Shown: in pieces, positions 1-64,000 of the stretch
Layout of the letters: every line of letters starts with the position of its first letter
How positions within the stretch are numbered: position 1 is the first letter of the stretch
From: Apostichopus japonicus
Taxonomy: Eukaryota; Echinodermata; Holothuroidea; Aspidochirotida; Stichopodidae
DNA: 64,000 nucleotides
Assembly (NCBI RefSeq): GCF_037975245.1
Contig: NC_092573.1
Span: forward strand, 22,845,265-22,909,264
Direction of reading: 5' to 3'
Made by a program: the position numbers and the translations under genes
The notes under the pieces: generated by a model
Database searches by the model: none
What the model was told of the DNA's origin: nothing
Seen by the model: the letters and a program-made list of their open reading frames with translations, nothing else

Positions 1-72
1 TCTTTTTGGAAATTATTATTTAGATTAATATATCATCAATATCAGGTCCGACACCATAATTGCTTTTTTTAA

Positions 73-812
73 GACTACCGTTCGGATTTGTATCAGACAA
101 GTTTCAATATTATTATTATTATATTTCTATCACCATGTAAGGTATAATTTCATTAATGTTTGTGCCCATCTTGATGATGTACGTGTTGAGATTCTCCTAC
201 AGGTATTTATATCATCATTATATCGTTTAACGCCATCGATATCTTCTGTTAAATCATCATTTTTAGGAGGGCGTTGTGGTCAAGTGGTTAAGGCAGTGGA
301 CTTGTGATCTTAGGATTACAGGTTCGAGCCCTGGCCAGATCATTGCGTTGTGTGACTTGTGTCCTTGGGCAAGGCGCTTTATCTCCATTGCCTCTCTTCA
401 CCCAGGTGTATAAATGGGGACCTGCGAGGTAACTTGTAAATATAGTTGCGTGCGCCGGTTTGTGGCTGCACCCTATGGGAAGTCGTGGTTGTGGTGCACT
501 GTGGTGCCCCAGGAGAGATTGACTGAATTGTGCACACTTTGGTGTGAGGGTGTGACAAGTTACCAATGACCAGGGGTTAAGTTGTAAAGTCATGTGAGGA
601 GGCATTAGCCTCATACAAGACTGTAAACCTTCAACTTTAACTTTAACTTTATTTCAGACTACCGTTCGATATTGTATTAGACAAATTTATATGATACTTT
701 TTGTATAACCATCCTATATCCCATCATAATATCATCAACGTGTATTTCATCTTGTTGATGTAAACATGTTGAGATTATCATGTAATTATTTGTGTCATCA
801 TTGTAACGTTTT
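73..812. repeat. Diverged direct duplication flanking a SINE
   Basis: A block of about 155 bp at 73-229 recurs, diverged, at 657-812. Both start GACTACCGTTCG and share further landmarks in the same order (a TGTTGAGATT segment, then a TCATCATT..CGTTT segment). The interval between them holds the tRNA-derived SINE, so the element lies between the two halves of an older tandem duplication. No coding potential is seen in either copy. Confidence 0.55.
267..653 (+). mobile_element. tRNA-derived SINE, full-length looking
   Basis: The head looks like a tRNA gene with the split RNA polymerase III promoter: an A box TGGTCAAGTGG at 277-287 and a B box GGTTCGAGCC at 321-330. The remaining ~300 bp is an unrelated body that ends in a short CTTTAA tandem tail at about 635-653. 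Head plus body plus simple-repeat tail is the standard SINE plan. It is not a working tRNA gene, because the body continues directly and no clean acceptor stem closes. The partner LINE that would mobilise it cannot be named from the sequence. Confidence 0.8.
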
Positions 813-817
813 CCAAC

Positions 818-1165
818 ATCACCCTATGTGTACCATGCATGTTACAATATCACCACCCTATTTGTACCATGCATATCATAATATCACCACCCTATTAGCA
901 CCATGCATGTTATAATATCCTCACCATATGTGTACCATGCATGTTACAATATCACCACCCTATGTGTACCATGCATGTTACAATATCACCACCCTATATG
1001 TACAATGCATCATAATTATCATTATCCTATTTGTACAATGCATGTTATAATATCATCACCCTATATGTACAATGCATGTTATAATATCATAATTATCATT
1101 ATCCTATTTGTACCTGCAGTTCATAATATCATCACCCTATTAGTACCATGCATGTCTCAACACCA
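818..1165. repeat. Minisatellite, ~34-bp unit
   Basis: About ten imperfect tandem copies of a unit of roughly 34 bp, readable as CACCCTATGTGTACCATGCA followed by a TGTTACAATATCAC segment. Later units are shorter and more diverged. Open reading through this array results from the repeat and is not a gene. Confidence 0.8.
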
Positions 1166-2690
1166 TATCTATCATCATTTACAATTGTCTCATAATTTCT
1201 TCCATTAGATTTTATACTTATCAATGATCTAATGTGTACAATCCCGTTTTGCGTTCTATAGCATTGACGAGCCATGTGATGTGACATGTGATACACCATC
1301 AATGAAATCCCTAAAGCACTTCATCATAGCTATGTAATATCTTGATAATGTGTCATTTCTGTTGTTACTCTCCCTAGGTGATTGGTTATATATATCAAAT
1401 CCTGCATGTACAATGGTTGTCAATCACTGGTTACCATTCAAAGATGATTATCAAACAATCTTAGAACGCTCTGTTAATTGTTCCTGTTTTATTGCGCTAG
1501 CAGCGCGCAGTCAGGAAAATGACACTGGCGAAAAAAAAAAAAAGGTTCTAAAGAGGAACCAGATAATGTCGGTACAGAGGATTTTATTTGTTTGGACCGC
1601 TACCAACGTCAAGAGCATAAATGTGATACGTTTTTGCGCTCCGGGAGCCCTCTCCGCCAATCAAAGTTAAGTTTGTTTTCAATTTAAATCGGGGTACCTT
1701 CAGCTCTGCATAATGTTTTCGTTGTAAATTGGCTGAATAAATACACACGACAGTTTTGTCTCTCAAAGGGGGCGCCGACAATTGTAGTTACGAATAGTCA
1801 ACATAGATGAAATATTCTGGCTTGTTATTTAAAGAATAGGCGGGCTGGTAACGATTCAATTTGTCAGAGAAGGTTGGTCGTGATTTGCGAAGTATGAAGT
1901 TACCAAGATGACGAGGGTGCACGGGGTTAAGAGAATCACTTACCGCTGTTTCAAAGAAGTTCAAAAGAATGGGCTTTTGGGAAACGACTGGGCGATATAC
2001 TGCGGTACCCCCACAAGTTTATCCCGGACACTGTTAAATTCTTATTTGTCTCCTGGAGACAGTTGTGAGTGGATCGACCGGTAGGCGGTCTGAATTGCTC
2101 TTGACAGGTCTCCAAGGAGGTCCAAAGCTTATCGCTAACAGCCAAAGTAGAGGGTGCTTCAGAATGTTACTGTAAAACATACAATGGGCTTAGGGAACGC
2201 GGCGATGGAGGCGGGAAAGTAACCGCAACGTATCGTGTTGACGAGTACGACAAGCTGTGAGGGAATTAAAGGAACATTCTGTATAATTTAAAGAATACAA
2301 GACGATTCTTTTTTTTTTTCCTGAAAAATAAAAAGCAGAATTTGAGGAGAATTGGAACACTTTCAATTACTTTATTTTTTGCTAGTAAAAGATACATTTT
2401 ACTGTCAAGCTAGCCTGTTCAGGTTTACATGATTATAAATATAGATAAATAAAAAATGAACAGGACAAAATGATGATCTTTTTACAACAATTATTTTATT
2501 TTTATTTTCATATTGAGCGCTTGGGCTGGAGTGTGCCCGATTTTTAATATTGCCATAACAGTTATCATTAGATTCTTAGATAACGGTCAATGATTTTACT
2601 TAGGCATTAATTTAACGTTCGTTGTTTAAAGAACATGCGAGAGAAAAAAAAGAAGACCGTCACAGTCATAATTTGATTAGTATAATAGGA
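1166..2690. other. Intergenic, no gene seen
   Basis: AT-rich sequence with short homopolymer runs and no convincing exon, RNA gene or transposon end. The open frames are short and lack splice logic or recognisable motifs. Confidence 0.5.
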
Positions 2691-2708
2691 GATATATATA
2701 TATATATA

Positions 2709-2758
<50 letters not shown>

Positions 2759-2940
2759 CGTACAGACTTTATGTTAATGCAATGGAGGTAAACGACAAAG
2801 GCAAATGAATATATATAAATGAAAATCGTAATGAGTTGGAAAATCAAGAACAGTGAAAAAACTTCCAGCCTCCACCCGGATTCGAACCACGGGCCTTCCG
2901 CTCTGTACGCGGACACCGTAACCACTAGGCTATGGACGCT
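2691..2940 (-). mobile_element. tRNA-derived SINE with (TA)n tail
   Basis: On the minus strand a tRNA-like head has an A box TAGCCTAGTGG (2922-2932) and a B box GGTTCGAATCC (2878-2888). About 110 bp of body follows down to 2762, then an AT-rich link and a TA microsatellite at 2692-2748. It differs in body and tail from the SINE at 267-653, so it is a second family. The predicted open frame across it only reads the TA run and the SINE. Confidence 0.75.
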
Positions 2941-3133
2941 GATTGTATGTCCAGAGGTTCGAAACCGGTAAGGAAGGTCGTAATTCCACTGTAGGCGTTT
3001 GTCACCTGTATCGAACAATACTAGTTCTGTTTTTGGTGACATCTTTTGCCTTACTCTAGAGATCAAACATGATGCTAACCAACTCGAAATCATTTGTGAT
3101 TCCTAAAGCCGGATCTCGAAAGAGATACTTTGA

Positions 3134-3282
3134 ACAGACTTTATGTTAATGCAATGGAGGTAAACGACAAAGGCAAATGAATATATATAAATGAAAATCG
3201 TAATGAGTTGGAAAATCAAGAACAGTGAAAAAACTTCCAGCCTCCACCGGGATTCGAACCACGGGCCTTCCGCTCTGTACGC

Positions 3283-3339
<57 letters not shown>
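3134..3339 (-). mobile_element. Second copy of the (TA)n SINE, cut in the tRNA head
   Basis: Positions 3134-3282 repeat 2763-2911 almost base for base, in the same orientation, including the B box and the start of the tRNA-like anticodon region. The match stops abruptly at GTACGCG, where a TA microsatellite (3283-3339) takes over, so the A box is missing. Either the head was lost or the TA tract grew over it. The copies lie 371 bp apart and are so alike that a recent local duplication is as likely as two insertions. Confidence 0.75.
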
Positions 3340-3342
<3 letters not shown>

Positions 3343-3727
3343 CTATAAAAAGAACATTTATATAAAGTAACAATTAAAAATACATGCTAAGCATGACTCT
3401 TATAGCAACCCAGACTTCTCTGAAAGAAACCAATGATCATACATAATCAACTTACCGACTTCACGTACGTTTTCTTGGACTGCGGGTCAGTCGTTTCATC
3501 AATACTGCGGCAACTTCTGATCCAAGTATATTAGCTACTAGTATAATCTACTCGTTTTTAGCTATTAGTTTTAGCTACCCGGTATAAGCGACTAGTAAGA
3601 CTGCAGCGTTCTGACTAACATAATGGGTTTATACCTAGTTCAGGTTTATTGCAACCAAAATATATGAGTAGGCTTAGTATATTGTGCTGCCAAACCGCTG
3701 TGACACTCACTTTGTTATAGTAACTCG

Positions 3728-5082
3728 CATGGGCGGGATTACTGGGGGGGCAAGAGGGGGCATTTTCCCCCTCACTTTTTCTCAGACCTTAGTTCACTTT
3801 TTTGTCGTTTTTGCAGACAAATGTGCACAACCCTAATCGAAATTATTCCCCCACAACAGCTCTATCAAAAAGGCCTATTTGTTTCGAATCTAAGTCGAAT
3901 TTGTGTTTAACATCGTAACATGAAGCATGCAGAATAACTGGAGCTGGAGCTAGCACATGGTTCGCAGCACAGGTTACGAATCCTGGAGCTAACAAACTAG
4001 CGATTCAATTCTGCATGTGATGAATCCGCGGCATGTGCTACAGTGCTAGCTTCAGGAATTGATTTTCAACGTTGCTGCTCTACTGAATGCGTTGCATAAC
4101 TAAATCCAGAGAAACGTTTTTCGAAAGCCAGATTTGCATATTGGGTATATCAATAATTAAATTCAATACACTGACACATGACACCCCCCCCCCCCCCCCG
4201 TGTCATTCAACAACATGCAATGGCAATGCCGATGTAATTTCTTTACAGCTCGAAATCCTGGAATGATGCATGCAAATCGAATAATGTAAATTACAAATTG
4301 GCACTAACACATGTAACACATTAAATCCATTGTTACAGTATACAGCACTCGGCAGTTTCGGCAGGGGGGAGGGTAAAGGTATGTTCAGCCCCCAATATTT
4401 GCCAAGTGCTCCAAGAAGTGGGGACCGCGGGGAGAATTTCGAAGTGGGTACTGAACATATTCTTGATCGGTCCAATGCACAATATAGTAATAATTTTAGG
4501 GGGAAAGAACTGTCTAGATGCGATTTATTGTTACCAGAGGTGTCATTTTTGCTGATCTAGGATTTCCTTTTTGCTTAAATTTTGACGCGCCGCTTCAACT
4601 GATGGTGGTGCACCGCCTAAATAGTGACGTATAAGCTTCGGGTTGTACATAACCATATAAGTTCTTCTATCAGTCCTCCCTAAATTTAAACACGTTCATT
4701 AATTGTTTAGATGCAATTTAAAGCCCATATAGGTGTTAATTTTACCGATCTAAGGGTACCTTTCATCGAAAATTTCGACGCTCCTTGCCAACCGATGATG
4801 GCGCTCCGCTTAGATATGTGACGTATAACAAAAGTTGTACATCACCATTTGACCATATGTTCTACTATCAATCCTCTTCAATTTTTTAAACGATAATTAA
4901 CTATACAATTGCAGACATGAGATCCATATTTCAAGGATGGGTACATGCAGCTTAGAGCATTCGGGAAGTGCCGTGTCCGGCCATCTGGAGGGTTTGTAAA
5001 GCCCAAATTTCTTGCTTAGATAGTCTTGCTGGCAGGTTTGCCCCCCCCCCCCCTTACTTTCACAACTCAAATCCCGCCCCTG
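3728..5082. mobile_element. hAT-type non-autonomous DNA transposon (1355 bp)
   Basis: The element is bounded by inverted termini: left CATGGGCGGGATT and right, read on the other strand, CAGGGGCGGGATT. It is flanked by an exact 8-bp direct repeat GTAACTCG at 3720-3727 and 5083-5090. An 8-bp target duplication with CAG/CA..TG ends is the hAT signature. No transposase frame is visible. The interior contains two diverged ~200-bp tandem modules (about 4510-4700 and 4715-4890), each with a TTAGATGC start and a TGATGGTGGTGC- or TGATGGCGCTCC-like core, and long G or C runs near both ends. The same core occurs in the shorter elements at 7023 and 24239. Confidence 0.85.
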
Positions 5083-5090
5083 GTAACTCG

Positions 5091-7022
5091 TGCTTTCCCA
5101 TAGCATACAAAGCTACCACTGAAACACAGAATAAACAATGTGGACGCTTTCCCCAAAAAGGAAGTTATACTTGGGTATATCAATTGTCGTGATCGAATTG
5201 AACGAGACGATATAGCCTAACGGCTATACAGGGTATTGCTATGCAACATAAAGTATAGTAGCAATATTCTTCTACGTATTTCACGCGATTAAGGAAAACG
5301 TTCGTCGTGTCTTTAACTTTGCTGTTTACTCTATACATTTTCCCGTTGACCCTGCTAAATTTCCAACTTTGATGTTGTTTCGTAACCCCCCCCCTCCACC
5401 ACACCCCCCCAAAAAAATCCCTTAGGATATTTACTATCGTAGTTAGTTTTCTTAAGTGGTAAATCCCATGCCTTGATTTAGGCAGAGTGGGTAACGAGAG
5501 CTAGGTCTGGTCCGGGGGAATTAATCATCACAAGTCCCATTTTATGCATTCTGTACATTTCGCCATAGCCTATATCAAGGCATATAATTATGAAAAAAAA
5601 GAGCATAGACCAGTATATTCTCCCCTGCCCCCAAAAGGCCACAGAGAGGTAACACGACCCCTTCCCGTTAGGCTTGAATATTATCAATTCAGTTGTAATG
5701 TGTTGAGGGGGGGGGGGGTGGTAATTGGGGGTGCATGCATAGCTCATATTTGCTCTGGTATTTTTGGCCAGTTTACATTGCTTGGGAAATCATTGAAGTA
5801 ATTAAGGCGCATGTCTGAATGGATTCCTCCATTGCCGACTGTCTAATACTACCGTGACTGACCTACGTTTGACCGTCACATGAACCATACACAGACAGGA
5901 AGGCGTATTATTTATTTTATTTTCAACAATTGACGTTAGTAAATGTTTTTGACCGGAGGCGTAATCTGTCATTTTCTGTCATTGGGGAAAGGGCGGCGGG
6001 GGAGGAGAGGCGGGGTGAGGTAAGGAGACTTAGAATTTATGAATACGATTTGAAATAAAGGGTGTCCCTAGATGCAAAATGATGTTATACTTTGAAAATA
6101 TTGAAACAATGTTGAAGAAATGCCAACACTTTTCCATGAGAGGGTTCAGTGTTCCCCCTCGATTTGAGATAAGTTTTGGTAACAATGAAGTAGTAGCTTA
6201 CTTGCAAATTGGTGCTAAATAGAACCAAACTATACCTTTTGAAACAAATCGATATATTGAAGAATATTTCAACTGTTATGTAGCCCTGTAAGAGGGGTCC
6301 ATATTCCCCTACCATTTCGACAAAAAAAGGAAAAAATTGTGTTTTCCTATAGTTGCAACATTATTTTATATATTTGTAACTTTTAAAACCATGTTGAAGA
6401 ATTTTCAGCTGTATCGGTTGTAATATACATACACATTAATGTACTATACACTGCAATTTTCTGTCTCTCAGTGAGGGAGGAAGGGGGGCGGAGTTACTGA
6501 GCTACCCATTGATAATATGTTGTTGCGCCACTGTCCTTGTCTCCAATGTATTTCTTCGAAATCACGTTGGCAGTGAGAACGATTTTTCCTTTTTTTTTAA
6601 GATGAATGCTCCATTATATGAAATCATAGTTATGTTAAATGTTACGGTAAAGGTTGCTTTAAAATATGTTGTAATATATAATTATACTTATGGAGTATCG
6701 TTAACATACAATGTATACCTGAAATTATGCCATATAGCGTTCGTTGCGTTGACAAGAAATATTAACATATTTTATGCTGAAATACCAATGAAAAGGCAGA
6801 TAATTAATGATTTAACTTTATTGTTAACTTCGCTCTTTTAATTGGAAAGTATGATAAGAATGGATAACGTAAGATATCAAAGTGGAAGCAAATAAAAAGA
6901 GTAAAATAGAGCAGTAGTAAAAGTTGAAGGCAAAATAATTCTTAACTATTATATCTCAACTATAGTAAAAAAGACAGAAAAAAGAACCGGAAAGCCGGCA
7001 GGCTTAGTGATTCCATGCCTTT
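5091..7022. other. Intergenic, no gene seen
   Basis: Mixed AT-rich sequence with several G or C homopolymer runs (for example 5707-5718) of the kind found near the ends of the hAT elements here. No second terminus or target duplication could be paired with them. Open frames are short and featureless. Confidence 0.45.
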
Positions 7023-7297
7023 CAGGCGCGTAGCCAAGGGGGGGGGGGCATATTGAGCATATTTTTTTTTAAATTTTTTAATGTCTTTATGATATCGCTA
7101 GTATTTTCAAAAGAGAAAATGCTAAGATGCAACTAACAAGGCCTGGGAAGTGCCATTTCCAGCGATCTGTGAGGCATTTTCAGCCAAAATTTTCTTGTAC
7201 CCTTCGCGCCAACACATGGTGGCGCTACGCTTAGATAGTTGGCAATGCCGAATCTACAGTTTCGCCACTCCCTGGCAAATTCCTGGTTACGCGCCTG
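7023..7297. mobile_element. hAT-type MITE (275 bp)
   Basis: The left terminus is CAGGCGCGTAGCCA and the right terminus on the other strand is CAGGCGCGTAACCA, a 14-bp inverted repeat with one mismatch. The flanks ATGCCTTT (7015-7022) and TTGCCTTT (7298-7305) match at 7 of 8 positions, a slightly decayed 8-bp target duplication. The interior carries the GGTGGCGCTACGCTTAGATAG-like core (20 of these bases shown in part) shared with the other hAT-type elements of the window. Confidence 0.8.
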
Positions 7298-7341
7298 TTG
7301 CCTTTATACTGTAAATGGAATCAAATGGATTGATATACTAG

Positions 7342-7455
7342 GCGCATAGTTAAGGGGGGCGCCGCCCCCCCCCCTTTAGCATATTTTTTTGTATTTTTTA
7401 TGATATCGCTAGTAATTTCAAATTAAAAATTGCTTAGATGCAACTTACAATGCCT
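7342..7455. mobile_element. Partial copy of the hAT-type MITE
   Basis: Starts TAGGCGCATAGTTAAGGGG, a decayed version of the left terminus at 7023, followed by a G/C run and the same ATGATATCGCTAGTA segment and TTAGATGCAACTTACAA segment in the same order. It breaks off before the GGTGGCGCT core, and no right end is seen. Confidence 0.65.
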
Positions 7456-8022
7456 AAAATATTGAACTCGACATGGTGTAAACTTTCAAGAATTATTCCT
7501 TCAATTACATATAACAGTAATATCAATTAAGGTCTGACCAAGTATGTTCTTTTCTGTACATGCATACCCCTTGCACTAAACGTCATGCTGAAACAAAAAC
7601 CTTATTACTGACCACATTCCTAGTTAGGAAGAAAGATTTTCAGGAATTTAATTCTGCTAGACTTACAACAACCATTAACTTGAGGCAAATTTGAAGTCTT
7701 AACTTGAAAAGAAAAAAAAAACATTACCTAGTTAAAGTGCTTATTAAGGCTTCAACACTTTCACCCTTGCTGACCTCAAATGAAAATTTTACTGGGCTCT
7801 TGTACGCATTATAGGAAAGTCATATGCCAATATGACATCTTATGATGTCATGAGTAACATTTGGAGCTTGTAACCTCTGCTGAACCAAAATGACCTGTAC
7901 TCCCTCCAAAAACAATAGGGTTCTTTTACTCATTATCGAATAGCTTTCGCCATGCATCCCAGCTACCGCAGTATTCTATCTGGAAATATCGTATTTACAT
8001 ATCATGTCATATTTAGACTTAC
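7456..8022. other. Intergenic / TRIM 3' flank, nothing definite
   Basis: AT-rich sequence downstream of the minus-strand TRIM gene. It may hold part of its 3' untranslated region. A good donor-like GTAAGT lies just after the candidate stop at 8023-8025 on the minus strand, so a further exon in this stretch cannot be excluded. Confidence 0.35.
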
Positions 8023-8862
8023 TTAAGTCTCCAGCCTGCTGTGTGAAGGGACATTACCTCTGCAATAACTCCCAAGTGGAAATAACAGTCGTTCAGCTGT
8101 TTTGGTAATTTGATCATGACATTTACTTCCAGTACAAGAACCGGTAATGATGGTTGGGTTCGTGTCACCTTTGACTGTGTTTTTCTTTTGCTTCATAAAT
8201 GAAGTGTCACCAATAGATTGATAAAGCAGGACGTTATCAATTGGCATTCATCAATACTTGTGGCTTTTTAAGCTCCAACCGACACCGTTCATACATTCAT
8301 AGCATCAACTATAATCATAGTCATTAAAAGAAGTCAAACTAACAAATGCCACATCTAGACTTGAATTAAGTTCTGTTCATTAATTCACTTAAAGACAGCT
8401 TAAGCGAAATGGGCTGAGGCTTGATGGTTGCTATGGTATTTTACCAGTTTCCGCCTCCGATGCATGAGGATATTTTCTTTTTAATGATTGAGAAGATTCT
8501 CCACCCATCAAAGAGTGATCTGTGTTTCCGTGTACCATTTGGAACTGTGGTAATAAAAAGTACAGACTATATTATAAATTCTTATTTGTAGTTCAACAAC
8601 ACACATAATCGTATTATGATATTTGATAAGTAACCGTACCAATAAAGTTTACAAAACGCCGATGAGTATGTTGAGAGAAATAAGTGAATCAAGAAGATGT
8701 TAAATTCTATAAGGAAAATCAACGAAAAATATCAATCGATTTTGTGTTTACCAATGCAGAGGTGTCTGTGATATTTGGTCTGTTGTACTGTGATTGATAG
8801 AGGACCGTCTCCACTGGTTTATTGCTACGAGCATCATTGGTGGGAGGATTAGTTGACCGAGG
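8023..8862 (-). CDS. Candidate 3' exons of the TRIM-like gene
   Basis: Three segments fit in phase onto the main TRIM exon. Exon A, 8752-8862, runs from a TCTCGCTAG acceptor to a TTG/GTAAAC donor (37 codons, phase 0). Exon B, 8445-8544, has acceptor ATTACCACAG and a donor after ACTG (33 codons plus 1). Exon C, 8023-8174, has a weak acceptor AAAACACAG and ends in TAA (50 codons). Joined to 9217-11415 they give an 853-residue protein. The added tail is polar and matches no domain I know. Exons A and B have good splice sites. Exon C is weaker: a second reading frame through it is also open, and a strong donor lies right after its stop. Confidence 0.4.
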
Positions 8863-9216
8863 CTAGCGAGAGAAGACATAAACTAAGATGAGTAAGTGCA
8901 TTTGTCCATTAAAGTTTGAAATTATATTTGCAAACAAATTTATTTATCTATCTGTCGGCCAACAAAACTGTAGAGATAAGTGCGGTCTTCATAATAAGTC
9001 TTATGATTGCCAAAAAAAGAACATGTAAATGAATGCAACAGAAACACTTCTGATCAAGTTATGCAGAATAAAAATTCCCCAAGTTGGCAAAACGCTTTGA
9101 TGTGCCGTGTATGATACATGTGGCCTTCTGGAAATAAGTTTGTAATTAAAAGAAGGAAAAAAAAACATCTGAAATAACAATGTAATATTGAAAAGAAATA
9201 ATTGTATCATATTTAC

Positions 9217-11415
9217 TAGGGTATAAAGATACATCTTGTTTGATTTCCCTGAAGCAGCTACCAGAGTTTCTCCTCCTTTCGATTGCTCCAGTATAGTTAT
9301 ACACTGTGTCCATTTGTCCAGACTTCCTGTTGTAATTAGGGTTCGGCCATCTGGGCTATATTTTGCAAAACGGCAATCAGCATCTCCTTGTTTCTTGGTG
9401 GACCACAACATGAAAATAAACCCTTCTTTGTCTGTGCAGGCACTTAATGGACAATACTCGCCCCTTCCGATTTGTTCCAGCTCTTGTTTGAGAGCTGATT
9501 GGCCACCTTGCCTCGTAACTATGTAGGCTCTTTTCGCACTTTCATCACAGACCAGGAGATAGCGCTCAAGAATCAGAATGTCCGCCATGGATGTTACGAT
9601 CGTTGCCAATTCTAGAGTTCGCACGAAGTTGAGATGTTCGCTAAAGACATAGATATTCATGTTGCTTGCACCCACATATACTTCCTTGGTGGCTCGATCT
9701 GTGGCTACACACGATAAACGCCACGTGTCTCCCCAAAATGGGATGATTTTCGAAATGTCCTTCTGCGACAATGACCAATCCTGAATATTGAACATATTTA
9801 TCAAATTAAACTTTGAAACAGTAACGACCAGTGAATCTGAAAGAGAGGCAATGAATCGAATCGGAAGGGCATTTTTTTCCGCAGTTTTGATGAATTTTTT
9901 TCGCTTTCCTTTGGAATCTATAAGAGCAAGAAATGAGTTCTGTCGTGATTCATAACCCGTGATCGCGATGCGTTTTTTCCCGCAACTAGTTATACTTTGA
10001 ATCTTTTGCCTGGTACCTTTCATTTCAGCAATTTCGATGACACTCATTTCGTCATAAAAAGAAGTGGGGCAGAATTCTACTTTGTTCACACCTTCCCTGC
10101 GGTTCGAAACACTCAAAGAGTAGGTACTCAGTATCGAGGCAAGTTCGAAGGATTTCCTTTCAAAATCATCAACTAATCGCTGGCAGGCGATGTGTAACTC
10201 CGGCAGACATTGTATGGTAATCCAGTCATTGGCAGCCACATGAACGGTTTTACTTGTTGCGTTATAATTATTCATTCTGCCTGCTAATTGATGAACAACT
10301 TCCGATAATTTCAAAACTTCGCCTTCTTTTTGTTCCTGATCCTGCTTTGTAATGGCATTTTCTTCCGCCATCTTCTTCTCTAACCTTTTTTGCTTGTCGT
10401 GTAATTGTTGTAGGGCAATGTCCTGATTTGCGTCCATAGTTTCTTTCTCTTTCCTGTTGTTCATACGAATCGCATGGAGTTTGTTGTTGTATTTCTCAGT
10501 AATTTGTTGAATTTCTTTATCCCTCTTTTCTGTGATCGACTCCTCTTGCTTTCGCAAACTTTCATCCAACTTCGCTTTACTTTTCTTTAGACGGTCTTTC
10601 TGTTCTTTAGTCTTATCTATTATTGCAATCATTTCTCTTTCGTGTTGGTCCTTAACTTTCCGAGCAGCTGGATTATCAATTTTCTGTATAGTGGCATTTG
10701 CTTTTTCAATTCCTGTAATCAATTCTCCGTACCTTTCTTTACATTTCTCCAGATCAACTTCCACTGAAGTGAACTTTTCATTCTCTTTTGCAGCGAGAGA
10801 CTTTATATCACGAATAATATTATGTTCTGAATGACTTACAGTAGCGCATGTCAAACACACTGGAAGGTTATTGCATGTCGAGCAGCAAAGATCGGCTGTT
10901 AACTCAACGTGTAAATCACACTTCTGAGGTCCCTTCAGAAATATATATCCTTGCAAATCAAAACCGTCTGATGCGCAATCCTTGGCGGATATCACTTTCT
11001 CTTTATGATCAGCAATCATCTTGTTTGCAAGATGAAATTGGTAACAGCGATAGCATAGAAAGTCTTTACATTTAAAACAGTAACCAGCCATAGGTATTGA
11101 CTTATTGGAACATCCAATACAGTCATTGATAGCTTTACCATTGAACAAAGACTTAATCCTTTGAAATTCTACCATGTTTTCCATGTGATAGTCTGTTTTG
11201 AAGCCATCCAATCCTTTATCTGGTATGCAACATGTTTGTGAGCATGTAGGACATTCCAAATCCTTTCCATGTAGCACTTGCACTACTTTTGTCAAGCATC
11301 CCTTACAATATCGATGAAAACACGGTAAGAGCTTGGGTTCTGTAAAGTTATCTTGACAGATTGAACAACGGAAAAAGCTTTCTTCAATGTTCTGTGAATT
11401 CGATGAAAGATCCAT
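9217..11415 (-). CDS. TRIM-family RING/B-box protein, main exon
   Basis: Probable E3 ubiquitin ligase of the tripartite-motif type. Residues 17-58 form a C3HC4 RING (C17, C20, C32, H34, C37, C40, C55, C58). A first B-box spans about 99-137 and a second about 166-198 (C166, H169, C178/C181, C187/C190, H195, H198). A long charged coiled coil covers roughly 205-390. The remainder is a repetitive beta-rich region like the propeller-type C-termini of invertebrate TRIM2/56-like proteins. The start ATG (11413-11415) lies 7 bases after a CTTTCACAG acceptor, so a 5' non-coding exon is likely upstream. The frame stays open to 9001, but a CTA/GTAAAT donor ends the propeller region at 9217. The 71 residues beyond it are hydrophobic, intron-like read-through. 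Substrate and exact orthology are not deducible. Confidence 0.85.
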
Positions 11416-11904
11416 GATTGACCTGTGAAAGGAAACCGAAGAAGAGTAAGAAACATTCTTTATTCATCTTCTTACACAATGTAAAATGGGTCTATGCATG
11501 TAAAGTTTGTCAATGTCATGCAAATAGTTTCATATTTCAAGTATAGGGAATTTTTTTAACAGGATAAGGGACACGTTTACATCACAGTACCATAATCCAG
11601 CTAAAAAGAAATGTTTGACATTGTAACTACTCAAACTGTGCGATGGCATGAAATGCATGTACTCAAACTTACGTAATGGTGTTATTTTCTTTGAAAACGT
11701 CAGAAAAGATTCTCTTCACAACTGAGATTGGCAACGGCAGGAGTATAACAACTATCTGTAAAAGAAGATGTCCAGGTATTGAAAAACATTTAAATCTAAA
11801 TATTTATGAAATTCACGTAGCTGTGTATGGAAACAAACTAAGTAGCTGTCTGAAGAATTTCCGCAAATGATAATCTCACACAAATCAGGATCAATATACA
11901 ACAA

Positions 11905-13655
11905 GAGCCCAATGGCACTATGGTTCCTTGCTTGTAAGGAATATTTACAAGGCAGCAGCACTGTCCTAAAATTTTAATGTGGTCCGATGTGCACACACCA
12001 TATTATTGCCAAAAATTTCACAAATCAACCTTTGGTACTTTTGAGAACCTTTTGAGTACCAGGTGACTGATATGAGCAAGAGTTGGCTTTTTTTTTACAG
12101 AACTCACAGAATCATCCTAACTGTACTTATTAAGAATTTTAACTATTTTTAACTATTAACTAAGCACACAAAGGTTGCAGAGGAGTCAACTTATGGACAA
12201 TTTAGATCGGAATATGGCCACGAAAATTCAAATAATCATCTTGAAAGCAACGAATACAGGTCACTGGAGGTCAACCTGAGGTCAAAGGTCACCCAAATGC
12301 AGGTCGACTATTGGATTACAATAGCGTAACTCCCAACCTTGATGGACATTTGGTTGTCAAGTTATTGCAAAATACTAGTTTTTGACCACTAATTGACCTT
12401 TGTTGACCTTGGATCACATGACTGTTATGTTTGGAAACGATCCCTTACCCCATTCACAACTAGTTCACAAATATCAATCATGTCAGCCCCTGTCAATGGT
12501 AGTTTCACAAGTTATTGCCCCCCAAAAAATACATTTTGACCCATAATTGACCTTTGGTGACCTTGGATCACATAACGGTTTTATTGGAAAATGTGCATCT
12601 ACTTCATTCACAACTTGTCCCAATATATCAGCCATGTCAGACTTCGTGACTAGAAGTTGTAGCAAAAAATAGCATTAGTTGACATTTTTTGCACATAAGC
12701 AACCTTGAATGACATTGGATGACCTGATGGTTTTTTATCAAAAATATTCCCCCTTGATGATGTGAAATCTCTCCTAAAATTGTTATGTGCTCCAATGTAC
12801 ACCGACACACAATGTTATTGCTAATAAGGTATCAAAACCAACATTTGGCCCCTCGTAACTTGAGAACCTGGTGTCCGATTGAAGCGCGAGCTGGTTTCCT
12901 CTATATATCAAAATATTGCCAATTTTTGTTTTGCCCCGTATCTCCTAAAATGAGCATACTTTTCAAAATTTGACCTTTAACCTCACGGTGGCAGATGTTG
13001 TTTGACACGCTGATTCCAAAAAGCAGCATGCCAAGTCTGTATGACCATCTTAACTGTACCTTGACCTGATAACTTCGCACACGAAGGTCGCACAGGGGTC
13101 GACCCATTGACAATTGTGATCGGAAGGTACCTTTGAGATCCGATTATGGCCACGAAAATTCAAATAACCAAAGAAACTAATACAGGTCAACAGAGGTCAA
13201 ACTGAGGTCAAAGGTCACATAGATGCGGGTCGACTACCGGAATACAATAGCGTACCTCCCAACCTAGACAGACATTTTGTTCTCAAGTTATTGCAAAAAT
13301 ACTAGTTTTTACCCCTTATTGACTTTTGTTGTCCTTGGATCACATGACCGTTATATTTGGACACGATCCCTTACCCCATTTACAACTACTCCCAAAATAT
13401 CAACCATGTCAGACCCTGTCAATGGGAGGTATTGCTGTTTTTAATATTTTGGGGGGATTTTTTGGTGACATTCACAGGCACAAAAAAACAATCGGGCACA
13501 CCTACTCACTATGGCGGATCTATATCCAAAGATTGAGTGTAGTCCAATTTTCCCTTGCTGAGTTACAGTGTATCCATGCAAGTGTCAAACTACACACACA
13601 CAGACACACTCACGCTAACCTGACTACATAGGTTCCTTTGCTAAAGCAAGGAACC
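11905..13655. mobile_element. Tandem-core element ending in a hairpin (Helentron/pearl-like)
   Basis: A ~350-bp block at about 12180-12490 returns at 13080-13430 in the same orientation (AGGTCAAAGGTCAC, then the GGTCGACTA.., CTTGGATCACATGAC and ACCATGTCAG landmarks). Shorter ~130-bp copies of the CTTGGATCACAT module lie between them at 12534-12660 and 12680-12760. After the last core comes a short CA-rich microsatellite (about 13590-13610), then a terminal hairpin GGTTCCTTTGCT / AGCAAGGAACC at 13631-13655. A related GGTTCCTTGCTT motif sits near the left limit (about 11921). Core repeats, microsatellite and terminal hairpin are the plan of pearl or DINE-type non-autonomous Helentrons. This class is an inference, and the left boundary is approximate. 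Confidence 0.5.
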
Positions 13656-14799
13656 AAAAACGAAAGAAGCATATCACAGGACAACTAAGTGAGCACAAAC
13701 ACGTTGACCTGTGATAGATCAAGCACCGTTGAATCTGAGAGATAACATGTATATTACCAGATTACAAGTGCCATTAAGAGTGTGAAGGAACTACTCAAAC
13801 GATTGAAACTGAAATATCAAAATTTATGCAGGATCAAGGTCAGAAGAATGACTTTGAAATCAATGTAACTCGTTCGCCTACAAAATCGCATGCGAATCTG
13901 ACGACAGTTCTATTCAACTTCACAGTAAGCTAATTACTTTAAAAAATCAGTTTAGTTATAGGCTACGTACTCATATCACAGATAAAAATGTATACATTAG
14001 TATACTGTACTGGAGGCTGGATTGGCTTAGCTGAACATTCAAAATAGTTACGAGCATGCGCACTACACCATCAAATGCTTCCGGCTTAATAAGATGAGTA
14101 ATAACGGTTTCAACTATTTTGTACAAAGGTTTTCGTCATCATACCATCATGTATCAACAGCTCCTTTTAAAAAGTGTGGGATTATTATCTTATCCCCCTA
14201 CATGTAATGTAAAGGGAGATGAAATATACTCATTCACCCTACACCAGAAATTGTGAAGTGCGGTTGTACTGTGTGCATAGAAATTCCTAATAAATTTCTA
14301 TGACTGTGTGTAACTACTTCTCTTCTTACAATAAATGTTTACGCCACGTTAGTCTTACGCCGAAGGACCTAATGTCTATTTAATACTCTTAAAATTAGAT
14401 AAACGTTACGATAGTCACGTTGCATACGCTTATCAATGATTTTCTTACAATAAATTTTCAAAGGACTTACAGAAAATACGCTTATATTGGACTTCACTGG
14501 CAGCCACTATCCGGAGAACCTCAGTCGACGTTACGGCTCTATGTGCTTTCAATGTTAGGTACATGTGAATGTTAGCTCTTATGGTACGTATACGTGAATG
14601 TCACTGAACCGGTTGTGTTGTATGACAAGGAAATTGATTGGTTGTACGTCGGGTGTGTTGCGGGGAAATACATGTACAAATATAACAGTTCATGTGATTG
14701 GTTATTTGAAAGACGCATCCTGCATTTGTAGTAGTAGTAGTAAGTTGAGTCTCGTCTATCCGCACAGGTAGTTGTTATGGAATTTCCCTGATCACGTGG
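13656..14799. other. Intergenic, no gene seen
   Basis: No exon, RNA gene or transposon terminus is recognised. The end of this stretch (14781-14799) carries AATTTCCCTGATCACGTGG, one unit of a short tandem duplication into which the next element inserted. Confidence 0.45.
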
Positions 14800-14808
14800 A
14801 ATTTCCCT

Positions 14809-15276
14809 ACGGAAGCGTAGAAGGGACATTGCATTGACGAGTTACCAACTTGACAAAACGACAATTATCTGCAAATTGACGAGTTGACGAGATGGTAACG
14901 TGACAAAATTCAGAAAATTGACGTTTTGACGAGATAACGGATCTCGTCAATGCATCAATTTTCTGAATTTTGTCATTTGTCGAGATGGTAGTAAGTGTGC
15001 AACTCGTCAATTTGCAGAAAATTGATGCATTGACGAGATCCGATATCTCGTTAAAACGTAAATTTTCTGAATTTTGTCATCTTGTCGAGATGGTAGTAAC
15101 TGTGAAACTCGTCAATTTGCAGAAAATTGATGCATTCACGAGATCCGTTATCTCGTCAAAACGTCAATTTTCTGAACTTTGTCACGTTACCATCTCGTCA
15201 ACTCGACAATTTGCAGATAATTGTCGTTTTGTCAAGTTGGTCACTCGTCAATGCAATGTCCTTTCTACGCTTCCGT
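14809..15276. mobile_element. Foldback (Mutator-like) transposon, 9-bp target duplication
   Basis: The 468-bp element starts ACGGAAGCGTAGA and ends with the reverse complement TCTACGCTTCCGT (one variation two bases further in). The inverted arms extend about 155 bp (14809-14965 against 15125-15276) with few mismatches. The middle holds two direct ~117-bp copies of a segment rich in GACGAGAT and TCGTCAA words. The exact 9-bp direct repeat AATTTCCCT flanks it at 14800-14808 and 15277-15285. Long arms plus a 9-bp duplication match foldback Mutator-like elements. No transposase is present. Open frames across it exist only because the repeats lack stops. Confidence 0.75.
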
Positions 15277-15473
15277 AATTTCCCTGATCACACATGCTCT
15301 GTGATTAACCTCCGCCATGTATCAAGATATCGCGCAAGGTTTATTGCTTCCTAGAAAATTGCGACATTATAATTTCCCAAGCTCGAATTTCACGGGCCTT
15401 CCTACTGGTTTAGTAGTATGTGTCGATGCTTCTCTTAAAGCAACCTTTGCTGGAGCGTCCTCCTGGAGTCTTG

Positions 15474-16232
15474 CTACATGACCGAAAATCTCAATCTTCT
15501 ATGTGCGACTATGGATGACCAAGGACTTTGGCTGGTTTCATTGTAGAGCTCATCATTTGATAACCAATTGGTCCATCTAATGTTGAAAGTATTACGAAGT
15601 AGTCTCCTTTGAAAAGTGTCAAGTTTGCGATCAAGATCCTTCGTTGTGCCCCACAGTTCGCAATTGTACAAAAAAAATACTCTTTAATAAAGCCTCGAAT
15701 TTACTAAGCTTAATGTTTTCGGCCTATGTTTTTCCTTTAAAAATACTTGACAGTGTGTTGAAAGCACCGTTGGTTATACCAATTCTTCGGTTAATATCTT
15801 CTTCGGTCCCCAGAAGGTTCCAATATATTGACACTTCTTCCAACTTCATTTTCTTTTCTTGTGATTGAAAATTTCTCAGTTTTTGTACAATTGATTTTCA
15901 GATTCCTTCCTGTCAGTTTCTCAGGAACTCGTTTTTCAATATCTTGCAGTATATGCTGACCAGTTGATGCCCAAGAGATATAATCAGCGTATTGTTGGTC
16001 TACTGTGAAAAAAAGAGTTGGTGGTGGTTGTGCTGTAATCATGATCAGCTAACTGAGATGGCAGGATAACTGCATCGATATCACGATCATCTGATTTCAA
16101 AGAGTTGGCTAGGTAAGTTATCAAAAATAGTGTGCTTGCGCTGTCTCCTTGTGGTGAACCAATGTTAGTGTTAAAAGGAAGTCCGAGTTTGCCCTCTAGT
16201 TTGACGGTGTAGGAGACGTTATCGATAAGCAA
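15474..16232 (-). pseudogene. Decayed non-LTR retrotransposon reverse transcriptase
   Basis: Three minus-strand fragments in different frames lie in the order expected for one reverse transcriptase. 16232-15984 contains the palm motif GSPQGDSASTLF. 16042-15791 contains YADY, where a catalytic YADD would stand, so an active-site aspartate is lost. 15671-15474 contains the C-terminal LDTFQRRLLRNTFNIRWTN segment typical of LINE thumb/connector regions. Frameshifts separate them, and no endonuclease domain or 3' tail was found. It is a dead fragment, and the clade cannot be decided by eye. Confidence 0.8.
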
Positions 16233-16334
16233 TGATATCAGGTGAAGTTCGTCGTTGTCAAGAACCTATTACTACTAGGAAAACAGTTTTTTTTTTGGAC
16301 GGACGTATGGAACGCCATGTTGACATTTATTCAA

Positions 16335-16945
16335 TAGTTAGATATCTCGAATTAAAATTAAAGATATCTCTAATAATTGTAGATATCTTTAATTCAATTT
16401 GAGATATCAGAAACTGCATTTTCGATATCTTGAATTTAAGATCTCTCAAATTGGTTTTAAGATATCAATAAATATATGTAAAGATCATAAAAGGAAACAA
16501 TATTTAAGATATCTCGAATTGAATTGGAGATATCCAAAATTGAATTCGAGATATCTCGAATTGAATTGGAGATATCCAAAATTGAATTCGAGATATCAAG
16601 AAAAGAATTCGAGATATTCAAAATTGAATTCAAAATATCAAGAATTCGAATTAGAGATATCTGGAATTCAATAAGATATATCTGGAATACAATTAGAGAT
16701 ATCTGGAATACAATTAGAGATATCTAAAATGGAATTCGAGATATCTGGAATACAATTAGAGATATCCAAACTTCAATTAGAGATATCTGGAATATAATTA
16801 GAGATATCCAAAATATATTAGATATATCAAGAATTCAAATTAGAGATATCCAAAATTGAAACTAGAGATATCAAGTATTCGAATTAGAGATATCCCAAAT
16901 TGAATTAGAGATATCAAAAATTCGAATTAGAGATATCCAAAATTC
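16335..16945. repeat. GATATC-rich degenerate satellite
   Basis: About 600 bp of tandem units of roughly 20-28 bp built around the palindromes AGATATCT or GATATC, with spacers such as CCAAAATTGAATTCGA or GGAATACAATTA. The palindromic core persists while the spacers vary. Both strands read through partly open frames (16399-16727) that are repeat artefacts. Confidence 0.85.
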
Positions 16946-17210
16946 AATTGGCCCCCCGAAAAATTGAGTACAAACAAATTTCGGGTGACAAGCAAGTTTC
17001 GGTCACAAGCACTGTTTGGATCATAACAAACTTTGGGTCACCTTTTTTTTCGTGAAAAAAATTTTGGTCTCCCAAAATTTGGTCCGAAAAAATGTTGGTG
17101 AAAAAAAAAATTTAGTCCAAAAAAATTTCGATCACAAAAATATTGGGGTATGAAAACTTGTTTTCTTGGTACAAACGATTTTTGGATAAAAAAAAATTGT
17201 CACGAATTAT
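16946..17210. repeat. Degenerate A/T-rich short-period repeat
   Basis: Adjoins the GATATC satellite and consists of loosely repeated words such as AATTTCGGTCACAA and TTTGGTCC with long A or T runs. It looks like a second, more decayed tandem array. No other function is apparent. Confidence 0.5.
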
Positions 17211-18792
17211 TTCTTTTTGTCGGAATATAGAGACGTCGGAACCTAGAGATGTAAAGTCCCTAATTTTGTAGAAGAAGCAGGCTGTAGTTCGTGTGCTGAA
17301 GATAATTCTACCGATGAGGAAGAAATTTTTCTGATTGAAATCCACATCGATCTTAATATTATGTTACATTCCCATGTTAAGTGTTTCAGTCTAAGTATGA
17401 CCAACGTTTCAAACAATAAAGTGGGTGGGTATCTTCTCTTAATTTCATTGTATAAGTGAGTTGGTACCAAACATTGTTCTGATATGCGGGAAAACCGCCA
17501 AACGTTTATAGACAGAGTTATAACCCTGGTAAACTTGTTATTTTGCAAGGAATGGTGGGGGGAGGATTCACTCGTTCTTAACCTTATTCAAATACATTCT
17601 TTCTCCTTCATCCCGCGTCAAAAAGAAGATGCAGACGTGTAACAAGAACAAAACTTTATTAATTTATTTAGATCTCCTCACATAAATGATAATGGCCTTT
17701 CAGCTCTTCTGTATGCAACCCACGCGCAATATTTTGTGAAATCTACGATAGAGCTTGGCTACCCGAAGAGCATCTGCTGGACTAGTCGGACATATAATCT
17801 ACTCTATAACGTTGAACAAAGTACTACTCTCTGGTTAACTCCAAACTATGATTAAACTTTTCTAAGACCATTTTTTTTTTTACGCTCCCTGTTTCCATAA
17901 CGTCGGCAGTTTCTGGTTCATGCATGTACCATATACCTGTACACCGGGTATACCCAAGCAGCCAGTTGGGACACTATTCCTAGTACTAATAACACTATAT
18001 ATTGTCTTCCCAAATCCTGTTCCAAACAAGAACCCTCACTGACTGCATAATACAAAAATGACAATCATACTGCTCATAATGTCAATATGAGTTTCTTGAA
18101 GCGCGACATGAAAAATAAAGAATAAAAGAAATTTGTGCACATCGGACAACAAGTCAAATCTATATGAATTGCATTTTACTATTGATTGAGTATATCAAAT
18201 GCTACTCAAAGTTGACCAAATCCAACGCAAAACGCTGCTTTAAATTAAAGCTATTTTCATTGTGCAGCCCACTTTCATGACAGCTTTTAATAAAGTATAT
18301 AATATTTTAAACAAACAGAGTTTATCTTAATCTTGAATACATTTCTTCCCTGCGAGAGTCAAATATTCTGGCCGGGTGAGTTCATCCACAAGACAAAATG
18401 AAACTTTGATAACATGCCATTGGTTGGAAGGTATACACAGTATTAGTCAGTGGTTTCTTTGTATAGCTCACGGCTACGACTGTCTCGGATTGAAGTTCCG
18501 TGGTGGACGGACCTCACGCGTGGTATCAACCACATGCATCAGGGGGAGATATGACCGAGACTCACAAATCCTAGCAGGTACTGATTAAACAGCATTGCAA
18601 AACTAAACGGAAGGATACCGTTATGTTTTATCTATAACATAACTTGTTCTAGATTGGTTATACTCTTTGTTTTTCTCTCCATTTTGTTTTATCACTTGAT
18701 AGAGTATTACTGTAATGGAATATATAATATCACGAAGTTTAAAACGGATTTAATTAATGATAATAAATTAAGATGGGGCATTGGTGTAACAT
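17211..18792. other. Intergenic / receptor 3' flank, no gene seen
   Basis: AT-rich, no supported exon. The proximal part just below 18793 is probably the 3' untranslated region of the minus-strand receptor gene, but no clear polyadenylation site was fixed. Confidence 0.4.
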
Positions 18793-21700
18793 CTACGCAG
18801 CAGCCAACCAAATCATGAGAATAGTTGTAAATGTTCCTAAGATCAAGAAGACAACAGTAAACAATCTATCGACGGCGTTGGCGCTCTCCATCCACTCACG
18901 TGACGTCTGCTCACTGTCGTCCTTGCCCGTCTGTCTCTTTGCAAGGAACGCCAACCCGTCAGAAATCCTCGTCATGTATTTGTCAATTGGCGTGGTAGTT
19001 TCGTTGTCCTGCTTAAAGAGTTGCTTGACGTCATCAGTGGAAGACCCATTGGCGTAAGGTGCGGCAATTTGTGGTTCTTCATTATCGTCATCTAATTCGT
19101 CGTCTTCAAATGCAGGGTTATGAGCGCCTCGTATGGCGTTGTCACGTGCCGTTTTGATCTCGTGGTACTTTTTGGCGGCCATTTTTATGTTAGGACATTC
19201 GAGAAAGACCATTTTAGCCAGGAAAAGCATACCTCGCCGATAAGTTTGAGACAGTTGAACACTGTCACCTCGGTGATGCATAGACAGTGTGACTATGCTT
19301 AAGACTGTACATATGCCCACCAGCATAATGATCAGGGCATAATATTGGGCTGCAAATGTGAGGAAAACGTTTAAGGATTTGGTTTATAAAAAACACTTTT
19401 TTGTAAATATTTGTATTTAAATCTTACGAAGGTGGAAAGAAGAAAGAACAGTTACAACGGATTCGATTGTTTTTGGGAAAATGCGGATATCATATCTTCA
19501 CTTCTTGTGATTATTAAGTTATCAGTACAACTCTTTAATAAAATACGATGTTTGACAGTTTGACTCTACTTTTACTGTTCAACCCTATTGCATAATTTGC
19601 CATACCAGAGTTTCAACAGTTGTCATCAGTGTACCATACCAATTATAAACTGTTACAATATATTTAATCACCGCTGGATGACGATCAACCCAGCTTTACT
19701 TGTGATATTTGATGTTATATGCTGACACACACACACAAAATAACGGTATTCGGAAATAACTAACTGCAATTGGTTTGTCCTTAAGATATTCAATGCCTCC
19801 AGTAATATCTCACTAATCATTAGATGAATTTATTAATTGAAGAATGGTTGATATGAAATATGATTGATAAACACTTACAAATATATGGCACCACGTCGGA
19901 AGTTGGTGGTAGAGTCTCCGCAACCAAAACCTGAAAGACAGTCAATGAAAGTAAGACGGTGATAGTCAACGTTATCCTCTCGCCTGCGTCAGGTGGAAGG
20001 CAAAACCCAAGCAGGATCATTGCCGATAGCAAGATGCAGGGCAACATCAAGTTCATTACGTAAAACAGCGGTGACCGTTTGATAATGACGTCATAGGATA
20101 CAATAGGGTACGGTTCGGGGCAACAAGGGTAGTAAGTGACCTCCCTCCTTGCAGGCATCGACACCAGCGCCCATTCACCGCTACTTTCGTAGACGCTGAT
20201 GTCGGCTTCTGATTCCCGAATCACGACATCCAATTGGTTACCATGGAAACTCCACGATCCGAATTTAAGGACGCACGTTTGGACGTCAAATGGAAATTTC
20301 AAGGGGTTCATCTCGCATGCGCTCTTTAGGATGGTAGGAGCATTCCATTTGACAAACCCATCCGAGGAAACGACGGCTTGGGTCATTTGGATACCGCCCT
20401 CAAGATTGTCATTTGCACTGCATAACGAAGAGAGAACGTTAAACGTATAAGAGGTGTGGAGCTAGTAAAATCAACAAATATACACTGCGCGCATATCTAC
20501 ATAGATACGCATTTTGTGTTTGCGTCGTTCAAAATAGGAAATTGGTAATTAAAAAAGCTCAGGCACCCCTCAAGATTATTTTTTTTCTTTCAAAGGTAGC
20601 TAATTCGATAAGTTCAATTCTGCCGTTAAGACCCTCTCGTAGTAATTATAATATTATAGTCACATTGAAGCCCAAGCAAACGCTGAAATACAAACATTTC
20701 TTTTTACTTTTTGATTATGAAACAATATAATGGAATTATGGTATGTCGGACGAAGAGTTCACATTGAATTCATATTGCCAATATTATTGTTTGTTATTAT
20801 TTCTTTATATATATTATTCTAATTCTTACTTGTTGTAAAGCACAAGGTCTGGTCTCCACAGCTGTTCAATTGGAATTCGAATCGAGGTGATATTACCATA
20901 GTCACGTGGGTCCCAAGTGAGGGCGGCATCTTGCCATTTCTGTTCGAATAAAACCAAAGAAAGCATGGTGCTCAATGAATAATTGGTAACACCCTCTTTA
21001 CGAAAAAAAAATTTCAGGTGGTCCCATCTCTACCCTTCCTCCCCTCCCGCTTCCCCAGTCCGTACGTCCAGTCCGTTCCTCAATGTGTGTACCTTTGAGA
21101 TACTGTGCATTGGTCACACGGAATGCAAGAGGTTGGGTTTGATATTGCTAATGTAGGTATTATAATACTACTATGCAATTGGGTGGTTGCAGGTACTACA
21201 CTCCATACAAAGAGGGTGGTATGTTTGGTATCACTGTTGACGTCGTTGACCTGACACTACGAGGATTGCATGTTTGACATTACTGTTAAGTTTCATTGTT
21301 ACTATAAGGGTAACATGTTCGTACAGTGGAATAATCAATACACTGCAGGGGTTTTCACGTTCATAACTGTATTGTGTATATAACTTTGCGAATACATGTG
21401 TGGTGTACCTTTTGTGTGCGCTCGATAATTTGAAGATTGATATGGTTTATATAACATGCAGTCGGCAACCACTTGTTAAGATTCATATTGTCGCTGTTGG
21501 AATGTTGGATATTGTTGTATAGGCGTATACGTGCGTGCACATATGCATATGCATGTATACTTACTTGAGTCATCCATAAACTAGTCGTCATAATCTGGTT
21601 GACCTCATCCTGAAAGGAAAAGAATATACGAAAAGGAAAACAATATTGATCCGCCAAAGGCTTACTTTTATAAGAAGGAAATCTAATGCGAGTTGCGCTA

Positions 21701-24700
21701 TAGATATACCAAAAAAAAGAAAGATGAACTAACCTCGGTGTTATTTCTCTATTTCAACCTTTTCATACCGTTTCGTGTAACTATATGGCTAGATCATGTG
21801 AAGTACATAAACTGAATATGTCATTACAACTCCTAAACAAAACAACTTTATATAGAAACATCATCCAAGGAACTAGATGAGAATCTTGAGTAATTCGTTA
21901 AACATTCTCTGAAACCTTTTTGAGTTTTTTTTTCGTTTGTGATCCGCTCTTTAGGTAATAATAAACCGCTGTGGGAACTTAAGTTCATATAATTTAAAAA
22001 AAAAAAACCTTAACTCAGTGTCATCCATCTTACATGTTATTGCCAATTTTATCAATTAATAATTAATGGATCTAAATATCACCTTCGTCTCATCTAACAG
22101 ACGCTTCATTAAAATTAGCGAACAAATAATTGATGTTAACCATTTTGCATTTAACTTCCTTCTTAATAAATTTTAAGGCATGCAATTATGGAGAGGAGTT
22201 TTATCTTAAACAGTGGATTTGTTTGGATTCAGTTGATTTCATTTACCATTCTTTTTAATCTATTTTTTTTTCTTTTTTTTTAAAGTGTCACTGATACAAT
22301 AATCGAACGACAATGTTTTTAATATCACACGCTTTTTAAACTTGTGACGTACGAGCTTGCCGAACGAGTGTGACACTTTTATGTTATTAACTTTGACAAA
22401 AAAAAAAACTTCTCTTAAATATTATTTTGAACAAGTTGGATTTCAAACAGACCATGAACCAACAGGACCAAGGATATAGTCAATAACGCGTATCGTCACC
22501 AAAGCATGGATTAATTACACAAACAGATGGTCATGTTCGATTTTACCGTCTACGAAATCATTCATTCCAATTGACTTTTCGCGTATGATGTCTTTCGCAA
22601 ATGTAACCTTTGAAATGGTAAACGGTAGCATGCACTTAATATAAAGAACAGGACAGACCAATTAATCAAAAGCCGATGATTGGGACCTTTTTCTTTTCAT
22701 GACGTCACACGCAGTCGTATACCGGTCGTAATATGGATCGAAGATAATACGAGTAAAGTGTAATATTTAAGAGTGTTATGCAGAGAAGAACTTCTTTGTT
22801 TTGTTTTTCTTTGTAAGATGTAATGCATGGATAGGTATAGATTACGTAGAAAATATGAAATATTATACTTTCAATATCTCGAGATGATGCTATATCGAGA
22901 GCCTGCTTTGAGAGAGAAGTAGTTTAACTTTTCAAGATAAATCTATTTGATAAGCTTATCATCCAAAATAGAATATTTATAGAAGACGTATATACAGGCA
23001 CTAATTGACACCTCAGATATTATTGTTGTCTCAAAATAAGGAACTTTTAAGGACGATGTATTATCGCTATCTGTAGTGGAAGGTGCAGGTGGGAATATTT
23101 TGGCCTATCCTGGTGGCCTGAAATGTAACCTCGTAAATGGTAACATGCATTTAATGTAACGCCTATGTAGGACAAATCTGTTTGGAAATGACGCCGCATG
23201 TAAGTTGTGTCATCGTAAATTGCATTAAAGTAATGCTGTAACGGTTTTCATATTTAACCTTCACAAGCAGAAATTCAACCATCTTTTTTTGTGGCTTTCT
23301 TTCAAGGATGTTTGAAATGCATGGACAGGTATGAACTATGTAGAAAAAATTTAGTATAAAACTTTTAGTACTTCGAAATGATGTTAATCGAATGCCTAAT
23401 TTGATATGACTATTAGCGAATAGAGAATATTTCACGAACATGGTATATGATGTAACAGACGCAAAACTTTTTCTAATAAAACTATGTTGGCAATATCAGG
23501 AACAGTATCAGGAACAGTAAGTATGTGGTCAAAGTGGGGGGAATTGGGTGGGGGAGAGGGAGGGGAGGGGTGGAGAGGGCGAGACCGGAAACTGGGGGAT
23601 CGAGGATTGGGCAAAAGTTTTCAATCTTGTTATAGCAGTTTTTACAATTTGAAAATCTGGGGCTTAAATTATGAAGATAAAAATAACTTTAGTTTAAATA
23701 ACCACTTTGAGAAAGTATATAGTGTGACTAGCGAAATATGATAAACTTTATTCAGATTTGCTTTGTTCCTTTCGTTTAGTTTCGATTCGTATTGTTTTGT
23801 TTGCTTTCTACGAAATAAGAAGTTGGCGAACCGTAAACGAGACATTCCTTTCTTTTGTTTCACGTTTCTGACTTGAGACCTTTAAACAGAATTTATATAT
23901 ATAGTATACTTACCATATCTAAAAGTTCAACCAACGTCAGAGATAGATCGACGGTAACAGTATCACGATAATTGACTACCGGACGCACTGCGGTACTGTA
24001 ACCGGACATAAGTTTCGACATTAGACGATGCACGTCGAATTCGCTATTATGGTAAGCAAAGCAACCTGATAAGAGAGAAGGAAATATATAGCCTTTCGGT
24101 TTCAAATTCATAGAAACATGTTTTATTCAATACATTCGACAACATATATATTACCGCATATACGCGCACATCATGGTAAACAGGAGAATAAAGCTACAAT
24201 CCTTTTATCAAATCCGATGGGATATTGTTAGCAGTTGTCAGTGGCGGAGCTAGGGGTATTGGTCAGGGGGGGGGGGCGAGAATGGTCTGTAGGGGCGCTT
24301 TCGGCACTATCTAAGCGGAGCGCCACCACAGGTTGGCGCGGAGCGTATACAGAAATTTTTTGAGTAAAGATACTCCCTAGATCACCGGAAATGACCCTTT
24401 CCGGGCCTTGCTAATTTGCAGATAAACGAAGAATAAATAGGTGTCATCGCCATTTTGTCAGAAAATTACACCAACAAAATGTGATAAATGTCAAGAGCGC
24501 AATAAAAAAGTCAATAATCGCGAATAAGTAAAAAGTGGTAAAAAGCCGAAAAGGGCGCCAGCAGTCCATTTGAGTCCGCCAGGGGGGGGGGGGCATCCGC
24601 CCCTCTGACTGTATGGACGCTCCGCCACTGGCAGTTGTGTAAAACAATTCCTTATACTTCCAAGTTTCAGTTCAGATTACATCTTTTTTTCGTACCTTGA

Positions 24701-24833
24701 AGGAACCGACTCCGAGAAGGAGTAATCTAATTACCTGATAATGATAAAACAAAAAAGCAATGTAAATACACATACACTTACCTTTAGCAGTGACTGTAAT
24801 CGTTAACAGCAAAATCTGTATAAAACGGTCCAT
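18793..24833 (-). CDS. Nicotinic acetylcholine receptor alpha-type subunit
   Basis: Ligand-gated cation channel subunit of the Cys-loop family at the plasma membrane. Six coding exons on the minus strand: 24782-24833, 23914-24065, 21565-21609, 20830-20939, 19879-20417, 18793-19349. They sum to 1455 nt, giving 484 residues. The 45-bp and 110-bp third and fourth exons match the conserved receptor exon pattern. A signal peptide covers about 1-17. The loop A motif is [11 protein letters not shown]. The Cys-loop is C154-C168 with exactly 13 residues between. Loop B is GSWSF (173-177). Vicinal C218-C219 after YYP mark an alpha-type subunit. TM1 is about 236-258. TM2 about 266-287 keeps E266 (-1'), L276 (9') and E287 (20'), expected for a cation channel. 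TM3 runs from about 298 and is followed by HHR. TM4 is about 458-482. It resembles alpha7-like subunits, but the numbered ortholog is uncertain. The hAT MITE lies in intron 1. Confidence 0.93.
22598..23410. repeat. Tandem ~525-bp duplication in receptor intron 2
   Basis: A segment beginning TGTAACCTTTGAAATGGTAA (about 22600) recurs, diverged, from about 23126. Shared landmarks are the GCATGCA/ACATGCATTTAAT segment, GTAATGCATGGATAGGTAT against GAAATGCATGGACAGGTAT, and the TCGA.ATGATG end. Both copies lie in the 2.3-kb intron between receptor exons 2 and 3. No coding capacity is visible. Confidence 0.6.
24239..24630. mobile_element. hAT-type MITE with perfect target duplication
   Basis: The 392-bp element has a perfect 12-bp terminal inverted repeat CAGTGGCGGAGC and an exact 8-bp direct repeat GCAGTTGT at 24231-24238 and 24631-24638. 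G runs lie near both ends. The core (about 24295-24345) is the reverse complement of the GGTGGCGCT..CTTAGATAG module in the elements at 3728 and 7023, so it belongs to the same family in the opposite orientation. It sits in intron 1 of the receptor gene and codes for nothing. Confidence 0.9.
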
Positions 24834-25628
24834 TTTCTTTTGTTTTCTCTGTTGACATGTACACATCATACACTTCACACTGCTGTACTACTTTCGCAAC
24901 TAACGCAAACTAATCATCTTATACACATCAAAGTCACCAGCGGAATCGACTTGATGATTACGTAACTATATGAATATTTTGTAATTAGCAATACAGTAAA
25001 GTGCGCATCAATATTGATTAAACGGCGGTTCTTGCATTACAAGTCACACCCATGTCGTACGTACATGTAGGCCTGCACATTATATGATAGGTTAAGCACA
25101 ATTGATGAACAAATAGGGTATATATATATATACATGCATGATTTAGTATCTGCCAAAGTTTAATTACTACATGGTTCTTCCACTGCGCATGTGCATAATT
25201 ATAGATTGCTTTGTCGCTCTAATTCATATATTACTCTTCCATTGCTGAAATGACGCAAAACCATATATTTATTAAAAACATTGCAAAATATACAAAGATA
25301 GAGTAACTTGTTTATGAGTGTATGACGTGAAGATTTATTCCGCATTTGATCATACATGTTATAAATACTGCATATAATGTCTGTAACGTATATAGAAACA
25401 TATATTATGACTGTTTCGAAGTCAGTGTAGTACGGTACGCAATATAGCATCATTCACTGTAATCACATGCTCAAGTTCCTAATGTAGAAAAAAAAGGGGG
25501 GGGTCGTATTGTCATATTCATTGAATTTTCGCATCGGCGTCAGCTAACTATCCCATATCACCACTTTATGCTGCCCTCTTATGTCATGCTTCAAAACACT
25601 CGTAATGACAGTATGCACAGTTCCTAAC

Positions 25629-25702
25629 CTTTATCCAATAGAAACGGTGTGTTGATATTGTTAAACTTTATCCAATAGAAACGGTGTGTTGATATTGTTA
25701 TT
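25629..25702. repeat. Perfect 37-bp tandem duplication
   Basis: Two adjoining, essentially identical copies of a 37-bp unit starting CTTTATCCAATAGAAACGG (25629 and 25666). Each contains a CCAAT pentamer. No gene start is near, so a promoter role is not claimed. Confidence 0.85.
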
Positions 25703-27483
25703 ATGCAAGTGCTCTGGAGTGTGACACGAGAATACATTGTGAAGGGGGAAAAAGAGTCCCAAATGGGAGCATTCCACACAAAGGGTCATTCCCGTTGGAG
25801 TTTCCTTAAAGTATAAATGGTACTACTCAATGCGATGTCACAGGAAATCCGATTGATAGAGGTAAGTGAAACGTGGTTCATTGGAGGTATCATTGCTATT
25901 AGGTAGTCCCGAAATTATATAGCTGCCTCGGTTATTGTCTATGTGAAATGTAGCGTGGGAAGTGCGGATGTGGTTCCTCACGTGTTCCCGTCCCATGCAA
26001 TATTCGAACAATGTTACCCCTCCCACCCACCATTTCACCCTCCCACACACAAATACGATCCCCACCCCCCCCCCCGGCTATTTAAACTTTCATATAAACC
26101 ATTCGTGGGATTAATTTATGATTTATAAGGAAAACACCATAATCTGTTAACATTTTCACTGCAGAGCAATTAATTCTTGTATATATATATATAATACGTC
26201 ACGTTTCCATAGAAACAGGATGACGGGAATGGTGTGTCTTCAAGAGTGAACCTATTCGGCCAAGAAAGTAAAAGTGTTTCTATCAAGGTACTTGCTTATC
26301 GATTGGCCTATATCTTTGTAAATAAAGTCAACGGGGGGAAAGGGTGAGAAAAAAGGGACATGGATTAGGGATACATTAATATCGGTGATGCATGCACCCG
26401 TTTGTTATCTTCCAGACGTTCTTCGTATTGGTCTGTAATTAATCATGAATGCATGCAGGGCGAACGCGAAAAACACTGAATAATTGATTAATTTGTTTAT
26501 CTATACCACAGCCCGGTAACTTCAACAAATGCTCATAGATGATAAATGGAAATCGAAGATGGCCTCCAAACGCCTTTTAGATCAACTGAAAACAGTTATT
26601 GATTTTAGGAGAATCTTTGCTGTATAGTTCTGTATTGGTGTACATCCTTAATACACACCCACACTGTCAAAGTAGAACAGGTATACTATGCGTCGCTATA
26701 TGTGTTCAAGTCATTAGAATGTAAATAAGGTTCATTTAAAGAAACGATTTAAAGTAACCGGAAACGTGTAAAGTTAGCTTGATCAACCATTAATTACTCC
26801 AGGAAATGTTTATTGACCGTTTGTGACATATTCCTACTGGGGAAAGGGTTCATCTGTCGTACCAGGACGTTTCTTATACCTTGCTCCAAGTTTCAAACAA
26901 ACTGTCCGACGGTAGAGAAAAGGAAAGTTAAGGAATCGTTCGGGCAAACATACACTGTGATAGAGGGAGAGACCGCGCAAGCAGTGGAAACTACCTAGTG
27001 ACGGGAATATACTAGGAACGTTTTGGCTGAAAGTAAGATTACCAGTAATTAACATATGGCCTATCCAGGGCAACGGAAAAGAAATTACATATTAAAACTA
27101 AATATCCTGTAAACCCAAACAAAAACGGAATCGGCCAACATGTTTTGCCTATATACATTTAATTAAAGGAAGTTTTTTCTATAAATTGTAGGCCATTCAC
27201 CGTTGGGATTTATCTGCGAAGATGTAATTTATATAGGAATATCTCGGAACAAACAGGTATGGTTTTGTTACAAATACACAACCACACACACACACAACCA
27301 CACACTCACAATGAAATAAAGACTAAAATATGACTGGAAAAGAGGTATGTAGCAAACCAGATGAGATAATCAGACGCGCCGTTTCAAATAACATGTTGGA
27401 ATATTTGGCTCTTTAAGACAAATGTTCGATTGTCTGTCACCAGAATATCACTGTTCATTATGTGTAACACACTAAAGCATATA

Positions 27484-27504
27484 TATTTATATATATATAT
27501 ATAG

Positions 27505-27535
<31 letters not shown>
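27484..27535. repeat. TA microsatellite
   Basis: Alternating TA tract with minor interruptions, about 50 bp. Confidence 0.85.
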
Positions 27536-27539
<4 letters not shown>

Positions 27540-27818
27540 CCATTTGTATATTATATTTAACTTCTTATTTATATTTGGAGATAGCGGGGGGGGGGGGGGG
27601 TTATTAAAACAATATATATATATATATGTATGATATATAAGTGAACTGATAATAGTAACTGATCCTTAACGTGAAAATGTCTCTCTTTTTGTTAAAGGCA
27701 AGGCTCTGACGGTGGACCTGAAGGTATGACATAGCGAACACGTCTACTAAGTGTAGGCCTATATAGGTGTTAATTGCACCATACATTACTTCTATGATGA
27801 ATGCGAATTACAGCAATA

Positions 27819-28140
27819 CGACATCGCGGTGTGAAGAAATTCATCTATATATAACCGTGTCAACTGACGAAATTTAACGTTGATGTTATGAACATTGGTT
27901 GGGTATTAGTTGCATAGGCAACATTATCTTTCTCGCGTACAATATGGGGAACGACATAGAACACTATAGTGATATCGAGGTGTCATGACATGAATCTATA
28001 TAAAACCGTGTGAAACTATCAACTGACGATATTTAACGTTGGTGTGATGACATTGGTTGGGTGTTAGTTGCATAGTCAACACTATCTTTCTCGCGTAAGA
28101 TATGGGAAACGACATGGCACACTTTAGTGATATCGCGGTA
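27819..28140 (+). promoter_or_regulatory. Tandemly duplicated upstream segment with X-box-like motif
   Basis: Immediately upstream of the intronless gene at 28176, a segment of about 158 bp occurs twice, with the start of a third copy near 28130. Shared landmarks are AACCGTGT, CAACTGACGA, CATTGGTTGGGT, CTATCTTTCTCGCGTA-like and AGTGATATCG. Copy 1 holds GTTGCATAGGCAAC (27909-27922) and copy 2 GTTGCATAGTCAAC (28067-28080). The first is close to the RFX X-box (GTNRCC, 0-3 bases, RGYAAC), with one mismatch in the left half. That the segment is the promoter is inferred from position. Confidence 0.5.
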
Positions 28141-28175
28141 TCATATCGTTAATTGGAGAGCAAATAACCTCCGAT

Positions 28176-29762
28176 ATGGCAGAGTCCATGATATCATACT
28201 CCAAACATGTGACGAAGATCAAGGAAGCGCGACTTGCTTTACAAAATTCACGAAGAATCCAGCAACAACTTTGGTCCAAGCCACCCAGAGCAACTACACT
28301 ATATGCAGGTAGCGCCCTCACTCCTATCACCCATGGCAACCCATCTGATGTATTTAAGGGTAAATGTCTATCCTTATCTGGGATACCAGTGCCTCAAACT
28401 TCTAAATATCCCAAAATATCCAGTATTTCTTCTTCATCGAAAATCTCCCTGAATTTGGAAAGAACAGATCGGATTGATAGGCTTCGAAACGGCATTGGAG
28501 TAAAATTGAATTCGAAAAACGACTTTGGTAAGTTTAATGTTGATCGTAGAAGTGAAAAAACTATCGTGCCTCCATTGAAGAGTGAATTTACAACAGAATC
28601 ACCCTCTTCAGATGAATTAAAATATATTAAAAATAACAGAAATATATCAAATATTTCACAAGTGACAAATATGACGTCATTTCATGCTGGACTTCCCTGG
28701 CAGATGACACGCGAAGCAAGTTATAATGAAGTTAAACCAAAAATTTATTTACACGTATCTCTTCCTTCAATGATCGACGAAACGACCGAAAAGGAGTCTA
28801 ACACAGAAGAAACCAACGCTACACAATATATGCATCCGCCAAATAACGTTCAAGATGATAAAGACAAAGAAATTGACGCTGATAATACGGACAATAATAA
28901 ACTCACAAAACCAGAATTAGACGCTTCATTAAAAGATGATTTTGAACGTCCTTTCTGGAAGGAAATCCCTCCAAAAGAGATACTCGCAGAAGAAATAGCA
29001 AATACAACTGAACAGCTTCAACAAGAAAACATGAAATCACAGGAACTACCTGTGCTTGAAATTCAACTTTCCCGTAAATCAGATGAGGCCAGAAGTGACC
29101 GGTGTAGAGCCTGCCCAGCATGCATTGCGGAAGGTCAACGTACTTCTTTCAATGAAAACAGTGACGTTTTTAGAAAGAGGTTTAAAGTTAAACGTAAGAA
29201 TGACATCCAACTAACCAAAAAGGATTTGCGTTTAGATAAAATATCCTATCACAAATCTTTCAAAGTGAGTTCACGCTCTAGTCAGGATAGCATGCAACAA
29301 ATTCTCAAAAACGCCCTTAATCAATTGTCTAAAGAAAGACAAAGGAAAGATTTAGAGAATGTTGACGTCAGAGAACGACGACGAATGGCACTCAGAAGAA
29401 TCTCTCAGAAGAAAACAACGATCGCAAAGGATGACGGGAAGTTTGGTCCTAGGCGTGTTTTATGTCGGCATGGTAAATTTATAAGCGAATGTTGCACCTG
29501 TTCAGCTGTCGAAGAAGTACGAAGACGATTAAAGGTGGACATTGAAGAGGCCAGAGGCGAATACGACTGGAAATTTACAAGAAGTATTTTGTCAAATAGA
29601 TGGCGCTCTTCGCAGAATTTACTCAATCCTCTTGGAATAGATGAAGTGTTGAATGATGTTAAGAGAAAAGAGAAAGGGAAGTTGGCGAGCAAAACGGTTC
29701 ACTTTTCTGAGAGGAATATCATCCATCCTTTGGTATCTCGAGGGGGAGATCAGCTAGTATGA
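28176..29762 (+). CDS. Unrecognised intronless gene, disordered protein (528 aa)
   Basis: A single uninterrupted frame of 528 codons with ordinary composition, far longer than chance for this AT-rich window. The product is polar and rich in K, R, E, S and N, with no signal peptide or membrane segment, so it is probably largely disordered. Visible features are an N-terminal basic helix (about residues 12-35), a cysteine cluster DRCRACPACIAEG near 308-320, and a second cluster LCRHGKFISECCTCS near 429-443 that could bind zinc. A KTVHF sequence near 506-510 fits the degenerate protein phosphatase-1 docking pattern. It is convergent with the intronless gene at 30684. Lack of introns among intron-rich neighbours suggests a retrogene or a rapidly evolving lineage gene. 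I do not recognise the family. Confidence 0.75.
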   Translation: MAESMISYSKHVTKIKEARLALQNSRRIQQQLWSKPPRATTLYAGSALTPITHGNPSDVFKGKCLSLSGIPVPQTSKYPKISSISSSSKISLNLERTDRIDRLRNGIGVKLNSKNDFGKFNVDRRSEKTIVPPLKSEFTTESPSSDELKYIKNNRNISNISQVTNMTSFHAGLPWQMTREASYNEVKPKIYLHVSLPSMIDETTEKESNTEETNATQYMHPPNNVQDDKDKEIDADNTDNNKLTKPELDASLKDDFERPFWKEIPPKEILAEEIANTTEQLQQENMKSQELPVLEIQLSRKSDEARSDRCRACPACIAEGQRTSFNENSDVFRKRFKVKRKNDIQLTKKDLRLDKISYHKSFKVSSRSSQDSMQQILKNALNQLSKERQRKDLENVDVRERRRMALRRISQKKTTIAKDDGKFGPRRVLCRHGKFISECCTCSAVEEVRRRLKVDIEEARGEYDWKFTRSILSNRWRSSQNLLNPLGIDEVLNDVKRKEKGKLASKTVHFSERNIIHPLVSRGGDQLV

Positions 29763-30683
29763 TGGTAATTTGATATGAATATTACGATAGAATATGTTTA
29801 ATATTTTGATCTGTTCAATCGTGTTATTCGATACAAGATGAGTTGTATATCATTCAGTGATTTGTTTCTATGACTATCATACTTACGATGTCTATATGAA
29901 AATTATGTAAAATCACTGCATCTTATTTTTTCGTTATTAATTTTTATGTATAACGAGCTTGGTTATCTCTCTGGTTGCTTTAACCTTGAAACCATATATA
30001 TTGCCAGCCTTCAGAGTTATAGCAAGCTTAGTATTGTTAAAACGTTCTGAGAGAAGGGAGAAGGGGAGGGGAGACGGTCCCACGAGTCCCCTCCCTGTAT
30101 ACGACCCTGAACGATGGTGAAATGCATAAAATGATAAATAACATTCTTGGAAACTTTCCGTTTGAGTTAAAAACAAGATTTGTTTGCTGCAATTGACTGT
30201 ACGGACTACTAATATATAGTCCTTAGTTTAGAATTAATCTTAATAATTCTCATAAAATGTTTGCTTTGCTGTTAATGTTCTTGTCTGTCATCTGCCTTAT
30301 TGTAAAGCTACACTTATTCCTCGTCATTTTTAACAAACTACAAATAATCTACCCCTGTTAAACTGCTCTTAATCTACCCCCACCTCTGTTAAACAGCTCT
30401 TAATCTACCCAAAAGCCCGGTTAAACCGCTTTTAATCATGCAAATGAAAGAACTTTTAAAAGTGTTCACGTACTAATTACGTAATCTACCACCCCCCCCT
30501 GCCTGGGGTTTAAAAAAGTACGACTTACTTTACTTAAGTACTTATTCCCTTTGTTCACACGCTGTATAGAATTTTTTAATATATGCTTATCAATAAAGAC
30601 AATCTCATTCGATAATTCAAATGTCCTTCTTTAAAAAATGAATTCCGAGTATCCAGATCTCTAAATTCCCGCGGTTTCAGTTG
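29763..30683. other. Convergent intergenic spacer
   Basis: Shared 3' flank of the two intronless genes. It contains a small imperfect repeat of the words TGTTAAAC.GCTCTTAATCTACCC (about 30356-30440). No gene is seen. Confidence 0.45.
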
Positions 30684-32126
30684 TCAAATGGTTGTTGTTA
30701 GGGTGATGTCAAAAACTTTCTGCGATAATTTATTGATGTTATCATCACTCGATTTTCTTCCATCATCAACGTACATTACATCATCAATATTAGTTCGTTT
30801 GACACCATTCGTCTCTGTCTTAAAAATGTTCCGTAAAGAAACGAATTTTGCACTCATAACGCTGGAATTTAAACCTACAGACGAATTAACCTCCAACGGT
30901 GAATCAGTTTTGAAGGAATTGGAATACGTCATGTTGACGTCAGTCGACCCAGGATCCCAGGTATCCTTTGATTCCTTTTCGTTATTAATTTGTTGATCAA
31001 TTTCTATATTATTTTTCCAGTTTCTCGATGATCCAACTCCCAATATTTCAGGAGGAAGCTTAAATCTTACCCTCTTTTGTGCCTTTTCTTCGTCACTGAC
31101 TTTTTCGATTTTTCCCCTCCATTTAAGATTTCCCTCTGGAGGTGGGGAAGGTGCCCCGGTGTCTGAAGTCACCAGGGTTTCTAACATGACTTGAACCGGG
31201 GAGGCAGGAATAATGACCTCACCCTGACCATTTCTTCGAAGGGTTAGTTTCAAGTTACCTCCATTTATCCTCCTTGGTATCAGCTTCTGAAGTTTGATAG
31301 TTAACGCCTCGGAATAGAAAAATTGTTTTCTGACTGGATGTCGTCTAGCATTTTCTCGGTCGTGTTTTCTGACTACGGCATAATTAACTCGTTTCCGTTT
31401 CGGTAAACTTTCTCTTATCTTTTGTTTCGTTACATTATCTTTCTTATCTTGCTTTGTTTTTTCCATCTTTTTGTTCTTCAAATTTGCACTCTTTTTGTTC
31501 TTTTTATTGGTTGACGTAGACATGTGACGTGGCGACATAAACGATTGGCTAATGATTTCTGACGACATCGCGGAACTAGTACCAACGTTGGGGAATAAAT
31601 CTATCACAACTGTATCATTGGCATTATCAAAATCACTTTGTACATCATTAGCTATGGTACGTCTCAAAGAGCTGGTTCCAGACCGAATTATTCTCTCATC
31701 ATCCTCTGAGACATCTTCTCTCGAATAGCAAGTATTTGTTTGAAATTTCTGTTGGCTTTTCGGTGAATTGGTATGGCCGTCACGTCGATAACTCAATGAG
31801 CCCGGAGGAAAACTCTGACTAGTAGAAAATGTTGGTCTCCTAGCCTTTTTTCCGGTGAAATCAACATTAATTCCATTGTTAGATAAAGATGAAATATTTT
31901 GGTTTATTTGAGGTAGAGAGAAAATACTCTTGTGTAGATATGTGAAGCTTCTAGCTCGATCTAAATCTTTATCAGGATATATTATATTTCCAGAAGGTAC
32001 AAAAACTCTCCCTGTTAAATAACTCACAGAACTGAACCTTTGGGATTCAGGTGCCAAATGACCAGTTCGAATTGTTCCACGCTGGTGAAGTTTGTTAGAA
32101 ACTGTTCCATATTCGAACGTAGTCAT
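30684..32126 (-). CDS. Unrecognised intronless gene, basic disordered protein (480 aa)
   Basis: A single open frame of 480 codons on the minus strand, starting at the ATG at 32124-32126. Composition is polar and serine/asparagine/lysine rich. A strongly basic lysine block (about residues 207-245) and KRKR near 246-249 would suit nuclear localisation. The best-ordered part is about 265-320 (an FFYSEALTIKLQKLIPRR segment, then GGNLKLTLRRNGQGEVIIP), which reads like a short beta-rich fold. KRVRF near 349-353 is a good match to the protein phosphatase-1 RVxF docking motif. No transmembrane segment or known domain was recognised. It faces the gene at 28176 tail to tail, about 920 bp apart. Confidence 0.75.
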   Translation of the reverse strand: MTTFEYGTVSNKLHQRGTIRTGHLAPESQRFSSVSYLTGRVFVPSGNIIYPDKDLDRARSFTYLHKSIFSLPQINQNISSLSNNGINVDFTGKKARRPTFSTSQSFPPGSLSYRRDGHTNSPKSQQKFQTNTCYSREDVSEDDERIIRSGTSSLRRTIANDVQSDFDNANDTVVIDLFPNVGTSSAMSSEIISQSFMSPRHMSTSTNKKNKKSANLKNKKMEKTKQDKKDNVTKQKIRESLPKRKRVNYAVVRKHDRENARRHPVRKQFFYSEALTIKLQKLIPRRINGGNLKLTLRRNGQGEVIIPASPVQVMLETLVTSDTGAPSPPPEGNLKWRGKIEKVSDEEKAQKRVRFKLPPEILGVGSSRNWKNNIEIDQQINNEKESKDTWDPGSTDVNMTYSNSFKTDSPLEVNSSVGLNSSVMSAKFVSLRNIFKTETNGVKRTNIDDVMYVDDGRKSSDDNINKLSQKVFDITLTTTI

Positions 32127-35100
32127 AACGGGAATGTACCTCCTGGTCTTCTGTATCGCTTTAAAGCAAATATTCGCTGTCGGCTCTCTATCTGAGACAC
32201 TTTCTATTCAATTGTTTAGCGTAAATATATGCCAACTTTCGCACCAGTATTGACTGTAATGCATCGAACAACCACGGGCGTAGTCACAATTACTTTAGTT
32301 TTCAAAACTTACTATTTCCATTGTACCTAACCGTGCTTTTCTATGTACACATGCACTGAAGTTATTGCATGCATGGCGGTCGATAAGTTCGGAATCGTTG
32401 AAAGGTATCTACTGCAGCTGCGCCGACGTCCCATCTGTGATATTACTTTGAATCATCGAAAGTAAACAGTGACAAAAACTTGAAAAATCGCACCATCAAT
32501 ATCTTTCTCAAATAACTTTACAAACACGTACTGCAGGGCCGTAGTGGTTACTACATACACAGGAGTTACACTTTAGTCTATAGCTTGATATAAAACACAA
32601 ACGCCATCGTGTTTCGGCAAATTCAGTCTCCAATATTGAAAAGTCTTTCTATCAACTGCGTTTTAAATAAAATAAAAACGTAGCCTACCACATCTCCAAA
32701 AATGTCCGTGAAAATCGTTTAGTAACAAAAACCAGATAATTATAAAAGAAACGGTTTCTCCATCTCATCAATAAGACATACGATATAGGTTTTGTACCTC
32801 CAGATTGAAAATCTAAATACGCTTATTGAGTCTTCTCTTCTCTGATTGTTAGGTAGTCATGGAGATATATCTTAAAAGTAAATATGCTTCCATTTACTCG
32901 CCTTTGAAATAGATCTGCCATTTTAGTTCAGCAAACTGTTCGCGGGTTGTTTCTGCGATATATCAATAAAATAACAATTAACTCCATCAATGAGGTAAAC
33001 ATGCAGGGGTAAATAAACAAAACGGGAGAAAAGAAGATTTAATGGTAGAAGAGGGTTCCGGTTCACCGAATCGGTTGTAACCCGTCTTCATTAGCACTGG
33101 GTTTTTATTGTGATGTCATTATGCTTAGTATGATAGACATGTCGTGGTATTCAAGGATTAAGCCCACGGACAAGACAGGTCCATTCAGCTATTCCCTAAT
33201 TCACCATATTGTAAAAGCAAAGTTGCCATTTCACAGGTTGTGTCCTTCACTTTAAGGTAGTGTTATTGCTATTAACTTGAAATGTAGTTAAACATTGTTA
33301 TTCAAAGTACGCTTGTCAGATAGTCGGCAAACAGGAGAGGGTCACCTATGGTCAAATAAGTACATGTTTTGAATACTCTCAACTGCAGAACTTGCTCGTC
33401 GGTTCTCGGACACATTGTAACGTATGTATGTTACCCCCCCCCCCCCTCTCGCGCCATATGGCATATATGATCACATCTTCATGTCACAATAACCTTGGCT
33501 AAGGCATACATAACGAACTGGGCAGTGGAAAAAATAACAGTGTTTACTCGATTAACCATGAATACTCTACAGTTGGGGTTTAACTCTTGAATATTTCTAC
33601 TCGTTTAGAACTCCTTACGCAGAGAACTTGACGTGTGTATCGCTCCCTTAAACTTAAATTCAATCAACACACGATAACAGAGAATGAGATAAAAGTCATT
33701 TATGGAAAGATGCAAGCTGAGCGGCACATATACTGGTAAACCATATATCATATATCATATACCATATATAATACACCATATATCATATACTATATATCAT
33801 ATACCATATATCATATACCATATATCATATACCATATACCACAAACCATTTACTGGTAAATCAAAATTCGCAATAGTGCTGTCTTTTCTTATAGCTTTTA
33901 TACCATTTTCAATTTCTTACCATATATATATCATTAAGTTATTAAAGCAATATTCTTTGTAAAGTTTATCTTCTTATCCAAAAAGATGCAGTTAGCTGCT
34001 AAAGAGCCGAGTGACACTTTCAGCCTTCGCCTCATACATGGAAAATATACTAGGTTTAGTGTATCCTCTATGAAGGTCCACACGCTTTTGCGGTGCAACA
34101 AAACTATAATGTTTTAACACATCTGGGATGACAATATTGCAACTAACTAGAAACACGAGAGAACATAATGCGCTTAACGTAAACCGTGGTGTTAGCAATC
34201 GATTTTCCCAGTGAAAATCACAGTTTAGTTAGTTTGCGAGAAGAAAATCACTAATGTGCACCCTTAAAACTTCGAAAGTTATCCTTTCTCTGTAGTAGTT
34301 ATCATAACAATGTAAATGCCCCGTTTGACCAAATAAGATGGCTGCAGTAGAGAGAAATTCACGAAATCAGAACATTTCCTGAAATAAACTTCACTAAAGC
34401 AGAATGTAATATAAGAAAGAAAACTCTGTGATTTTCATTTGTACTTTCTTTCAATATCCTTCTACCTCCTGTTTGGATGATTGTTCTATGCACCCTAGTG
34501 AGCATTGAAACTTGTACCCAATCAACACTTAGCTGCCCGTGCAGCGTTGCTAAGCACGACTGCGCATGCACGAAATTTATGTTCGCTGTATGAACTGTAT
34601 ACATGTATACTGGGTAGCCGAGCTTAACCAAAGATATTCCACCTATCTTAGCTTTGGCTTTACTCTCCTCGAATGCAGGATTAATTAAGTTGCTGCTCTA
34701 TATTGTGTAATTGTAACAATGTTAGGGGTAACATCTTGCTAAATAGAACGGCCAACAGAAATTAAAAGAAACACATACGATATGTACCCATCATTACGAT
34801 GTTGATGATAATCGTATCATGCATCACACAAAAACCTCCGCAACAAGTCGCAGTGTAAGTCAAATCCTCATTACATTCTCAGTAAAGCCTAAGGTAGCCT
34901 AATCTAACCTAGCCTACTGTAGGCCGGACCATGATCCGACGAGGGAGAAATGAAAAAAAGGTCTAACGTTAGGCCTAGTAGTAGTAATACTAAGACCATA
35001 TAACTAAAGTTAGGTTAGGACTACAGTAAAGTGACCAGATGTCCACGACTTCCGGGGACAGTCCCCGGGTTTCATGTACCGACCCAGGAACAAACATTCC

Positions 35101-36147
35101 CGGAAAGGCGTCCCAGCTTTATATCTACTGTCCTAAGAATATCATCAAATTTGAAAATGGCTGTGAATAATTCCAATTTTATCTATTTAGCATCCTGTTC
35201 TTAGAGATTGTGTGAACTGTAATTGTACAACCACAAAGGTAAAGTTCATTCATGGTTGACAGATTAAAACGACCCATAGCCAGAAACTCACATGAAAGCA
35301 TCATATTTATGAATAATGAGACTTTGAGTTATCTACATGCTTTTTGGTGCTGTCTTTTCCCATCTCACTCAACTTGGGCATATCCTTGAAACAAGCATTT
35401 CCTCTCAGCCTGTATCAGTGTATGATGCAATTTTGACACAATGACTTGCCAATTTGACGCACTGATGTTCTAAATCTAAGGCCAGGGAAAAAATTTGCTC
35501 CTGAAATATGACATCAGATTTAAACGACAAAAATTGAAATTGCAGGAAATATTTATAGGCTAGGTTTCATTTATTATGTGTGTTTGTAAGTATATTTCTT
35601 CCTGATTCACTGAGGTTTTGAGCAAACTAGAAACTGACAGTTTATGTCATAGAGACCTTGCAATACCTATCCTGCTACTGAAGTCCTAGGCAATGTTAGG
35701 GGGTGGATAGCCAGTAACAATTTGAACTTGAAGTTTCATAAATCATTACATACACAAGAAAAAATACTCCCTGTGAAATTGAAAATTGAACTGATTTTGG
35801 GGTTCGATCACCAGTTTAGTTATATTGGCCTCTTCACAAATCCCAACTTTTAGTAAGATGAGCTGTAGGGCCTAGGCCTATTTACTCTTCCGATCGCGGC
35901 ATTTTTGATAAAAATTCATCTTTGTTTGGTGCGCAGAAAATGTATATTTTTTCCCGCTTTGTAGAGATCTTCACTGACAAAGAATGAGATGTTGGTGTCT
36001 ATTTTTCTTATTATAATTGATAACCAAATGTGTACACAATTTTTCTTGCAAACACTTTTGATAAAGGACCAACCAACCTCCATAGTATTTCCAACGTTTC
36101 TTTCATGTTGTATTTTCAATGTAAACAATTTGTTTTAATACTAACAG
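32127..36147. other. Intergenic, no gene seen
   Basis: About 4 kb without a supportable exon. It probably contains the promoter of the minus-strand gene near 32.2 kb and an upstream non-coding exon of the gene starting at 36148. A C run (33434-33446) and the ATATCATATACC array near 33.8 kb are the only obvious structures. Confidence 0.4.
33737..33845. repeat. Short tandem repeat, CCATATATCATATA unit
   Basis: About eight imperfect copies of a 14-bp unit CCATATATCATATA. The open frame running through it is a product of the repeat. Confidence 0.85.
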
Positions 36148-39100
36148 ATGGAAGAATACACGGATGCTTCAGCAGGAGAGGAACTGGGCCAGACCATTGA
36201 AATGCCTCCAAAACATAACATCCCATTTGTGCAGTAAGTTACACACAACATTTAAGGGTCGATTTTTTGATAGGCCTGCAACTTGACTGAATTTTTATAG
36301 CTCTGTTTTTTTTAAATTTTACTGCTGTAATTGTCAAAGAAATTGATAGCTAATGTACGTTTTCATGTTTCTTTGAAACCTTTGTGAGGATGAACCTGGA
36401 AGTTGCACCATTGGTGCCGTTTAGAAGTATGAATTTGTGGCATTGTGCCCTTAAAGTTTACTCAGAAACATGTGCTATTGATGCCCCTTTAGCCTCCTAC
36501 CAGTGGCACAAACAACATGCCCTTTCCAAAATGACATCACACCATGTAAGTACATGATTGGTAAGTCTGTTGAGGGGCAAATTAATGAGACAAAAGTTGT
36601 TGGAATAGTAAAATTGTCTCTTTTGCTTGTAACATTCAGATCATCTCAGACTGTCAGAAGGTCAGCCATTGCTGTTAACCATCCCAATACAGATCCTCAT
36701 CATACAACTCTTGGAAATAGGCAGCACCCACCTGCCTTGGATTTGGACAAATTACTGGCAGACCAAGAATACAAACAAAGGTTGGTAATAAATTTTTTTT
36801 TTTTTCCTTACCATACTGATATACTGGGATTTACATTTCAAGATAAACTAAAAGAAAAAGGTTAAAAAAATGTTTAGGTTTATCATACAAACATTGCGAT
36901 ATAAGTTCGAATAGATGTGTAACAACCTACCCATGTTGCTTTATACCATTTTAAATGTGATCCCATATAAATTATTCCTGCATGTACTTAAATCAAACAA
37001 CCTAATTTTTACTATACAAATTTTAAAAATCTTTTTCTATCCTCAGGCACCTCCTTGCAGCTAACCAATCTTCACAAGTTGATGGACTGGTAGATTTGGT
37101 GAGTTTTGTGCATTAATTCTGCTTACAACAGGTCAAAGTTGCAGTTTCTTAAAAACAAATTATTTAAACTGGTGATCCTTCCTCTAGTTTAAGTCCCCCA
37201 AATCAAACAAAATTTGTAGCTATAGATCTGCTGCATAGACCGAGGTGTGATAAACAAATTGTGGTTAAACTCACTTCTTGTTCTTTTATTATCCTATAAG
37301 TAAGCAAAACTGTATGTGAAAATTGAATTTTAAAATAGGTTGATTAGAATTCCTACCTAAGCTAAAATATGGAATATCTTACGTTTATCAGCAGAAAGAG
37401 AGCCAAACTATGTCGAGATATGCAGACGGTTCCCTCTTCAAGGTTAAATCTCTAGAAAAGCTGCCAAAACCCAGTGAATTACTGCGTCGTTCACGAAAAC
37501 GAACCTACAAGCAACAGCATACAGTGTCAAAGAATGCCATGGCAGTAGAAGAACATGTAACACAGTTACAAAGAAAGAAAACAAACTTTTATGGGTGAGT
37601 ATTACGATTAATTTTGACTTCAGTTAACTAGTTAATGTTACCAAGCTAAAACATTAATCAGGACAGTAGTATAAATTCATTGTTGACAGCAAAATCATTA
37701 ATAACTGTATATAAGCTGTGCATATGATTCCAATTGCTAACACACACAAACTATTATGTTACTTGAACAAGATGTTTGTCTATATCTTCAGTACTAAACG
37801 GATCTATGAATTCATCAACTGCAAGAGTACACCTGTTTGAACTGCTCTCAAGCTTTTATTGGCTTTATTAGCAGCTTGAGAATGGTCTTGAATGGTGCCC
37901 CTTCCAGATTTCTGCTACACTCTATCCAGGGTTAAAGCATTCAATGCTTTACAGGGGTCTCAATGTTCTCCTTTGTACAAAATTTCACTTCAGCTTAATA
38001 GCAGAAAGTCATTTAATTTTTTACTGTTATTTCTTTCCTCCAGCGGTGTTCAGATTCAGAGAAATGAAGAGACATTTAGTCCCCAAGATGTCAAAGTACA
38101 GGCAACCAGAGCACACCGACTTCAGCAAGTACCAAGCTTGTCTGAAATGGTACAACATACTTATTCCCCAACCAGGGCACGACGTCAGCGAGTGTCTGAA
38201 ATGGTACAACATACTTCTTCCCCGACCAGGGCACGACTTCAACGAGTGTCTGAAATGGTACAACATACTTCTTCCCCGACCAGGGCACGACTTCAGCGAG
38301 TGTCTGAAATGGTACAACATACTTCTTCCCCAACCAGAGCACAACTTCAGCAAGTACCAGGCTTGTCTGAAATGGTACAACACACTTCTTCCCCAACCAA
38401 TTTCTGGTCTACCAATGACTGGTTGCTTGGTGTAAGCAGTAGAAGAGGCCTCACTGGATTGCCCAAATCTTATTCTTCCCTGGTAAATGCAAAATGTGTT
38501 CTTTTTACGGTTGTCAGGTAGACTTTGAAAATGTAAGCACTGCTCAGTAAACTAAATGTGAAACCATGAAGCAGCTTGTTGTATATCACTACGATTAATC
38601 AATTTCTACTGGATTAACAAGGTTTTCAGTCAAATTTAAGTAGTGCATTGCCTTAAGCCTTCAATGGCACAAGTAGTGTGCAATCAGTTTGTAATTGGTC
38701 TTATCTCTGATGGCATTAACTACTTATACTCAGAAGTTGACGTACCGTATAAATTAGGAAAAGATGATTTGCTGTAAACCAATCGTTCGATAGGTGGATG
38801 GAGGGAGGGCAGGTGGATTAAATTCATGCAGTAGATGAGTGTACAGTAGTTGTTGCAAGACAGGTAATGTGGATCTAATCTCTTAATTGTATTTTGTCTA
38901 ACCTAATTAGTAACTCACATTAAGCAATGCACTGACCATATGGAGAATGCTTCTCATCGAGGAGAAATATCATATGATACTTGAACTATTTGAAGTTTTT
39001 TATAACCTAAGCTGTTGAGGTCATGTATCTAATGGAAAAATATCAAACAATATCAGTTTCAAGACAAATTCTTTAACTTTTCTGCAGGAGACACCGGTAA

Positions 39101-39267
39101 TGGCAGCTGAGGACATTATATCTGATGAGCAAAGGATCGGTACAGCTTCATCTGTCTTTGAAGAACATGAAGTGCTAAGTACTGAAGAGTACCAAAGAAA
39201 GGAAAATTTGGACCTATCGTACTACAGATCAACCAATGAACATCCACCAGTTCACCCTGAAGAATGA
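36148..39267 (+). CDS. Unrecognised six-exon gene with 18-residue repeats (365 aa)
   Basis: Hand-assembled exons are 36148-36233, 36640-36780, 37047-37098, 37395-37594, 38044-38482 and 39088-39267. All junctions are GT-AG and phases agree. The sum is 1098 nt ending in TGA, giving 365 residues. The ATG directly follows a TACTAACAG acceptor, so a 5' exon, possibly coding, may lie upstream. The protein is hydrophilic. A basic stretch KPSELLRRSRKRTYKQQ lies at about 120-136. Residues about 193-280 hold five copies of an 18-residue repeat close to SEMVQHTSSPTRARLQRV. The C-terminus is acidic and ends HPPVHPEE. No known domain or targeting signal was recognised. It is convergent with HAUS1, with 0.75 kb between stops. 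An uncharacterised, largely disordered protein is all that can be claimed. Confidence 0.8.
38096..38402 (+). repeat. 54-bp coding tandem repeat
   Basis: Copies of a 54-bp unit start (at TCTGAAATGG) at 38141, 38195, 38249 and 38303. A further copy starts at 38366 after a 9-bp longer unit, and a partial unit lies upstream. The period is a multiple of three, so copy number can change without frameshift. Other frames and the reverse strand also stay open through the array, which explains several spurious frames here. Splice phase selects the SEMVQHT frame. Confidence 0.9.
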
Positions 39268-40014
39268 GGTTGCCATGATCACGGCATGGACAAGTGAGAA
39301 AATTAGAACAAATTCCTGCAAGCTCTTTAAGTTGGTTGGTTTCTGTGTGTTTCCTTAAACTGTGCTAAATGGACAGGAATAGAAAATTAAAAATGTGTGA
39401 GTTATGAGGCCATTATATTAGAGAGGTCAGTTAGCCACCAACTGTAAACAGGTAAATAGACTAAAATGTTGCACAAAACTACAAGGGATATTTAACTTCA
39501 TTTCTCAGCAGAAAAGAACAGAGAACATTTACATATGAGTTAATATCTTTACATTTTATTAGATGTTTGGTAGCTGCATTTACCGTGACATTCAATAGCT
39601 ACATAACTTTATTCCCTCACATCTCAAAGCAAAGTGATGTAATGCCATAACCCGCTGTACAAATGAGTATCTTCCTAAAAGTATAGTTTTTAGTAGTGCA
39701 TTTGATGCATAGAATGATCCATACTCTGCCATCTTTCCTTGGAATGCTGCGACTGGTACACAGAAGATGTAAACACAGTTTCTCTCCTTGCAAGGCACTT
39801 GATTCTCAAAAAAAGCGAGTTATATCCCCAAACTATATATAGATATAGAGTCCTAGCACAAAGGGTTCATCTCCAATATTTAAGATATAGGAGTTTGATA
39901 GGTTAAGAATGCTCCATCCTCATAGGGAATACTGCAGCATATCTTGGAAAGAAGAATGTCTTTTCTAGTATGCTTTTGGAAAAATCGATGTCTGCTGATT
40001 TCACAAGATTACAT

Positions 40015-43000
40015 TCACAGGTGCATTAAATCAATGCTCTTGGACAGTTCAGCTTCCACGGTTGCCTTTCAAAGAATAGAGAAGAGAATAACACCATCAA
40101 TATATGTTGTCCAAATTGAGTGAAAAAAATATAAAAAGTTCAAATTTTGCGTTCAAAGTATTAAAGGCTCTGAACTTAGTTTCACATAAAAGACAACTAT
40201 GTACAAAACACTGCATTTTGCCCATTTGCATAGCATTTTACAACGGGATACTGATTGCACTATTCCATGGAAAATTATCGCAGGCAATCTCAGCGCAAAG
40301 TGTTAGAGTGGTACTGTTGGGAGTATATGCTAAGGTAATATAGTAAAAGTTGAAAACCAAGAAAAGAGATTATAGTTTCACATTTATGCATCATTTTAAC
40401 TTAATTTTATAAATTGTTCTCAGATTTACCTAACTTATTGCAATTACAAATATACCATTCATGGTTTTGCCACTGACAAATTGAAGAAGAGATCTTCATT
40501 GAACCATATACATATGCATCTAGTGTTCAGTAATGTTCAATGACCAACAACAAATGTATAAAAAACTGAGATGACGACTAAATGAGACCAAAATAGATTA
40601 TTTATTGCATACTTAGAGTAATGTTAACATATTTATAATTGGAAAATAAAACTTGAAAGCTTCCTTGACAATTTTGAATCAACTCACCAATTCTCTTCGT
40701 GTTTCTTCAATTTTTACTCTTGCAAGTGAAATGTTGGGAGGAAGATTATGATAACTGTCTAATTTGGATTTCAGTGGAGCAATCTTCTTTTGAAGGTTAC
40801 CCAGATCCTACAAGAGAAAGAGATACAATGGTAGCATGTGTTTCATGTATTACTTCATAATTGGAGCAAAAAGCCTGAAATGGGACCTCTCCTATAGAGA
40901 TTTATGAGTAGTGTCAAATGGAGTTAATTATTCCATAAATCTATCTTGAAGTTGCAACAGGTCATTAGCAGAAACTAATATAAATTTCATATAATATAAA
41001 ATTCATCAAAATTTGTGTTTTAAATAAAAATCAAGTGAACAACTTATGATTATGCAAAATCTGTTCTATGAATTTTGCCATTCAGAAGTAAAATAAAGAC
41101 ATGAATGAGAAAAAGGCTGACTATCACTTGAATTGGTTTCATGTAGCTTTGACCCGATGAAGAAATATTAGATAGGTTTCAGTTGCATGAGATTAAAGTA
41201 TGCAGCAAAAGACTAAATAATGCAAACTGAAGAATAATATTGTATACTGCCCATTAGCAATGCTAGGGAGAGCTCTAGACTGGCATAAACATGTTATGTT
41301 TGCTCAGAGTACTTCTACTAATTAAAGTTGATGCTGAGCTTGAATGCGATCTTTAAGTTGGTGATACCTAGAGCAACAGAAGGTCATATTTGAACAAAGT
41401 GTACTTTTCTTTTTGATTTGATTCGTTTAAGTCCGAGGAAAGTGTGTTACAATGTCATCATCATCCAGTGGTGATGTTCTTGAGTATATGGACATGACAC
41501 TCAACAGCTAGTATTTCTGTAAGTTTTAACAATGAGTTCTGTCCATTGGCACATTGCAAATGTCAACACGATGGTAAATCATTATTTTTACGGCTGCCTT
41601 GATTGCAATTTAACTTTATATGAATTGATGACACAGTATTCAGTCCGATAAAAAAAAAAACATGTCTTGATTTATTTAGGTCACATCGTAACTTTTTTTC
41701 ACGACTGTTCCATGCTCCTAAAATCACGCATTGTGACTTTCATGATTCCGCACTGTAAACAAGCATCGTGAATGTCCTCACATGAGACATGTTATTGATA
41801 CACATTATCAGTTCAAAACAAGTACAAATAATGTACCTCAGCCAGCTTGACAAGACTCTGGTGGTATATGGAAGGGTTGACACCATTCTTCTCAAGATCC
41901 ACCTGTAACAAATAGATCAAAGTCTTTCTTATGTATACATATTTCGTATTATATACATTTTTTTTACAAATATTTAATATTTTTGTCATCTCCCCTGGAT
42001 ATTTACTGATTAAACTAGGTCACCGATAAACCACTGCAAGTTTATTCCAAGCCTTTAATCTGCAGTGTCAATAAAAGTTTCTTTCTTTATGGTGATAGTG
42101 GTATTTTTGGGCCATGTGATATTTTTCCAAAGGCATTATCACCCCCCTAAAAACCACAAACAATAGGTGACAAGGATATATTGACATGAAACACCTGCTT
42201 AAAAGTATATATGTGCAATTTCATAAAGTACAGGGAAAGTATCTAATCTTTACTCAGGGTGCTAAACTATAACTGTGTGGCAGTAAGATTTATTACTGTG
42301 TAAAAACTGTTAGAAAAAGTTACAAATAAATTGTGGATATGTTTACTAGCCCAATTTTAAGTATCTGATATTTTATGTTTCCAGGGACTAAAGAGTTTGT
42401 TGGACGTTTCTTACAAAACAGCATTATAAAATTTTACAATGTGATAAATATGTTTTATTCATTGCTTTAGGGGTAACTGTTTGAAAATGTGGTTCAATTC
42501 ATTGAAAGACTAGATGGGGTTTAACACCTAACCCATGGGTCACCGCACAGTCCTAAATTCCGCCAGCAGAAAATTTCGAGGTATCGGTCACAAGGGTCAA
42601 GACGTTCCAGTTGTTGGCAAGATGACCACAAACATCCTGTCATTGAATACTAAGAAAAATAATATTCTACTGTGAGACCATAGATATAGATTTACAATGA
42701 TTTACGGGCTAGCAGACAGCCTCTGGTGCCATGAAAAGTACAATAGTACGACAGGGTGAAATAGGATATCCTGTGAACGCATCTAAAAAGTCTTATCGGC
42801 AGTTTAACGATCTGCTCGTAACCATTTATTGTTGACAGTAAAGAAATCAATTAATGCTAAACAAGATATGAGAAGGCGCTCTGTGTAACATTTAAAACTG
42901 TTTCTGTTTTGCTGTTTATGAGTTTTATTACTGCCTGGAAGGAGATCAGCTTCTTGACACAATTTCCCTGCTTCCCTCCGTGTACTGTCCTGTTTAGAGA

Positions 43001-46000
43001 ATTTTGTTTTGTCGGAAGAGAATGTGCAGGAGGGTTGCATGGTGGAGGTGTACTGTAATAAAACCATTTACTTAAAGCTAATAGTAATCCAAGATGTGGG
43101 GTAGGGGGCTGAGGGTTGTTGTTTTTAATTGATTGGATGATACATCATGTGTGTATTAAAGGGTGTGAAGACTCGCGCACAAAGAAATGTCTCATGCCGG
43201 TTAATCTGACCTAGTTTCGAATAAGGTGTAACAGAAGTGTTAGACACCACCATTGATCCCAGAAAATGCACACACAGCTTGCTACCGTCGGTATTTAGAC
43301 ACTAGTGTACAGTCAATACATACAGCTACGGTCAATACCCACATCACGGTGTACATAGCAGCGATGGACATCTCAGGTCTAGATAAAAGATAACAAGGTA
43401 TCATGTTTCATTACTGTCTGCATTTTGTAGCGACAAGAAGAAAACTTCACTCGCAAGCAACAGAAAGCTAACTCTTTCAGAGCGCGGCTTGGGGCGAGTC
43501 TTCAATGCCTTTAATGTAAATGATCTGGGATGAGAGATGAGGCAGACCCTGTACAAGCTATACTGTAAAATTAGTCCATTTCATTTTACTTGAAGAATAC
43601 CAGCAATCAAACGGGGTTACTTACTTATATTACATATTTATTTATGCAGTCTTGTATTACAGGTATACAATTTAATTTTGTTTTAATAACTAGCTAAAAA
43701 GTAGAGTTTAAACAGCTAGTTGGGTAGACTAAATTCAGCTCAGTTGGAAAAATCTCCCACAATACAACAGGTTTTGCTATTTCATTCATTTATATAAGCA
43801 ACATATTTTCAAAGCCTCAGTGAAATCTGTGTCTTACAAAACACACTTAATCTAGGCCTTCTAGAACTTCCATAGCTATAAATGAATGTAGGCCTAATAT
43901 TGCAATTGCACTGTCACTGACAAATATAAAGTATGTATTGTGTGTGTGGAAACCCACCAACTGATGTGCTATGATATGATCAGTAGCTACACCAGTATAA
44001 TCACACAACAGCAAAGTTACGTCAACTGTCACGTGAACAATCCATCAATATCGGATCTACACCTCTGCAGTTGCCAGATGAAGTTCAATGATATTGGACG
44101 AAAATTTGCAAATACTAAAGGTCAGGCCAGTATTTGATTTATAATTTCATTCATTCAACAGCAAAGTTAGTTAAGGTTCTTTCCCATTTTATTTGTTTTT
44201 AACTCAACATTTTGTATACAAAAGGAAGGGAAGGGAGGATTAGGAGCGATGTGGGGGGGGGGGTTCAGGAGGATATGAGGGGCAAACTGGAAAGGCACTA
44301 AAAGATATATTATAGTTAGCAATGGCATGCCGTAATACTTGAATGATAAATAACGTCATTCTCCTTTCCTTGCCTTTAATTGGTGCATCTGTTTGGAATA
44401 CTCCTTGGCTTTATTCTGAAGGAATCCTGACTGTCGTATTTTCTTATCCATCTCTGGTGGAATAGCTTTGGCTTCTTCTTCAACTTGCTCCAATGTCCTA
44501 CGTTTAAAACAAAAATGACTTTGTATAAATAAATGCTATAAGAATGTGTAAAGTAAGTTGGCCTGACGTTTCGATCCTAGCAGTATCTTCTTCCGAAGCT
44601 GGAAAAAAAAAAAAAATTAGCCTCTGAAGAAGATCTGGAGGTATTGGACAGCCTGTACATCTAGGGATTCAAGGGAAAGAGTACTATGTGCTTACATTCA
44701 TGTTTTGAATGTTTTGACAGCAAACCCCTTTGCTACTCAAGGAAACTGGATCAGATTGGGTGGTAGGTATATTTGTACAGAAAAGCAAAGACATATCAAT
44801 TGCCATGGTGATATCAACTCACACTGTGGTTGCCAGACACAATATCTTAGCAAACTTAAAAAATTAATATCTTTAGATACAGATGCAGTCTAGTAAAATT
44901 TGATACAATAAATTTGTGCCTCTGCTGGGGGATTTCCCTTTAACAACAGTAAGCCCAACGCCAATGCCTTGATGTATTCCAGCCATTCTGCATGTTTCTA
45001 TGTAAACTCCAGCATTTTAACAAACATGCAACATTTGGAGATTCCAGCTTATTGTAACCCTTGCATCATAACTGGGTTCCCAAATCTTGGAGACGGTTGG
45101 GGACAATGCTGATCACACATGTTATATCAAATGCTATAGCTTCCTTTGTATGAAATGTTGAATTATAATTTGGTTACATTCCATGGTCTATTTTATAACA
45201 CAAAACTCTCGAAACACTAAATCTGATTACTTAAGTAATCAGATTTAGTGTTTTGAGAGTTTTGTGGTATAAAATAGGCCGTGGAATCTAGCTGCAGCAA
45301 TGTAATGGCCAAGAATATAATATGTAGCGAGTTAACATACAGTTACTATTTACAGAATTGACCTATTCAGTATGAATACTTTTCCATCGCTACTTCGACT
45401 ATTTTATGGAGCTAGACGTTTACCTCTTTAATGTTTCAACTTTGATGAGCGTAGCTTTCGTTCTTTCGAACAACTGGGATATTGTTTTCTGATCATGCAT
45501 TCGCTCTTCTTCAACATCAAGAGAATCTGTAGATAGCTTCGTAACAGCTTGATAAAAGCTGCCGACAAAACAGAAATGATTTCATGATAGTGAATCAAGA
45601 GTACAAATATACTTCAAATTAAATGAAAAGGGGCCCAGAGAATAATAGTTTCATCATATAGACTGATGAAAAATCAGGGTTGCCTCATCCACCGCCCCCC
45701 CCCCCCCCCCCCCCCGTCCTCTTCTACACGTTCTTTGACAACCAGCCAAACTGAGGAGGATGTCTGGGTTATCTTTTCAAAGTACACCTGCATTTCACCA
45801 GTACCTGCTCACAGAAGCATCCTTTATCCCTAAAGTCAGGGCCGACTTCGCCAGTGACCTCAGACTGACATTACCGGACTGTGATAAGTTTGAAGTTGAG
45901 AGTCCAACTGTCTGCAGGATCCTGGACAAGCGTTCACCTGTGAATCCAGAGAAACAGTTTGGGTAGTTTGTATTAATCATTGGAAAACAGTTTAGCAACA

Positions 46001-47473
46001 TGAATAAAGAACCTGATAACTGGGAGATCCATACTTTAAAACACTATGGATGGTTGGTAACTTGGTTATCTGCAGTCCTGTACAATTAGGACAAAAACAA
46101 CTTGGACATCCCATGGATAATCCTTTGGTACGTTACAAATGCTCAAGGACGACGTCATTTAGTGTTCAGGTAGTCAGTTAAATGTTCCAGCTTTACTATT
46201 TATACGCAACAATTAAGAGCAGCAATAAAAACAAATAAAACTCAAACAAATCAGCTGTCCAGTTCTAACAGAATTGTGCAATTAACATTTGTTTGATACT
46301 TTTACACAAATGTTTGTCATGTGACAGATCAAAGCATTGAAAACGTTAAGGGCTAATATATGACATTTATGCAAATTTATGCATGTTAACCTGATTTCTT
46401 TTTGACCAATTGGAAGTGGTTTAAATAATATTAAGGCTTGAACTGACAAGAAATGTAATTGATGACAGGATGTAATGGTTACCCATTTACCCCTTCCCCT
46501 GTCTTTCCAATCAAGCATCCCTTTGCTACACCGCTGATAAAGAATTGCAGTAATAAACAGAATAAATGCAATCTTGAGGCCTCCCTGATTTAAAGTGTGC
46601 AAATAATGAAAAACCTGTACACAATTAATATGTTCTGTATAGCTACAGTATTAACATAAGTCTCACCCTCTGCATGGTACTCTTCTGTCTTTTCTTGATA
46701 ATCTTTGATTAGAATCTGTGCTTCACTCTCCCTTTCTTCATTCTTACATTTCAGTTCCAGCAATATTTCAAGGGTTCTCTCATTGATTTCATATTGTGGG
46801 ATGGCATCATCACAGTATATTTTCTCTAACCAATCTCGAACCTAATATAGTAAGAGAAAGCAATATAAGTTAATCAACAACGTACTTAACTTACACTGCT
46901 AAAGGACACTATAATTTCAAAAGAAAAGAAGAGAAAAACAAACTGCCAAGTGCTTTGAGAAACAAATAATAATTATACAAATGTACAACAGGGTTGGAAA
47001 CTGACACAATTTTGGGGGGTTATTGTTCATTTGAAGCATTATGTTTGATAATTTAATTTAGGAAACATGTTACTTCTCTGGCATGCCTAAAGAAGTGCAT
47101 TGTTGTCTTTTTCAAATCATCTGTGAGGGGACAATTGGGCTATTTGAGACTACTGTAAGATTAAAGGTTTCTATGATATGGTAAAAAACTTTAAAAGCAA
47201 TGTAATAAAAAAAATGATAAATTCATAACTGTAATCAAATCAAAGCTACACTATGATGTGGCATGCCCAGACACTTTCACATACTGTTGATAATATCCTT
47301 CAGCAAATATTCTAAATCCACACAAGACTACACTTCAGTTTTCAAGGTAAGGCTAACTCATTCCTTGTTCATTAGAAGATTAAAAGTAGCACCAGTTGGC
47401 CGATACTAGTTACCTCTTTGTGTTTTTCAGCAATGTCTTGCTGACCATCTGCAGAACTTCTTGTCATTTCCAT
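40015..47473 (-). CDS. HAUS1: HAUS augmin-like complex subunit 1
   Basis: Subunit of the eight-part augmin complex, which recruits gamma-tubulin to spindle microtubules for branching nucleation and centrosome integrity. Eight minus-strand exons: 47414-47473, 46667-46841, 45805-45937, 45424-45558, 44374-44497, 41837-41902, 40688-40807, 40015-40065. They total 864 nt, giving 287 residues, close to vertebrate HAUS1 (278). Recognisable family segments are VRDWLEKIYCDDAIPQYEIN near the N-terminus, KSALTLGIKDASVSSFYQAV in the middle, and PSIYHQSLVKLAE, LPPNISLARVKIEETRREL and VEAELSKSIDLMHL at the end. The protein is mostly coiled coil. The donor after 44374 is GC (AAG/GCAAGG) rather than GT. An acceptor-like CATTAG about 33 bases upstream of the ATG (exon edge 47506) suggests a 5' non-coding exon. 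Introns hold a TTAA-flanked MITE and a 110-bp palindrome. Confidence 0.93.
43160..43510. mobile_element. TTAA-flanked MITE, copy A (in HAUS1 intron)
   Basis: The 351-bp element is bounded by TTAA at 43156-43159 and 43511-43514. Termini are AGGGTGTGAAGACTCGCG and, on the other strand, AGGCATTGAAGACTCGCC, so the inverted repeat shares GAAGACTCGC. It closely matches the element at 59665 in the opposite orientation. TTAA duplications occur in piggyBac and Kolobok elements. An AGG start is nearer Kolobok, but the superfamily is an inference. There is no coding capacity. Confidence 0.8.
44555..44650. repeat. Dispersed GAAGAAGATC..CTAGGATCGAA motif
   Basis: A ~45-bp motif (GGCCTGACGTTTCGATCCTA on the plus strand, continuing to TCTTCTTC) is followed after an A run by a second, opposite-facing GCCTCTGAAGAAGATC. 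The same motif is found on the plus strand at about 55277-55320 and in weaker form at 56617-56655. All lie in introns. It is part of a dispersed repeat whose class I cannot name. Confidence 0.55.
45178..45287. repeat. 110-bp near-perfect palindrome without spacer
   Basis: The sequence folds on itself about the centre ACTT/AAGT at 45232/45233. The 55-bp arms (ATTCCATGG outward end, GATTACTT at the centre) differ at only a few positions, for example 45184/45281, 45187/45278 and 45198/45267. It lies in the HAUS1 intron between exons 4 and 5, 137 bp upstream of the 45424 exon edge in plus coordinates. It is probably a tiny foldback element. No flanking target duplication was established. Confidence 0.85.
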
Positions 47474-47506
47474 AACGTCTCCAAGTCCTAAACTTAATTG
47501 TCAGAC

Positions 47507-48895
47507 CTAATGATAAAATAGAAATGATATTTGTACTGTCTTAAGATAAAATAATTGCTTAGACCCTAGCCCTACTTGGAAAGAGAGCTAATATTCTCGT
47601 ATAACTAGGGTACTGAAAATATTAAACATCTGCAGAGGCCTACTGTATGTTAGTGTTTATTACCACAAGCACTTCTGAAACATTCAGTTTGTTACAAATT
47701 TAGGCGTAAATCTTAAAAAACATTTCTATAAGAATATAAGAAATGAATCCTATTCAGTTCGCTTAGAGTTCGACTGAGGGTCTTGCGCTAACTTCAGGCT
47801 GGTCCAGACCGACTTAAGACCGATCCCGGTTTCGCAGATCTGGTATGTTATAGAATCCATATTATGATAGGCCTATGCGCATGTTTCACATTAAGTGTCA
47901 AACTTTCTACACTCCACAGCTTACTTGTTGCCTAAAGCGAAAGCTCAGTTGAAGTGCTCTTTTACCCAGTTTAGATGTTAAGCGTTTAATTTCAGGTCAC
48001 GACAATCATTGCGAAAGGCAGAATGTAATTCCTTCGCAGACAAAATCAATGTTTACGTTTTGCATTTCGCGCAGAAAGTTGAGACGATTTGGAAACTTTA
48101 AATTACCAGAAACATGTATTAAACTAATTACTGTATCAATTTAACATAAAATTACTTGAATCGTATTATTTTTAAATGATAAGCATTCCCTATAGCGGAC
48201 ACTAATGTTTATGGAAAATATTTTGTAAGCATTAGTTTTCACTAAGTTCGAGCCTGTCATGGCAGCGCCCATTGGACATCTAGTTGCATTTGCGAATGTA
48301 TTCAATCTAAGACGGTCCTATACAACTGGGGAAATCACATAAAGCATCGGCCTCGTCAAAGAAAATACGTGAGTAGGTAATATCGATGTGTTATCTGTGC
48401 CCGTTGTATTGAATTACCGATTCATTATCTCACACGCGCGTTTATTACAATATAAAGTCGGCCCTGATTTTGTTCTATAACATTACTCTACATTAGCCTA
48501 ACACTAAGATTAATAGTAGGCTAGGCGTAATAGAATTAAGATAAACGGGCAGGGATACACTTCAGCCTGGGCTACGTCTAGGCTAGGCATGCCCTCGCCA
48601 GGGTAACGAGATGTCCACTTGACGAATAAAAAGCAGCTGTTCAGAAATGGAGTGAGGTTTACGACTTTGAGGTGACAAAACACTGGGTAAAATCGATCAA
48701 GCCAGCTCCTCACCCTAGATACTCCGACCACCCTCTCTCACAACAACCTGGGAGCATGGAAATTATGGGAGACATGCCTTTTGCTAGTGCAATGTCAGTG
48801 CATACTACAACTGCATGGAAGATTTCTCTGTAAAGGAGCAGTCAGTTGATAATATATAGTGTTTATGTTTCTTTAAGATACAGAGAAAGGGCCCG
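47507..48895. promoter_or_regulatory. Divergent promoter region between HAUS1 and GFM2
   Basis: The start codons of HAUS1 (-) and GFM2 (+) lie 1.4 kb apart, head to head. The interval has no transposon hallmark and is less AT-rich with more CpG (about 47760-48450) than surrounding introns, as expected for housekeeping promoters. A GTAAGC donor-like site on the minus strand near 47928 could end a HAUS1 5' exon. No core promoter element could be assigned. Confidence 0.45.
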
Positions 48896-51800
48896 ATGAT
48901 GCTGAGGCTATGCAGAGGTATAGTCCAGTCTTCAAGTAACTTCGTGTTTGTGAGATGTAAAAGATGTCAGAATGTTCAGAAACTCTTCTCTTTCCAGACG
49001 TTAGTCAAAAGAGGATGTAAGTATTTAACTGACTTAGGTCTATATTTCTTTCAAATTATTTGATGAAGGTGATATGATCTTGTTATTGTTGATAACACAT
49101 AAGGTCGCTATGAGAGCTGAAAATTGTAAGTTTTGATTGCTTACATGCTTAATGTAGAAGGAGTAGATAAGACTGTGTCATTGCTTGGCATGTATATTTA
49201 GAAAGTAAAATGAAACATTTCTGTCTTCAGGTGATATCACCAGGTCTATTTATGGAGTAAAATCTTGAAATAAACCAATTTTGTGACATTTTGGTGGTCA
49301 AACAAACAATAATATACAGTAGTAATATACAATACTCTCTTGAAGGAATTAAACCTCTTCAACTTATTACATATTTTGCAACATTCTCATTATGCGAATA
49401 CAGAAAAAAAATTGTTTGGTTAATTGGTTCTGTAATCATTGTTTGATTCTTCTGAGGGTGAAGTCTGATTCCTGCTGTAATGATTGTCTACATTAATGTT
49501 TGACTTACAGCAGCTTCTGGAAGACGATCAACTCCAGAACGAGACAAGCATGATATTACCAAGATTCGCAACATTGGTATCATGGCACACATAGATGCCG
49601 GCAAGACGACCACTACCGAGAGAATGCTGTATTACTCAGGGACCACAAAACACTTGGGAGGTAAAGTAAGATGTCCATTGGTACCATGACACAGTGCTGC
49701 AATCCTACTCTTAACAGCCTTCAATCATTTGCAAGTGATTTTAATATCACAGTTAATAGTGATTTTCTCTTCATACTCATCAGGGGGTTAGGAAGCTTCC
49801 AAAAATGGGGGGGGGGGCACAACATCAGAGGGGCACTTTCTCATTCCACAACCACCACTCGTTATGCTATAAACCAATACACACCAGCCTTTTCACTTAA
49901 ATATGATGTGTTAGTATGCTATCAATACTATTTATTGAGATTTTTTATTGTTAACCGTGCTACAAAAAGATATGGGATGCCATTTTAAAAATAGCATGTA
50001 CAGACTAAAAATAAATAATGAAAATAAAATATTAAAATTAACAAAGGCTTAAGATATCCAAAAGACAGTTCTTCATCAAAGGGGCACATTTTCAGACTAT
50101 CATTCAGGACAATAATTAATTTACTACCTGTTTCAAAATACTTGCCTAACATGTCAAAGAACACCATTGTATGTATGAATTTCAAAAAATTCTGAAGCCC
50201 CTCCCAAAATTGTAAGTTTTGTGTCTAAAATGTTGCATAATTGTAACCTGTTCTATTTGTTGGCTAAATGGTTTTTAGATGTTGATGATGGTGATACTGT
50301 GACTGACTACATGGCCCAGGAAAGAGAGAGAGGGATAACCATCACTTCAGCAGCGGTAACATTCTTCTGGGATGGACATCGGATCAACCTCATAGATACG
50401 CCAGGTAGCATATATAATAAATCATAAATATAAATCATATAATAATCAAATATAATAATCAAATAAATCAAATATAAATCATATAATAAAACGTTAATTC
50501 AGCTCTGTTCTTTCATTTCATTTATGTAAGTAAATGCATAAATTTCACACGTTTTTTTTTTTGCCTATTTATTTACCAATGTCTTCTATTTCAGATGCAA
50601 CTATTAAACTTTCTATGCAAACACTGAATACAAAATATATTATGTAAGAACTAGGGAAGTTTTAACAGCCAAATCATGCAAATTTCAATGTGTGTTGCAT
50701 AACTGAAGTTTTGTTTCTTTTCTTACCCTAGGTCACGTTGATTTTACTGTTGAGGTAGAGAGGTCCCTGAGGGTACTAGATGGTGCTATTGCTGTATTTG
50801 ATTCATCTGCAGGTGTTGAGGTAATACAACAGTATTAATGTTACATTGTAAATGTGACTGCATGTAGTGCATTTATACACTATGAAAGGTACCTGGGGGA
50901 CAAAATTGCCTTAATTAAATCACTTTGGCTTCTTTCCATTGTCTTAATCTTTACTAATATCAACATTATTCATCAATTTGATCCAATCATACAGTTTCGA
51001 CAGCAGCCATAGTAACTCTTCAATAAATCAAATTTCTAACTAATGTAATGCAGACAAACAACATTACAATCTTTGAGGGTCGAAAGAAATGAAAATTTGC
51101 CATTCATTAATTTTTTTTCTTCACCAAAGATCTTCGATAAACAAGACCATGCACCTCGCAGCGCATCCAGTTTAAGATCCTACTTTACACCTGGTAGCGA
51201 TCAACGCGCTCGCCCCTCAATATATCACTGACCTTCTTACTCCTTTGCGTCGGTCAACTACAGTTACCCTTCACTCTTCCTATCATGCGCATTTGCAATT
51301 AACTCCTGGTCCACGTACCCGCACTCGTTATGGTGAATTGTGCCTTTTCTGTCGCTGCGCCTTCTCTTTGGAACAAACTCCCATTTCACGTTCGTTACTC
51401 TCCCTTTGTATTTTCAAGAGACAACTTAAAACATTTCTGTTTGATTCCTAGTTTCTTTTTTTCCTTGGTTTCCTTTGTCTCTTTCCTACTTTGTAAAGCG
51501 CTTTGAAACGCTGTATTAGGCGCTATATAAATGTAATTTGTTATTATTATTATTATTAATGATTTCATGGTTCAAATTTACATTTATCGTTTCATGCAGG
51601 CACAAACAGTCACAGTCTGGAACCAAGCTGACAGGTATAAAATTCCTCGACTGGCTTTTCTGAATAAAATGGACAAAAAGGGAGCAGATTTTGAGTACAG
51701 TGTCCGAAGCATCCAGGATAAGCTACAAGCAGTGCCTCTTCCATTACAGGTACTTGCTCTTCTTTGTCGTGTTTGTTAAATCATTTTTTATTATCATGTG

Positions 51801-54800
51801 TTTATTCTTTAGTTTAAGGCAGTGACAGTCGTTTTCGTGCTTAGTAGTAGTAGTTACTCTTTCAAATACACACCCACCATTGGGAGGGAAGAGGTAGATA
51901 CATTACCCATTATATAAAGTTAAGATCCCTAACATGGGTCGTCTGTCAGTAGTTTGATCTAGTGTTCCAGGGAAGTGCATGGTGATACAACTCGTAAAAC
52001 TGAACAGTAAACATTTCTCTATTAGTTTACCGAGCACTTTAAAACAGACTATACAATTTTGTAGTATTTTTAACAGCTGTATTGCACTTTGAATAGTTTT
52101 CAAACTTGTCACTTCAATCCATTGCAGCAGTACAGTAAGTGTAATAACCGAGTGTTCTAACTCACTGACCCTTGACCTAGGAAGTGACATAGTGGAAGCA
52201 TGGATATATTAATGGAGAGAGATAAACATAGAATGATTTTAGCACAAACAGCACAATTCAAGATTGGGGCTGATATATTTTAGACTAAAAATAAAGTAGA
52301 CAATGTAGACAACTGCAGTTTCTAGATTAATTTCTTTGACTTTCTTATCTCTAACTGGTTTCATGTGGAAATGATCTTGCCCTGATTTGCTGAGTGAGGA
52401 CACATTTAGTCTAACCTATAGTTCCTGTAGACAGTTTTCAGTTATATTAAACAAAATTTTACTGAATTTTAAGGTACTTAACAGAAAGAGACTATGTTAA
52501 TATTGCCCAGATAAATAGCAATTAAACATCGTAATTAATCTATATTTCATGAACAAGAATAAAATTCTAAACAAATGTCATAATAGATACTTCCAGTTCC
52601 AGCACAAAGCAAGCTGTATCTTCTTTTCCAGATTCCTATTGGCAAAGAACAATCATTTACAGGGTTGGTAGATCTCGTTACCATGGAAGTGGTCACCTGG
52701 CAACAAACAAATGGGAAGAACACTCATGGAAAAGACTTTATAAAAGTTCCTCTCACTTCAGAGAAACATACTGCATTATGGGAAGAAGCTGTGAATGGCA
52801 GAGCACAGCTCGTGGAAAAAGTAAGTTCATGAAGACATGTTTCATATTGTCGTAGCAGTTATGTCTGTTTTATCGTTTTTTGTTAAATTTCAGGTGGCTC
52901 AACTGCACACATCCCAGACAAAGAATAGAGTAAACTTTTAGTTGCTGTCTGTATCTGCAGTGGCAGATAACAGTATATAAAAATATGGCTCATGTGTAAT
53001 ACATATCAGATCAAAATAAAAAGAAGACAATTTTATAGCTATACATCCTGTTTTAGTTATGATGTATCTCATTATTAAGCCATCATATAGTAATTTGAAA
53101 ATGTATTTAGCTAGCCAGGGTATTCCTATCTCCATTATTATAACCAGGCTGATAGGCATTGCAGTAAAAAGTATGGTTTACTCACTTTAATGCAACCTAT
53201 TTTTTGTGTGTCTCATTAGTGTAAATAGCCTCTTTTATCCCAATAACCAGTTGATCTGTCTGTATAATCTCTTCAGATAATTTAAATACAGCGTTTTTCT
53301 ACTTTCTGTTAAAGCTGGCTGGCTTTTTCTATTCTTATTAGTGTAAATAGCATCTTTTATCCCAATAACCAGTTTGATCTGTCTGTATCATCTTTTACAG
53401 ATAATTCAAATACAGCGTTTTTCTACTTTCTGTTAAAGCTGGCTGGCTTTTTCTATTCTTATTAGTGTAAATAGCCTCTTTTATCCCTATAACCAGTTTG
53501 ATCTGTCTATATAATCTTTTCAAATACAGCTTTTTTTCTACTTTCTGTTACAGCTGGCTGATTTGGACGACATTTTTGCTGAGTACATGTTGACACAAGA
53601 TGAATTTGATGCTCTGCAAGTTCCCACTGAAGAGGTATTCCATATTCTGCACGACCAATGGCTAATGTCCTAAACAATCAAATTAATTACTATTTAAATT
53701 AAATTAAATACCTTCGTAGACTAGCCCTCACAAACTCTTTGAGCACTACACACTTGGAATGCCCTAAACTTCACTCACTTTATACACACACATCAGCACA
53801 ACACAGTGTTATTAAACTATACTTCTTTATATATGTGTTTAATAGATGTGTATACATTAATTGTCCACTCCCTGAGCTCATCGTGTTTCGTATATATACG
53901 GATGTATCCTCGACAACACGCAGCAGATACTCAGAAGAAATAGCTTGAAACACTTTGAACTGTTTTGTTTATGTTCAGTTTTGCTATGAAATTAGCTTGT
54001 ATACATTTTGTTCCTTTTTCCCCCCATAGATACAAAGTGCAATAAGAAGAGTAACTCTAGGAAATCAAGCTGTTCCCCTTCTATGCGGTAGCTCGTTAAA
54101 AAACAAAGGAGTACAGATGTTGATGGATGCTGTTAACCGATACTTGCCCAATCCTCGTGAGAGGAAACAAGAGGTTGTGTGAGTAAAGATTGTGCTCGTC
54201 AATTAACGAAGAGAGTAAAATTGTCTATTGCTCGGACTAGAACAGTGAAATGATAATTGAATTGAAGATTCCTCTCAAATGCTGTAATGTAATAATGGAT
54301 GTTGAATTATAATTGAATGAATGTTGTTTGGATCTTGAAACATCACAATCTGAAGGACATAGAAACATAACATTTACTTGACTTGTGGAATATCACATAT
54401 CAACACTAACACCTACCATACATAATGTCAAGTCTTCTCTGGTGGGGCAGGATGGGGTGGGTGGGGTGGGCAGAGATTGGAAGTGTACAAAGATCATGCA
54501 ACCAGCTGTAAGTTGAACTCAATACTTGGTGTGTAGATTACCCTTAGCAAGCTCCAGAATCAAATATTCATTTTGAAACAAAGAATGACGTTTATTGGAT
54601 TTAGTTTTTTGTTTCTAAAGTAAGCTAAATTTAATATTGACTTTTTGCGTTGTATTTCTTCTTTTTTATGTTTGATGCTTACTTCTCTTCATAGTTTGAA
54701 AATATATTTTATTACATAACCACATAATATTAAAATAATAATACATTTTTATTTTTGACCTGTAAAAGAGAAACTGAATCTACTCGTCATAATTTAAAAC

Positions 54801-57800
54801 TTGCAAACACTTCCCCCACATGCACTCCACCCAATATCTAAGATTTTGCATATTCATAACGTAATGTCTTTCCTTGGAATTTTTAACTCATTTTGTTAAA
54901 TTTCTGTCACTGGAAATCTGCAATCTGTTCATGCTTGATACAGTGATTGTTTTGTAGACTTCTTATGGAAATCCTTATCATCAGGCAAAACCTGATTCTT
55001 GCATTGAACAGACTGTATTTATTATGATTTATGTCTACTTTAGTCTCTGATATCTAGATTGTGTTTCAATAATTTAAAGGAATTGTCTGGTGAAAGATTT
55101 TAATACATTGTACTAATAGTTCTTAATTTTCTCTTTCTAACCATGTGAAAACTGTCCCCATTCGATGTTTTCTTCGTCCTTTCTGACTTACCTTTATTTT
55201 ATCTATAACTTGTACTGCTCATTAACCTGTCTGTTTTCTGTACGTGTTTTTGTCCCTTCTGTTACTCTACTTGTCATTCAGCCTCTGAAGAAGATCCTGC
55301 TAGGATCGAATCGTCAGGCCCTCCTAATACTCGTACACATTCTCTTACACAGGCTCTTTAGTGGATAAGCAGTTTGCTAACAGTTTTGTTTGATTTTGTC
55401 TTTTCTTTCTTAGACAGTTTTATAAGAATGATCTTTGTGCGTATGCTTTCAAAGTCATCCACGATAAACAGAGAGGTCCTTTAGTGTTTTTGAGGATCTA
55501 TTTTGGAACCATTAAGTCTCAAGGAGGTGTTTACAATGCTAGTCAAGATTGTACGTAAGTAACATTGATTCAAGTCCAAACATGATGAGTGGTTAATAGT
55601 ACTGGTAAAATCACAGCATAGTCTGCTGATATATTCATAAGGGGTTTCCCCAGAAGGAAATATAACAGTTTTCCAGATATTTGTTGGTTTTCAGTTGAAT
55701 TCGTAAAACCTTAAAATGACAAAAAGAGAAGATTCTCTGAAATAAAAGCTGAATTGTACTTTTCATGGATGGTACAGTTTCTACCACATCTTTGTACAAT
55801 TGAGAAACTTTCAAATCTATTAATACTAATTAGTCAGTAGCAAGGTCACGTTCTAGTTAACTGGAAATTTAAAAAAAATATGAATCCATCGGTGTTTACC
55901 ACATCATGTCATGCAAACAGCATCCTGCACAAACTATACTATCATTTTGTGACATGAATGTAATAGCCAAGGGTTTGGGCTATGAATTTCAGCTATATAT
56001 TATAATGACATAATGTATGTTCCACTATTATTAATGGTTTTGGCTATCATACATTAGTTTCAGCTAGATTTGTTCTACTATTATGTATGTGTTTGGCTAT
56101 TATATATAACTTTCAGGTGTATATTATTATGGCATAATGCATGTGCTGCTATGATATACTAGTTTCAGCTATGTCTGAAAAGCAAGAAGAAGTAACTTTT
56201 AGTATTTGTGCAGATCATTTCATTAATTTATAAGCAGAATATAGTTATTCAGCTAATAGACTGTCTTGACCTAATATTTAATATCATTATTTTCACCGCA
56301 GCGAAAGAATATCCCGTCTCTTATGGGTCCTGGCCGACGACTATCGAGAGGTATCTAGCATGGAAGCTGGTAACATAGCCGTAGCTGTTGGTCTGAAGAA
56401 GGTGAGCTAATTCAAACATATTGTAAGAAACCATTCATATTCCATTCTCAACATTTACAGAATGATATTTAACTTCAGAGAGGGGGAAAAAACCCTACTT
56501 ACGCACTGCCTATGTATCTACTGCCAAAAAAACCTGTGTAGGTGAATAAATGAAAGTTAGCCTGTCTGTTCATCCGTCACCTTTAAATGAAATGTGTCCT
56601 TAGTCTGGTTTAGTTTCAGCCTGTGAAGAAGGTGCTGATAGGATCAAAACTTCACACCACCTAACTTTCATATAAAATTCATATTAATTTTTTTCGGTTT
56701 TTAGTTATTAACATTTATCACTCTTTTCTCTTTCGATTCAAAGTTGACTGTGGTGTTTCCAAGGTTAAGGGACACATCGTTGATTCGTTGATATGCTTTA
56801 TGACTGTAGTCAAATTTAAGTGGACAATTTCCACATGTGGATGTGGATACTTGGTTCAGATATGAGCCCTCAGCAGCAATGACTATGGATTTGTTGGTTT
56901 TAAGAAGTCATTTAGAAGGGTGCGAAGTGTGCCTCTAGGAGGCAATTGCTAGGGGTGCAAGTATAGTGGAGAAGGTCAAGAAACACTGCTTAAGAAATCT
57001 TTTAGAAGGGTGCAAAGTATGGCTCTAGGAGGCAACTCCTAGGGGTGCAAGTAGAGTGGAGAGGGTCAAGAAACACTGCTTAAGAAATCTTTTAGAAGGG
57101 TGCAAAGTATGGCTCTAGCAGGCAACTCCTAGGGGTGCAAGTTTAGTGGAGAAGGTCAAGAAACACTGATTAAGAGGAAATAGTTTTGACATCTCAGTTT
57201 GAGCTGAAAATGTTTGGGAATTGCTTTACTGTGAATTTTCGCAGTAGAGGGGTAGAGAATAATGTTAGAGCAGGCTGACAGGATAAATTATAATTAACTA
57301 TTATTTGTTTGTAATATAATGAACCATACCTCATAAACATAGTCATTATTTCAAAGAAGGTCTACTTTAGGGCAAAGTGCTCTTTGATTAAAGAACACAC
57401 AAGACAGGTTTCTATTTGGCTTCCCTTACTATGAATTGCATTTTCAAGAATGACAATTGTTTCTGAAGTTTCTTTGTGAACTCCAGAATGATATAGCTAA
57501 TAAATTAAGATAAAATTTGCAAATTGATTTCTATTTAAAAGGTGTATGAACAGTTAAAAAACATTTATAATGTTCCCATGTTTTTCATTTTAGACAGTCA
57601 CTGGGGATACCTTGGTATCATCACAACCAGCATTCAGAATTGCTTGCAAGAATTATGTAAACAGTCATCCTCAGGGAGGACAAGCAGCCTTGCCGCTTCT
57701 CGAGGGTGTGACTGTACCTCCACCCGTCTTCTTTTGCACCATCGAGCCCCCATCTCAAGCATTCCAAGATGGTAAGTCTCCAAATCTCTAAAAACATTGG

Positions 57801-60800
57801 CCAATCATCACAAATTACCTTGTGAGATTCAACCCTGACAAGGTGGTTGTCTGGTGATAGTCAACTAATCTGACAAGGTGGTTGTCTGGTGATAGTCAAC
57901 TAGTCTGATGAAGGGGTTCACTGGGGCCTACAGTTTTTGGGCCCACAGTCAAATAGGAGGCAGGGAAAATATGGAATAAAACACAATGTGTGTGTGTATT
58001 TTCAGAAAAACTACATGCGACCATGCATATATCATCAATTTATGGGGGGTTGGGGGGGGGCTGGTGACATTTTTGTTCTTGAGGCCCTTCATGGCCCTCA
58101 ACACCCCCGGTGAGACTGCTCTGCCTTATATGGTAAGAAAGATGGTAACAACACAGAAGGTTTGGTTCCAAGTTTACTCAAAGATAGATTCCACTTAGCA
58201 ATGAAATAAGCCAATTTTGAGGTAGAGGTCTGTCATTATGAGCAAGCACAGAGCATTAACCATAAACCGGACAGTTTGTTATGATTGATGTTTTCATTAC
58301 TGAATCAAATGGATTCATTTTGATGGCATAACTTTAGTTTTTGGTTTGATTTTGTTTTTAAGATCTTGAGAAAGCCCTACAGATTCTCCAGCATGAAGAT
58401 CCAAGCTTACATGTTAGAACAGACCCAGATACTGGTCAAGTGAGTCTTGATCTTATTATCCTTAATACGTTTACTTTTATTTCTGTATTGCTTTCCTTTT
58501 GAGGATAATTGTAATGGCTAATGTGTGTGTTTGTGTGCTTGTACCAACGTTCTTTTAAACACAATATCTCCAAAAGGGAAGCTTGGACAAATTTCATATG
58601 TAGCACACTGATGCCCCATATTGAATAGAAGGAGCCTATTAGTTTTTGAGAATGTCAAAGGTCATTTGAGGACACCAGAGGTCCAAATGTGAAAACTTGG
58701 TAAACACAATATCTCAGGAAAGGAAACAGATCTCATACTCTGTGTGTGGATGTATCATATTGAGTAGAAGCCTACTTTTTGTGGGGTGTAAGATTATTTG
58801 AGGTCATCAGAGGTCAAATTGTGAGTAAAATATTGTAAACACAACATCTCCAGATGATTTTTGTCATTATTTCCAAGTGGGAATCTGAGGTCTTGTAAGC
58901 ATGATATCAAATGAAGGAAGGTTTACAATCCACAAAGATGAAGTTGATTACATCATCGAAACCTCCATGTATTTTTTTATTCTGGTTAGTCTGATGTCTT
59001 CAGTGGTTAGGCATTAGTATAATACATGTTAATACATATAATATAATACAAAAATATGATAATAATAATAATAATATTATAATATAATATAATACATATA
59101 ATATATTTTAATGCATGTTAAACATCCATTCCGTAAGGACATGCTACAAATGTTACTCTATGGTCACAGTACAGCTGTTACAGGTAATTTCCCTTCCATT
59201 CTGAATAAAATCCACCTTATGGATAAGAAATAAACATATATTACCTCTTATACATTTAAGTGTACATTGTTGAAACTACAGGCTCTTTATGACTACATTT
59301 ATTTATCACTAACCATACATCAAGTTAAACAAAGTGTCCCTTGTACCAGATTTTATTTGGCTGTAAGTTCTTCCTCCAAGAAATTGCATCTGTTCATCAT
59401 AATATTAAATTTTGGCACACCAATTTGCCAGAAGCATATGGTGACTGCATGACGGTATTAACCTCTGCATTCTTTTGTAGACAGTTCTCTCCGGTATGGG
59501 TGAGCTGCACCTGGAGATAATCAGAGACCGAATACAGAAGGAATACAGAATCGAAGCTGAGCTGGGACCACTTCAGATAGCATACAGGGAATGTATCCAT
59601 GGCAGTGCCACACAATCAGGTAGACATCCTGTCATGATGAGACATCCACTTACCAAACATTTAAAGGCATTGAAGACTCGCCCAAACCGCGTGGGCTATC
59701 TGAAAAAGTTAACTTTCTGTTGCTTGCAAGTGACGTTTTGTTTGTGACGCTACAAAATGCAGACAGTACAGTAATGAAACGTGATACCTTGTTATCTTTA
59801 GTTGGACCTGAGATGTCCATCGCTGTATTGTTTGTTCACTGTGCTGTGGGTATTGACCGCAGCTGTATGTACTGACTGTACACTAATGTCTAATTACCGA
59901 TAGTAGCAAACTGTGCGTGTGTATTTTCTGGGATCGATGGTGGTGTCTAACACCACTGTTACACCTCATTCGAAACTAGGTCAGATTACCGGCATCAGAG
60001 GTTTCTTTTTGCGCGAGTCTTCACACCCTTTAACGTTCTGTCTCGTGTTGTTGTTAAGTATCTATACCTGATAAAAGTTAGCAGTCACTAACAACACATG
60101 TTATTAACAATCATACTGTTCTTAAGAATAGAGGGCAGCAATGCTAAAGAAGAACTACTTGTAATAATCAAAAGTAATATATGTCATAATACAACAGGTA
60201 CCCTATTAACCAGCCCTCTCTGGCCATCCATGCTTTATTCACCAAGCACAATTAAGAAACCAGATATTTTTTGTCAAGATTCTCTCTTTTGATTGTTTTT
60301 TTATTTTCATTCCATGCATCTTCACCTTCAGAGTAATTTTTCATTTTAATAGTTTCACGGGTATTGTGGATGGACGAGAAATTTTTCCTGATAAAATACA
60401 ATGCTTAATACAATTAGAGCCTTATCATTTTAGGAAGAAGATTCTTAACATATTCTAGTTTAAGGTGAAAAGTTAGTTGAGATCAGTCAAACCCAAAATT
60501 GGAATTGGATTTGAAATCTTAAATTGGCATGCAGTCACTTTAACCAAAGGACTTTGTATCAAATCCTCACATGCAGGAACCAAGTTTGCCATTGTCCTTG
60601 GTAATTAGAATAAAATACAATTTTTATTGATAACACCATTACCAAGCACTTATTGTTTTAGCCATAAATTACTTTTGCAATATGAAATTTTTAAACATTG
60701 AATTTTTCAGCCACATTGGATCGTGTTATTGGTGACAGGCAACACAGAGCTATAGTGACCGTATCTGTGGAACCTCTCTCAGACTTGAACGCTCCAACTG

Positions 60801-63800
60801 AGATAAAACTTAAAGATGAGTCGGATGCTTATGATGAACATTTTCAAGCTGCACTATCAGGAGCAGAGACAGCGAGTATACAAGGTAGGCCCCATGTTGA
60901 TAAGTCATTGTTTTAATATTTGCTCATAATTTTCAAGTTTCCTTCTTTGTTTCCTTCCAGATTAGAAACTATATTTCAGAGCAGAGCAGTAACTTTATTA
61001 CAAAACTAGAAATGAAACAGACCATTGTCATCAGAATTTAGTGTTTAAGCTTTGCTGAAATTATTCAAAGGGAGTATGTTACCATGGGAACATTTTGTCA
61101 GTCCTGTGGGTAAAAATTTTTTTTGAGGAAATTGAAGAATGTGTCCTGCATTTGTTCAACACAGGAAGATACAATATTAGAAGCAGCTACAATTAGGTTT
61201 AACAATATTTGGTAGTTTGAAGAGTGTTTTTAAGACATACTGGCAATTACATTGACTTGTTACTCCTCTTTCAAGTTCAGATTCAATACAACATTTGCAA
61301 TTCTGTAAATAATATCCTTACACAGACTAGTGGTATTATATTGTAATGTCGCAAAATTCTAATTGCGTTCAAGATTCCATTATAATAGTGCTAGCAAATT
61401 CAGTCGATATTCAGATTTTGAAAGCTTTTGACCCAAGGAGGGAGCAGAGTAGCCCTACCAACCCAATCCTTCCCCACCCACCCCAAATTTTAATAAATTG
61501 GTCAAGGTTAACTGAGGGATGTATTGGTTAGGGTTAACTGTGGGATATATTGGTTAGGATTAATTGAGGGATACATTGGTTAGGATTAACTGAGGGATGT
61601 ATTGGTTGGGTTAACTGAGGGATATGTTGGTCTAAACATTTTGAAGTAACATTACATCATCATGTTATTTTATTTTAGGCCCAGTCATCAGTTTCCCAGT
61701 CATGGGGGTAAGGATAACAGTCACAAACTGTCATATCCTCCCTGGTACCTCAGCATCAGTCATTTCAGCATGTGCCACTCAGGCAGTCCACAGAGCTCTA
61801 CAGAGTGCTGGTGGGGCAATCATGGAACCCATCATGAATGTTGAGGTCAGTGGATAAGATATTAAAAAAAACCATTATGAATGTTGAGGTCAGTGAACGG
61901 GATGTAACAAGATTTTAGGAAGAAATTTAAACACGATAACTCAAGAAGTACATCGTTCTTGAACTTTATACTCAGTATTTAAATTAGAATGTAGATAAAA
62001 CCATGGAGCTGCTACTCTCTCTCCCTGATAAAACTTTCTCTTCATAGTGAGGAAGTAATGTATTCTGTTTAGAAATTGTGTCTTCAATGCTGGTTTCTTC
62101 TATAAGAAGCAACTTTGTTGTGAAAGAAAGACCTGCATATGTAGCTGCATACATAGTGTGGCAAGGATTCAAATGGCTTTCTGGTTTAAACCATATTGTT
62201 ATATTAAACAATCATTTCATGTTTTCTTCCTTTAGAGATTATTGATTCTAGTTCATGTGTGGTGCTAATGTTACTCAATATGTTGCCTTTGATAACATGC
62301 ATACATGTAGCTGAATTACACTTTTGTCAATTTTGAGTAAATGCATACATATGCATAAATATATGCATATATGAATAAATATATGCATATATGAATAAAT
62401 ATATGAATCAATATCATCTAAAGCATACATATGCATAAATGCATACATTTAAAATAAACAAGCAAACGTTTTTAGATGAATGATTAAATGAATCATGTAA
62501 GCAATGACAGGTAACTTTCTTCCAGTTATATACTTTCCATATTCTGTTTCTTTCATCAGGTAACCACCAATGAGAGCAAATTAGGTGCGGTTCTCGGCGA
62601 TCTTTCAAAGAGAAGAGGTGAAATAAAGACAGTCGATAGTCACCTGAGAAGCAGAGTCGTGATAGCTAAATGTCCATTGGCTGAAATGGTGGTAGGTGGA
62701 ATATTTTTATTAAATTGTTAAATTTTTGCCATTATAGAAATTTACAGGGAAAAAGGTGCTTGTATTTGATAGCTAAAGATATCAAAATGTAAGCCTGTTA
62801 AACTTGACAAAAAGTCTCAAAAATAATCCTTCCCCTAAAAGTGTTGAACCCCAGAAGTTATTCAGAGAAAAGGAATCCATGAGCTACTTATCAAATTTAA
62901 AAAGAAAATTCAATATCTCATAGAGAAGATACAACGGTCAAGACAACAGCAACTACAAATGTCTAAGTTTGATCATAAAATGATAGTTGGTCTTTCCATG
63001 ATAATCTAGATCAGTTCTAATCTTTCTAAATAATGTATGAATTTGAATCAGAGGGCATTTAAATGTCACTTTCTCATCATTTTTGTTATTTTCAAGAATT
63101 TCAATTGTCTTTGAAAATGTAACTTAAACGTTACAAAAATAGCTTCTTCAAGCAAGGAGTGAAATTGTCCTTGAAATTACAGTTACATTTTGAAGTGTGT
63201 TTAACATGTTGTAATAATGCTGACAAACTCAAGTGCTATTCACCCACAATCAGATACCCGTCAACCCAGTAAAGAGATTTCTGTGATTATAACCATTTTG
63301 TTTTGGACAGGTTAAATGCAATTGACAAAACTTTGTGTCCCACAAACATCATATAATGCTACATCTTTTTCATTGGCAAATCTTGATGGTTTCCCTTAAT
63401 TATGTTCCTGGTGTAATTTTGATGGACCAAAGAAAACAGATTAATTTTTTTGGTACCTTATGTTTCCTTTAAAGGTCATGTATGGTATCCAGAGTGTGGC
63501 ATTTGCAGTGAAAGATGCAGTTTAAATGCTGTTTGTATTAATGAAAATGTTCCCAATCTCATGGAAATATTACGTTATAGATAACTGTAATCATTCTGGC
63601 TCTAGATTGACTGTAAACTATTGAGATTATTATTATTGTCAGTGATGAACTATTCAACCCATCTTCTCCACCTCTCTCTCTCTCTCTACTGCAGGGCTAC
63701 TCTACAAAACTACGAACCATCACATCAGGGGCAGCCACATGCTCTATAGAATTTTCTAACTACAGAGTTATGACGTCTTCTGACCAAAGCAAAACAATAA

Positions 63801-63823
63801 AGAACATAATGGGCATCTTATGA
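48896..63823 (+). CDS. GFM2: Mitochondrial ribosome-releasing factor 2 (elongation factor G2)
   Basis: GTPase that works with mitochondrial ribosome recycling factor to split post-termination ribosomes. Seventeen exons: 48896-49016, 49511-49660, 50279-50404, 50732-50820, 51600-51749, 52632-52820, 53554-53634, 54030-54178, 55414-55554, 56302-56401, 57594-57771, 58363-58439, 59481-59619, 60711-60884, 61679-61845, 62560-62691, 63695-63823. They total 2292 nt, giving 763 residues (vertebrate proteins about 780). A basic, Cys/Ser-rich start fits a mitochondrial presequence. G1 is AHIDAGKT (66-73), switch I region ERERGITI (105-112), G3 DTPG (130-133), G4 NKMD (184-187). [20 protein letters not shown] begins domain [12 protein letters not shown] and the C-terminal [12 protein letters not shown] segment are EF-G domain III-V landmarks. 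GFM2 is preferred to GFM1 because the whole chain aligns with GFM2, including the [20 protein letters not shown] switch segment. All junctions are GT-AG. Confidence 0.95.
51130..51558 (+). mobile_element. 5'-truncated LINE 3' end (CR1/L2-like)
   Basis: Broken plus-strand frames read the end of a LINE reverse transcriptase (an [17 protein letters not shown] segment, then a [10 protein letters not shown]-like segment). They are followed by a 3' tail AAGCGCTTTGAAACGCTG..GGCGCTATATAAATG and a TTATTA microsatellite (51538-51558). That combination is typical of CR1/L2-group elements. The tail stops 41 bp before GFM2 exon 5 (51600), so the insertion lies just beside its branch-point region. Confidence 0.75.
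53215..53580 (+). repeat. Triplicated intron/exon boundary at GFM2 exon 7
   Basis: A ~124-bp unit (ATTAGTGTAAATAGC start, then CTTTTATCCC.ATAACCAG, CAGCGTTTTTCTACTTTCTG, CTGGCTG end) occurs three times. The third copy, 10 bp shorter, ends in the real acceptor CTGTTACAG/CTGGCTGATTTGG at 53553/53554. Copies 1 and 2 end CTGTTAAAG/CTGGCTGG at 53314 and 53438, with the pyrimidine tract kept but AAG instead of CAG. Confidence 0.85.
54454..54470 (+). other. G-quadruplex-like motif in GFM2 intron
   Basis: GGGGTGGGTGGGGTGGG fits four G runs with one-base loops, on the sense strand of the intron after exon 8. Function unknown. Confidence 0.6.
56901..57172. repeat. 90-bp tandem repeat, three copies
   Basis: Units recognised by TTTAGAAGGGTGC at 56911, 57001 and 57091, exact 90-bp spacing and high identity (GGGTGCAAGT..AGTGGAGA..GTCAAGAAACACTG). 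In the GFM2 intron before exon 11. Confidence 0.9.
57834..57906. repeat. 35-bp tandem duplication
   Basis: Two near-identical copies of TGACAAGGTGGTTGTCTGGT plus GATAGTCAACTA, about 60 bp downstream of GFM2 exon 11. Confidence 0.85.
58540..58860. repeat. Diverged ~140-bp tandem repeat with AGGTCA words
   Basis: Three diverged units each begin AAACACAATATCTC (or AACATCTC) and contain a CATATTGA.TAGAAG segment and TTTGAGG.CA.CAGAGGTC. They resemble, in word content, the AGGTCA-rich cores at 12.2-13.4 kb, so the two may be related tandem-core elements. In the GFM2 intron after exon 12. Confidence 0.6.
59030..59112. repeat. AT-rich simple repeat (TAATA/ATAA)
   Basis: Mixed TAATACATATAATA, ATAATAATAATA and TATAATATAA microsatellite in a GFM2 intron. 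Confidence 0.75.
59665..60029. mobile_element. TTAA-flanked MITE, copy B (in GFM2 intron)
   Basis: The 365-bp element has TTAA at 59661-59664 and 60030-60033, with termini AGGCATTGAAGACTCGCC and, on the other strand, AGGGTGTGAAGACTCGCG. Over its whole length it is the reverse complement of copy A at 43160-43510 with modest divergence. It begins only 45 bp after the exon 13 donor. The open frame continuing past that donor simply reads into the element. Confidence 0.85.
61505..61632. repeat. ~30-bp tandem repeat, five copies
   Basis: Imperfect units of GGTTAACTGAGGGATGTATT or GGATTAATTGAGGGATACATT type, 29-31 bp long, ending 47 bp before GFM2 exon 15. Confidence 0.85.
61868..61895 (+). repeat. 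Duplicated GFM2 exon 15 donor
   Basis: The exon end and donor (ATGAATGTTGAG/GTCAGTG, 61834-61852) recur 43 bp downstream at 61877-61895. Use of the copy would add 43 nt with an in-frame TAA (GTC AGT GGA TAA), so it would truncate the protein. Confidence 0.8.
62336..62460. repeat. ATATGCATA-type simple repeat
   Basis: Tandem words ATATGCATATATGAATAAAT and related variants, in the GFM2 intron before exon 16. Confidence 0.8.
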
Positions 63824-64000
63824 CACCAGTAGGAATTCAAGATATGCATATGTCTGTATTTTTTAGATCCTCCTGCAAGCAGGAACTCGCGAAGAAGCCA
63901 TCATTGGCTTATCAAAGCCGCAAGCTGACCAAAGTCAGTCTCTTAGATTCATTTTTTAGCGTCCATGGTTATGAATTGCCAATTGTCAACAACTCTGTAA
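63824..64000 (+). other. GFM2 3' flank
   Basis: Probable start of the 3' untranslated region. No AATAAA is seen after the stop within the window. The only nearby one (63795-63800) lies inside the last coding exon. Confidence 0.5.

Follow-up and report, generated by a model that had tools for sequence, protein, structure and literature searches.

The DNA analyzed here is a 64,000-nucleotide stretch of the Apostichopus japonicus genome (the window), in which two single-exon coding frames lie in convergent orientation. The plus gene occupies positions 28176..29762 of the forward strand, with its ATG at 28176 and its stop codon at 29760-29762, and encodes a protein of 528 amino acids. The minus gene occupies positions 30684..32126 of the reverse strand, with its ATG at 32126 and its stop at 30684, and encodes a protein of 480 amino acids that is predicted to be disordered. 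The stop-to-stop gap between them is 921 bases. A previous inspection of the letters, referred to below as the sequence-only reading, had described two long facing single-exon frames of 528 and 480 codons; as far as the coding frames are concerned, both the coordinates and the coding signal agree with this description.

The same reading had placed the pair among intron-rich neighbours. This applies to a nicotinic-type ligand-gated channel (18796-21029, minus strand) and to a translational GTPase (49504 onward, plus strand; Pfam GTP_EFTU), both of which are multi-exon, but not to a RING/TRIM-like frame of 820 codons (9004-11463, minus strand), which is unbroken. The GTPase is presumably mitochondrial EF-G2. 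The average exon of the A. japonicus genome measures about 194 bases (PMC10344927); at 1.6 and 1.4 kb, the two coding exons are thus unusually long, yet not unique in the window.

Stop-free runs at the two loci comprised 543 codons for the plus gene (28131-29762) and 507 codons for the minus gene, where the run extends to 32207. By comparison, the longest run among 60 simulated sequences of 64 kb each, with the dinucleotide make-up of the window, was 215 codons, and the mean of the maxima was 144. Codon log-likelihood, for which the window's remaining genes served as the training set, was +0.091 per codon for the plus and +0.071 for the minus gene and was positive in these frames only; all remaining reading frames at both loci scored between -0.065 and -0.343. 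Three-base periodicity showed signal-to-noise ratios of 5.5 and 7.9, respectively, comparable to the value of 6.5 obtained for the TRIM-like gene, and both ATG contexts carry a G at position -3. Chance open frames or decayed pseudogenes would be expected to lack a homologue, as both proteins do in the sources searched; however, length and frame-specific codon bias are well past chance and internal stops are absent from both frames, so that we regard this explanation as very improbable and are highly confident that both frames are real genes. Downstream of the plus gene, the sole candidate poly(A) signal of the AATAAA type is an AATAAA at 30592..30597 (plus strand), and an ATTAAA at 30575..30580 (minus strand) is a candidate signal for the minus gene. 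Judging from these positions, the two transcripts may share a few tens of bases at their 3' ends.

Relatives and additional copies of both genes were searched for. Whole-protein, segment and DNA searches of the genome (671,581,487 bases in 35 contigs) did not reveal a second copy of either gene, and a segment of the minus protein gave chance-level matches only (E 1.1 and 9.5). Being single-copy, neither gene represents a repeat element or a recent retrocopy whose parent gene survives, and the latter origin was rejected. Both proteins matched Pfam below cut-off only, no relatives were found among PDB sequences, and the tails carrying the docking motifs gave zero matches to PDB chains. Hence, both are single-copy genes, and the lack of a match above cut-off in Pfam, PDB or the other sources searched agrees with the sequence-only reading, which had recognized no family. 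Viral contigs contained no relatives of either protein and prokaryote genomes, scanned with the plus protein only, none of that protein; a viral origin of both genes and a bacterial origin of the plus gene were therefore dismissed. Paralogy of the two proteins was rejected as well, the best match between them having an E-value of 2.0. Derivation of one or both frames from a transposable element or provirus would explain why such long unbroken frames occur in a genome rich in introns, but it is hardly compatible with the single copy seen at both DNA and protein level, with a pair that is devoid of flanking terminal repeats and of any Pfam transposon or retroelement domain, or with a cysteine spacing in the plus protein that differs from the CCHC knuckle of retroelement Gag. 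Such an origin therefore appears very unlikely.

The two proteins are charged and of low hydropathy and, each taken as a whole, fall below the charge-hydropathy boundary. Single-sequence structure models yielded a mean pLDDT of 41 for the plus and 32 for the minus protein with almost no confident structure, a low single-sequence pLDDT being by itself no proof of disorder. Both proteins thus look largely disordered according to these predictions, which is consistent with what had been proposed from the letters. In the plus protein, helices were predicted with confidence at residues 2-34 and 367-411. Furthermore, seven of its eight cysteines fall within two clusters that had already been pointed out: C-x2-C-x2-C at residues 310-316 (Cys 310/313/316; 29103..29123, plus strand) and C-x-H-x6-C-C-x-C at residues 430-442 (Cys 430/439/440/442; 29463..29501, plus strand). 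Two clusters of at least three cysteines within 13 residues were reproduced in none of 5000 shuffled proteins, and metal binding by these clusters is possible. The minus protein carries, as described earlier, a basic, nuclear-localization-like block at residues ~205-265, including KRKR at 243 (31332..31514, minus strand).

Each protein also contains the motif resembling a docking site for protein phosphatase-1 (PP1) that had been noticed before: KTVHF at residues 506-510 near the C-terminus of the plus protein, followed by SERN-II (residues 506-517; 29691..29726, plus strand), and KRVRF at residues 351-355 of the minus protein (31062..31076, minus strand). The RVxF consensus, [K/R]x(0-1)[V/I]x[F/W], is used by structurally unrelated PP1 partners (PMC6406801). 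Both KTVHF and KRVRF match it. Its frequency in shuffled proteins was determined with a loose pattern near-identical to the published consensus, in which P was barred at the x before F/W. In proteins of equal composition, the loose form is expected 0.76 times (plus) and 0.82 times (minus) per protein, and at least one match occurred in 52% and 54% of the shuffles, respectively. The RING/TRIM-like neighbour also fits the loose consensus (KVEF). The caution that such short motifs also arise by chance was thus borne out. In contrast, the idea that the RVxF motifs link the two genes in a shared role was not supported by the comparison, as the loose matches are at chance level (P 0.52 and 0.54) and extend to the TRIM-like gene; we consider a shared role highly improbable.

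More restrictive versions of the motif were less frequent. The strict form occurred in 8% (plus) and 9% (minus) of the shuffles. Both proteins have one strict motif combined with a hydrophobic pair, as found in 2% of the shuffles of each (P ~0.02); in the plus protein, this pair, II, stands four residues after KTVHF. The pattern K/R-x-V-x-F-[ST]-[ED] is present in the plus protein only and occurred in 0.3% of the shuffles (P=0.003). Of the two motifs, only that of the plus protein, with SE and the hydrophobic pair behind it, is better than chance by these figures. These P values (0.003-0.02) are optimistic because the refinements were picked after the sequences had been seen. A second docking motif of the SILK or MyPhoNE type was found in neither protein.

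Docking motifs usually sit in disordered tails. Around both RVxF motifs pLDDT was low and charge-hydropathy near the boundary, as judged from single-sequence models only. The plus protein resembles the RVxF-PhiPhi docking of NIPP1, PNUTS and spinophilin in that K-T-V-H-F is followed by acidic or polar residues and a hydrophobic pair within a segment predicted to be disordered, and we take its KTVHFSERNII to resemble the docking segment of NIPP1. It differs from these proteins in having no similarity beyond the motif and neither an FHA nor another known domain.

A competing explanation, at somewhat less than even odds, is that both RVxF-like motifs are fortuitous and that the genes encode two ordinary fast-evolving proteins that have no connection with PP1 or with one another. 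Nearly one loose match is expected in each protein, the TRIM-like neighbour carries a match as well, both proteins lack a second docking motif, and they are not similar to each other; all of this is as chance would have it. It accounts less readily for the plus motif, where SE and II following KTVHF are rare in shuffles and the location is a predicted disordered tail. We regard PP1 binding of the plus protein as somewhat short of an even chance and that of the minus protein as unlikely. Judged from the motif, the proposal of a PP1-binding scaffold is reasonable in the case of the plus gene but poor in that of the minus gene.

The region upstream of the plus gene was inspected for regulatory sites. 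Immediately 5' of the ATG lies a tandem duplication with a unit of ~158 bp (27820..28153, plus strand), inside which a TATA-like TATATAAAA is located at 27997 (plus strand). The X-box is the site bound by RFX factors. An X-box-like imperfect palindrome, GTTGCATAGGCAAC, is found at 27909..27922 (plus strand), 254 bases upstream of the ATG, and is among the two best-scoring X-box sites in the window; a degraded copy, GTTGCATAGTCAAC, is present in the second duplication unit (28067-28080, plus strand). Near the minus gene no X-box was found. With palindromic sites scored on both strands, the X-box class GTTGCNNNGGCAAC had 962 matches genome-wide as compared to 78 for the reversed control, a difference that suggests functional use of X-boxes in the sea cucumber. 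Most of this enrichment comes from variants without A at position 6. The variant with A at this position, GTTGCANNGGCAAC, gave 43 matches genome-wide versus 26 in the control, and the exact 14-mer variant (A at position 6, centre TA) was not enriched (two sites versus three). As an aside, the enriched GTTGCNNNGGCAAC palindromes of the non-A type provide a ready-made set of sites from which ciliary genes of this animal could be predicted.

The sequence-only reading had offered germline or ciliary genes as a guess. The palindrome upstream of the plus gene agrees with this guess, but its exact sequence shows no enrichment across the genome; the X-box was therefore demoted from strong evidence of ciliary control to a weak lead, which may hint at ciliary expression of the plus gene only. 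A ciliary or sperm-flagellar role of the plus gene, perhaps of both genes, under RFX control would be compatible with PP1 docking as well as with fortuitous motifs, and would draw on the palindrome, its degraded duplicate and the strong enrichment of the class. The distance of 254 bases between palindrome and ATG can be set beside the X-boxes of C. elegans ciliary genes, for which a location 100-250 bp ahead of the coding sequence is common (PMC2873420). Such a role is nevertheless rather improbable: the variant present at the site is not enriched, the minus gene has no X-box nearby, and solved axonemal proteins in the PDB gave no match. Moreover, of three tektin first exons, one was preceded by a comparable site at a distance of up to 1.5 kb, which makes this positive control weak. 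IIIG9/PPP1R32, a ciliary PP1 regulatory subunit (PMC9600092), is a precedent for an RVxF-type subunit in ciliated cells; no similarity to the plus or minus protein was recognized, and the link, based on function only, is speculative. It is very unlikely that the two convergent genes are regulated together and encode PP1 regulatory subunits that are specific to echinoderms, belong to a ciliary or sperm structure and invented their RVxF sites independently.

Taken together, the reading that we prefer, at a probability of roughly 0.45, is that of two unrelated single-copy convergent genes, the plus gene encoding a disordered scaffold that docks PP1 and the minus gene a basic disordered protein. 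Both proteins would be too diverged, or too lineage-specific, to match the families searched. The plus protein would most likely act as a scaffold or adaptor: its N-terminal and central helices and the two cysteine clusters, which perhaps bind metal, would hold partners, and its predicted disordered C-terminus would dock PP1 via KTVHF together with the hydrophobic pair behind it. In the case of the minus protein, a basic, disordered protein of the nucleus or the cytoskeleton is most likely, and its KRVRF may be a chance match.

PP1 partners share little besides short motifs, and to our knowledge they have been little studied in echinoderms. If the plus protein docks PP1, one more unrelated regulatory subunit would be added to this phosphatase; otherwise, the two genes are two among many uncharacterized echinoderm genes, with the lesson that paired RVxF-like matches are no evidence for a shared role.

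Two further regions of the window drew attention. At 15477-16265 (minus strand), frames resemble degraded pieces of a non-LTR reverse transcriptase; Pfam at 0.01 gave no match. At 37344-39264 (plus strand), short frames without a Pfam match show coding-like composition and internal ATGs, and a repetitive stretch at ~38030-38520 lies close to them.
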